Assembly (NCBI GenBank): GCA_913065105.1
Contig: CAJXZZ010000014.1
Coordinates: forward strand, 1 to 45,286
Length of the DNA stretch: 45,286 nucleotides
Direction of reading: 5' to 3'
Source: an uncultured Gammaproteobacteria bacterium
GTDB lineage: Bacteria > Pseudomonadota > Gammaproteobacteria > SZUA-229
Under the pieces are notes generated by a model that ran no database searches, was not told the DNA's origin, and worked only from the letters and a program-made list of their open reading frames with translations. This document shows positions 1-45,286 of the stretch, in pieces. The position numbers and the translations under genes were made by a program. The number at the start of each line of letters is the position of its first letter. The stretch's first letter is position 1.

Positions 1-97
1 TGTCAGCTTCATCCATGCTGGTAACTTCTGCTCGTACATTGGCAGAGACTGCCAGCAGGATAAACGCGCAAACTTGTATGGTTGTCGAGATCCTCAT
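1..97 (-). CDS. Secreted protein, N-terminal fragment
   Basis: This gene starts inside the window and runs off the left edge, so only about 32 codons are visible. The visible part is a classic Sec signal peptide: MRIS, then a hydrophobic core (about residues 8-18), then an ANVRA cleavage-like end near residue 23. A perfect AGGAGG ribosome binding site lies at 103-108, five bases before the ATG, which fixes the start. The product is therefore exported. It is transcribed divergently from the gene at 347, with about 250 bp between them. Nothing in the visible residues identifies its function. Confidence 0.7.
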   Translation of the reverse strand, partial: MRISTTIQVCAFILLAVSANVRAEVTSMDEAD

Positions 98-346
98 ATT
101 TGCCTCCTGATAATTGTTATTACTTAATAGAGACACCGCAGCACCAGGAATATTCACGGAACCAAATGCGGACAGCCCCTCTAATTCTTGCAACAGCGCA
201 ACAGGGTTCGCATTAACTCACTGCTATCGTGGACAGAATGAGTGTTTCTAACTCCCGCGCTAAGTGCTTCGAAGCGTCTCGCCGATACTTATTTTTTTGC
301 AGCATGATAAACTTTTCAAAGCTAACTATTCAGGTACGACTTTTTA

Positions 347-1624
347 ATGTTAAACAACGCCATACTCGCCCTTCTTTTTTCTATCTCGTTTATTCAAACC
401 AGCCTTGCAGATAACATAGAGTCCGATACTTTCGAGCTTAGCTTGTCCGATGGAGCGGCAATAAGCGTTACACGATTTGGCACTGACGGAAATAGAGTTC
501 TCTGGATCCCATCTGAACATGGGATCAATGTCGAAAGACATTACGAACTACTAAACAACGTGGCTAAGCTTCCGCATGAAGTCTGGTTAGCCGAACTGCA
601 TGATAGTTATTTCATCACATCCGGTCGTAGCAGTTACACAAGAATACCGGTGGATGACATATCTGAGCTTATCCAGAAAAGTCTGCCGGAAGACGATCGG
701 AAATTATTCATCGTTACCACTTCACGAGGTGCTGCGCTTTCACTGCTGGCACTGAAGCACTGGCAGGATAAAACGGGTGGTAGTGAAAAATTTGGCGGAA
801 TCATATTACTCCATCCAAATCTACAGGCTAATACACCAACCCCTGGCACAGCGATGAAATACTTACCGATAGTGGATTCGACACAGCTGCCTGTTTTTAT
901 CATTCAACCAAAAAAATCGAATAAGTACTGGTATCTGCAAGACCTGATCACGCGACTAACCGATGCCGGCAGCCAGGTTTACAGCCAAACGATCGATCAG
1001 GCAAGCGACGGATATCACGTAAGACCAGATGCCAATGACATCGAAAAACAGAAAACCAAAGAACTCCCCCGACAGTTATCCAGGGCTTTTCATCTACTTG
1101 CGCTGACAAAAGTAAACGTCCAGGCAAAACCGGGCATCTCAGACGAACCCTGGGCAGTAGCACCACTCTCCGCATCACTGCAAACCTACCCAGGTAACAA
1201 GACGGCGCCCATACTCGAACTTCACGACACCAAAGGCAAGCGACACAAACTGGAAGATTATCGTGGAAAAGTAGTGGTACTCAATTTCTGGGCCACCTGG
1301 TGCCCGCCCTGCGTTAAAGAAATCCCATCACTCGGTCGACTTCAAAAAGCGTTTTCAAAAGAAGAATTACTTGTCTTAAGCGTCGATGTCGGTGAAAACA
1401 AAAATGAGATCGAAACATTCTTAAAAAAGATAGCGGCTGATTTTCCAGTACTGCTGAACCCGGACGGCAGCACGGTCAAACAATGGAAAATTATCGCCTT
1501 TCCCACAACCTTCGTAATCGATCAGCAGGGAAAAATTAAGCTGGCTTATTATGGTGGACTGGAGTGGGATTCCCCGGGTGTCCTCGCGCAGCTGCAGGGC
1601 CTGCTCGACCCTCTCGATAATTAA
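347..1624 (+). CDS. Periplasmic alpha/beta-hydrolase-like and TlpA/thioredoxin fusion protein
   Basis: A signal peptide (residues 1-21, ending SLA) exports the protein. Residues about 25-255 look like an alpha/beta-hydrolase fold: a strand-rich start, a TTSRGAA nucleophile-elbow-like turn around Ser126, and a later segment in which VFIIQP may be the acid-bearing strand. Residues about 275-420 are a TlpA/ResA-type thioredoxin domain with the WCPPC redox motif (Cys319 and Cys322) and a cis-proline-type AFPTTFVID segment. TlpA-like domains reduce or exchange disulfides in the periplasm. The elbow is not a canonical GxSxG, so hydrolase activity is uncertain. The start at 347 has only a weak ribosome binding site, but the signal peptide supports it. 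A second stand-alone TlpA-like protein is at 31251. Confidence 0.8.
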   Translation: MLNNAILALLFSISFIQTSLADNIESDTFELSLSDGAAISVTRFGTDGNRVLWIPSEHGINVERHYELLNNVAKLPHEVWLAELHDSYFITSGRSSYTRIPVDDISELIQKSLPEDDRKLFIVTTSRGAALSLLALKHWQDKTGGSEKFGGIILLHPNLQANTPTPGTAMKYLPIVDSTQLPVFIIQPKKSNKYWYLQDLITRLTDAGSQVYSQTIDQASDGYHVRPDANDIEKQKTKELPRQLSRAFHLLALTKVNVQAKPGISDEPWAVAPLSASLQTYPGNKTAPILELHDTKGKRHKLEDYRGKVVVLNFWATWCPPCVKEIPSLGRLQKAFSKEELLVLSVDVGENKNEIETFLKKIAADFPVLLNPDGSTVKQWKIIAFPTTFVIDQQGKIKLAYYGGLEWDSPGVLAQLQGLLDPLDN

Positions 1625-1852
1625 GCTCATCAGAGCTTACCGCCGAAAAAATGTCATCCGCGCACACTTTTGGCTAGTATTCAGCGGGTTTGAGGATACG
1701 TTCCCTTAATTTTAATTCCTGACAATCACCGATATTTCTGCTATTTATCTATATATCACACTTACTTTATGCAGCTTGTGTCATAGTGACAGTTAAACTT
1801 AATGCGACTTATGCCATAGTCTCTTCAATATAGGGATTTCATACACATCAAG

Positions 1853-3400
1853 ATGTCTTCTGCAGAATTTACAAAATCCTACATCCGCCTGATCATAATG
1901 GCCTGGATTATTCCTGCCCTGTTCGGACTTAGTTTTCTCACCTATATCGAAATACTAACAGTCGATCAATTGACTGGCATCATGACGACGCCAACCGAAC
2001 CGGCATTTATAACCCTGTGGATGATTTTTGCATACTGGTATTTTAAACGTTACATTCGCCCGATAACCACCTACCTGGAACACCCAGATGAGGTTAATGG
2101 AGCGGCTGCGCTTGTTTGCATGCAAAAGTTTCCTCTGCATTTCTGGTTTCTTTTTTTGATATACCTTCTCACGGCACCCACTTCCGTCATATTGAGCGCA
2201 GAATATTTTACCGAATATGTCCCACAGCCAGTTGACTGGTTTCGTATCCACCTTGTTGCACTTATCGTTTCGATCATCGTTGGTCTGCCAATATTTTTTA
2301 TCATGCTCGACCTGTTTGGCAACGCTGCCAGCAACCTGAATTTATCCCGGCCTCACATCACAATCAAAACCAAGGTATTTATGATTGGTGCCCTGGTACC
2401 GCTACTTATCGATACCATGATCGTGCAATACTACTGGACGCGCACAGGATTTTTTACCTTTGAAACATTTGTTGTCTGGTTAGTGCTCGAGATTCTTGCT
2501 ATTGCTGGCAGTCTTATTTTTGTACGCAGCTTCACCCAGTCGCTATCACCGTTACACAACCTGGTCACCGAAAGCCCGGATTTCAACCTCCTTTCAAGTG
2601 CAAACTTTAAGCCATGTTCGACTGATGAAATTGGCGTATTAACACTAAATTTTCGTAGGGCACTGGATGAGTTGCACCAACACAAAAACAACCTCGAAGA
2701 ACTTGTTGATGAGAGAACAAAAGAACTGCAACGACTGAACAAGGAACTTGAAGCGTTCAGCTATTCAGTTTCACATGATCTACGTACACCATTAAGAGCT
2801 ATCGACGGTTTCAGCCAGGCACTTATGGAGGATTATGCTGACAAGCTTGATGGAACAGGCCATGATTATCTTTCTCGTATTCGTGGCGCCAGCCAGACCA
2901 TGGCCGAACTGATCGATGACATGCTCCAGCTATCCAAGGTCACACGCTCTGAACTGCTTAAAGAACGGGTTGATTTAAGCAGTGTTGCCAGTGAAGTGAT
3001 AGAAAATCACAAACTTGTCGAGCAGGATAGAAATATAAAAATCAATATTGATCACGGTCTGATATGTATCGCTGACAAAAACCTGATAATGATTGTTATG
3101 GATAACCTGATTGGCAATGCGTGGAAATATACCGGCAAAAAAGCTATCGCTGAAATTTCTATCGGCAAGCAACAGGTCGATGGCAAAGACGTGTTTTTTG
3201 TGAAAGATAACGGTGCCGGCTTCGATATGCAGTTCGAGAACAAGCTGTTTGGTGTTTTTCAACGTCTGCATTCAACAGAGGAGTTCAGTGGTACAGGTGT
3301 CGGACTTGCTACAGCACAGAGGATACTACATCGTCATGGTGGTACTATCTGGGCTGATGCAGTAGTTGATGAAGGCGCCACTTTTTATTTTACAGTGTAA
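1853..3400 (+). CDS. Membrane sensor histidine kinase
   Basis: About six hydrophobic segments fill residues 12-225, followed by a short HAMP-like linker and a coiled coil around residues 270-300. A HisKA dimerisation domain follows with the phosphoacceptor His308 in SVSHDLRTPLRA. The HATPase_c domain shows an N box (Asn418 and Asn422 in DNLIGNAWKY), a DNGAGF G1 box and a GTGVGLA G2 box. It should autophosphorylate in response to an unknown membrane or periplasmic signal. The next two genes (71 bp and then 9 bp apart) are receivers, so they are its likely phosphotransfer partners. The sensor region contains no PAS domain I recognise. The last residues end directly after the final kinase strand. 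Confidence 0.9.
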   Translation: MSSAEFTKSYIRLIIMAWIIPALFGLSFLTYIEILTVDQLTGIMTTPTEPAFITLWMIFAYWYFKRYIRPITTYLEHPDEVNGAAALVCMQKFPLHFWFLFLIYLLTAPTSVILSAEYFTEYVPQPVDWFRIHLVALIVSIIVGLPIFFIMLDLFGNAASNLNLSRPHITIKTKVFMIGALVPLLIDTMIVQYYWTRTGFFTFETFVVWLVLEILAIAGSLIFVRSFTQSLSPLHNLVTESPDFNLLSSANFKPCSTDEIGVLTLNFRRALDELHQHKNNLEELVDERTKELQRLNKELEAFSYSVSHDLRTPLRAIDGFSQALMEDYADKLDGTGHDYLSRIRGASQTMAELIDDMLQLSKVTRSELLKERVDLSSVASEVIENHKLVEQDRNIKINIDHGLICIADKNLIMIVMDNLIGNAWKYTGKKAIAEISIGKQQVDGKDVFFVKDNGAGFDMQFENKLFGVFQRLHSTEEFSGTGVGLATAQRILHRHGGTIWADAVVDEGATFYFTV

Positions 3401-3471
3401 ATATGCCCTGATTTTTACAGCACACCCATTTGTCAGTGATATCAAATATCACAAAATATGAGGACTAATAG

Positions 3472-3909
3472 ATGCAGAAAACTATCCTGCTAGTAGAAGA
3501 TAACCCCAACGATGAAATGCTTACTATCAGGGCATTGAAAAAAAATAACATCTTGAACGAAGTGATCGTAGCGCGTGATGGTGTGCAGGCACTGGACTAT
3601 CTGTTTGCTGAAGGCGAACATGAAGGCCGTAATATGAGTGATCAACCTCAGGTTATTCTGCTGGATCTCAAACTGCCAAAAATTGATGGTCTTGAAGTGC
3701 TTAAACGGATCAAAACCGATGAACGCACAAAACTTTTACCGGTCGTTGTACTTACCACTTCCAATGAAGACCAGGATCTCATCTCCAGTTATCAGCTTGG
3801 CGCAAACAGCTACATCAGAAAACCTGTTGACTTTGACCAGTTCATTAAAGCAGTCGGACAGTTGGGACTGTATTGGCTGGTATTAAATGAAGCGCCTCCA
3901 TCCGCCTAG
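3472..3909 (+). CDS. Single-domain response regulator (Rcp1/CheY-like)
   Basis: The whole 145-residue protein is one receiver domain. The acidic pocket is in VEDNPND, the phosphoacceptor is Asp65 in LLDLKLPK, the switch threonine is Thr95/Thr96 in VVLTTS, and the conserved lysine is Lys117 in RKPVD. The variant with NPND and a DYLF segment is typical of Rcp1-type regulators that partner kinases of the preceding class. A GAGG ribosome binding site precedes the ATG. Having no output domain, it may shuttle phosphate, compete with the downstream receiver, or act by protein contact. It lies between its likely kinase and a receiver-GGDEF-EAL protein. Confidence 0.9.
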   Translation: MQKTILLVEDNPNDEMLTIRALKKNNILNEVIVARDGVQALDYLFAEGEHEGRNMSDQPQVILLDLKLPKIDGLEVLKRIKTDERTKLLPVVVLTTSNEDQDLISSYQLGANSYIRKPVDFDQFIKAVGQLGLYWLVLNEAPPSA

Positions 3910-3918
3910 GAAATTTAT

Positions 3919-5589
3919 ATGTCTGAGTTACTGCGCGTATTACTGGTCGAAGATTCAGAGAATGATGCCTTACTCATCATCAGGCATCTCGAAAAAGGTG
4001 GTTATGATACTCAACATACAAGAGTCTTCAATCAGACCGACTTAGATAACGCACTGAGAACCCAACACTGGGACATCGTCATATCAGACCATAACATGCC
4101 CAACTTCAGCTCAGACCTTACTTTAAGCACCGTTCAGACATTCAATAAAGATCTTCCTGTCATTCTTGTCTCCGGCACCATAGGTGAAGAGATGGCGGTA
4201 AAAGCCATGCGCACCGGCGCACATGACTACATCATGAAAGATAATCTAGCCCGACTTGTACCGGCAGTTGAGAGAGAATTAAGAGAGTCCGTCAACCGTA
4301 AAACTCAACGTGAAACCGAACAACAGATTCACCACATGGCAAATCATGATGCGCTCACTGGTCTCATCAACCGCTTTGCGTTTGAAAAAAAATTACAGGA
4401 GATGCTCGACGAGGTAAGTCAGACCCTGAAACATGCTTTCCTCTATATCGACCTGGATCAATTTAAGATCGTTAACGATACCAGTGGTCACGTCGCTGGT
4501 GATGAACTGTTAAGGCAGCTATCCCTGATAATGGGAAAAGAGATACGAGCCAATGATACGCTGGCGCGTCTGGGAGGCGATGAATTTGGTGTATTACTTA
4601 ATAATTGCCCGTTAGCTATTGCAGAAAATATTGCTGAAAAAATCATAAAAGCAATCAAGGCATTTCATTTCAGCTGGAAAGAAAAAATATTTACGCTGAG
4701 CGCCAGTATCGGGCTCGTCGTCATCGATGAACAATATCATGAGTCTGCAGAAATCATGAGCGCTGCTGACATGGCCTGTTATAGCGCAAAAGATGCAGGT
4801 CGCAATCGATTACATATCTATCAGCTAGATGATGCCGATATGGCGAGACGCCAGAGTGAGATGGAATGGGTGTCGAGGATACAGCTGGCCATCAAAGAAG
4901 ATCGATTTCAGCTATACAAACAATGCATCAGTCCTCTAAACAGTGAGCACAAGTGCTTTAGTTGTTGCGAGTTCTTACTCCGACTAGTCGACGACGGAGA
5001 AATTATTTCACCCGGCTCTTTCATCCCTGCAGCGGAGCGTTATAACCTGATGCCTGATATCGACAGGTGGGTCATCGATCATGTGATGGCATATTTGTCG
5101 GGCTCAAACGAAGATGACGATGTTATCGGTTTTGTGAATTTATCTGGCAACACGATTACTGACCTCACGTTAACCGCATACATAAGCGAAAAATTAGAAC
5201 AGTATAATATGCCAGCACATCATCTATGCTTTGAAATTACCGAGACCGCAGCCATATCCAACCTCGGTGCTGCGAGTAAATTTATAGAAGATGTGCGCAA
5301 TATGGGCTGTCTATTTGCGCTGGATGATTTTGGCGCAGGCATGAGCTCATTTTCATACCTCAGATCTTTATCGGTAGACTTCATAAAAATCGATGGTGAA
5401 TTTGTCCGCAACATGGACAACGATAAAATGGACCATGCCATTGTCGAGGCGATAAATAATATCGGGCACGTAGCTGGTCTAAAGACCATTGGGGAATACG
5501 CGGAAACTGAAAAAATCATTCAAAACCTGAAAGATCTTCATGTGGATTTTGCACAGGGATATGCTATTGAAAAACCGCATAGAATTTAA
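3919..5589 (+). CDS. Response regulator with GGDEF and EAL domains (cyclic-di-GMP turnover)
   Basis: An N-terminal receiver (phosphoacceptor Asp57 in ISDHNMP) is followed by GGDEF (intact GGDEF at 219-223) and EAL domains. An RAND inhibitory-site motif (RxxD) sits five residues before GGDEF, predicting product inhibition of the cyclase. In the EAL domain the signature reads EFL (351-353), the usual LYxQPI segment reads LYKQCISP, and the DDFG loop (469-472) and ITET segment are present. Both activities are plausible, but the phosphodiesterase has substitutions near its active site. It starts nine bases after the preceding regulator, so it is co-transcribed and probably co-regulated by the kinase at 1853. 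Its GGDEF-EAL half closely resembles that of the protein at 28428. Confidence 0.92.
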   Translation: MSELLRVLLVEDSENDALLIIRHLEKGGYDTQHTRVFNQTDLDNALRTQHWDIVISDHNMPNFSSDLTLSTVQTFNKDLPVILVSGTIGEEMAVKAMRTGAHDYIMKDNLARLVPAVERELRESVNRKTQRETEQQIHHMANHDALTGLINRFAFEKKLQEMLDEVSQTLKHAFLYIDLDQFKIVNDTSGHVAGDELLRQLSLIMGKEIRANDTLARLGGDEFGVLLNNCPLAIAENIAEKIIKAIKAFHFSWKEKIFTLSASIGLVVIDEQYHESAEIMSAADMACYSAKDAGRNRLHIYQLDDADMARRQSEMEWVSRIQLAIKEDRFQLYKQCISPLNSEHKCFSCCEFLLRLVDDGEIISPGSFIPAAERYNLMPDIDRWVIDHVMAYLSGSNEDDDVIGFVNLSGNTITDLTLTAYISEKLEQYNMPAHHLCFEITETAAISNLGAASKFIEDVRNMGCLFALDDFGAGMSSFSYLRSLSVDFIKIDGEFVRNMDNDKMDHAIVEAINNIGHVAGLKTIGEYAETEKIIQNLKDLHVDFAQGYAIEKPHRI

Positions 5590-5711
5590 TCACAGCATCC
5601 CGCTCAATTAATAAATACAAAAACCCGGCAACCCATAAACCGTCGCCGTTGATGCTGCAGAAATCCGAATTCTTACACTCTCCTAAAGCAGTAAAATCAT
5701 CCCTTTAGTTT

Positions 5712-6002
5712 CTATATGATGCGTTTCTTTTTAGATTCATCGATTTCTTCTGGCTCAACTTTAATAGCAATATGCGCGTCATCACAGAATGGTTTATGGC
5801 TGGATCGTTTACAGCCACAGAATGCGACCATTACTTTTTCTTCCGCCACGTATTTTACAGGCTCGAAATCCGTTCCCTTATGAGAACCATCACAAAATGG
5901 TTGCGATTTACTAAGACCACATGCACACCACCAGTACGTTTTACCTTTCTCAACAACGACACCGAATGGACCTTTTCTTGCCACAACTGCTTCTTCGCTC
6001 AT
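5712..6002 (-). CDS. Double CDGSH iron-sulfur domain protein
   Basis: Two CDGSH-type motifs follow one another: CACG...PFCDGSH and CGC...PFCDDAH. Each supplies three cysteines and one histidine to a [2Fe-2S] cluster. The tandem arrangement is typical of bacterial MitoNEET-like proteins, whose role is electron transfer or cluster handling in the cytoplasm. I chose the internal ATG (MSEEAVV) because a GAGG ribosome binding site lies about ten bases before it. A longer open frame runs upstream to 6071 without a good site. The tail is rich in lysine. The gene stands alone between a signalling operon and a divergent hydrolase gene. Confidence 0.88.
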   Translation of the reverse strand: MSEEAVVARKGPFGVVVEKGKTYWWCACGLSKSQPFCDGSHKGTDFEPVKYVAEEKVMVAFCGCKRSSHKPFCDDAHIAIKVEPEEIDESKKKRII

Positions 6003-6134
6003 TTTGCATACCTCAGTTAAAAATCTTCTGACCCTAATAACAAGAGAGTAATCTCTCATTTGATTGATCATCGTACCCTTTCGTTATTAACTTGTTAAAC
6101 TGGAACACTACTAACCCATAATATAGAAACTAAA

Positions 6135-6953
6135 ATGCCTGGCATCTTGAAACTGATAATAGTCGGTATCGGCGCTTATGCTGTAATCAGCATCTATGTT
6201 TATTATATACAATCAAGCCTGATTTATTACCCGGATATGCCGGGGCGGAATCTTGTCGCTACCCCGGAAAATATTGGTCTAACTTATCAAAATGTAGAAT
6301 TTTTTACTGAAGATAATGTTAAGTTAAACGGCTGGTTCATCCCCGGCAATAATGCGAAACAAACTGTTCTTTTTTTTCATGGCAACGCTGGCAACATATC
6401 ACACCGATTAGAATCCATCGAAATATTTAATCGCCTCGAACTAAACGTTTTTATTATTGATTACCGAGGTTATGGTCAAAGCGAAGGAAAAACAACAGAA
6501 AAAGGAACTTACCGAGACGCTGAAGCTGCCTGGAATTATCTAAACACTCGAGGCATTAGCGGAGAACAGGTTATCATCTTCGGTCGATCACTGGGGGCAT
6601 CCATCGCTACCTGGCTCGCCAGCAAATACACACCTGCAGCGTTAATCATAGAATCAGGTTTTACTTCTGTGGCATCCATGGGACAACGGTTTTATCCTTT
6701 TTTACCCATACGCTGGCTCACTCACATTAAATACGACACCAAACAATATATAAAGAATATTTCCTGTCCTGTTATGGTGGCACACAGCAAGGATGATGAA
6801 ATCATCCCTTTTGATGAAGGCCGAGAAATTTTTGCTGCCGCACCTGAGCCAAAACACTTTTTAGAAATGCGCGGCGGGCATAATGACGGATTTGTAGTCA
6901 GTGGATCAACGTATGTTGAGGGGCTCAGATCTTTTATAAAACAGACTCCATAA
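6135..6953 (+). CDS. Membrane-anchored alpha/beta hydrolase (BEM46/YfhR-like)
   Basis: An N-terminal hydrophobic stretch (residues 5-27) anchors the protein. The rest is a single alpha/beta-hydrolase fold: FFHGNAGN oxyanion region, IDYRGYGQSEG, a GRSLGAS nucleophile elbow (Ser152), a probable acid Asp221 in KDDEIIPF, and the catalytic His249 in GGHNDGF. This combination and the NxxYYP-like start match the BEM46/YfhR/ABHD13-type family, whose natural substrates are mostly unknown esters. The catalytic triad looks intact. The next gene starts 63 bp downstream on the same strand and may be co-transcribed. A related hydrolase is found in the cassette array at 42402. Confidence 0.85.
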   Translation: MPGILKLIIVGIGAYAVISIYVYYIQSSLIYYPDMPGRNLVATPENIGLTYQNVEFFTEDNVKLNGWFIPGNNAKQTVLFFHGNAGNISHRLESIEIFNRLELNVFIIDYRGYGQSEGKTTEKGTYRDAEAAWNYLNTRGISGEQVIIFGRSLGASIATWLASKYTPAALIIESGFTSVASMGQRFYPFLPIRWLTHIKYDTKQYIKNISCPVMVAHSKDDEIIPFDEGREIFAAAPEPKHFLEMRGGHNDGFVVSGSTYVEGLRSFIKQTP

Positions 6954-7016
6954 AAAGGGGCCTGAAAAAAGGGAACAGAGTTAACCACTCCTGATTTCAA
7001 CAATTGGTAAAATAAG

Positions 7017-7703
7017 ATGCAACCCAGAACATTGGCATTAATAATAACAGTATTACCTTTTCTCATATCTAATGCAGTTTACTTACTGAGCGCCTACGAA
7101 GGATTTGTACCCTGGTGCATACCGTACATAGATGGCTGCACTACCATCAGCCAGGCGGCGCGCAGCGGTAATTCAATCTTTTTATATCGCGCAAGCATGA
7201 TCGCTTATGGCGTATTACTGATATGGTTCTGGATATATGCACAACACTGGTTAAACCTGCTCTACGGCCGAACCACAAAAAGCGCCCGCATCATTTTATG
7301 GCTTGGGATAGTAGGTGCAATATTTCTTATTATCTACATTGATTTTTTAGGCACCACTGGAGAAGTTAATCGCTTCATGCGTCGATATGGCATCATGCTA
7401 TTTTTTACGCTCACACCACTGGCGCAATTATTAATGCTAAAGCAACATTATGATATTTTACCGTCTCTGCCAGAAGGAGTAATAAAACCCAGGGTACTTC
7501 AGTATCAGCTCACGGTTTTATTGTTAATGCTGTTCATTGGTATTATCAGCACTACATTAGAGGCAACCCATAACAAGACATATGAAAGCGAGAACATCGT
7601 GGAATGGAATTTTTCACTACTGCTGAATATGTACTTTTTAGGTATGATTTTTATATGGAAAGATTTTAAGTATTATTTAAAAAATGATTCTAGTAAAGCT
7701 TGA
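7017..7703 (+). CDS. Multi-spanning membrane protein of unknown function
   Basis: Six hydrophobic segments can be seen, at roughly residues 5-25, 55-78, 92-112, 122-140, 163-182 and 198-216. A conserved-looking luminal loop, GFVPWCIPYIDGCTTISQA, sits between the first two and is followed by a short LYRASM turn. The loop with paired cysteines and the helix pattern loosely recall the Frag1/DRAM/Sfk1 group, but I would not assign it firmly. It follows the hydrolase gene closely on the same strand. No enzymatic motif is visible. Confidence 0.7.
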   Translation: MQPRTLALIITVLPFLISNAVYLLSAYEGFVPWCIPYIDGCTTISQAARSGNSIFLYRASMIAYGVLLIWFWIYAQHWLNLLYGRTTKSARIILWLGIVGAIFLIIYIDFLGTTGEVNRFMRRYGIMLFFTLTPLAQLLMLKQHYDILPSLPEGVIKPRVLQYQLTVLLLMLFIGIISTTLEATHNKTYESENIVEWNFSLLLNMYFLGMIFIWKDFKYYLKNDSSKA

Positions 7704-7770
7704 ATACAAAAAACTAGATCTCCCGTTTTTTATCAGCACCCATTATAATTATTTTTCCCTGTAACAACCT

Positions 7771-8061
7771 ATGACATACGAGATCACAAACCAGCATGAA
7801 ACAGAGGTAAGTTGCAGCAACTGCCAGGCCTGCTGCTGCCGTTTAGAGGTTATGCTCATTACCGACACTGGAGTACCTGATCGTTTTATCGCATTCGACA
7901 GATGGGGCGGAATGACCATGGCACGACTGGAAGATGGCTGGTGTGCAGCCCTGGATAGAAACACCCTGATGTGTACTATCTATGAGAAACGGCCACTTAT
8001 CTGCCGTGAGTACAAAATGGGCGATGTCGATTGTATTATCGAACGAACCGCTAACCTGTAG
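7771..8061 (+). CDS. YkgJ-family cysteine-cluster protein
   Basis: The 96-residue protein has the signature of the zinc/iron-chelating YkgJ-like family. A CSNCQACCC cluster (Cys15, Cys18, Cys21-23) is followed by single cysteines at 58 and 68 and the RPLICREY motif (Cys78). The pattern implies a metal or iron-sulfur cluster held by the N-terminal and C-terminal cysteines. The biochemical role of the family is not settled. It is a short, full-length member. The ribosome binding site is weak. It lies 67 bp after the membrane protein gene and 160 bp before dinB. Confidence 0.85.
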   Translation: MTYEITNQHETEVSCSNCQACCCRLEVMLITDTGVPDRFIAFDRWGGMTMARLEDGWCAALDRNTLMCTIYEKRPLICREYKMGDVDCIIERTANL

Positions 8062-8221
8062 GTTTATCTCTTCTCATTCCACTGACCCAGGATTTTTAGT
8101 TTGGTAAACCTGGCGTGCAATGCTTTTCACTTACCGGCTACCCCTTCAACTTTCTTTGATAGTATTAGACCTCTAACCATAAAGATGACTAATCAAAAAC
8201 TATGTTTGGCATTTTTTATTC

Positions 8222-9289
8222 ATGAACCGGAAAATAATCCATATCGATATGGATGCATTTTTTGCGGCAGTTGAACAGCGAGATTTTCCTCAACTTAGAG
8301 GAAGGCCGGTAATAGTAGGTGGCCAGCCGGAAAGTCGTGGCGTTGTTGCTGCCAGTAGTTATGAGGCCAGGAAGTTTGGCATCTATTCCGCGATGCCATC
8401 ATCGCGAGCATATAAACTTTGTCCTGACGCAGTGTTTGTCCCACCGCGATTTTCGGCATACAAACAGGTGTCTGAAGAAATTCATAAAGTATTTAAACAA
8501 TACACCGATGTGATTGAACCCTTATCATTAGATGAGGCTTATCTTGATGTAACAGAGGTGAACTTGTGCGACCGTTCAGCAAGTCTAATGGCTAAAGAAA
8601 TAAGAGGAAAAATATACAAGGAGATACAGTTAACAGCGTCTGCAGGTATCTCCTATAACAAATTTTTAGCGAAGTTAGGTTCAGACCAAAACAAACCCAA
8701 TGGCCAGTTTGTTATTAAACCAGGAGAAGCAGAACATTACTTGAGTGACCTGCCTATTGGTCGATTCTATGGCGTTGGTAAAGTGACTGAAGCCAAAATG
8801 AAATCTTTTGGTATAAATACTGGCGGTGATCTAAAACGCAAAAGTATGCTGGAACTACAGGAACTATTAGGAAATTCCGCAGAGTATTATTATGAAATTG
8901 CTCGAGGTATCGATCATCGATCGGTATCTAATCAGCGTGTACGTAAATCCCTGGGATCAGAAACAACGTTTCAACAGGACATTTCTGATACTGATGACAT
9001 GTTACAGCAGTTATTTTCTCTGCTTGATGAAGTGCTCGAAAGCTTGGCAGAGCGAGAACTTTTAGCTTGCACCCTTACTCTCAAAATAAAATATTCCGAT
9101 TTTACTCAGATAACCAGAAGCTACACCGATGACACTATAATCTCTGTTCGTGAGAAAGCCATTGAAGTAATACCTGCGCTTCTAGCTAAAACCGACGTAC
9201 ACAAAAGAAGCGTTCGCTTACTGGGCATTTCTTTTTCTAATTTACTTAAACATGAAAATTTTTCTAATAATCAGCTGCAATTATTCTAG
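8222..9289 (+). CDS. dinB: DNA polymerase IV (Y-family translesion polymerase)
   Basis: The catalytic palm motifs are present: HIDMDAFF (metal ligand Asp9) and SLDEAYLD (Asp104, Glu105). The YEARKFGIYSAMPS and GISYNKFLAKLGSDQNKP segments are diagnostic for DinB, and helix-hairpin-helix and little-finger regions follow. The length of 355 residues is normal. The C-terminus ends exactly in QLQLF, a beta-clamp binding motif that docks the enzyme on the sliding clamp. It bypasses lesions at low fidelity. I found no convincing CTGT-N8-ACAG LexA box in the 160 bp upstream, so SOS control cannot be claimed from the sequence. Confidence 0.97.
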   Translation: MNRKIIHIDMDAFFAAVEQRDFPQLRGRPVIVGGQPESRGVVAASSYEARKFGIYSAMPSSRAYKLCPDAVFVPPRFSAYKQVSEEIHKVFKQYTDVIEPLSLDEAYLDVTEVNLCDRSASLMAKEIRGKIYKEIQLTASAGISYNKFLAKLGSDQNKPNGQFVIKPGEAEHYLSDLPIGRFYGVGKVTEAKMKSFGINTGGDLKRKSMLELQELLGNSAEYYYEIARGIDHRSVSNQRVRKSLGSETTFQQDISDTDDMLQQLFSLLDEVLESLAERELLACTLTLKIKYSDFTQITRSYTDDTIISVREKAIEVIPALLAKTDVHKRSVRLLGISFSNLLKHENFSNNQLQLF

Positions 9290-9340
9290 TTCAAACATAA
9301 AACTGACAGATGTTTTTTAATTACACATTAACTGCTACCG

Positions 9341-10303
9341 TCAATCTTTACTTCTACATACCCGTGATTTGTAGCGTTCACATTCGCCCAGATACATCTC
9401 GGTACTTTTAGGCATTGGCGTACGTGCACGGGTGATAAATGCGATAAGCCTGACGCCCGCTTTAAGCATATGCTTAACATCCAGTATATCAACCCGCGTT
9501 TCAACATCATGGCTGTCGCTATCTTGTGGTGCGAAACTCGTCACCTCCTCACCGGCCACCACGAAATCTGACCAGACATCGAAAACATCATCATCCGTGC
9601 GTAATGTTTCACATTTTCGTTTGGCCATTTTCGCATAGTTTAAAATTAGCTGGTCAAGCCCGGGGAAACGTGGGTCATTCTTAATACACCTGGCCATATA
9701 ATCAGCCGTTTGATCGATATTTTTCATCGTCATCGCGATCTTGAGGTATCGACCTTCGTAGAAATCCTCAATTGGCATGATAAAAGCCTTGAAGGGTTCG
9801 CCCCAGAGTTCATCAATACCTTCATCACCATTACGATGTTTAACCAGCTTGCCAAACTCCAGTGCTTCGCGAAGATGTAGGCCACAGGTATGCATCAGAT
9901 CATTGCCAGGCAGTATCTCAACACCACTGGCTTCCAGATCAACAAGGTGGGTAAAGATGTCGGCAGCACGATTAAACAAAGCACCGGCGAGCATCGCACC
10001 CTTTACACGTTTTTTTCTAGGATCGTTTTCTGCTTCGTAAGCGGCGCGGACATCATCGAGCAACTTTCCCGGGATATTGATGCCGTGTTCCATATGGTTG
10101 AACAAACGACGAGTCAATGACTGGATCAGGTATTTCTTTGCCGAGAGATTATCCACTGGCGGTTCGTAGCATTTTATCCAGTAACCCTCGTAATAGACGC
10201 TTGTAACGCCATTGATCTTCTTACGAAAGCCATTTTCTATAGTCTCTTTCATTTTACATTGATACTCTTTATTACTGGTACGGCCTACTTGAATCCAATC
10301 CAT
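9341..10303 (-). CDS. Hypothetical protein, mainly alpha-helical
   Basis: A 320-residue soluble protein that I do not recognise. It has no signal peptide and no long hydrophobic segment. The sequence alternates charged helices, with an Ala-rich stretch around residues 105-125 (KGAMLAGALFNRAADIF) and a basic, cysteine-bearing C-terminus. The start at 10303 is uncertain. A later Met (MKETIE, about 51 bases downstream) is an alternative. It is convergent with dinB, their ends being about 50 bp apart. Codon use resembles its neighbours, so it is probably a native conserved gene. Confidence 0.75.
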   Translation of the reverse strand: MDWIQVGRTSNKEYQCKMKETIENGFRKKINGVTSVYYEGYWIKCYEPPVDNLSAKKYLIQSLTRRLFNHMEHGINIPGKLLDDVRAAYEAENDPRKKRVKGAMLAGALFNRAADIFTHLVDLEASGVEILPGNDLMHTCGLHLREALEFGKLVKHRNGDEGIDELWGEPFKAFIMPIEDFYEGRYLKIAMTMKNIDQTADYMARCIKNDPRFPGLDQLILNYAKMAKRKCETLRTDDDVFDVWSDFVVAGEEVTSFAPQDSDSHDVETRVDILDVKHMLKAGVRLIAFITRARTPMPKSTEMYLGECERYKSRVCRSKD

Positions 10304-10419
10304 TAAGAATAATAACTGAAACTTTCAGCATTCTGATTCGGGAAATATCTGCTAGCGTTTAAAGGATACTCGCCCCACCTGTTTTCATGCCGTGATCTAT
10401 GTCATTTTAAATCACCATA

Positions 10420-10908
10420 TTAGACATTTTTCTGCATTTTATAATCATCCATTTCAAAACCATTACCAATATTCTGGACGATACTGCCCTGTGTTTCAAA
10501 GCCAAGTTTCTTATACATCTCAATCGTAGCTGAATTATTTTTGTTTACTGTCAGTGAGATTATTTTTAACCCTTTTTCAAAAGCCAGTTTTTCAAGAAAG
10601 TCTATCGCCTCTCTCCCGTAGCCCTTGCCACGCTCAGCTGATGCAATATAAAGCTTACTTAAAAATAATTTATTTTCTTTAGGTAACACAGCCATATAAC
10701 CAATATAGTCATCGTTACTTTTAATTAAATAATACAAAAAACCATTTCCTATCTGTTCGACAATAGCCTTTTTCGATTGGAATCTTTCCAGCATATAATC
10801 GACCTGCGCTTTTCCGATAATAGCAATGAAGTGTTCATTCCATATCTCATGAGCAAGATCTACAATGATTTCTATTTGATCTTCACCTGATACTTTTTCT
10901 ATAAACAT
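10420..10908 (-). CDS. GNAT-family N-acetyltransferase
   Basis: A compact 162-residue GNAT domain. The acetyl-CoA binding motif A is visible as LYIASAERGKGYGREAIDFL (RGKGYG pyrophosphate loop). It is followed by the typical LTVNKNNSATIEMYKKLGF motif B and a C-terminal strand ending in MQKNV. These enzymes move an acetyl group from acetyl-CoA to an amine of a small molecule or protein. The substrate cannot be read from the sequence. It is followed, 111 bp before the hypothetical gene at 10303, by a short AT-rich gap. Confidence 0.88.
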   Translation of the reverse strand: MFIEKVSGEDQIEIIVDLAHEIWNEHFIAIIGKAQVDYMLERFQSKKAIVEQIGNGFLYYLIKSNDDYIGYMAVLPKENKLFLSKLYIASAERGKGYGREAIDFLEKLAFEKGLKIISLTVNKNNSATIEMYKKLGFETQGSIVQNIGNGFEMDDYKMQKNV

Positions 10909-10964
10909 TTCGTCTTTATCTAACTACGAATACGATTCAAGAGACAGTGAAATCACCCCCTTGT

Positions 10965-11663
10965 TTAATCCAGCTCTATGTTTCCGTTAACCGTTACGCT
11001 TACTGTTTGCTCGCCTGCAGAAATAGCCGGTGCACTTGCCTCTGCCTCCATAGCCATGGCCCGCATCTTATATTGCGGACGAACGCCGATTGCGCCTGAG
11101 CTGGATATATTGATATCGACTATCTTATAATTTTTACGGCCCAGCTTTTTAACGACCTGCTGTGCGCGATTTTCAAAAGCGTCCAGAGCCTTGTCGATGA
11201 GTTTTTCATCCTGCTGGTTTCTACTACCTGGTGAAATCGTAAACTGTATAGATTGTAAAGCTAAATCGCTCTGCAGTTTACCTAGCACATCACTCATTAA
11301 TGTCATGTCCTGACTTTCCAGGCGCAAGCTCTGGCTCACTCGCCAGCCCTTAATTTTATTACTGCTATAGATCGGGTTGCTGGAATAGGTGTTAGTCTGG
11401 TGCTTAATTTCAGGATGTTTTTTTACCAGATCAAGTGCAAGACGAATTCGTTTATTTACGATACTCGAGAGTTCAGCAGCCTGACTCCCCTCTTCCTGTG
11501 CGTACACGGTTGCTACCATGGTATCGTTTTCAAGCTGTGCGGTTTCACTGACGCTTAAGTGGATACGGTCATAATGGGTTTCGTTATCATGTGCCAGTAC
11601 ATTATTGATGCCAAGACTAAATAGCAGCAAGAATGCGCTGAGTGTATGGGTTAATTTAAGCAT
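10965..11663 (-). CDS. Periplasmic SIMPL (DUF541) domain protein
   Basis: A signal peptide (residues 1-24, ending NVLA) precedes a SIMPL domain. It begins IHLSVSETAQLENDTM and includes the typical ATVYAQEEG, LRLESQDM and QFTISPG segments. It ends with the VSVTVNGNIEL strand characteristic of this family. SIMPL proteins are exported or outer-membrane-associated in bacteria. Some relatives affect oxidative stress tolerance, but no enzymatic role is established. Length (232 residues) is normal. It is divergent from the lipoprotein-like gene at 11879, across about 215 bp. Confidence 0.88.
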   Translation of the reverse strand: MLKLTHTLSAFLLLFSLGINNVLAHDNETHYDRIHLSVSETAQLENDTMVATVYAQEEGSQAAELSSIVNKRIRLALDLVKKHPEIKHQTNTYSSNPIYSSNKIKGWRVSQSLRLESQDMTLMSDVLGKLQSDLALQSIQFTISPGSRNQQDEKLIDKALDAFENRAQQVVKKLGRKNYKIVDINISSSGAIGVRPQYKMRAMAMEAEASAPAISAGEQTVSVTVNGNIELD

Positions 11664-11878
11664 GTTTATTCTCTCTGGATTTGTGGTTTTTAAACAAACA
11701 GAAAAATCTCTGTCGTTTCAGACAATCGGTTAATTCTAACGTTCAAGATTGTTAGTAAAAGCCTCTAACTCTTTCTATTCTATATGATTCTCATTTATTG
11801 CACGCCTCTTTAAGTTACCTTGAATTCTTAAGCTATACTCCGTAAATCTAAAAACATTTAATTTTGATCGGTTATCTC

Positions 11879-12442
11879 ATGGCTCACTTAAAAAAAATCA
11901 GCACGACTTTATCTGTTGCCGCAACAGTACTACTAGAAGCCTGCAGCAGTGGTGGCTCAGACTCTGCATCAGCGCCCGCAGCAGTAGCCAATACTACAGC
12001 ACCGGAACTTGTTGGTACGTGGGCGACTGACTGCGTAGCCACAGCAGTCTCAAATACGACGACACAAGCCTCCGGCGGTGGCGGTGGTGGCAGCGCATCA
12101 GGTGGAGCAGCTTATCGAAATACGGCTGTTTTTACTCAGCAAGGACATGTCGAATATACTACTGAAAGTTATGCAACTTCGGACTGTAACGAAAATAAAT
12201 TGTCTGGTTTTGGCGTTTATAACGCGGTTTATTTCATAGGCGCTGCAGGTTTTGACACTAATGGCGGTAGCGTGACTGAATTCAGCTATAGCGATGCCAG
12301 CTCTACTACATACACTATATTCTATGCTAACCCGGGTGACAGTTTGTACCTGGGCGACGGGACGGTAAGTTCGGCGGGTAATACCGGCGGAAGTACGACT
12401 ACCCGGATCGACACCCTCGGTGAACGGATGCTGAAACAGTAA
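11879..12442 (+). CDS. Putative lipoprotein of unknown function
   Basis: The ATG at 11879 begins MAHLKKIST, a basic start and hydrophobic core running into EACSSGGSD. The cysteine is positioned like a lipobox, but a glutamate occupies the position two residues before it, which is unusual. An in-frame TTG at 11864 is less likely. The mature part has a Gly/Ser-rich linker (SGGGGGGSASGG) and a beta-rich domain beginning ELVGTWATDC with later paired cysteines (DCNENK). The GTW start resembles lipocalin-like or DUF-type lipoproteins, but no family can be assigned. It stands alone. Confidence 0.7.
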   Translation: MAHLKKISTTLSVAATVLLEACSSGGSDSASAPAAVANTTAPELVGTWATDCVATAVSNTTTQASGGGGGGSASGGAAYRNTAVFTQQGHVEYTTESYATSDCNENKLSGFGVYNAVYFIGAAGFDTNGGSVTEFSYSDASSTTYTIFYANPGDSLYLGDGTVSSAGNTGGSTTTRIDTLGERMLKQ

Positions 12443-12881
12443 TAATTATTTAATAGGTTTCAGAGAACAACACACCCTAACCTGTAATAAATATAAAATT
12501 AAAAGGCTGTTGTCTGCCGAAGGTTTGCTTAAAATATTACCCGCTAGCTTTAATTTCTTATCCAGCTCTCAAACCTTTAGATTCTATTTCTCTGATTTAT
12601 TGATCGATACCTTTTTGTCTCCCCTGGGCAATCAACTTTACCTGTTGTTTGGTTTACTCAGGCCCTTGCGTACCTCGCGCGTAAGTCATATTACTTGAGG
12701 GTATTAACGGGGCACGTATTTTTTATCCATGCAACCGCTTGCTACACATAAAATCAGGCAGACTGCGTCCTTGATGCAAAACTGAACTTTCCCTATTATT
12801 ATGCAAATCAGTAAGAGTCTTTTATAATCGCGGTCTGGACTTCCCCATTATTTTCTATTATTTAAAGCGTAAATATCAAAT
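12443..12881. other. Intergenic region with no convincing gene
   Basis: About 440 bp separate the lipoprotein gene from fabV. One open frame (12510-12698, starting TTG, 62 codons) can be read, but it has no ribosome binding site and an unconvincing composition. The right end holds a probable fabV promoter. Confidence 0.5.
12800..12828 (+). promoter_or_regulatory. Candidate sigma-70 promoter for fabV
   Basis: A perfect TATAAT at 12823-12828 lies 17 bases after a weak -35-like TATGCA at 12800. This would give a leader of about 45 bases before the fabV ATG. The assignment rests on the -10 box and position only. Confidence 0.35.
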
Positions 12882-14078
12882 ATGATTATCAAACCAAAAA
12901 CTCGCGGTTTTATCTGTACGACAACGCACCCAACGGGCTGCGAAGCCAATATTAAAGAACAGATAGCACGCGTCAAAGCCGATGGCGCTGTAGTAAACGG
13001 CCCTAAGAAGGTTCTAGTGATTGGCGCATCGACCGGTTATGGCCTGGCGTCACGTATTACCGCCGCCTTTGGTTCAGGCGCAGCCACCCTGGGGGTATTT
13101 CTGGAAAAACCAGCCACTGAGAAAAAGCCCGGTTCTGCCGGCTGGTATAACTCAGGTGCATTCGAAAAAGCTGCACACGCAGAAGGTCTTTATGCAAAAA
13201 GCATCAATGGCGATGCTTTCTCCAACGAGATGCGCGCTAAAGCCATCGAAATGATTAAGGCTGACTTAGGCCAGGTTGACCTGGTCGTTTACTCACTGGC
13301 CTCACCGGTACGCAAACTGCCAGACAGCGGTGAAGTCATTCGCTCAGTATTAAAACCTATCGGCGACACTTACAAAGCTACTGCTGTCGATACCAGCAAA
13401 GATATCCTTATCGATGCTGAAATTGAGCCGGCAACAGAAGAAGAGATACAGAACACTGTTACTGTGATGGGTGGTGAAGACTGGGAATTATGGATGCGCG
13501 CATTGAAAGCTTCTGGGGTATTAGCCGATGGCGTTAAAACAGTGTCATACAGTTACATCGGCACCGATATTACCTGGCCTATCTACTGGCACGGCGCACT
13601 TGGCAAAGCCAAAGAAGATATGGATCGTACAGCAGGTCTTTTGCGAGAATCACTCGCTGACATTAATGGCACCGCGAATGTGGCCGTCCTTAAGAGCGTG
13701 GTCACACAGGCATCCGCTGCCATACCGGTAATGCCTTTATACATCGCAATCGGCTTTAAGGTAATGAAAGAACTGGGTATTCACGAAGGTTGCATCGAGC
13801 AGATAAATCGCATGTTTCGTACCCAGTTATATAAAGATAACGGCGCAGACCTGGATGATGCTGCACGTATCCGTATGGATGACTGGGAACTGCGTGACGA
13901 TGTGCAAAACAGGGTCAAAGAACTCTGGCCGCAGGTAAACAATGAGAATCTTTTCGAAATCACCGATTACCAGGGATACAAAAATGAATTTTTAAAACTG
14001 TTCGGTTTTGGTATTGATGGTATTGATTATGATGCGGATGTGGATACGTTAATTGGCTTTGAGCCCGCTACGATTTAA
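12882..14078 (+). CDS. fabV: Trans-2-enoyl-ACP/CoA reductase FabV
   Basis: A full-length FabV (398 residues). It has the start [17 protein letters not shown] and the NADH-binding loop [13 protein letters not shown]. The active-site Tyr235-x8-Lys244 pattern is in [10 protein letters not shown], at the residue numbers usual for the family, distinguishing it from the shorter FabI (YxxxxxxK). It reduces the enoyl thioester in the last step of fatty-acid elongation. FabV enzymes are generally triclosan-tolerant. The gene is convergent with trpB across a 139-bp gap containing a REP-like palindrome. No other fatty-acid genes flank it. Confidence 0.97.
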
Positions 14079-14136
14079 GCGAACGATTTAAATAACAAAG
14101 AAACAGGTGACTGCCCCACCGAGGAGTGGACAATGT

Positions 14137-14185
14137 GTAGGTCTGATTAGCATAGCGTAATCGGAAGCATGCTAATCGGACCTAT
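14137..14185. repeat. REP-like imperfect palindrome between fabV and trpB
   Basis: The arms TAGGTCTGATTAGCAT and GCTAATCGGACCTA are nearly complementary (two or three mismatches) around a roughly 15-bp loop. The sequence resembles the GTAGGTCGGATTAGCG-type repetitive extragenic palindrome known from several proteobacteria. It lies between two convergent genes and could act as a bidirectional terminator or mRNA stabiliser. Confidence 0.55.
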
Positions 14186-14217
14186 GTACTGACTTTTCTC
14201 GTCAGATCACACTTCCG

Positions 14218-15417
14218 TTACAGCGATAAATAATCCGCTACAAAGTCTGCATCTTTGTCGCCACGCCCTGACAGGTTAACCAGTATGGTTTTATCGGGCG
14301 ACATATCTTTTGCAATTTTCATGGCGTGAGCAATAGCGTGCGCACTTTCTAGCGCAGGAATAATACCTTCCAGACGAGAAAGCTGCATAAAGGCATCCAG
14401 GCATTCTTTATCATCAATGGCTTCATATTCAACGCGTTTGATATCTTTTAGATAACAATGCTGCGGACCTACACCGGGATAATCCAGCCCTGATGCGATC
14501 GAATAAACTGGCAACGGGTTACCCTCTTTATCCTGCAGGTTATAACATTCAAATCCATGGATCGCGCCTTTCGTTCCCAGCGTTAGTGTTGCTGCATGCT
14601 GATCAGTATCCAGCCCTTTTCCTGCCGGTTCGACACCGATCATCTTTACAGATTCATCATCGATAAATGCGGTAAACAAACCCATCGCATTAGAACCGCC
14701 ACCAACGCAGGCCATCAGCACATCGGGCAGCTTGTTTTCTTTAGCCAGAAACTGTTCACGTGCTTCCCTGCCAACGATGCTCTGAAAATCACGCACGATC
14801 TTTGGAAACGGATGTGGGCCAACAACCGAACCTATTGCATAAAAATAATTTACCGGATCTTTTAGATATTCTTCAAATGCACTATCAACCGCATCTTTGA
14901 GTGTTTTGGTGCCGCGTGATACAGCAACCAGTTTACAGCCTAAAATTTTCATCTTAGTCACATTAGGGTGTTCTTTTTCAATATCGATCTCACCCATGTG
15001 AATTTCACACTCGATACCAAGTAATGCACAGGCGGTTGCTAAGGCCACGCCATGTTGACCGGCACCGGTTTCGGCCAATACTTTTGTTTTACCCATATGT
15101 TTGGCTAATAGTGCTTCACCGATACAGTGATTTATTTTGTGTGCTCCGGTATGATTCAGATCTTCGCGCTTTAAAAATATGCGCGCACCACCCGCATGTT
15201 CGGTTAAACGCCTGGCGAAATAGATAGGGCTGGGACGGCCGACATAATCAGTATAAAGCTCCTGTAATTCTTTTTGAAAAGCCTCTGTCTGAATGACTTC
15301 TTTATACGCTGCATCAATTTCATTCATGATAGCAATGAGTGGCGGTGGAATTATCTGCCCACCGTATTCACCAAAGTAACCTTGCTCATCCGGCATTGCT
15401 AAACGTGTTTCAGTCAT
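14218..15417 (-). CDS. trpB: Tryptophan synthase beta chain
   Basis: A TrpB-type PLP enzyme of 399 residues. The PLP lysine is Lys94 in [10 protein letters not shown]. The catalytic glutamate is Glu116 in [10 protein letters not shown]. The phosphate-binding loop reads GGGSNAMG, and the C-terminal NLSGRGDKD segment is intact. It condenses indole with serine to make tryptophan. TrpA (which would supply indole) and TrpF are not adjacent. The neighbours are mqo upstream (166 bp) and convergent fabV. It may be the only trpB in a split pathway or a second, indole-salvaging copy. The sequence cannot distinguish these. Confidence 0.95.
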
Positions 15418-15583
15418 TGTTACAACCTCTGATTTATTTAATTAGAAACTTAAAACCTTCCAGATATTAACACCATTACTACATATGCAAAAACACCTAT
15501 GCTCACTATAATGGATGGGTGCTTCTGACTCCACAGAATTTTTAATATATACCATTGGCCTACAGACTCACCTAATCGCATCC

Positions 15584-16990
15584 TCAGGCGGCATCATCAC
15601 CACTGATAACGATGCCGGAAAAATCATCTGCATCATGTTTGTTGTCATTAACAAGTAGATCTTTCTGCAACGCGATTTCATCGATGTTTGCGCCGAGATG
15701 TTTTGCAATCGTGCGCAGATCAATTTCTGCATTTTCCAGGCAGGATGTGCCGCCGGGTGACGGTGTCATATTGAAGATACTGCCAATACCGGTGTCGATT
15801 TTAGCTTCGCCCATGAGCAGTTTGCAGTGATCTTTATCGATAAGCTGTGGGCGTATGCCACCGACCCGATGAGCGAATTTTAAATCCCCCAGTTTCAGCG
15901 AAGGCACAATTTTCCGTACTTCTTTTAAGAACAGCCATTTGCGGATTAATGGAACCTCAAACAGCATATTTTTAAACATGTAGTTACGGATGTCTTTAAC
16001 ACGCAGCAGATCCCATAATACTCTTGCCACTCGCCGGTCGAAGCGAAACACCTGTAGAAAATCTGGCAGGGTCTTAAAGTTATATCGCTCAAGAATGGGC
16101 AACACCAGTGCCGTAGGACCAAACCGGGTTTGACCTGGTACCAGAACGTCCGGATCGCCATGGATAGCAGCAAACGGTAAGGCATCGTTCTGCACGGTAT
16201 AAACCTTACCGTTTAGCACATGTGGAGTGAAGTAATAACTGCCTGCGATAGGCAGCACCGAGTAATGATGTCCGTAACCTAGATCATGCGCCAGTTTAAG
16301 ACTGTGTCCGCCAGCGCATGCCACCAGTGCCCGCGCACGATAACAGATGCCCTGTGTTTCGACGATAAAACCGTCTTTATCAATTCTGATGTGATCGACG
16401 TTTTCATTGTAATGAACATCAACTGTTTTATCTGGGCATTTATCTGCTTCTATCTGCGCCTGGCGAACAAATGAACGCGACAGCGCTTCAAAATTAACTG
16501 CGGTATATTCATCTGTTGAACCCAGAGCAATGATTTCGTCGTCACGGAATTTATCCCCGTTCATCGACACCATGGGTTCAATTTTAGCAATGGATTTTTT
16601 ATCAAGTAATTTTAGATCGGGATAAAAAGGACTAAACGTTTCATACCGTTCTCTAAGTAAGGAACATTCCTGTTCGCCAACGCCCAGCACCATTTTTGGG
16701 AATTTAAATATAATATGATGCGCGTCAGCTTGTGCAACGGCATAGTTGCGCAACATTCTTGCCGCGCGTTGAACTTTCAGCGCTTTATCCAATGTGTAAT
16801 TTGTTTCGATGTCACCACAGTGTAGCGTCTGGCTGTTATTACTAGAAAGCGAGTTAACCCGTGCAGGCGCAGCGTATTTCTCAATCACGCCGATGTGTTT
16901 AATGTCGGAGTATTTAGTGCTCAGATAAAGTAACGCGCTACCGGATACACCGGCGCCTACAATTAACAGGTCATACTGGTTGCTTGCCAT
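15584..16990 (-). CDS. mqo: Malate:quinone oxidoreductase-like FAD enzyme
   Basis: The N-terminus has the Rossmann FAD motif VGAGVSGSALLYL, followed by SSNNSQTLHCGDIETNY, a segment typical of Mqo. Other family-like parts are RALVACAGGHSL, HGDPDVL and the C-terminal FNMTPSPGGTSCLENA. Mqo is a peripheral membrane enzyme that oxidises malate to oxaloacetate and passes electrons to quinone. The length of 468 residues is slightly short for Mqo. A related FAD-dependent 2-hydroxyacid oxidase such as LhgO is a less likely alternative. It is upstream of trpB on the same strand. Confidence 0.82.
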   Translation of the reverse strand: MASNQYDLLIVGAGVSGSALLYLSTKYSDIKHIGVIEKYAAPARVNSLSSNNSQTLHCGDIETNYTLDKALKVQRAARMLRNYAVAQADAHHIIFKFPKMVLGVGEQECSLLRERYETFSPFYPDLKLLDKKSIAKIEPMVSMNGDKFRDDEIIALGSTDEYTAVNFEALSRSFVRQAQIEADKCPDKTVDVHYNENVDHIRIDKDGFIVETQGICYRARALVACAGGHSLKLAHDLGYGHHYSVLPIAGSYYFTPHVLNGKVYTVQNDALPFAAIHGDPDVLVPGQTRFGPTALVLPILERYNFKTLPDFLQVFRFDRRVARVLWDLLRVKDIRNYMFKNMLFEVPLIRKWLFLKEVRKIVPSLKLGDLKFAHRVGGIRPQLIDKDHCKLLMGEAKIDTGIGSIFNMTPSPGGTSCLENAEIDLRTIAKHLGANIDEIALQKDLLVNDNKHDADDFSGIVISGDDAA

Positions 16991-17231
16991 ACTATTCTCT
17001 AAATATTGATATGAAACAAAACTTGATTTTATTCTAACCTATCTTACGCTGTATGCGACTCCATCTTCCTTATACAGTGTAAATTGTGTTTGCTTCAAAC
17101 TATATTCAATTGCCTCAATAAAATTAATAAACAGTTACAAACAGACCCATCTATTTAAAAAATTAAAAACATCCGTTTATTTTTACGTTAATGCCATTAA
17201 AATTCCTTCAATTGATTAGTTGCCATTTGTT

Positions 17232-17261
17232 TTTACAGTGCTATTATCAATATTGTATTAT
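17232..17261 (+). promoter_or_regulatory. Candidate sigma-70 promoter for the histone-like gene
   Basis: TTTACA at 17232-17237 and TATTAT at 17256-17261 are separated by 18 bases, in an AT-rich stretch directly upstream of a strong GAGG ribosome binding site and the ATG at 17287. Confidence 0.4.
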
Positions 17262-17286
17262 TTTATTAATTAACTCTGAGGATATT

Positions 17287-17733
17287 ATGGCTAAAGCAAA
17301 ACCCGTTATTAAAGCTGCCGCACTTCATAAAACGCTCGACACGCATTCAGAAACACTGAACAAAGCAAGTAGTCATGCATCTACTGCTGTCACTAAAAAA
17401 ATAGCTGAAGCTAAAAAGTTGTTGACAGAAGTTAAACGTCAAACCAAGAAAAAAGCAACATTATCTAAACGAATCAAAACAGCCTCAACAAGACTCAAAA
17501 AAGATGCGAATGCTGCAAACAAAAAAGCCGCGGCTGCTGTCACTAAAGAATATAACGCTATCAAATCTGCACTGGATAAATCACGCGCCCACAAAGCGTT
17601 AGTAGCGATGGAGCTGTCAGCGTTAAAAGCTGCTACAAAACGACTGGATGCATATACCAAGGCCGTTGCTGCAGCAGATAAGAAACTTAACAAACCTGTA
17701 AAGAAAAAGAAAAGAAGAACAACAGCTAAATAA
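17287..17733 (+). CDS. Lys/Ala-rich histone H1-like (AlgP-type) protein
   Basis: A basic 148-residue protein dominated by lysine, alanine and threonine. It has a long predicted helix or coiled coil (residues 40-130) and a very basic tail, KKKKRRTTAK. I chose the ATG at 17287 because GAGG lies about six bases before it. A longer frame upstream (from 17191) adds an implausible hydrophobic leader. Similar proteins (AlgP/AlgR3, histone H1-like) bind DNA nonspecifically and can influence nucleoid structure. The repeats here are irregular, unlike the KPAA repeats of AlgP. A strong terminator follows, suggesting a highly expressed single gene. Confidence 0.8.
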   Translation: MAKAKPVIKAAALHKTLDTHSETLNKASSHASTAVTKKIAEAKKLLTEVKRQTKKKATLSKRIKTASTRLKKDANAANKKAAAAVTKEYNAIKSALDKSRAHKALVAMELSALKAATKRLDAYTKAVAAADKKLNKPVKKKKRRTTAK

Positions 17734-17757
17734 GTTTATTGTTACAAGAATATTTTT

Positions 17758-17792
17758 ATAAAAACCCTTTCCAGCTGGAAAGGGTTTTTATA
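17758..17792 (+). terminator. Rho-independent terminator
   Basis: A perfect palindrome, AAAAACCCTTTCC-AGCT-GGAAAGGGTTTTT, with a GC-containing stem flanked by A and T tracts. It starts about 25 bp after the histone-like gene. The symmetrical A/T tracts would allow termination in both directions. Confidence 0.9.
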
Positions 17793-17964
17793 CTTGAAAT
17801 TAATATTTTTAACCACACATAGTATTCGACCAGATTTCAATTTTTCCTACCTTTTTATTTATCCCTTTTGTTTGAAATCGTTGGCGTGCAACATGACAAT
17901 GGTTATACCTGGATTCGTTAAACGCTGTCATTTTTTTATTAACATGTTGTCCTGAGGAAAAGCC

Positions 17965-18972
17965 ATGAACCCTAAACATATCATCTGTTATGTAATATTA
18001 CTGTCTGCATCCTTCGGCAGCTGGGCTAGCGAAATTGATACACCCTATAGCGCATCAAGCCTTGAGATGAAATTGCACAAAGTTGAAGGCGCTCCGGTTT
18101 ATTATGTTATTGGCCTCTCAGGTGTACCGGATGCGGCAAACGAGGGCCATACCTCCAACGCCGGGTTTGTGGTCACCGATGCTGGCGTTGTGGTGTTTGA
18201 TGCACTGGGTACACCCGCGCTCGGTTATCGTCTGTTGCAACGTATACGTGAAGTTACCGACCAGCCGATTAAACGCGTTATTGTCAGTCACTACCATGCC
18301 GATCATGTTTATGGGTTACAGGCATTTGAAGAACATGGCGGTGATCCGTCCGTGTGGGCGCAACATCTCGCGCTCGGTTATATCGGCGGAACGACCGACA
18401 GCCAGGGCGAAGACGCAGAGCGAAGACTGGCCCAGCGGCGTGAAGCACTATTTCCCTGGGTGGATGAGCGCACCCACATCGTCGCGCCCGACCACACCTT
18501 CGAGGATGAAATGACGTTCGAGCTTGGTGGTGTCAGCTTCATGTTGAAACACCTGGGCCCGGCACATGCGCCGGCAGACACTATCATGCTGGTCAAGAAT
18601 TATGGTGTGTTGTTCAGCGGTGACGTGATCTATAAAGGCCGAGTGCCTTTCCTGGACAGCCCGGAGACCGATATCAAACGCTGGCTTCGCGGTCTTGAAT
18701 ACCTGGCCGAGATGAAACCTACACCTCGCTATGTTATTCCCGGACATGGCATGCCCTCGGAAGATGTGCGAGAAGCAATCACCACAACCCGTAACTACAT
18801 CGATTTCGTGAGCGATGCTATGCGCAAGGCCGCAGAGGATCTTGTGCCCTTCGATGAGGCCTATGAGGCGACCGACTGGTCGGCTTACAAAGACATGCCT
18901 GCATTCAAGGCCAGTAACCGTGGTAACGCCTATCGCATCTTTCTTGAAATGGAAGCAGACGCATTCAAATAG
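17965..18972 (+). CDS. Periplasmic metallo-beta-lactamase-fold hydrolase
   Basis: A signal peptide (residues 1-21, ending SWA) and a GAGG ribosome binding site mark the start. The mature enzyme has an MBL fold with intact zinc motifs: SHYHADH, GPAHAPAD, FSGDVIYKG and PGHG. The overall arrangement resembles the SoxH/quinoprotein-relay metallohydrolase group, periplasmic zinc hydrolases often linked to thiosulfate or alcohol oxidation. No sox or PQQ genes are nearby, so the substrate is open. GC content is visibly higher than in neighbouring genes (third positions rich in C/G), hinting at a different history. Confidence 0.87.
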   Translation: MNPKHIICYVILLSASFGSWASEIDTPYSASSLEMKLHKVEGAPVYYVIGLSGVPDAANEGHTSNAGFVVTDAGVVVFDALGTPALGYRLLQRIREVTDQPIKRVIVSHYHADHVYGLQAFEEHGGDPSVWAQHLALGYIGGTTDSQGEDAERRLAQRREALFPWVDERTHIVAPDHTFEDEMTFELGGVSFMLKHLGPAHAPADTIMLVKNYGVLFSGDVIYKGRVPFLDSPETDIKRWLRGLEYLAEMKPTPRYVIPGHGMPSEDVREAITTTRNYIDFVSDAMRKAAEDLVPFDEAYEATDWSAYKDMPAFKASNRGNAYRIFLEMEADAFK

Positions 18973-19117
18973 GGCCTCGAATAAAAGACGAGTCTATAAA
19001 AAGGCATGATCACGCCAACCTTTAATTTATTACCGGGCCATATTTAGGGATAAAAATAGCAGAAAAAATAACACCCAATGAATTATAGGTATCTGTTACT
19101 TTAGCACTCTGCTTTTA

Positions 19118-19705
19118 TCAATCTGAATTCTTACCCGTTATGCCAGCGGTCAGGGCAAAGCGCATCGCCTCTTCCATGCTCATGTTTATCGGACGTACAT
19201 GCTCACTGGGAATAAATAAGGTGAAACCTCCGATCATATAACTCATCGGCAGATAAACCAGTACCTTGTCCTGTTCCCGGAAAGACTCCGGCAAACGCTG
19301 CTGGTCTGTCTGGGTAATAAAACCGATCATCTCCATTCCGTTATAGGTCACTGCCACAACCTGTCCAAGGCCTTCTTTTTTTGGTGTGAAAAAATCGAAC
19401 AGATCGCGCATCGCACGGTACACGGTTTTAAACAGTGGCAGGCGATAAAGAATCCGTTCACCGAAAGCAAACAGCTGACGCATCAGTATCGCTTTCATCA
19501 GTAAGCCGACGACAAATACGACCACCAGGCCGGCGATCATGCCGAAACCCGGGAAATAAGTTGCTTGTGGCAACATCCATCGAAGCACTGAACCCATCAC
19601 GTTTTCCGAAGAAACCGCTAGCCAGTACAAAAAGTAAATGGTAAGTACGACGGGTAATAGGGTGATAAGACCAGTGAATAGGGTTTTGCTTATGGATTTA
19701 AACAT
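19118..19705 (-). CDS. DUF502 family membrane protein
   Basis: Two transmembrane segments (residues about 9-30 and 53-77) precede a cytoplasmic-type domain. The family signature is clear: LFTGLITLLPVVLTIYFLYWL at the N-terminus, LPLFKTVYRAMRDLFDFF, the strand VAVTYNGMEMIGFIT and a final LPMSYMIGGFTLFIPSEHV. DUF502 proteins are widespread and conserved, with no established biochemical role. A 195-residue length is normal. It lies downstream of the ParA gene on the same strand, across 142 bp. Confidence 0.9.
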   Translation of the reverse strand: MFKSISKTLFTGLITLLPVVLTIYFLYWLAVSSENVMGSVLRWMLPQATYFPGFGMIAGLVVVFVVGLLMKAILMRQLFAFGERILYRLPLFKTVYRAMRDLFDFFTPKKEGLGQVVAVTYNGMEMIGFITQTDQQRLPESFREQDKVLVYLPMSYMIGGFTLFIPSEHVRPINMSMEEAMRFALTAGITGKNSD

Positions 19706-19847
19706 GAGTACACCGGAGCAAATAAATGCTAGCTATCTATTTCTATTATTTATATGCCATATGGTATCGCATCTAAATACCGCTTTGGAAAAATTAACAT
19801 TACAGCAAACAACTTTATTTAAAACTAAAAAGATTCACCTCTTTCAA

Positions 19848-20510
19848 TTAGCTCTGTACCTGCTGTTCCATATCCAGCCAATTTACGATCTGGCGCCAGT
19901 CTTCGATATCTTTTTCACTGGCTTTTGAGCCCAACTCATGTATGCCAAGACCACGTTCAGAGGCCTTATTGTAGTTCTGCGTTTCCCTGAGCTTGGCAAT
20001 GACCGGTATATCCATCGCACTCAGAAAATTTTCCAGCGTATGAAACGAAAGTGTATTCGCCTTGACCCGGTTACAGATAATACACAGTCGAATATTTTTA
20101 GGTTTAACTTTAGCTATCAGGTACAGGTCACGGATAAAGTCTGCAGTCGCATGAGTATCGATGGAAGAAGGCAGTACAGGAATGAGAATAGTATGCGCGC
20201 CATTAATCTGATCGACCATGTCGAGCCCTTTCAAACCGGCGGGTGTGTCAACGATCACGTACTCGGTATCGAAGGGCAGTTGTAATCGCCAGCTCTGTGT
20301 GACGGCCTTGTTAGTGTCGTAGGCAGCTATGCCATTAATTTCACTATACTCGCCTCTTCTCTGCTTCAGCCAGTACATGCTTGAACCCTGTGCATCGTAG
20401 TCTATCAACGTTGTGTTTCGACCCATAGTGGCAAGTGCGCTGGCCAGGTTGGTGGCAATCGTGGTTTTACCACAACCGCCTTTCATATTGATAACGACTA
20501 TTCGCTGCAT
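19848..20510 (-). CDS. Orphan ParA-family ATPase
   Basis: A deviant Walker A motif, KGGCGKTT (residues 10-17) with the signature lysine, is followed by TLIDYDAQGSS (switch I) and VDTPAG (switch II). The length of 220 residues and the absence of an N-terminal DNA-binding domain fit the short chromosomal ParA/Soj or MinD-like group. Such proteins form nucleotide-dependent dimers that position cargo on the nucleoid. No parB, parS-like repeats or known cargo gene is adjacent. The upstream neighbour at 20603 is an unknown protein and could be a partner. Confidence 0.9.
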   Translation of the reverse strand: MQRIVVINMKGGCGKTTIATNLASALATMGRNTTLIDYDAQGSSMYWLKQRRGEYSEINGIAAYDTNKAVTQSWRLQLPFDTEYVIVDTPAGLKGLDMVDQINGAHTILIPVLPSSIDTHATADFIRDLYLIAKVKPKNIRLCIICNRVKANTLSFHTLENFLSAMDIPVIAKLRETQNYNKASERGLGIHELGSKASEKDIEDWRQIVNWLDMEQQVQS

Positions 20511-20602
20511 AGTTATTTAACTGACTGGCTCTGATTCATTACTTGTTCCGAAGCTGACTAAAGAGGGCAGCGCTATAAAAAAATTAATGGGACCAGTCCA
20601 TT

Positions 20603-21316
20603 TTACTCGTAAGGATTAATATTCGCTTTAATAAAATACTGCTTCATATTTTTCAGGCTAGAACTAAACAAGCTATTAAAATGCGCCAAGGGATAAGATA
20701 GCTGCCATTGTCTTAAATCATGATGCTCGCTTTGTTTGTATGAATAATAATTCGGGCGAGCATATTGAAAGGCTTCCATCATACCGCCAGACTCACTTAA
20801 GCTATTGGTCTTGCAGTTTCTGTACTCATACAATAAGGAGTAATGCTGACTTTTTAAAATAAGCTGTTCTTCATACTCGGTTTTAGCAATCTCAAATAAT
20901 TCTGCTGCCATCACATCTACATCTTCGATATGTAGGATTCTGCCTTCGATATTTCCTTCCTGTTTTAAAAGTTTTCCGTGTAAAGCCTCATAGAGTTCAC
21001 TTTCTTTTAAATCTCGCCTGGCTAATTGATCGTACAGATAAGGGACACTTATTGCTGGACCACTTCTCCACTCACTGAACTCAGCGATAAATCTTACAAA
21101 ACGTTTTTCTTTTTGCAGGCCAAGATTTTTGTAATTTTCTTTTGTGAATCGAAAGCCAGCAAGTGTATCGATAGCAGACATCACCAGGGATTTTTTGTAC
21201 AGCAGGATATGGCCTCTATCTTTTTCAGGAATTGACTCGGGCTCTAAATACTCTATCGCAGAAACCTGCTCTTCAAAAGCTTCACAAAATCTTGCTATGT
21301 CATAGAGGATCGTCAT
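20603..21316 (-). CDS. Hypothetical cytoplasmic protein
   Basis: A 237-residue soluble protein, rich in charged residues and tyrosine, with no signal or membrane segment. Predicted content is mostly helical (for example LYEALHGKLLKQEGNIEGRI and the ELFEIAKTEYEEQLIL region). I do not recognise the family. It lies 93 bp upstream of the ParA gene on the same strand and may be co-transcribed with it, which is the only functional hint. The start ATG at 21316 lacks an obvious ribosome binding site. Confidence 0.7.
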   Translation of the reverse strand: MTILYDIARFCEAFEEQVSAIEYLEPESIPEKDRGHILLYKKSLVMSAIDTLAGFRFTKENYKNLGLQKEKRFVRFIAEFSEWRSGPAISVPYLYDQLARRDLKESELYEALHGKLLKQEGNIEGRILHIEDVDVMAAELFEIAKTEYEEQLILKSQHYSLLYEYRNCKTNSLSESGGMMEAFQYARPNYYSYKQSEHHDLRQWQLSYPLAHFNSLFSSSLKNMKQYFIKANINPYE

Positions 21317-21573
21317 CTCGCTTTATTATGCAATTTAATAAGCTCAGTGACAAACTACCATTTAACGCGTTCGGGTTTTCAGTAAAGCTTCCGGATCCTC
21401 GGCCATTGCTCATGTATTATTCTTAATTATGGAACACATCCCAAGCTTACCTGCATTCCGTAGGCAACAAAGGGTTATCATTACTATCCCAATTTCCCTG
21501 ATTTGCGAAATCAGGTGGATACATGATATATATTCGGTATATAACGCATGTTAAATGCACGGAAACCACATTA

Positions 21574-22689
21574 ATGATTAAAAGCTATCTTTCATATAGC
21601 CTGAATAAGCTCACTGTGTTCGCCATTATGTTTTTGCTTACTGGTTGCGACGCTAGCTTCGTTGACTCCGAGCAATCGCTGGGCACCAATGATAGTCGTT
21701 CCGTCGTATTGGCTGATATCGATGCTGACGGTGATCTGGACATGGTGGTGGCAAATCAAAACCAGGGTAACCGGGTCTATCTTAACGATGGCGCAGGTAG
21801 TTTCAGCGATTCCGATTTATCTCTGGGTGAAAATAGTAGTCAGTCTATCGCTCTGGGTGATGTCGATGGCGACACCGATCTTGATATGGCGGTGGCGAAC
21901 CAGAATCAAGGAAACCTGATCTATCTCAACGACGGCACGGGCGATTTCAGCGATTCCGGTCTGTCTCTGGGTGAAAATAATAGTTACTCTGTCGCACTTG
22001 GCGATGTCGATGGCGACACCGATCTGGATCTAGTGGTAGCGAACCAGAATCAGGCGAACCTGGTCTACTTCAACGATGGCCTTGGCGGCTTCAGTGATTC
22101 CGCTCAGTTACTCGGTGAGAATGATAGCCGCTGCGTCGCTCTGGGTGATGTCGATGGTGACGGTTTTCTGGATATAGTCGTGGCCAATCAAAGCCAGGCA
22201 AATCAGATCTACCTCAACGATAATTTTGGTTATTTCTACGCATCTGGTCAATTACTGGGAGAGAACGATAGTAACGCCGTAGTATTGCGCGATATCGATG
22301 GCGACAGTGACCTGGATATAGTGGTGGCGAATCAAAATCAAGGAAACCGGGTCTATATCAACAACGGCATAGGTCATTTTATCGATTCGGGTCAGTCACT
22401 GGGGGCAAATGATAGTCGCGCCATAGCATTAGGTGATATCGATAACGACGGTGACCTGGATATGGTAGTAGCGAATAAAAATCAGGGAAACCGAGTCTAT
22501 ACCAACAACGGTTCCGGCGGTTTCAGTGATGACGACCAGTCTTTGGGCGATAATAGCAGTCAATCAATTGCTCTGGGTGATCTGAATGGCGACGGCGTTT
22601 TGAGTATGGTGGTGGCGAATGCTGGCCAGGGAAATCGTGTTTACAATTACGTAAAAGAAAAATTCAATCTATTCCAAACAGTTGATTAA
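21574..22689 (+). CDS. FG-GAP/VCBS repeat lipoprotein (seven-bladed propeller)
   Basis: The ATG at 21574 gives a lipoprotein signal with the lipobox LLTGC. A frame extending to 21523 is less suitable. The mature protein is seven tandem repeats of about 48 residues (144 bp each). Each has the pattern SLGENDSxSVALGDVDGD, then LDMVVANQNQGN, then VYLNDG and GFSDS. The DxDxDGxxD loops are calcium-binding-like. Seven FG-GAP/VCBS units suggest one closed seven-bladed beta-propeller. The role is likely surface display or adhesion. Repeats are well conserved at DNA level. The last blade has lost some consensus residues (LNGDGVLSM). Confidence 0.88.
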   Translation: MIKSYLSYSLNKLTVFAIMFLLTGCDASFVDSEQSLGTNDSRSVVLADIDADGDLDMVVANQNQGNRVYLNDGAGSFSDSDLSLGENSSQSIALGDVDGDTDLDMAVANQNQGNLIYLNDGTGDFSDSGLSLGENNSYSVALGDVDGDTDLDLVVANQNQANLVYFNDGLGGFSDSAQLLGENDSRCVALGDVDGDGFLDIVVANQSQANQIYLNDNFGYFYASGQLLGENDSNAVVLRDIDGDSDLDIVVANQNQGNRVYINNGIGHFIDSGQSLGANDSRAIALGDIDNDGDLDMVVANKNQGNRVYTNNGSGGFSDDDQSLGDNSSQSIALGDLNGDGVLSMVVANAGQGNRVYNYVKEKFNLFQTVD

Positions 22690-22731
22690 AATTACTTTCG
22701 CATAAAAATAAACGATCTCTGAGAGCATTTC

Positions 22732-23784
22732 TTACCCCTTATAATTTCTAACAACCTGCTCAAGTTGTTTAATTTTTTCGGGATGTTTTTCTAACCAGTT
22801 ACTGATAACTGTGTTCTTGCTGCCTTGAAAAACATAATAGACAAACGCCTCATCCAGACCCTCCTGCTGCACCTTGTCGTACAAGGGTACATAGTTGTCC
22901 ATAACAAAAGCATTATTCTTATTTTTTATTTTCAACGTGTTAAGTTCCTTAAAAAGGGTGTGGTACTGTGCTTTTATTATTTCGAATGCTGTGTATGTTT
23001 CTGATTTGTTCAACAGTGACATTCTCTGCCTAACCAATGCTTCATCTACTGACCGAAAATCTCCTTCATCCGTTTTCCTGGTTACAACCTCGCGGCCAAG
23101 CAGGTCATTAATATCTTTTATTATCAACGGTGCACTGGCCTGTTTTGGTTTTAATAGTAACGATACGCTCAGCGATAATAGCGCCGGCGTACTGTAATCA
23201 TTCGAATAATAAAGCACACCCAACTGGAAATGGGATGCAGCATTTCTCGGATCGGCAAGAATTGCTGCTTTGAAGGCATCAGCAGCAAATTCCGCTTTAT
23301 TCAGATAAGCATAAGTGTCACCGAGACTGTACTGAAGTTTCGAATTTTTCGGATATTCACTGACAGCAAAACGATAAGTACGCAATGCATTCCAGGGGTC
23401 ATCGTGCCGCTGATAAGTTTTCCCTATTAACAGATAGATATCCGGCAGGCGCTCGGACTTGTATGCCGCTGCTCGCTTGCTGAATTCCAGGCTCTTATTG
23501 TACTGACCCAGCGCCAGATAGACGTCTGCCGTAGCATAGAGAGCTTCAACATTATCAGGGTTTAACTTGAGTGCCTCCTGTGTTTTTTGTAGCGCTGACT
23601 CGAACTCACCTCGATTGAAATGCTGCTCGCCCAGGGTCAATATCTGTTCCTCCATCTTATCCGCCGCAACGGGAGTCTTTTCAGGCCGTGTTAATAACTC
23701 ATGGCTACAACTGGCCATAAAAAAGATAGACAAAATGATCCATATCAATCGTAAAATTATCGTTTTAACATACTGTTGTGCCAT
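22732..23784 (-). CDS. TPR-repeat lipoprotein
   Basis: The ATG at 23784 has a good GGAGATAAC ribosome binding site and opens MAQQYVKT. It runs into a hydrophobic stretch ending FMASC, a lipobox. About five tetratricopeptide repeats follow (residues 50-220; for example HFNRGEFESALQKTQEAL, ALYATADVYLALGQYNKSL and SHFQLGVLYYSNDYSTPALL). A less typical C-terminal domain completes it. TPR lipoproteins act as scaffolds for envelope protein assembly. A longer frame begins at 23823 but would overlap the divergent gene. Its divergent neighbour starts only 27 bp away. Confidence 0.85.
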   Translation of the reverse strand: MAQQYVKTIILRLIWIILSIFFMASCSHELLTRPEKTPVAADKMEEQILTLGEQHFNRGEFESALQKTQEALKLNPDNVEALYATADVYLALGQYNKSLEFSKRAAAYKSERLPDIYLLIGKTYQRHDDPWNALRTYRFAVSEYPKNSKLQYSLGDTYAYLNKAEFAADAFKAAILADPRNAASHFQLGVLYYSNDYSTPALLSLSVSLLLKPKQASAPLIIKDINDLLGREVVTRKTDEGDFRSVDEALVRQRMSLLNKSETYTAFEIIKAQYHTLFKELNTLKIKNKNNAFVMDNYVPLYDKVQQEGLDEAFVYYVFQGSKNTVISNWLEKHPEKIKQLEQVVRNYKG

Positions 23785-23811
23785 GTTATCTCCGCTTTCA
23801 GGTATTGTTAG

Positions 23812-24633
23812 ATGAAAAAACATATCAGTATTGTAATACTTTTAATATTAACCGGAATATTTCAGACAGCCGATGCACTAGAAGAACGCACCCGGCTGGG
23901 CCTGGTGAAAGAAGGTGAATTTTCTTTGTTAACGGGCCTTGAGTATCAGGAAGGCGATTACGGTACGCCTGACAGCACTTCTTTGTGGCGCATTCCCATT
24001 AGTATCTCCTATCGAAAGACAAACTTCAGTTTCTTTGCTTCTATGCCCTTACTGTTTGCCTCTAGCGAGGGAGACATTATTGTAAACAGCAAAACATCCA
24101 TGCCTAAAAAATCCGTACCACCAACTACCTCTGGCACAGGGCAGCAAACCGCGTCAGGGATTGGTGACATTGTAGTTTCTGGCTCTTACTATTTCACACC
24201 CAATTATCGCGATGAAATCACCTATCGGCTAACCGGAAGCTATAAACTTGGAACAGCAGATGCAAATAAAGGGCTGGGGACGGGTGAAAACGATTTGTAC
24301 CTTGAAGGCGGTGCCGCAAAAAATATTGATGAGTATATTCTATCCGGAACATTGGGATATGAGATTAGCGGTGACTCACCTGACTTTAATTACAATGATG
24401 TAATGTACGGTACAGCGGGACTAACCAAACAGATGGCTATGAACAAGCAAATGGGTACGTACCTGTATTTCAGTCAGGCACTTACGGACGTGTCAGATGC
24501 GCCGCTCGAACTTTCTTTCTTTTACAGACAACCTGTCGCTACAACCCGTGACATCTATCTTTTTCTGTCCAAAGGTTTAAGTGATGGCAGCCCTGATTTT
24601 TCTATAGGTGGCAGCCTTCAGTTTTATTTTTAG
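23812..24633 (+). CDS. Outer-membrane beta-barrel protein (phenol-degradation MetA-like)
   Basis: A signal peptide (residues 1-22, ending TADA) precedes alternating-hydrophobicity strands. The C-terminal residue is phenylalanine (SLQFYF), as in outer-membrane barrels. The segments GIGDIVVSGSYYFTP and YRLTGSYKLGTADANKG match the MetA/transporter-like family often annotated as phenol meta-pathway protein. The transported compound is unknown. Only 27 bp separate it from the divergent TPR lipoprotein gene, suggesting a functional pair. Confidence 0.75.
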   Translation: MKKHISIVILLILTGIFQTADALEERTRLGLVKEGEFSLLTGLEYQEGDYGTPDSTSLWRIPISISYRKTNFSFFASMPLLFASSEGDIIVNSKTSMPKKSVPPTTSGTGQQTASGIGDIVVSGSYYFTPNYRDEITYRLTGSYKLGTADANKGLGTGENDLYLEGGAAKNIDEYILSGTLGYEISGDSPDFNYNDVMYGTAGLTKQMAMNKQMGTYLYFSQALTDVSDAPLELSFFYRQPVATTRDIYLFLSKGLSDGSPDFSIGGSLQFYF

Positions 24634-24834
24634 TCACCGACACCGTCTACGACAGGTAAAAAGAGTCTCGGGTAAAAAATGCATTACATACCAGAGTTGA
24701 TGCCAGTGTACACCGGTCGCTTTCCCAGTGCGGATATAGTGCTTACCATCAAGAATACCGGGGTCAAAATATAGCGCGAGCTCGACCAGAAGAGCATCGT
24801 GTTCGACAGTTTTATCAAGACGTGAAGTGTTCAT
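24634..24834 (-). CDS. Possible small protein, uncertain
   Basis: A frame of 66 codons from the ATG at 24834 (a TTG lies seven codons earlier) fills most of the gap between the barrel gene and the prepilin gene. The middle part (VELALYFDPGILDGKHYIRT) reads like real protein, but the Arg/Cys-rich end does not. It abuts the end of the barrel gene exactly. No family is recognised. From 24835 to 24972 nothing else is seen. Confidence 0.3.
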   Translation of the reverse strand: MNTSRLDKTVEHDALLVELALYFDPGILDGKHYIRTGKATGVHWHQLWYVMHFLPETLFTCRRRCR

Positions 24835-24972
24835 GATAATAAGCTCGAAATTCAATAAATAACAGAATCACATACACTTTATTCGATATATTGTCGTCAG
24901 GATTTAATGCTAATATCAAGACCTATTAGACTCAGTAAACATAGAGTCAGAGAAAATATAAATAGTGGTCAC

Positions 24973-25485
24973 ATGATGAATTTAACTGAAGATATTAATA
25001 ATCCTATACAAGTGCATCGCGGCTTTACCCTGATAGAACTGATGGTGACCGTTGCAGTCATTGCTATCCTGGCAACCATCGCCATCCCTTCAAACCTGAT
25101 TCATCGTCAACGCAGTGAGGTAACCGAAGCGCTTGCTATGGCTACTAGCATTCGTGAAAATATTACTGTTTACTACATCAACTACCACTCTTTTCCAGCT
25201 GACAATAGTGCAGCTGGACTCCCCGAGCCACAGTTTTTAATTGGTAATAGAGTAAAGAGGATAGAAATTGAAGATGGGGCCATACATATCACCCTTGGCA
25301 ATAAAGTCTCTAAACCGCTACAGGATAAAATACTTTCAATGCGTCCGGCAATAGTAACCGGCAGTCCAATGAGCCCAATCTCATGGCTTTGCGGATCTGA
25401 CACCCCTGTTACAGGAATGCAGGCCGTAGGTATTAACAAGACCAATATAGATAATGCAGTCGTGCCTGCTTCATGCGGAAACTAA
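24973..25485 (+). CDS. Type IV prepilin-like protein
   Basis: Starting at the ATG at 24973, a 16-residue leader ends in HRG, the prepilin peptidase site, followed by FTLIELMVTVAVIAILATIA with the conserved Glu at position 5 of the mature chain. The rest is a short major-pilin-like globular domain with a terminal cysteine pair (WLCGSD and PASCGN), as in PilE/PilA. A longer frame begins at 24907 but gives an unusually long leader. Prepilins are assembled by type IV pilus or type II secretion machinery. No pil or gsp gene is adjacent. Confidence 0.88.
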   Translation: MMNLTEDINNPIQVHRGFTLIELMVTVAVIAILATIAIPSNLIHRQRSEVTEALAMATSIRENITVYYINYHSFPADNSAAGLPEPQFLIGNRVKRIEIEDGAIHITLGNKVSKPLQDKILSMRPAIVTGSPMSPISWLCGSDTPVTGMQAVGINKTNIDNAVVPASCGN

Positions 25486-25586
25486 AAAGAAAAACGACAG
25501 ATCAGACCAAAGAACGTACCTGAAACATTTTAATTTATAGTCATAGTATTAAACAAAGGGTCTACGCCTTTTTAAATTCAATCCGC

Positions 25587-25958
25587 TTACTCTTTAAGAA
25601 TATCTTCCAGTTTAATCGTGTCTGCTATGTGCTTATTAGACCAGACAATCAAACTTCGCATCACCGGTTCCAGATCAAGGCCTTTTTCTGTCAGGTAATA
25701 GGCGTAACGCTTGGGCCGTTGCTGATACAGCTCACGTCGCACTAAACCGCTTAACTCCAGACGTTTGAGTCTGTCCGCCAGAATATTGGTTGGGATTTTT
25801 TCTGGTGACGCCTGTAAATCCTTGAAGGTATGATTATCAAAGAACAGATCGCGCACCACTAACAAGGTCCATTTATCCCCTATTATTTCCAGAATGCATG
25901 AAACCGGGCAACGAGATCGGTGGCAGTCTTCAGCAGATTTTTTATCATCTATAAGCAT
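25587..25958 (-). CDS. HxlR-family transcriptional regulator
   Basis: A winged-helix repressor of 123 residues. It starts at MLIDDKK (an upstream TTG-initiated form to 25988 would overlap the promoter). The HxlR signature is clear: RCPVSCILEIIGDKWTLLVVRDL, RFKDL-like FKDLQASP, ILADRLKRLELSGLVRR and YYLTEKGLDLEPVM. The N-terminal cysteines (Cys17 and Cys21 region) could sense electrophiles, as in related redox regulators. It is divergent from the GST-MAPEG genes. Inverted and direct AGTCACTT elements in the shared 100-bp gap suggest it represses them. Confidence 0.92.
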   Translation of the reverse strand: MLIDDKKSAEDCHRSRCPVSCILEIIGDKWTLLVVRDLFFDNHTFKDLQASPEKIPTNILADRLKRLELSGLVRRELYQQRPKRYAYYLTEKGLDLEPVMRSLIVWSNKHIADTIKLEDILKE

Positions 25959-25982
25959 AGTTATATATTTTAGACCAGTCAC

Positions 25983-26011
25983 TTGCAAATTAAAAGTAAG
26001 TAGCTTAGGAT
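25983..26011 (+). promoter_or_regulatory. Candidate promoter for the GST gene
   Basis: TTGCAA at 25983-25988 and TAGGAT at 26006-26011 with a 17-base spacer. Transcription would start about 26018, inside the HxlR-type operator and before the GGAG ribosome binding site at 26048. Confidence 0.45.
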
Positions 26012-26013
26012 TA

Positions 26014-26038
26014 AGTCACTTTAAAAACGCAAGTTACT
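26014..26038. promoter_or_regulatory. Candidate HxlR operator
   Basis: The inverted repeat AGTCACTT-N9-AAGTTACT (one mismatch) overlaps the expected start of gst transcription. A third copy, AGTCACTT, is at 25977-25984, in the probable hxlR promoter. Placement between the divergent genes fits repression and autoregulation. Confidence 0.5.
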
Positions 26039-26058
26039 ATTGATAAAGGAGATATCTT

Positions 26059-26664
26059 TTGGAATTAATACTCTATTACCAGTCAGGCACCCGCTCACAA
26101 CGGGTGCGCTGGCTGCTCGAAGAGCTTGAATGCGACTATAAAATCGAGTACATAGACCTTTTCAAAGGTGACGGCAACACCCCCGAATACCTTGCCTTGC
26201 ACCCGCTGGGACAGTTACCGGTATTAAAAATAGATGGCAGTGCCATGTTCGAAAGCGGCGCCATTGTTCAATGGCTGGCGGACACCTATCTTGATAAAGG
26301 GTTTGCACCAGGAATAGATTCACCGCTAAGACGAGAATTTAATCAGTGGATGTATTTTGCTGCAACCAACCTGGAACTACCTGCCTGGGAGATAATGTTA
26401 CACAGCAACATCCTGCCGGAAGATGTCGCAGTAAAAGACATCATCCCTTTTGCCACCAAAAATCTACTAAAGGTATTAACGGTTCTTGATGAGCAGCTAA
26501 AAGGAAAAAACTACATGGTCGATAACAAGTTCGGTGCCGTGGATATTATGATCGGGTATATCCTGTTGTGGTATCCCGAACATGTAGCAGCATTTCCAAA
26601 TTTAACGTCTTACTGCCAAAACCTGCAACAGCGCCCGGCATACAACCGTAGTAAACAAAACTAA
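26059..26664 (+). CDS. Glutathione S-transferase-like protein
   Basis: The N-terminal thioredoxin-fold domain begins ELILYYQSGTRSQRVRWLLEEL, continues with LHPLGQLPVLKIDG (cis-proline) and contains the FESGAIVQWL glutathione-binding Ser/Glu turn. An all-helical C-terminal domain follows. The start codon is TTG, supported by AAAGGAG at 26046-26052, seven bases upstream. It would conjugate glutathione to electrophiles in the cytoplasm. It is divergent from an HxlR regulator and followed 62 bp later by a MAPEG protein, suggesting a detoxification operon. The length of 201 residues is normal. Confidence 0.9.
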   Translation: MELILYYQSGTRSQRVRWLLEELECDYKIEYIDLFKGDGNTPEYLALHPLGQLPVLKIDGSAMFESGAIVQWLADTYLDKGFAPGIDSPLRREFNQWMYFAATNLELPAWEIMLHSNILPEDVAVKDIIPFATKNLLKVLTVLDEQLKGKNYMVDNKFGAVDIMIGYILLWYPEHVAAFPNLTSYCQNLQQRPAYNRSKQN

Positions 26665-26726
26665 CATTCTGCTTAACAATTCAAGCTGCGATAAAAGCGG
26701 TGAACGAAACCTAAAAGGAGAAAAAC

Positions 26727-27140
26727 ATGCCACCAGAAACATTAACAACAGAATTATACTGGCTAACATTAACGGTATTAATGACCGGACTGATGTGGCT
26801 GCCCTACATAATTAATCGAATGTTAGAGCAAGGCATAGGCTTTGCCTTATGGGACCCTCAAGGTGAAACCAAAACTCAAATCGTGTGGGCAGAACGGATG
26901 GCCCGTGCACACAAAAATGCAGTAGAAAATTTAATTATTTTTGCACCGCTGGTCTTAACGTTGCAGTTAACCCAGTTAAATAATGCGCTAACTGCTTTAG
27001 CATGTATGATTTACTTTTTTTCCAGGCTCACGCACTACATCGTATTTAGTTTTGGTATCCCCGTGATAAGAGTTCTAGCATTTATGGTCAGCGTTGTAGC
27101 GCAACTTATTTTAGCCTTTACTGTACTGGGTATTACTTAA
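26727..27140 (+). CDS. MAPEG-family membrane protein
   Basis: Four hydrophobic helices (about residues 9-27, 67-84, 85-105 and 114-135). The MAPEG signature ERMARAHKNAVENL lies in the loop before the second helix. MAPEG proteins are small membrane enzymes, often glutathione-dependent transferases or peroxidases. An AAAGGAG ribosome binding site precedes the ATG. Co-directional with the GST gene, it likely handles the membrane-soluble part of the same detoxification response. Confidence 0.88.
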   Translation: MPPETLTTELYWLTLTVLMTGLMWLPYIINRMLEQGIGFALWDPQGETKTQIVWAERMARAHKNAVENLIIFAPLVLTLQLTQLNNALTALACMIYFFSRLTHYIVFSFGIPVIRVLAFMVSVVAQLILAFTVLGIT

Positions 27141-27270
27141 AACCATAAAGGCGACAGATCTATTTCTTACGTTCCAGGTTCCATCCATGTAATCCGACAA
27201 ATCAAATCGGTTATTGCATCCTCAGACCTTAACTATTGTCTTCTTTTTGATAGAAGCAATAATGTGAGTT

Positions 27271-27522
27271 TTACACGTTGTATGGCCTATTAAAAAAAGT
27301 AGCTTCTATCCCTTTTAAAGAACCCTTCTCGTTGAGTAACACTTTAATCCAAAACCGCCGGCCTTTAAAGTTAGCATCAAGATCGACAAAAGAAAAAATG
27401 TCCGTTGTGATATAACCAAATTACTCATAGCTGAGCATATTGAAGCCAGAATTCACTCTTTCTGTTCTTAAATTTAAAAATAGCGAGTTATTCTGGCATT
27501 TTGCACATTTATAGAGCAAATT
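27271..27522 (-). pseudogene. Possible decayed gene with one in-frame stop
   Basis: The minus strand keeps one frame open for 84 codons except for a single TAA at 27421-27423. The residues read like real protein: LYKCAKCQNNSL, then RVNSGFNMLSYE, stop, FGYITTDIFSFVDLDAN, then GRRFWIKVLLNEKG. It ends in a TAA at 27271. No start codon lies in a sensible place. A CxxC pair near the start hints at a zinc-binding segment. This accounts for part of the 460-bp gap after the MAPEG gene. The rest of the gap shows nothing. Confidence 0.35.
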
Positions 27523-27602
27523 TTAATCTTCAATACACAAAATAATTATCAGCACCCTATACTCTTAAGAACAGGATTTCACCTGCCGTGAGAGATAAAC
27601 AC

Positions 27603-28406
27603 ATGAAAATACTCTGGATATTAATCCTATCGACAATTCTTAGCTATTCAAATCTAGTTAAGGCAGACAATCAGTCACTAACACTTGGCATTTTTCCCTA
27701 TGTTAGTACGAGTAAGCTTATCGCTCACAATAACACCGTTGTAAAACACATCAACGAAACAACAAATTACGATCTATCATTAGTCACCGCCAAAGATGCA
27801 TCAACCTATCTATCAAATCTTAAAAACTATGAATACGATCTTATCTTCAGCGCACCACATATAGCTCGTTTTGTTGAAAAAAATTTCGGTTATCAGCGTG
27901 TCGTAATGACAACGCATACAATCCGCGGCGTATACCTGGTCAAAAAAGATTCGCCGATACATTCTTTTAACGATCTGAAAGGTAAAAAGATTTCTATGGC
28001 TGATGAACAGACAATATTACACCAGATCGCCATAAGTGAGCTTATTGATCATGGGATCATTCCTGATAAAGATATTCAGATTAAAACGGTCAATACCCAT
28101 AACAATGCCATTTATGATGTCCTGAAAGATGAGAGTGATGCAGCCATCACCGGTTTCAAAATCTGGAAGAACCTGCCTGCCGATAAAAAGAAACAGCTCC
28201 GACAGTTAGCACTCTCTAAGGCAACGACTGGATTTATCGTTTTAGCCAAGCCGGATATAAATAAGGAAATGATTAAGAATATTCAAAACTCTTTTTTATC
28301 ATTTAATGGATCGTCGGATGGTAAACCTTACATCTTCAGGAATTTTAGACTAATTAGAAACAGTGACATGGAATCACTAGACTTCTATGCAAAAGTTTTC
28401 GAATAA
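27603..28406 (+). CDS. PhnD-like periplasmic substrate-binding protein
   Basis: The ATG at 27603 gives a signal peptide ending VKA. A GTG fifteen bases earlier is an alternative. The mature protein follows the phosphate/phosphonate-binding PhnD family: LTLGIFPYVSTSKL, YDLIFSAPHIARFV, KKISMADEQTILHQ and AAITGFKIW. There is no ABC permease or ATPase nearby. Instead, 21 bp downstream lies a membrane receptor with GGDEF and EAL domains. This arrangement suggests the protein is a ligand sensor that reports to that receptor rather than an importer component. Confidence 0.88.
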   Translation: MKILWILILSTILSYSNLVKADNQSLTLGIFPYVSTSKLIAHNNTVVKHINETTNYDLSLVTAKDASTYLSNLKNYEYDLIFSAPHIARFVEKNFGYQRVVMTTHTIRGVYLVKKDSPIHSFNDLKGKKISMADEQTILHQIAISELIDHGIIPDKDIQIKTVNTHNNAIYDVLKDESDAAITGFKIWKNLPADKKKQLRQLALSKATTGFIVLAKPDINKEMIKNIQNSFLSFNGSSDGKPYIFRNFRLIRNSDMESLDFYAKVFE

Positions 28407-28427
28407 CTCAGCACTATTACACCAGGT

Positions 28428-31220
28428 ATGTTTCTACGTTTTATAAGTAAATCAATACGGCTAAAACTCGTTTTAGCAAGTGTTATTATCGAACTAATAA
28501 TGCTTACTATTCTACTTGGTAACGGTTTGCGCATCATCAATACAACCATTGATCAACAATCAACCATACGCACCAACTCCATAACGCCTCTATTAGACTC
28601 TGCCCTGAGCATACCCCTGTTTGAACGTGACTCAGCGACACTTTCCGAGCTGCTCAAAAAATTGGTCCATACTGATAACAGCGAGTTTACTTATATTAAT
28701 GTATTCGATGACCACAATAATTTATACGCAAGCGCAAATCCTGAAAACACTCCTCTGCCTGATTCTGAAAATAATAAACCAGAAGTGGTGAATATTTCTG
28801 CCCCATTAACCTTAGCGGGTGAAACAGTTGGAAGCGTTGAGTATGGGCTCTCCATTCAATCGCTATATGAATCAAAGGCAATTTTACTCAACCAAAGTTT
28901 GCTCATCGCTTTAATCGAAATCATTCTAACCATACTATTGCTCGGTCTTACCAGCTATTTTCTGACACGCCACATCGCTGTACTTATACGTGGTGCCGAA
29001 GCTATTACTTCTGGGCGCTATGACGTCAATATTCCTATTAAAACACATGATGAAGCGGGTCTACTTGCCAATGGATTTAACATCATGGCCAGTGCAGTTC
29101 AGAGCAGGATTACTGAGCTTTCAGAAACAAGTCATGCCTTAAGTATTAAAACAGCTGAATTTGAGTCCATTTATAATTCGATCGCTGATGGCATTATCTT
29201 TGTCGACATCGACAGGGTTTGTGTCGATGTAAATCCAGCCACGCTATCAATGTTTGGTTATCCTCGGGAAACATTCATAAATAAAAAACTCGATTTCTTA
29301 TATTTAATACAAGACGAATATGATTATCAGGGACAGTTACGTTTTGCCAAAGATGCACCTGACAGAAGTGATGCTTTTGAAGCGTCATATGTTCGCAGTG
29401 ATGGCAGTATATTTATTGGTGAGTTACTAGCAGCGCGCGTACGAGATGAAAAAGGTGAAGTCTCAGGGTTTATCGGTATCCTAAGGGATATTAGCGAACG
29501 TAAAAAAAATGAATTCGAACTGATGGAGGCAAAAGAAAGAGCTCTTGTTACGCTCGAATCCATTGGTGATGCCGTTATTACAACTGATGAAAAAGGTTTG
29601 GTTCAATATCTGAATCCTGTTGCTGAAACCTTAACTGGCTGGTCGACAGACGAAGCGCATAATAGATCATTACCCGAAGTTTATGATATCTATAATGAAA
29701 AGACGAATCAACCTGTTGAGAACCCGGTCATACGCTGTCTACGTGAAAATAGTATTATTGGCCTGGAAAGCCATACGGTACTCATCGACAAAAATGGCAA
29801 AAAATTTGCCATCGAAGATTCCGCCGCGCCCATTAGAGACAGACAGGGAAAAATAGTAGGCGTCATCCTGGTGTTTCATGATGTCAGTCATGCCAGAACG
29901 ATGGCCGATCAACTCTCATGGCAAGCAAGCCACGATTCATTAACTGGGCTGATAAATAGACTCGAGTTTGAAGCTCGTCTGGATAAAATACTAGTAAAAG
30001 AAAATAAAAACTCTCAACACGCCTTGCTTTACATGGATCTTGATCAGTTTAAAGTCGTCAATGATACCTGTGGACATATCGCCGGTGATGAATTACTAAA
30101 ACAACTTTCTACATTATTTCAAAAACATATCCGTGACAATGACACGCTCGCCAGGCTCGGTGGTGATGAGTTTGGCATACTGCTTGAAAACTGCCCCCTT
30201 GACCACGCTCAAAAAATAGCTGAAAACGTTATCGGGGATCTTAATCAATATCGTTTTTCATGGCATGACAAATCATTTCCTATGGGCGTCAGTATCGGTC
30301 TTGTACCTTTTAATAATTCAGATAACGAAACGATTAGCACATTGATGAGCACAGCTGATGTAGCTTGTTATGCCGCTAAGGATGCAGGTCGAAACCGTAT
30401 CCATATTTATAAAGCTGATGATGATGAGCTAGTTCAGCGACATGGAGAGATGCAATGGGTATCTCAAATTCAACTTGCACTTGAGACGGATGAATTCGAA
30501 TTATATTGCCAGCCGATTATTAGCACCTCTGGTCAACAAGATGAACCGCACCATTATGAAATTCTTATTCGAATGCGTAACATCAAAGGCGAAATAATCA
30601 GCCCGATGTCTTTTTTACCTGCTGCTGAACGATACAACCTGATGCCAGAGATTGATCGCTGGGTTATCACACATGTAATGGAACAGATTAAGAGCTTCCC
30701 GCTAGCTCATGGAACCATGATAGCGATAAACTTATCCGGTAACTCACTAAGCGATAAGAAATTCCTTCATTTTGTTATCGACCAGCTACAGGATAATTTA
30801 ATCAATGCACATCAGCTTTGTTTTGAAATCACTGAAACGTCTGCAATCAGTAACCTTAGCCATGTCACTTCTTTTATTTCTACATTACAAAAACTGGGCT
30901 GTCAGTTTTCTCTTGATGACTTTGGAAGTGGACTCTCGTCATTCACTTATCTCAAAAACTTGAACGTTGACTATTTAAAAATAGATGGTTCATTTGTTAA
31001 AGATATGATCAATGATCCTATCGATAGAGCAATGGTTGAGGCAATAAACCAGATTGGTCACATCATGAAAATCAAAACTATTGCCGAATTTGTCGAAGAT
31101 AAAGAGACCTGCGAAATGGTCACTGATATGGGAATCGACTATGCTCAGGGTTATTACTTTTCAAAACCCTTTGAGTTTTCAAAGCTGAAATCTATTACAG
31201 GTAAATTAATAGAGCGATAG
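28428..31220 (+). CDS. Membrane receptor HAMP-PAS-PAS-GGDEF-EAL (cyclic-di-GMP)
   Basis: A 930-residue receptor. TM1 (about 12-33) and TM2 (about 155-178) flank a periplasmic sensor domain. HAMP follows at 183-236, then two PAS domains (about 245-355 and 370-485) with PAC-like ends. GGDEF (intact, 578-582) is preceded by the inhibitory-site motif RDND. EAL follows, with EIL at 711-713, LYCQPI and DDFG at 830-833. Most catalytic features look normal, so both synthesis and breakdown of cyclic-di-GMP are possible. A PhnD-like protein is encoded just upstream and is the likely ligand partner. The GGDEF-EAL part strongly resembles that of the protein at 3919. Confidence 0.93.
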   Translation: MFLRFISKSIRLKLVLASVIIELIMLTILLGNGLRIINTTIDQQSTIRTNSITPLLDSALSIPLFERDSATLSELLKKLVHTDNSEFTYINVFDDHNNLYASANPENTPLPDSENNKPEVVNISAPLTLAGETVGSVEYGLSIQSLYESKAILLNQSLLIALIEIILTILLLGLTSYFLTRHIAVLIRGAEAITSGRYDVNIPIKTHDEAGLLANGFNIMASAVQSRITELSETSHALSIKTAEFESIYNSIADGIIFVDIDRVCVDVNPATLSMFGYPRETFINKKLDFLYLIQDEYDYQGQLRFAKDAPDRSDAFEASYVRSDGSIFIGELLAARVRDEKGEVSGFIGILRDISERKKNEFELMEAKERALVTLESIGDAVITTDEKGLVQYLNPVAETLTGWSTDEAHNRSLPEVYDIYNEKTNQPVENPVIRCLRENSIIGLESHTVLIDKNGKKFAIEDSAAPIRDRQGKIVGVILVFHDVSHARTMADQLSWQASHDSLTGLINRLEFEARLDKILVKENKNSQHALLYMDLDQFKVVNDTCGHIAGDELLKQLSTLFQKHIRDNDTLARLGGDEFGILLENCPLDHAQKIAENVIGDLNQYRFSWHDKSFPMGVSIGLVPFNNSDNETISTLMSTADVACYAAKDAGRNRIHIYKADDDELVQRHGEMQWVSQIQLALETDEFELYCQPIISTSGQQDEPHHYEILIRMRNIKGEIISPMSFLPAAERYNLMPEIDRWVITHVMEQIKSFPLAHGTMIAINLSGNSLSDKKFLHFVIDQLQDNLINAHQLCFEITETSAISNLSHVTSFISTLQKLGCQFSLDDFGSGLSSFTYLKNLNVDYLKIDGSFVKDMINDPIDRAMVEAINQIGHIMKIKTIAEFVEDKETCEMVTDMGIDYAQGYYFSKPFEFSKLKSITGKLIER

Positions 31221-31250
31221 CCTAGCAGACAGGCCGAGCTCTTAAATTCT

Positions 31251-31775
31251 TTATTGAACCTGATGCATCAACTTGATGTGAAACGCTGCCCCTATCGCAT
31301 CTATAGCGGTCGGACTATCCCACACATGTGTCCCACGAATTTTTCCCACTACGCGGCCATCTGCGTCTACCAGAACAGTAATCGGAATCGTATTTGCACC
31401 CAGCATATTTTCCAGTAGCAGCTTGCTGTCGAGAAAATTTTCAAAAGTAATTCCTGTCTGCTCGATGAAGGCCGCAGCCTTATTGCGATAGTCGTCTGTC
31501 GAAACCCCGATGACGTTGAGCTCTTTTCCGTTATAGCGTTGCGCCAACCGCTCAATTGAACCCATCTCAGCCCGACAGGGGCCGCACCAACTTGCCCAGA
31601 CATTAATGATCAGAGGTTTCCCTTTGAAATCAGAAAACTTTTTTGTTTTCCCGTTTAATCCATCCAGTGTCGCCTCGCGCAGGTAACTGCCAACCTTGAC
31701 CTCGCCTGGCGTACCTGCAAATGCAGTTGTGGATAATACTGCTGCCAAAAAAAATGCCTGAAAAAATATTCGCAT
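31251..31775 (-). CDS. Periplasmic TlpA/ResA-like thioredoxin
   Basis: MRIFF begins a signal peptide ending AFAG. A frame from 31805 adds ten residues without support. The mature protein is a TlpA-like domain with the WCGPC redox motif (in NVWASWCGPCRAEM) and the NTIPITVLVD cis-proline segment. Such proteins reduce disulfides in the periplasm, for example for cytochrome c assembly, or defend against oxidants. No ccm gene is near. Its end converges with the receptor gene. It is a single-domain relative of the thioredoxin half of the fusion at 347. Confidence 0.87.
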   Translation of the reverse strand: MRIFFQAFFLAAVLSTTAFAGTPGEVKVGSYLREATLDGLNGKTKKFSDFKGKPLIINVWASWCGPCRAEMGSIERLAQRYNGKELNVIGVSTDDYRNKAAAFIEQTGITFENFLDSKLLLENMLGANTIPITVLVDADGRVVGKIRGTHVWDSPTAIDAIGAAFHIKLMHQVQ

Positions 31776-31924
31776 ATAAACAACCTGTCTGTTGAACCAA
31801 ATCAATAACTCTTGTGTGTGACAGAACCTATTATAACTGTTAAAGAGGTTTAGTCCGCCCCTTAAGTTCTACCCTGTCAATCCCCTGTTACATTCAACAA
31901 TTGAGACCGTATAATAGGCAATAA

Positions 31925-32815
31925 ATGAGCATTTCGAAATACCCTTCAAAACTTAGTTTGCCGCAGAACAATCCTGGTATAAGCAGTGTGCTGGAATATC
32001 TTATTGTTAAATTTCCAGATATTAGCCCTGAGGTTTGGCAACAACGCGTAGCCAACGGCAAAGTACATTGGCACGATGGCTCCTTGATTACCGCCGACTC
32101 GCCCATAAAACCACAGCAACGTGTCTATTATTACCGTGAAGTCGTAAGTGAACCTGCCATTCCGTTTGCAGAGAAAATATTATTTCAGGATGACCATATT
32201 TTAGTGGCCTATAAACCGCATTTTCTCCCAGTAACGCCCGGTGGAATTTATATCAACGAGTGCCTGCAAAACCGATTACGAGATAAAACCGGCCTGCAAA
32301 CCTTACAGGCTTTGCATCGTCTGGATAGAGCAACTTCAGGTCTAGTGTTATTTTCAGTCAACCCAGACACACGCCATCGTTACCATAACCTGTTTAACAC
32401 CCAGCAGATACACAAAACCTATCAGGCCATAGCCAGCATAAACAGCGACGAAGATTTAGTCGGTAAAGAATGGGAAATTAAAAATCGTTTAGTAAGATCC
32501 GAACCGCCTTTTCTCATGAAGATTGTCGAAGGCGAGCCAAATAGCCATTCCGTGATCCGCTGCCTGGCACAATCAGCCGATAAAGCGTTATTTGAATTAA
32601 ACCCGATTACCGGAAAAACACATCAGCTCCGACTCCACATGCAAACATTAGGCTGGCCACTATTACACGATAAGTATTACCCAACATTACAGCCAAAAAC
32701 CGCTGATGATTATTCCAGGCCCTTACAACTATTGGCAAAAGAACTGCGGTTTATCGATCCAGTAACACAGCAGTCTAGAGTTTTTAGTAGTGACACGGAC
32801 TTGCGCCTGGCATAA
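31925..32815 (+). CDS. RluA-family pseudouridine synthase
   Basis: An N-terminal S4-like segment (VWQQRVANGKVHWHDG) precedes the RluA catalytic domain. The catalytic aspartate is Asp134 in ALHRLDRATSGLVLF, followed by KTYQA and the C-terminal GKTHQLRLHM and GWPLLHDKYYP segments. It converts uridine in rRNA or tRNA to pseudouridine. The target base cannot be chosen from sequence alone. It is divergent from the TlpA-like gene, with a terminator-like hairpin after it. Confidence 0.92.
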   Translation: MSISKYPSKLSLPQNNPGISSVLEYLIVKFPDISPEVWQQRVANGKVHWHDGSLITADSPIKPQQRVYYYREVVSEPAIPFAEKILFQDDHILVAYKPHFLPVTPGGIYINECLQNRLRDKTGLQTLQALHRLDRATSGLVLFSVNPDTRHRYHNLFNTQQIHKTYQAIASINSDEDLVGKEWEIKNRLVRSEPPFLMKIVEGEPNSHSVIRCLAQSADKALFELNPITGKTHQLRLHMQTLGWPLLHDKYYPTLQPKTADDYSRPLQLLAKELRFIDPVTQQSRVFSSDTDLRLA

Positions 32816-32821
32816 ACAGTA

Positions 32822-32852
32822 AAGGGGCCTGATAGAAGCGCCCCTTGATTTT
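32822..32852 (+). terminator. Probable terminator hairpin
   Basis: AAGGGGC and GCCCCTT form a seven-base stem around an 11-base loop just after the pseudouridine synthase gene. A short GATTTT tract follows, so the poly-T tail is weak. Confidence 0.5.
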
Positions 32853-32893
32853 GGTACAGCTTTAGAAGTGGTGCTGAAAGTTAGAAACCAGGT

Positions 32894-34093
32894 TTAATTT
32901 TTTATGCTCACTGGCGGTGTCACTGCGTCTTCTTCGGCAAGCGCCACAGTATCACGGCCTTTCATTTTGGCGCTGTACAATCCCTTGTCTACACGATGGA
33001 TCAGTGTTTCAGTGGTATCCGTATCGCGCAACCCGGTAACACCAATGCTTACTGTAAAATTGATGAGACAACCTTCTGATCCGCGTGTTTGAATTGTATG
33101 ACAATTTTCACGAATACCTTCAGCAATTTTCATTGCTGCAGATTCATCCTTATCGGTGAGGACGGCGATAAATTCCTCTCCACCGTAACGTCCAATAAGG
33201 TTGAAATGGGCCAGATCCCGCTTCAATAATCTGGAGAATGTCTGGAGTACCTTATCACCAGTCAAATGGCCATAAGTATCATTGACTCGCTTGAAGAAAT
33301 CGAGATCGAAAAGCAGAATTGAAAGCGGACGTTCCTGTTCCCTTGCATGGGTCATTTCGAGACTCAGCCATTTGTTGAGTACACGGCGGTTGACCAGGCC
33401 AGTAAGCGGATCGCGGCTTCCCTCTCGATAAAGTCTGAGTAACATTTGTAACTGTGCAAGCTGCGCCCACACGGCAATGCCCGCCAACAGAGTCAATAGC
33501 CAGATTTTACTCAATGAAGAAATTGTCAGCGACCCATCAAAATAGATTTCACTGCCCAGGTAGATAATACCGACAAGGGATGCATAGCTGATGCCTTCCG
33601 TCAGTGTCAGCGGAAATATGGCGAGCAGAACAACAACAAGATAGGGAAGAAAAGAATAGCCTATCAAGGCACCCTCCATGCCAATATCACCGCTTAATAC
33701 AAGACGCGAGCATACATAAAACACGCAGGGGATAAGAACAAAGGCTGTGAGTCGCTGTTGTGAATAATGCAGCTTTTGAGCACCACTGGTTAACATACCG
33801 AGAATAAAAAACAATCCACTGTATGCCAGGCGCAGAGCAAGGATAGACCCAAGGTCATCTTCGGGTACAGTAAAAATATCGACTGGAATCCAGAGAAGTG
33901 CGAGTACGGCAAACACAAATGCCAGAAGGCGTACTCGCATGTAGATGAACTCAGCACGGGATCCATTAAAATCCTCTGAATGCATCTCACTGGTTAGCAG
34001 GTCATTAAAACTAGTCCGATGTAGCCATTCCATCAGCCCCGGTGTTGCTCTCTTATCTGGTCCGGTGTAATTCTGATTTGTCTGGTTTGTCAT
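32894..34093 (-). CDS. Membrane diguanylate cyclase (GGDEF)
   Basis: About six hydrophobic segments (residues 55-215) form a MASE-like input region, followed by a GGDEF domain with the active GGEEF variant (about 304-308, counted from MTNQT). DLDFFKRVNDTYGH and TVSIGVTG are intact. The RxxD inhibitory site is missing: four residues AHFN occupy its place. The cyclase would therefore escape the usual product inhibition at that site. I chose MTNQ over an upstream Met (34108). It probably makes cyclic-di-GMP in response to an unknown membrane signal. Confidence 0.9.
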   Translation of the reverse strand: MTNQTNQNYTGPDKRATPGLMEWLHRTSFNDLLTSEMHSEDFNGSRAEFIYMRVRLLAFVFAVLALLWIPVDIFTVPEDDLGSILALRLAYSGLFFILGMLTSGAQKLHYSQQRLTAFVLIPCVFYVCSRLVLSGDIGMEGALIGYSFLPYLVVVLLAIFPLTLTEGISYASLVGIIYLGSEIYFDGSLTISSLSKIWLLTLLAGIAVWAQLAQLQMLLRLYREGSRDPLTGLVNRRVLNKWLSLEMTHAREQERPLSILLFDLDFFKRVNDTYGHLTGDKVLQTFSRLLKRDLAHFNLIGRYGGEEFIAVLTDKDESAAMKIAEGIRENCHTIQTRGSEGCLINFTVSIGVTGLRDTDTTETLIHRVDKGLYSAKMKGRDTVALAEEDAVTPPVSIKN

Positions 34094-34315
34094 TCTTATT
34101 GCTCTCATCCGTATATTACTGAAGTAATATAGACCATAGTTGCCGGAAATTAAGTTAACTACACATATGTTGTGTTTAGGTAACGGTTAACAGAATGTCC
34201 GTTTTAATCTCTTTTGATGGTTAACAAGAATTAATGGGAAACACGAGTCAGAGTATAAAAATTTCTGACTCATGTAGGCAGTTTATATTGTTTTAACCTA
34301 TTTTGGAGTCGATAG

Positions 34316-35266
34316 TTATGAATCAAAAAGGCCGGCACGAAGCACTGGTAACAGCAATAAAAATAGCAGTGTTAGATAAACATTTAATGCGCCACTACCA
34401 CTTGAAGGTGTCGCCGCTGGTGGTGGTGTCACAGGCAGCACGGCACCCGGTGGCGTGCAGCCTGACACTAACGAAGCAGGCGCAACTGCCTGCATCCAGG
34501 CGTTAACATTCACTTCTAGCATCATGCTGTCATCGCCTTTTAAACCTTCCAGCTGATGACAGTTCAATCCGCCAATACAGATAAACTCGGTTTGCGTATA
34601 GTCCAGCCCTGCGCCTGTATTGTATGCGGCTAAGCGAGCCGCAGCGGTATTAGCTGCATTGGTATCAGCATCACCGTAGAGATCGAGTACCGGCACACTC
34701 ACTTCATCTATCGTTGCAGAGATGTTAAGGGGATCAATACTGGTGCCATACATGCCAACCCCGATCAGGCCAAGGATGGGAAGTTCATCCATCTGACCTC
34801 GTGCGACATGTGCAGTCGCCAGACGCGAACCCAGGCTAAAGCCAGCGACGACGACTTCTTCAACACCGAGTGTTTGCAGATGGTTAATCGCTGTGCGCAT
34901 ACGGGCGTAAGTTTCGGGAAAAACATAATCGTCCCCGCCAACATCACTATCAGTTACATAACTGGAAAAAAGAATCTGTCCATCCAATGGAATGGGATTA
35001 TCAATCGACAACGTGGTGTAACCGGCACGGTTGAGTGAAGTTCGTATTTCCTCTACCACAGGTCCTGTGGGTGTTGAGCCACGACCGTGATACATCACCA
35101 CGCCTACTTTGGCGCAGCTGGTTTCGAGTAACTCTCCTGTAAAGAGATCGCTGCCGTTTTCGGCAGTCGAATTCAAACTTATGCTTGCGGCGTGAGATGG
35201 TAGCGCAGTAATCAATAGAACTGACAGCGCGAATAAGGAAAACAGGTGTTTTGTTATGTGGCTCAT
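34316..35266 (-). CDS. Secreted alpha/beta hydrolase with GlyGly-CTERM-like tail
   Basis: A signal peptide (ending SHA, near residue 27) precedes an alpha/beta hydrolase: VVMYHGRGSTP, GFSLGSR nucleophile elbow, a probable acid in DLYGDADTN and a histidine in NCHQLEG. The C-terminus is GSGALNVYLTLLFLLLLPVLRAG with a proline-rich linker before it. This resembles the GlyGly-CTERM sorting signal cleaved by rhombosortase: a Gly-containing motif, a hydrophobic span and basic residues. It has no attC site after it and lies just outside the cassette array. It could equally be a simple membrane anchor. Confidence 0.8.
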   Translation of the reverse strand: MSHITKHLFSLFALSVLLITALPSHAASISLNSTAENGSDLFTGELLETSCAKVGVVMYHGRGSTPTGPVVEEIRTSLNRAGYTTLSIDNPIPLDGQILFSSYVTDSDVGGDDYVFPETYARMRTAINHLQTLGVEEVVVAGFSLGSRLATAHVARGQMDELPILGLIGVGMYGTSIDPLNISATIDEVSVPVLDLYGDADTNAANTAAARLAAYNTGAGLDYTQTEFICIGGLNCHQLEGLKGDDSMMLEVNVNAWMQAVAPASLVSGCTPPGAVLPVTPPPAATPSSGSGALNVYLTLLFLLLLPVLRAGLFDS

Positions 35267-35345
35267 ATGGTTTTCTCGTAGATATATTAGTTATTTAGAC
35301 GATACAGAGTTCGATATATTCATTTTTTAGAAAAATGATTACAGG

Positions 35346-35379
35346 GCATAACGCTCCATGTTGATTTTCCTTGTTAGAG
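35346..35379 (-). repeat. attC-like remnant at the distal end of the array
   Basis: Read on the minus strand, CTCTAACAAGGAAAATCAAC runs straight into GGAGCGTTATGC. The outer boxes match the site at 38770-38845, but the central hairpin is missing, leaving only 34 bp. It lies five bases after the GFA stop codon, the normal attC position. It is probably non-functional. Confidence 0.55.
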
Positions 35380-35384
35380 CGCCT

Positions 35385-35789
35385 TTATCTACCTGGCTCA
35401 TAGGTTTCGTATTGTGGTAAATCACCCTCAATATTTTCCCAGTTTGCTTTTGACGTTACAAAAATATGTGCTGTTGGCCGTTCAATAATATCTGACTCAA
35501 TCACACCAAGACGAACACGTACTTTATTTGGGTTTGATTTGTTTTTACTAATGATTGGTGAGCCACAATTTTTGCAAAAATATTTTGTTTGACCTGGAGA
35601 TGATTCATAACCTGTTAGTTCATTTTCACCTGATATGAATTTAAATCCCTTGATATCAACATTTCCGTTAGTTGCAAATGCACTACCCTGGGCTTTTCTG
35701 CATTGTGAACAATGGCAGTATATGATGCTCTGTATTTCGCTTGATATTTCAAAGCGAACTTTGCCACAAAGGCAGCTACCGTTATACAT
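35385..35789 (-). CDS. GFA-family zinc protein (cassette gene)
   Basis: A glutathione-dependent formaldehyde-activating (GFA/Mss4-like) domain. The zinc cysteines are in GSCLCGKVRF, YCHCSQCRKAQGS and FCKNCGSPI. GFA domains bind zinc; the enzymatic activity of most members is unproven. The start is taken as ATG at 35789. A TTG twelve bases earlier is possible. The length (about 134 residues) is normal. It is the last cassette before the chromosomal flank. GFA genes are common as integron cassette cargo. Confidence 0.9.
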   Translation of the reverse strand: MYNGSCLCGKVRFEISSEIQSIIYCHCSQCRKAQGSAFATNGNVDIKGFKFISGENELTGYESSPGQTKYFCKNCGSPIISKNKSNPNKVRVRLGVIESDIIERPTAHIFVTSKANWENIEGDLPQYETYEPGR

Positions 35790-35811
35790 AATTTGTATCA
35801 ATCCTTCTGCA

Positions 35812-36023
35812 CTATAACGCCAGGCATAAACTCCGACCAGCCTCAGTGTGGTTTGTTTGTGTCACTAATATACGCCCTGAGCGAATAAGGCAATTTTAGC
35901 TTTCGCAACTGGGCTATTTGCGGCGTGATTCGTTAGTTGAGCGTATTTAGTCAATTCATAATATTAATCATATTTCATCCCTCTTCCCACCTCTATTTAC
36001 AAAATAAAAACGCCTTGTTAGGC
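35812..36023 (-). repeat. Degenerate attC region between aquaporin and GFA cassettes
   Basis: A GCCTAACAAGGCG box overlaps the aquaporin stop codon (36011-36023). A CGTTATAG box is at 35812. A second TAAC box at 35932-35938 would make a 127-bp site with the latter. The interval is too long and poorly paired for a clean attC. Confidence 0.4.
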
Positions 36024-36719
36024 ATTTTTTTCAGCTTCAAACCATCGGTAAACAATCCCTGCCAAAATAGCCCCTACGATAGGTGCAAGCCAAAAAAGCC
36101 ACAATTGGGATACTGCCCAATCTCCCTGGAAAATTGCGACACCAGTGCTTCTCGCTGGATTAACTGAGGTGTTAGTGACAGGGATACTAATAAGGTGAAT
36201 AAGAGTGAGGCCGAGACCGATAGCAATAGGCGCGAAACCTTGCGGTGCACGTTTATCTGTTGCACCCAAAATAATCATTAAGAACATAAACGTCATAACT
36301 ATTTCAGTGACCAGTGCAGCAATTAAACTATAGCCACCGGGTGAATGCTCCGCATAACCATTTGACGCGAACCCAGCTGAAACATCAAACCCAGCTTGCC
36401 CCGTAGCGATGATATATAACACCGCTGCTCCCGCTATACCGCCTGCAACTTGTGCAGCAATGTAAGGACCAACTTCAGAAATTGAAAATCTTCCACCTGA
36501 CCAAAGACCAATTGAAACTGCTGGATTAAGATGACAACCAGAGATATGCCCAATAGCGAATGCCATTGTTAACACCGTAAGCCCAAACGCCAAAGAAACG
36601 CCCAACAAACCAATGCCCACGTCAGGAAAAGTCGCAGCAAGAACTGCACTACCACAACCACCTAGTACTAACCAAAATGTACCAATAAACTCAGCACCTA
36701 ATTTTTTTGTTAATGTCAT
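36018..36719 (-). CDS. aqpZ: Aquaporin Z-type water channel (cassette gene)
   Basis: A full MIP-family channel of 233 residues with six transmembrane helices and both NPA motifs (HLNPAVS and SVNPARS). The selectivity-filter residues His (LIHLISIP), Thr (VTNTS) and Arg (NPAR) fit AqpZ-type water channels rather than glycerol facilitators. A GGGAG ribosome binding site precedes the ATG. It is flanked by attC-type sites, so it is carried as an integron cassette. Its stop codon lies in the following attC box. Confidence 0.95.
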
Positions 36720-36762
36720 TTTTATCTCCCAGTTGAAGTAGATATCTTTGATTGATCGATAA

Positions 36763-36819
36763 GCCTAACGCAATGCTAAATGACGTGTTTTTTACGTCCG
36801 CTTAAGCTGTTTGTTAGAA
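36763..36819 (-). repeat. attC site
   Basis: On the minus strand TTCTAACAAAC... ends TGCGTTAGGC, with outer boxes TTCTAAC and GTTAGGC (57 bp). Inner arms GCTTAAGC-GGACGT and ACGTC-ATTTAGC pair imperfectly, as in typical attC sites. It follows the STAS-like gene. Confidence 0.85.
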
Positions 36820-36863
36820 GTTTTTTATAAACAGCTAACAGCATTGTGACAATTAAATAATAT

Positions 36864-37250
36864 TTATATATTTTTTGATAACCATTTTTTAGCCTCTTCT
36901 ATATTATCAAATACTGCAGTAGTAAAACCTGTGCGTCGCCCTATCCACTCTTTTGACATTTGCTCATAAGATTCATATAAGATTTTCCATTTTGATATAT
37001 CGCCCACAAAAACGATATGAGATAGTTTTGAATCCATAGGGTAAGAATTATCCTGAATTGCGATTTTATGCATCTGTTGTAAATCAATGCGTATATCTTT
37101 TGCGTTTGAAAAATCACATATCTGATAGTGAATATTACTATTGGATATTATAGTGTCGGTAGCATCTATAAGTTCCTCGGCTGTGACAATGCCAGAACAA
37201 ATGAAGACAACACCTTTACCATTTTTTTCTAATTCAATCTGAATGCTCAT
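36864..37250 (-). CDS. STAS/SpoIIAA-like small protein (cassette gene)
   Basis: A 128-residue single-domain protein with an alternating strand-helix pattern (GVVFICSGIVTAEEL, YQICDFSNAKDI, HIVFVGDISKW and FTTAVFDNIEEAKKWL). This resembles the SpoIIAA/STAS-like fold seen in many integron cassettes. No catalytic motif is visible. STAS domains mediate protein-protein interactions, but the family is only inferred here. A clear attC site follows it. Confidence 0.75.
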   Translation of the reverse strand: MSIQIELEKNGKGVVFICSGIVTAEELIDATDTIISNSNIHYQICDFSNAKDIRIDLQQMHKIAIQDNSYPMDSKLSHIVFVGDISKWKILYESYEQMSKEWIGRRTGFTTAVFDNIEEAKKWLSKNI

Positions 37251-37270
37251 GATCTAATTTATTTATTTTC

Positions 37271-37345
37271 TTCTAACTTGTTGGTATGAAGCCTTCTAAG
37301 GCGTAATAACACGATATTTAAGCTGTAAAAGGCGCCTGTTATAAG
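37271..37345 (-). repeat. Weak attC-like site
   Basis: Outer boxes CTTATAAC and GTTAGAAG bracket 75 bp, but the inner arms pair poorly and about 130 bp separate the left box from the preceding stop codon. Tentative. Confidence 0.4.
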
Positions 37346-37476
37346 TAAGTATTAATATTGATACATCATTAAAAATCACCGGGTGTAATCTGTTTTATTT
37401 TTCCGCCATAAAAATTTTTGATATATCTAAATCTGTACTCTCATCACTTTAATAGGAGATGGGATGGAGTGATTAT

Positions 37477-37800
37477 TTAAATCAACGTGAATAGTCCCTT
37501 AACAACAATTTCTTGAATGCCATCAGCTAATCGCTGGGCACTTGCTTTAGCGCTGACCTTTAGTTTAATTGTGTCGAGTTGTGTAAGCACTTCCATTTTC
37601 TTCACCAGTTTTTTATATCCTTTTACGGTAAGGTCTCCTTCTGCAAGCATAACTGTCCATCGTTCAAAATTCTCCGCTTGAAGACGTACAAAATCAGAAG
37701 TGTCCTTTTTCGATGTGGCAATTAACCCTTTTAATTCACTTTTTGCTAGTTCCTTGCTTTCGTCAACAACACTATCGATAAAATCTGTAAATTTACTCAT
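37477..37800 (-). CDS. Small helical protein, second gene of a two-gene cassette
   Basis: A charged, all-helical 107-residue protein without signal or membrane segment, except a weakly hydrophobic end (VVKGLFTLI). It starts nine bases after the lipoprotein gene and has a TAGGAGATC ribosome binding site. I do not recognise it. The tight pairing suggests the two proteins act together. Confidence 0.8.
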   Translation of the reverse strand: MSKFTDFIDSVVDESKELAKSELKGLIATSKKDTSDFVRLQAENFERWTVMLAEGDLTVKGYKKLVKKMEVLTQLDTIKLKVSAKASAQRLADGIQEIVVKGLFTLI

Positions 37801-37809
37801 AATGATCTC

Positions 37810-38286
37810 CTAGCGTTTGTCTTTGTTTTTTAGGTTTTCAGTTGCAATAGCAATATCAAACGCTTGCCCAAGAACCACAGAAGCTTCCCGGAAATAATTT
37901 TTCCCGAGTACTTGAGGGCCATCTTCCTTATAGTCTTTTACATCACTGTCAAATAAACCCTGTATTATTTTAAATTGTTTTGTCGTATCACTATTTGGAT
38001 TCCCTTTTCCATATTCATACTCATATGCTTTCCGAAAATCTAGCGTGACTTTATCAATCGCCCCCAGATTTTGACCTACAGGCTTTGTATCAAAGCTTTC
38101 AACTAAGAAAGTTGCTTCCGCCTTAAGTGATGTTAACTGTGAATAGGTCGTTGCATCGTAATAAGATATTGGTACACCAGAACAACCAAATAGAGTCAGT
38201 AGTAATAATACAGTGCCCAATAATAAACCAGGCGCTATAAATATCCTCATCTGTGTGTGTTGTTGCCACGTAGTTCGTGCATTCAT
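37810..38286 (-). CDS. Lipoprotein, first gene of a two-gene cassette
   Basis: A hydrophobic stretch (residues 17-34) runs into LFGCSGVP, a lipobox. The mature protein is mainly helical and charged (FLVESFDTKPVG, then VTLDFRKAYEYEYGKGN). It could be a phage-like or competition-associated lipoprotein, but there is no firm match. The ATG follows the attC box GACGTTATG directly, and its GGAG ribosome binding site lies in the preceding attC. A small helical protein gene follows. Confidence 0.8.
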   Translation of the reverse strand: MNARTTWQQHTQMRIFIAPGLLLGTVLLLLTLFGCSGVPISYYDATTYSQLTSLKAEATFLVESFDTKPVGQNLGAIDKVTLDFRKAYEYEYGKGNPNSDTTKQFKIIQGLFDSDVKDYKEDGPQVLGKNYFREASVVLGQAFDIAIATENLKNKDKR

Positions 38287-38390
38287 AACGTCTACTCCCT
38301 TTTGTGATAATGAATTTTATTTTAATTATAAAATTAGTGGTGTCTACTTTATCGGGGGATGCTCAGCATCCGCTGCTGCTACTTGTTAGA
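38283..38390 (-). repeat. attC-like site with overlapping start codon
   Basis: GATCTAAC sits just after the stop of the three-helix membrane gene and GACGTTATGA closes the site at 38283-38289 (108 bp). A GGATGCTGAGCATCC hairpin is present near the left box, but the arms pair poorly. Confidence 0.5.
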
Positions 38391-38394
38391 TCAT

Positions 38395-38748
38395 TCATTT
38401 AGTCTCCATTTGGATAATAGGCGTATACATGGCTTCGACAGCATAAGCTTGCCAACTAATAGTGATAATGAATGTAATTACAGATAAGGCGTATACGATA
38501 TTTTTTGATGCTTGGTCTAATTTAGATTTAATGAAATAGATAGATGCGAAAAAAGCTAGTAAAGGTGAGATTAAGCCTAAGTAATGATACTCCAATACGT
38601 GTATCGTATTTTTTGGCAGCTTTGCATCAAAGTTTTTGAATAGGGTTTCAAATTGTGGAACAGAATAAGAAATCTGGATTGCAATGAATAAGGATATAAC
38701 AACTAGAAGGCACGATATTGTGAACAGTACTTTATTTGTTTGGCTCAT
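38395..38748 (-). CDS. Small three-helix membrane protein (cassette gene)
   Basis: A 117-residue protein with three hydrophobic helices (about residues 7-27, 54-72 and 84-104) and a short polar loop after the first helix (FKNFDAKLPKN). No family recognised. The pattern of small hydrophobic helices resembles poorly characterised inner-membrane cassette proteins. It lies between attC sites. Confidence 0.75.
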   Translation of the reverse strand: MSQTNKVLFTISCLLVVISLFIAIQISYSVPQFETLFKNFDAKLPKNTIHVLEYHYLGLISPLLAFFASIYFIKSKLDQASKNIVYALSVITFIITISWQAYAVEAMYTPIIQMETK

Positions 38749-38769
38749 ATTATTTTATTTCCTTTGCAA

Positions 38770-38845
38770 CTCTAACGCCGCAAATAACTGGCAGGTTGAG
38801 AAGTGAGGCGACGAGACCTGTCCGAGTTAATTTTCCTTGTTAGCA
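38770..38845 (-). repeat. attC site
   Basis: TGCTAACAAGG opens and GGCGTTAGAG closes the 76-bp site. The arms AACT-C-GG-A-CAGGT and ACCTG-CC-AGTT pair with the extrahelical bases typical of attC. It follows the SPOR-like gene. Confidence 0.88.
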
Positions 38846-38860
38846 AATTATTAGCTAATG

Positions 38861-39379
38861 TTAATTGCACCGAATTTCTTCACGACCAGGTTTATGGCTA
38901 AGTTTTACTCCATACGTCGTTTTTTCGAATTTATTATTATATTGGCATAGTGCGCCAATAGCATTTGATTTACTAGAAAACGGTCCAATATAAACTTGAA
39001 ACAATTCGGCTCCACTTAAAAACTGAAAATCAGGAACCCAAAAATAACCCGTATTAGAGTATCCAGAATGGTTTAGGGAAACCAACCGGCGCTGTGCTTC
39101 TTTCTTAGTTTCCCATGCACTATCCAAAACCACATAGGCAGGAAGATCAATACCAGAAACTATTATTGTTTCAGGTTGATTACTATTACCGTCAGAGATA
39201 TCTTTATTGTCGTAATTTCTCGTTTCTATTGTTCCATTTTCCTTGGCTTCATCAGTGAAAAAACCTGCTTGATTTAGAGCCACAACAAAACCGCCTAATG
39301 CAGTTAAGATAGCTGCTATTCCTGACAAAACCCCCGGCAAGGTTTTCCACCAACTAGTTTTTGGCCTATCTTCACCCAT
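38861..39379 (-). CDS. Membrane protein with SPOR-like C-terminus (cassette gene)
   Basis: A single transmembrane helix (about residues 17-37) follows a short basic cytoplasmic tail. A linker leads to a C-terminal domain (AYVVLDSAWETKKEAQRRL, FQVYIGPFSSKSNAIGALC) with the strand-helix pattern of SPOR domains, which bind septal peptidoglycan stripped of stem peptides. The ATG at 39379 has AGGTGA six bases upstream. A GTG nine bases earlier is an alternative. SPOR membership is inferred from pattern only. Confidence 0.75.
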   Translation of the reverse strand: MGEDRPKTSWWKTLPGVLSGIAAILTALGGFVVALNQAGFFTDEAKENGTIETRNYDNKDISDGNSNQPETIIVSGIDLPAYVVLDSAWETKKEAQRRLVSLNHSGYSNTGYFWVPDFQFLSGAELFQVYIGPFSSKSNAIGALCQYNNKFEKTTYGVKLSHKPGREEIRCN

Positions 39380-39400
39380 AGATTTCACCTGGATTATTCT

Positions 39401-39490
39401 TGCTAACGTTTGAGCTCAGTTGACTGGCAATACAGAGTGTAGCATAGCGAAACGGCGTATTGGCTGATCAACTAAAGTGACTTGTTAGAT
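39401..39490 (-). repeat. attC site
   Basis: ATCTAACAAG and AACGTTAGC bound 90 bp. The arms AGTTGA-TCAGCCAATAC and GTATTG-CCAGTCAACT pair well. The loop resembles those at 41521 and 43285. It begins four bases after the stop of the DUF2007-like gene. Confidence 0.88.
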
Positions 39491-39493
39491 TTT

Positions 39494-40264
39494 CTATTTG
39501 ATTTGTTCATAGTAATCATATGAATACTTTTTATCGTATATGTCGTCACCATTTGAATCAAACTCTGAGGATATTAACTTATACATACTAATTTTTTGTC
39601 TCTTTTTTGGACTAGTGGGGGTGTGGCCTAGTATCTCAATATCAGTAAGTACACCATGCTCATAATATGATTTAATATCAATTATGCCATCTTGGTCACT
39701 ATCTATAATTTGCATAACTGGGTTACCGCGACTGTATGTGGTAGTGCTCTCAAATATGCCATCAAAGTTATCATCTGTTTCGGATTTATAAATCATGCTT
39801 TTTCGACTGAATAGATGGATATTGTCTATTGAACCATCCAGGTTCCTGTCCATCTCTATACGTGTAAGCCTGTCATCTCTGTAAACATATTTTTCATCTA
39901 ATTTACCATCGTCATTAAAATCAATGCCCTCTAAAGTAACCGGAGTATTAAATGCCAAAAATGTAGCGCCAACGCCTAATAGCAAACCAACTATCAGGCC
40001 AATACCGATACCAGATGATCTGCTCTTAGGGGTAGCTGTGTAAGATTGACTAGTTTGGTTAGTATCCCAGGTTTTTATAACTTCAACGGCATTTGTATAG
40101 TCAGCATCTTCAACTAGCACACGTACGAAGCCCATTGCCTGTAGTTCACCAACCCCACCTTGTAGAAACTCACCATCTATGCGAGCCACAATCCCAACCT
40201 GTTGTAACATGTTGGATATCATATGTGCTTCCAGGCCTGACGATGCTTCAAATATACATTTCAT
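39494..40264 (-). CDS. DUF2007-like membrane protein with calcium-type loops (cassette gene)
   Basis: Residues 1-68 match the DUF2007 pattern: EASSGLEAHMISNMLQQVGI, FLQGGVGELQAMGFVRVLV and a VEVIKTWD end, which is seen in many putative signal-transducing proteins. A transmembrane helix (about 88-110) follows. The C-terminal half holds five loops with the DxNxDG or DxDxDG form (DFNDDGKLDE, DRNLDGSIDN, DDNFDGIFES, DSDQDGIIDI, DSNGDDIYDK). These resemble EF-hand-like calcium loops in dockerin- or TSP3-like repeats. The topology would put the loops outside the membrane if the N-terminus is cytoplasmic. Confidence 0.82.
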   Translation of the reverse strand: MKCIFEASSGLEAHMISNMLQQVGIVARIDGEFLQGGVGELQAMGFVRVLVEDADYTNAVEVIKTWDTNQTSQSYTATPKSRSSGIGIGLIVGLLLGVGATFLAFNTPVTLEGIDFNDDGKLDEKYVYRDDRLTRIEMDRNLDGSIDNIHLFSRKSMIYKSETDDNFDGIFESTTTYSRGNPVMQIIDSDQDGIIDIKSYYEHGVLTDIEILGHTPTSPKKRQKISMYKLISSEFDSNGDDIYDKKYSYDYYEQIK

Positions 40265-40280
40265 ATAATTACTTTAATAA

Positions 40281-40340
40281 ATCTAACGTTTGAATTAAAT
40301 CGCGCCGTCTTTTGGCGTCGATTTGAATGAGTTGTTAGCT
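40281..40340 (-). repeat. attC site
   Basis: AGCTAACAACTCATTCAAATCG opens and CAAACGTTAGAT closes this 60-bp site. The stem TTCAAATCG-A-CGCC pairs with GGCG-CGATTTAA, exactly the arrangement of the classical short attC, including the extrahelical A. Confidence 0.93.
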
Positions 40341-40381
40341 CTTTTAGGTTGTTCAATCATGTATTTCCATTAGTTTAGTGT

Positions 40382-41503
40382 TTATTTATTGATAAAAGGT
40401 TTCCACCATGCCTCACGGCCACCTACCTGCCCAGGATTGACAACTTCTCCAATTTTAGGCGTAAGATAATCGATCCGATCTTGATTAGCTGCAATCAAAA
40501 ATCGATCGATCGGCTCGTACCAGGGAAACAGCCCTAGATCAAAGGTGCTCCAGCCACTAGGAACTATCAGTTTACCCCTTACAGCTTGATGTGCTTTAAC
40601 CGCCTGTTCGGGGGTGTAATGGACCTCCATCTGGCCTTTCAAATTACTGTAAGCTCCAATCTCAAAGAAGGTCACATCGAAAGGCCCTAGTCGTTCGCCG
40701 ATCTCGTAGAGACCTTTAAACCAACCAGAGGCCCCGCTAAGATCTAGATTCTGTTTCTTTCCTCGAATCCCATAGGAGGCCCAAAGCGTCATGTTCTTAT
40801 CAAAAACACCCCGCTCGGAAGTATGCCTGGACGGTGCTGCGGTAATCGTTAAACCATCAATTGATTTTGTCTGCCACCAGTCAAGTTCGAATATTTTTTT
40901 ATGAGATACACCCCACTCTTCCAGCAATTCCCTAACTTCCAGAGGTACGATGAAGTATCTAGTCTTAGGAATAAGCGCCTTAATTGAATCCTCGTCCAGA
41001 TGGTCGGAATGATTATGAGTAATCAATACCACATCGACCTCTGGTAGGAGGTCTGTTGAAGCAAGCGTTTTTGAATATCGCTTTGGACTCACCCATCCAA
41101 AGGAACCTGCTCGTTGTGAGAACATGGGGTCGGTCAGGATTACTTTGTCATCAATCTTAATAAGGAAGGTTGTGTGCCCCAGCCAGGCGAATTGTAAGTC
41201 TCGCTGTCCATTCCACTGGGAAATATCAAATGGCTCCATAGGTAGTTGGGGATCAGGTATAAATCCTTCAGATTTATTGAAGAAGTAGTTCCAGAACATC
41301 GTAAGACTTGGCCACCATTCTACATCTGGAACCCGTTCCGGATTTTGGAATGTTTCACCATTCCATTGTGGGCTTTCTTCTATGCGTTGCTGCCGATTCA
41401 GATCAGATGCACTTGTAGTGCTACATCCAAACATGGAAATCTGTATAACAAATAATCCAATAAGGAGGGTGTAGTTAATTACTTGTCTATTTTGACTGCA
41501 CAT
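40382..41503 (-). CDS. Lipoprotein metallo-beta-lactamase-fold hydrolase, NAPE-PLD/UlaG-like (cassette gene)
   Basis: The ATG at 41503 opens a lipoprotein signal ending MFGCSTT. A Met at 41536 lies inside the attC and is not the start. The MBL domain has ITHNHSDHLDEDS, PSRHTSERG and FFEIGAYSNLKGQMEVHYTPEQAV, typical of the NAPE-PLD/UlaG group, which cleave phospholipid-like or lactone substrates. HTTFLIKIDDKVILTDPMFS is the usual N-terminal strand. The zinc motifs look complete. It is the largest complete cassette gene here. Confidence 0.88.
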   Translation of the reverse strand: MCSQNRQVINYTLLIGLFVIQISMFGCSTTSASDLNRQQRIEESPQWNGETFQNPERVPDVEWWPSLTMFWNYFFNKSEGFIPDPQLPMEPFDISQWNGQRDLQFAWLGHTTFLIKIDDKVILTDPMFSQRAGSFGWVSPKRYSKTLASTDLLPEVDVVLITHNHSDHLDEDSIKALIPKTRYFIVPLEVRELLEEWGVSHKKIFELDWWQTKSIDGLTITAAPSRHTSERGVFDKNMTLWASYGIRGKKQNLDLSGASGWFKGLYEIGERLGPFDVTFFEIGAYSNLKGQMEVHYTPEQAVKAHQAVRGKLIVPSGWSTFDLGLFPWYEPIDRFLIAANQDRIDYLTPKIGEVVNPGQVGGREAWWKPFINK

Positions 41504-41520
41504 TCTCTCTCGGTATACAG

Positions 41521-41613
41521 AGCTAACGCTCAGCATAACCTGACGGTTTTACACAGAGCAGAGTGAAACGGCGCGGCGTGTAAAACCGGTCAGCGTTGAT
41601 GCAATTGTTAGCT
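41521..41613 (-). repeat. attC site
   Basis: AGCTAACAATT opens and AGCGTTAGCT closes this 93-bp site, the outer boxes being perfect complements. The arms TGACCGGTTTTACAC and GTGTAAAACCG-TCA pair almost completely. The loop GCCGCGCCGTTTCACTCTGC resembles that at 43285. Confidence 0.93.
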
Positions 41614-42075
41614 GCTTGCATGTCTGAGTAGCAATAATATTCGTTTTTGTGTATTTCTTACTCGTTGCTTCCATTGTATTTTCTTACTATTTTTTGAAAG
41701 TGGGTACTGGGCTTTCAAGTCTTTTATCTTGTCATATATATTTGAAACTAATTTTTTTGTTTCTTTTCCTTGCCAGGATGACAGGTTTGTTCCTTCTAGT
41801 GATTTGTAGCTTGCTATTTTTTTCATTTGAAGAAAATTAAAATTATAATCTTCTTTACACAAACGGTCATACTCTAGAGTAGAAAGTTTGTTTATTATTT
41901 TACCAATAGGTACGTCTTCTTCGATAACAAGCCAGAAATATCTTGAGTTTTCTTTCAGCTCTTCAACAACTGCGCGGGCATCGCCTTTTGTTTTAGATTT
42001 CCATCCAGTAAACCCACTTAATGCTTTTGTGGCTGTATCAAAAACTTTTAGTAATACTGGTATATTCTCAATCAT
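41608..42075 (-). CDS. Hypothetical protein (cassette gene)
   Basis: A 155-residue basic, helical protein with no signal peptide. The middle has SRYFWLVIEEDVPIGK, and the C-terminal part is strongly basic (KNSKKIQWKQRVRNTQKR). The family is unknown. The stop codon overlaps the attC box at 41607. The basic tail suggests contact with nucleic acid or membrane, which is inference only. Confidence 0.72.
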   Translation of the reverse strand: MIENIPVLLKVFDTATKALSGFTGWKSKTKGDARAVVEELKENSRYFWLVIEEDVPIGKIINKLSTLEYDRLCKEDYNFNFLQMKKIASYKSLEGTNLSSWQGKETKKLVSNIYDKIKDLKAQYPLSKNSKKIQWKQRVRNTQKRILLLLRHASS

Positions 42076-42096
42076 TTTGTATCCATTTTATTATAC

Positions 42097-42159
42097 AGTT
42101 AACGTTCGAATTAAGTGGCCGTAGCGAAGCGGAGGTCGCGCTTGAACGATTTGTTATTT
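42097..42159 (-). repeat. attC site
   Basis: AAATAACAAATCGTTCAAGCGCG opens and CGAACGTTAACT closes this 63-bp site. The arms pair around a CTTCGCTACGG loop. Its left part lies within the 66-bp repeat shared with 43361-43426. Confidence 0.88.
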
Positions 42160-42211
42160 TTTTATTGGCTGACACCTTCAATGCCTTCCTCGTCTTTAAT
42201 TATTAGTGGCT
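42146..42211. repeat. 66-bp direct repeat, copy 1
   Basis: Identical base for base to 43361-43426. It covers the edge of an attC site and a stretch that, in copy 2, is the 3' end of the amidohydrolase gene. Here the same DNA includes the last codons of the 69-residue protein in another frame. Confidence 0.95.
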
Positions 42212-42405
42212 GATGATATTATTTTTAATGGCTTCCCTTCCTGAGAATTAATTATTAACCCACAAGCCAAAGAATATAAAAGCCAGCGAACAATTCCCTC
42301 ATTTACTCCTGTTTGGCCATGTAGCTCCGGCTTTGTTATTGCCACTGCACCGATAACTCCTAAAATACCAACAAATGCAATACGACCGGTATTATCACTA
42401 CTCAT
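42196..42405 (-). CDS. Small membrane protein coupled to the hydrolase gene
   Basis: A 69-residue protein with two weakly hydrophobic segments (GRIAFVGILGVIGAVAIT and RWLLYSLACGLIINS). Its ATG overlaps the hydrolase stop in ATGA, a sign of translational coupling. The last few codons lie inside the 66-bp repeat, so the original C-terminus may have been replaced. No family recognised. Confidence 0.65.
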   Translation of the reverse strand: MSSDNTGRIAFVGILGVIGAVAITKPELHGQTGVNEGIVRWLLYSLACGLIINSQEGKPLKIISSATNN

Positions 42406-43247
42406 TGGCCATCACCCTCGCTTGAAAAGCTCACCAAATGATCAAGCACAGATTTCATCCTTTTATTATGGATAGCTAAACTTTGATCCATAAAAGGATG
42501 AGAATACTCTGCCCCATCAATTACAGATGCTCCTCTCTTTTTAGCTTCCATTCGAAGTAGGGATGTCATACCCTCTTTTAACACTGGGTCTTTTGCTCCA
42601 GTAATTACTAGTAACTTCCCAGAGTCATCTGGGAGATTAGCTACTGGATCGATTCGTTCAGGACAACCATGTTCAGACAATAAGCTCGGACTCGAATCTA
42701 TAACAGCAGCATCATAATCTACTCCAGAGCCAATTGCGTTTAACAGAATCGCACCGCCAAGTGATATTCCGTACAACAACTTCCTTTCATATTTTTCATT
42801 TAAGAATGAGATAATTTCTTTATAATCTTCAATAATTGCATTAATTCTTCTTTTTCCTTCTGAGTTTCCATATCCTCTGTAATCAAAAATGTATACATCA
42901 TAATTTTCCTCTGAAAAAACCTTTAAGTGAGAAATAATCTGGTCGGAAATCATTGCGTTTCCTAGGGCCATCAAAATATAACCTTTAGAGTTTGTTCTAT
43001 TCCCTTTCCCATCATTTGACAAATATTTATACCCGCTAAGGGTTTTCCTATCAGACGTTTTAAACGTCGTAACTTCTACAAATTTTAAACCGCTTGTTCT
43101 ACTTGCATCGGGATCAGGTGCTGCGGAACTCCAAAACCAAAACAATAAAGGCTCTTTAATAAATCCACAAATAGATTTCTCCCGTTCATCAGCCCAGGCA
43201 CCTGCTGAAAACAAAAGCATAAATACTAGAAAGATTGAAGATCTCAT
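42402..43247 (-). CDS. Periplasmic alpha/beta hydrolase (cassette gene)
   Basis: The ATG at 43247 opens a signal peptide ending AWA and has a GGATATAG ribosome binding site. A frame from 43286 would extend into attC DNA. The domain shows YIFDYRGYGNSEGKR, the GISLGGA nucleophile elbow, ITGAKDPVLKEG (acid region) and a histidine in EYSHPFMD. This resembles BEM46-like or dienelactone-type hydrolases. It is a cassette relative of the chromosomal hydrolase at 6135. The following small gene is coupled to it. Confidence 0.85.
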   Translation of the reverse strand: MRSSIFLVFMLLFSAGAWADEREKSICGFIKEPLLFWFWSSAAPDPDASRTSGLKFVEVTTFKTSDRKTLSGYKYLSNDGKGNRTNSKGYILMALGNAMISDQIISHLKVFSEENYDVYIFDYRGYGNSEGKRRINAIIEDYKEIISFLNEKYERKLLYGISLGGAILLNAIGSGVDYDAAVIDSSPSLLSEHGCPERIDPVANLPDDSGKLLVITGAKDPVLKEGMTSLLRMEAKKRGASVIDGAEYSHPFMDQSLAIHNKRMKSVLDHLVSFSSEGDGQ

Positions 43248-43284
43248 ATCTATATCCTTATGATGAATGAATTTAACTATAAGC

Positions 43285-43374
43285 AACTAACGTTTGAGTT
43301 AACCGGCCGTTATATACAGAGCAGAGCGAAGCGGCGCGGCGTATAAAACGGTCGGGTTGGACGATTTGTTATTT
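43285..43374 (-). repeat. attC site
   Basis: AAATAACAAATCGTCC opens and CAAACGTTAGTT closes this 90-bp site. The arms AACC-C-GACCGTTTTATAC and GTATATAACGG-CCGGTT pair well. The loop GCCGCGCCGCTTCGCTCTGC is nearly that of 41521. Confidence 0.92.
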
Positions 43375-43426
43375 TTTTATTGGCTGACACCTTCAATGCC
43401 TTCCTCGTCTTTAATTATTAGTGGCT
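43361..43426. repeat. 66-bp direct repeat, copy 2
   Basis: The copy at the 3' end of the amidohydrolase gene and the start of its attC. It is identical to 42146-42211. Confidence 0.95.
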
Positions 43427-44228
43427 TATTATATAATTTTGCGGCATTGATGAATGCCAGCTGCACTGCGATATCGTCTGGTAGCTGTGCTAGCCAGTTA
43501 CGTATAGTTCCGACCGCAGAATCGAGCATTTGCCAGCGTTCTGTGCTGTATGTATCGACGCCAATCATAAACCGATCAGGATAAGTGACAAAAAGTTCAT
43601 ACCAGTCATCACTAATTATTCCATCTGGTGCAATGCGCTCATCCCGCATAGAAACATCGATCGACAGGTTTGGATAGCGGCGCAGGTAATCTGACACCAG
43701 ATCAGGGTAAGGAAAGGTGCCAGCATGCGCCCAGATAACCGGTTGCTTTGGTGCTATCTCATATAGTTTATCGATAACGGCCGGGTCGCCATGAATCAAA
43801 AGTGGTAATTGCCGCGCAGAAGCCAGAGTAATCACTTTTTTAAATACCTTACTATGACGATCACGAGCAAAAATATGTAGCTCGCCAATGCCGCGCCAGT
43901 AACCACGCTCAAGCTCTTTTTCTAAATAAGGAATTAACGTTTTATCATTTGTCCATGTGGTTTTATCTACGCTATGGCGATAAACACCAAGTAAAGGCAC
44001 AATGCGCTCAGGCGCCAGGTGATATAGTTTACTCACGTGCTCAGGCGGTGTACCGGTAACGGCTGCATAATGGATGGCGTTTTTATCTAACAGATCGATA
44101 ATTGCCTGCGGATTAAAACGGTGCGCATCTTCCGCTGAATAATGCAGGTGAGAATCAAACAAAGGCTGCGCGGAAAGACGCAGCGAAAACAATAAAACCA
44201 ACAGTCCACAGCAAAACCTAAATGGCAT
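43377..44228 (-). CDS. Periplasmic amidohydrolase-like TIM-barrel protein (cassette gene)
   Basis: A signal peptide (ending LSA, about residue 20) precedes an amidohydrolase-2-type barrel. The metal-ligand-like motifs are FDSHLHYS, LLIHGDP, WAHAG and the terminal aspartate in GVDTYS. A conserved GIGELHIF strand is also seen. It would hydrolyse or decarboxylate a small molecule in the periplasm; the substrate is unknown. GC content is higher than in nearby cassette genes. Its last 50 bases are part of the repeat also found at 42146. Confidence 0.87.
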   Translation of the reverse strand: MPFRFCCGLLVLLFSLRLSAQPLFDSHLHYSAEDAHRFNPQAIIDLLDKNAIHYAAVTGTPPEHVSKLYHLAPERIVPLLGVYRHSVDKTTWTNDKTLIPYLEKELERGYWRGIGELHIFARDRHSKVFKKVITLASARQLPLLIHGDPAVIDKLYEIAPKQPVIWAHAGTFPYPDLVSDYLRRYPNLSIDVSMRDERIAPDGIISDDWYELFVTYPDRFMIGVDTYSTERWQMLDSAVGTIRNWLAQLPDDIAVQLAFINAAKLYNKPLIIKDEEGIEGVSQ

Positions 44229-44362
44229 ATTAATCTTTATTTACTGATTGTGCTAAGGGGTGCTGAAGAAATATATAACTGCTTTTTAAAATTAATCATT
44301 TTAATCCCATCGCCTCTTTGTTTTATATCTTTATTCTGTCTCCATGATGCTTCTTTTTTAAA

Positions 44363-44434
44363 GCATAACGACTCAGCTCACAGGATTTTGTGAAGCGCGG
44401 CGTAACAAAATTCCAGTGCAGCGCCTTGTTATGT
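44363..44434 (-). repeat. attC site
   Basis: ACATAACAAGGCG opens and AGTCGTTATGC closes this 72-bp site. The arms GCACTGGAATTTTGT and ACAAAATCC-TGTG pair around a CGCCGCGCTTC loop. It follows the coiled-coil gene. Confidence 0.88.
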
Positions 44435-44465
44435 ATGTATGCATATAATGTAATATCGTGGTCAT

Positions 44466-45286
44466 TTAACGTGTTGCACCTTTTAATTTTCTAAATTCAT
44501 CCATTAGAGTTCGGGATTTGTCTTCACATTTCTGCTCGAGTTTGAATAATATTTCACGGTATTTTTGCTTTAGCAAAAAGCTCTCATCAGAAAGCGTTAC
44601 TTCTGTTTGCCTATCTCGATAATCCCCTAGCCAGGTGAAAACACCTATATTCTCTGACCTAATTTTTTCGACATACTCGTCCACTTTCTTTTCTGTAATA
44701 GAAACAAGATTATTTTTTTCTTCATTATATGACGCTTTAATGGCATCATAATCTACGGCTTCACATTTTAGGCGATCTTTTTTGCTTTTGATGAATTCTC
44801 GTAGCTCTAAAATATACTCAGCTGGAAATTCTTTTTTAATACTATTTGTTTTTTCAAGATTATTAACTTTAGTCATTAATTGTTGATAAGGTTTTGTCCA
44901 GCTACTTTTATATACATCTATTATTTTTTCACCGACATCCTCGTGATATCTTTTTTCACTTATTTTGGTTCTATCTCTACCATTATTTACAAAAATAAAA
45001 TCTATTAACAATATCTCCCACTGAGCTTTTTCTAGTTTTTTAATGTTTTTGCTGACTTTTGACTCTATCAATTGCGCTTTTTTTATAGCTTTTAATTCTC
45101 TATTTTTTGCATCTTTATATGATGCCTCCATGTTATTTCTTTCGATAGTTATTTTAGTTAATTCATTTTCCATTTTAACTTTACTATCTAATGCTCTTTT
45201 AAAACCAATATCCATATTCTGTTTTTCTATACGCAATTTTGCCGCTTCTTCTTGGAGAAGTTGGTGTTGAAATAATGGGCGTACAG
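44466..45286 (-). CDS. Coiled-coil protein, 5' end beyond the window (cassette gene)
   Basis: At least 273 codons are open. The frame continues upstream of the TTG at 45236 to the window edge (visible residues VRPLFQHQLLQEEAAKL), so the true start is outside. The N-terminal third is a strong coiled coil (KMENELTKITIERNNMEASY). The middle and end are charged and helical with one conspicuous VFTWLGDYRDRQ segment. No family recognised. It is the most promoter-proximal cassette gene visible. Confidence 0.8.
   Translation of the reverse strand, partial: VRPLFQHQLLQEEAAKLRIEKQNMDIGFKRALDSKVKMENELTKITIERNNMEASYKDAKNRELKAIKKAQLIESKVSKNIKKLEKAQWEILLIDFIFVNNGRDRTKISEKRYHEDVGEKIIDVYKSSWTKPYQQLMTKVNNLEKTNSIKKEFPAEYILELREFIKSKKDRLKCEAVDYDAIKASYNEEKNNLVSITEKKVDEYVEKIRSENIGVFTWLGDYRDRQTEVTLSDESFLLKQKYREILFKLEQKCEDKSRTLMDEFRKLKGATR

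Follow-up and report, generated by a model that had tools for sequence, protein, structure and literature searches.

A delimited 66-bp tract shared by two neighbouring cassettes of an integron array may be a trace of gene conversion

The window, that is, the whole stretch of 45,286 bp that was analysed, is a complete contig (C14) of a 3.06-Mb genome assembled in 147 contigs. From about 36.8 kb to the contig end, its minus strand carries a series of same-strand genes, each followed by an attC site with R''/L''...L'/R' boxes. Six to seven such sites lie between 36765 and 44433 on the minus strand, and the contig terminates within the series. Judged from this layout, the minus-strand region is an integron gene cassette array of the sedentary type. 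A profile search with TIGR02249 detected no integron integrase gene on C14; the genome contains two intI genes, on contigs C59 and C10, both scoring above the TIGR02249 cut-off. Three sequences (window 37285-37446; C66 (L104):853-1107; C98 (L112):632-899) resemble the attI/promoter-like region upstream of both intI genes, and tblastn revealed no integrase fragments beside them. They are possible orphan attI copies, one of which would lie within the C14 array.

Two neighbouring cassettes of the array are considered here. Directly after cassette Y (amidohydrolase gene, T, attC D) comes cassette X (hydrolase gene, 69-residue ORF, T, attC C), where T denotes the gene-side part of a repeated tract, about 60 bp, lying beyond the R''/L'' edge of attC. 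Cassette X extends from 43290 down to 42103. In order of reading on the minus strand, the features are as follows.

43377-44228, minus strand: amidohydrolase / TatD-like metal-dependent hydrolase of 283 aa (Pfam), the likely donor gene
43361-43426, minus strand: right repeat copy, with amidohydrolase codons 269-283 and the stop, a short spacer, R'' and the edge of L'' of attC D
43286-43373, minus strand: attC D of the amidohydrolase cassette, 88-bp type
42402-43247, minus strand: alpha/beta hydrolase (S33 / Hydrolase_4, Pfam)
42196-42405, minus strand: 69-residue ORF, its start overlapping the hydrolase stop (ATGA) and its last codons and stop lying inside the repeat
42212-42225, minus strand: AT-rich near-match, 11/14 identical to 43427-43440, the probable gene-side junction of the copied tract
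42146-42211, minus strand: left repeat copy, out of the amidohydrolase frame and running into R''/L'' of attC C
42099-42158, minus strand: attC C of the hydrolase cassette, of a ~57-bp type common in the genome and family

An earlier note on this DNA had described a perfect 66-bp direct repeat around the hydrolase cassette, and this is borne out, as 42146-42211 and 43361-43426 are identical across 66 bp. No other exact direct repeat in the window is as long, the runner-up measuring 23 bp, and chance origin is not a serious explanation. Elsewhere in the window, internal repeats with a 144-bp period occupy 21664-22636 in an FG-GAP repeat protein gene. Ungapped similarity between the two copies extends to 84 bp at 95% identity (42142-42225 versus 43357-43440). 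All four mismatches fall at the two ends of this alignment and three of them lie in the AT-rich stretch, hence this stretch resembles a decayed copy less than a near-match that was already there and served as a junction. A near-match this good was obtained for only 20 of 200,000 random 14-mer pairs from the array, so it is rarer than expected by chance.

The repeat takes the same position in both cassettes, comprising the R''/L'' edge of attC and T. Starting inside L'', the shared tract passes through R'' and a short spacer into the last 15 amidohydrolase codons, and the attC edge common to both sites is TTGRACGATTTGTTAT (about 16 bp). The right copy had been read as the amidohydrolase C-terminus plus the start of its attC; it does cover residues 269-283, the stop codon, R'' and part of L'' of attC D. 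The left copy had been said to follow the 69-residue gene in another frame. The frame is indeed different, but the copy overlaps the last codons of that gene rather than following it. The tract is identical, homology is present at both borders (the attC edge and the 11/14 AT-rich near-match) and the flanks are unrelated, a pattern expected of a gene conversion tract. The repeat may be a trace of such conversion between cassettes.

The bodies of attC C and attC D differ in length and sequence and belong to separate types, each common in related genomes without T. Contigs C27, C104 and C126 also carry the ~57-bp type of attC C, as do other genera of the family. For attC D, the identity is 97.6% to an attC on C66, where the gene-side flanks differ, and 83-92% to further sites of the family and class. 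Because the bodies are of different types and each occurs elsewhere without T, only the tract from attC to gene was shared. T is ruled out as a portion of attC, since matches of attC C elsewhere end at about R''. Integrase cleavage at R'' is not favoured as the cause of the repeat, as the identity passes R'' into L''; this is weak evidence, CAAATCG being present in other attC sites.

Family conservation of the amidohydrolase ends at K268, exactly where the repeat begins, and the C-terminal ending within T is PLIIKDEEGIEGVSQ. Relatives of the amidohydrolase have natural tails of similar length; none was found in viral contigs. In the amidohydrolase frame, T scores a codon log-odds of 5.1 bits, a value typical of real coding 45-mers here; of random open 45-mers with the same composition, only 1.3% score as high. 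Both other forward frames of T contain stops. In cassette X, T is out of the amidohydrolase frame and lies mostly behind a stop codon.

Cassettes related to X occur in MAGs of Gammaproteobacteria and Desulfobacterota. What they have in common with it is the cassette start and roughly the first 20 codons of the small ORF; their tails are unrelated. Between L117 and L118, two of these relatives, the identity is 98.9% until an abrupt break in the tail. The hydrolases of these relatives are about 60-73% identical, too distant to be a direct ancestor, and neither an uncopied version nor a direct ancestor of cassette X or Y was found. Cassette X contains two ORFs and one attC. Because the hydrolase has the small ORF beside it in other cassettes too, this ORF is apparently not a second cassette itself, and only T looks foreign in X. 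At the start of the small ORF (42331-42405), the motif S/N-D-x-x-G-R-x-A-F-x-G-I/M-L-G-V is kept behind the hydrolase in two phyla (L117, L118, L119, L121). Substitutions between the relatives and the window copy cluster at third codon positions, suggesting that the ORF encodes a genuine small protein under translational coupling. The earlier proposal that the hydrolase cassette may have gained a foreign 3' end is supported by the coding of T in the amidohydrolase frame only and by the unrelated tails of X relatives, and on the same grounds cassette X is favoured as the likely recipient.

Conservation of T in unrelated genes elsewhere would speak against the reading proposed in the earlier note, as that note had pointed out. 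No such case was found in the genome, the relatives, the class, the species contigs, the viral contigs or an attC survey. Specifically, T did not occur in the remainder of this genome, and no DNA match covering it was found among 145 relatives or among 369 genomes of the class. Its exact core was absent from a contig set of 84,980 species genomes and from viral contigs. The whole stretch gave no match to plasmids.

For 111 attC sites of this genome and its family, giving 6,105 pairs, the 300 bp lying upstream were then surveyed for tail sharing. RNAalifold found no structure in the attC alignment, and the attC model (R1) was therefore based on sequence only; since the surveyed sites were picked by this model, which was built partly from the same sites, the survey is not exhaustive. 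Sequence sharing upstream of attC was observed in 9 of the 6,105 pairs. In seven of the nine, the shared sequence continues across the cassette or as far as a contig end, and these pairs are apparently homologous over the whole cassette. Another one (C104/C131) represents IS110/IS1111-type elements inserted in attC. The elements themselves (C104 (L102):9145-9389 and C131 (L110):2360-3521; DEDD transposase) are inserted on the R'' side of an attC site, a different one in each case, and in this they resemble the IS1111-attC group known from the literature. T is ruled out as a mobile end of this kind, as the analogue is an IS110/IS1111-type element and T is without such a gene. Among the 6,105 pairs, a short tail with a border on either side is present in the X/Y pair only, whose cassettes are neighbours. 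A single case in so many pairs suggests that such tail-copy events are rare or quickly lost.

One short, non-reciprocal copy from Y to X, made by gene conversion or by replication template switching, is to our judgement a moderately probable origin of the repeat, and it explains the data with the fewest steps. The end of the amidohydrolase gene and the attC edge of donor Y would have been copied onto the neighbour X. The copied tract would have the shared attC edge as one border and, as the other, an AT-rich stretch similar to Y even before the event. Cassette X would have retained its own gene and attC C, with the last ~66 bp of Y replacing its earlier tail. Such a step might have been carried out by RecA-dependent conversion or by template switching at an attC hairpin. 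The data themselves show the repeat, where it sits, that it is unique among the sequences searched and that it has coding character in Y. We infer the direction, the single event and a replication or repair mechanism; the evidence on direction consists of the short coding test and the divergent relatives. Against the copy from Y to X, the amidohydrolase is conserved only up to the repeat border, so T could be foreign to Y instead.

The main rival is a fused cassette made by deletion, which we regard as possible but rather unlikely. It supposes that a second amidohydrolase cassette once lay downstream of X, and that a deletion joined the 69-residue ORF to the last 66-80 bp of that second copy, together with its attC. 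Loss of a first attC giving fused cassettes is described (PMC4670013), the near-match junction fits, and whole-cassette duplicates do exist in this genome (C101/C140). The duplicate in question, C101 (L107):5838-7168 versus C140 (L111):1267-2594, is cassette-sized (1.3 kb) and 96% identical. However, the attC after the left T is neither attC D nor a derivative of it but another common type, hence the lost amidohydrolase copy must already have carried a different attC. Nor is a second amidohydrolase cassette left in the genome, where the other two amidohydrolase matches are only about 30% identical. Tandem duplication with deletion, as raised in the earlier note, is likewise possible but less economical, because the attC sites after the two T copies differ in type. 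The exchange might also have run in reverse, with T native to X and copied onto the amidohydrolase to give it a new 15-residue C-terminus. The exact coincidence of the conservation limit with the repeat border would agree with this, as would the G+C content, which at 35% for T differs less from that of X (37%) than from that of the amidohydrolase (46%). Nevertheless, the coding character of T is good in the frame of the amidohydrolase, most of T follows a stop in X, and tails of similar length are natural among amidohydrolase relatives, which makes the reverse direction improbable.

An assembly artefact would be conceivable in a draft of 147 contigs, at a repetitive array inside which the contig itself ends. 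We consider it improbable, as the similarity goes on imperfectly on either side of the repeat, each attC suits its cassette end, and cassette X up to the small ORF is backed by independent MAGs. It is scarcely credible that T is a conserved functional element, such as a terminator, a translation signal or a recombination enhancer, kept identical by selection. T does lie equally far from attC in both cassettes, but it is absent from all other examined cassettes, and just one of its two copies is coding for the greater part of its length. Furthermore, no stable fold of T was found on either strand, and the folds of T and attC C were no better than those of shuffles. The functional-element reading is thus already largely refuted. 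The repeat is real, local and probably recent. Under the preferred reading of a single copy from Y to X, it would be a small-scale rearrangement of a familiar type that can here be read with unusual ease.

The repeat would also have consequences for the array. Recombination between the copies, plausible at a length of 66 bp, would delete cassette X, after which attC C would stand behind the amidohydrolase. The integrase, by recombining attC D with attC C, would excise the same cassette X and retain attC D; the residual attC (C versus D) would tell these two routes apart. As a broader idea, attC sites might regularly provoke copying of neighbouring gene ends through stalled replication or short homology, with cassette 3' ends being shuffled independently of integrase. 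We hold this generalisation to be unlikely. If it were true, the X/Y pair would be a clean fossil of such integrase-independent shuffling, and the shuffling would be a route for genes to gain or change the attC side. The X/Y tract bears on the question of how 3' ends and attC sites of cassettes are gained and altered.

In a small search of the open-access literature, no account of a delimited tail copy like that of X/Y was found; three described systems come close to it. Fused gene cassettes arising from loss of the first attC, e.g. blaGES-1/aacA4 (PMC4670013), are similar to cassette X in having two ORFs, a foreign-looking 3' part and a single attC for the unit. In contrast to them, no more than a short piece of the donor gene is present in X, and it is followed by an attC of another type than the donor's. 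Hybrid attC sites, e.g. attC arr-3/catB3 (PMC5454043), likewise show a homology break inside attC, with the two sides possibly derived from different cassettes. However, attC C and attC D look complete for their types, and only the L''/R'' edge and the gene tail are shared. Gene conversion between 59-base elements has been proposed for Vibrio arrays and suggested to homogenise attC sites (PMC1382264), and the event favoured here would resemble it as a short, non-reciprocal tract passing between cassettes via attC homology. Whereas the Vibrio proposal was derived from overall attC similarity, the X/Y tract is delimitable because it spills into unrelated genes. A delimited tract in two neighbouring, unrelated cassettes would provide one concrete case for integrase-independent exchange.
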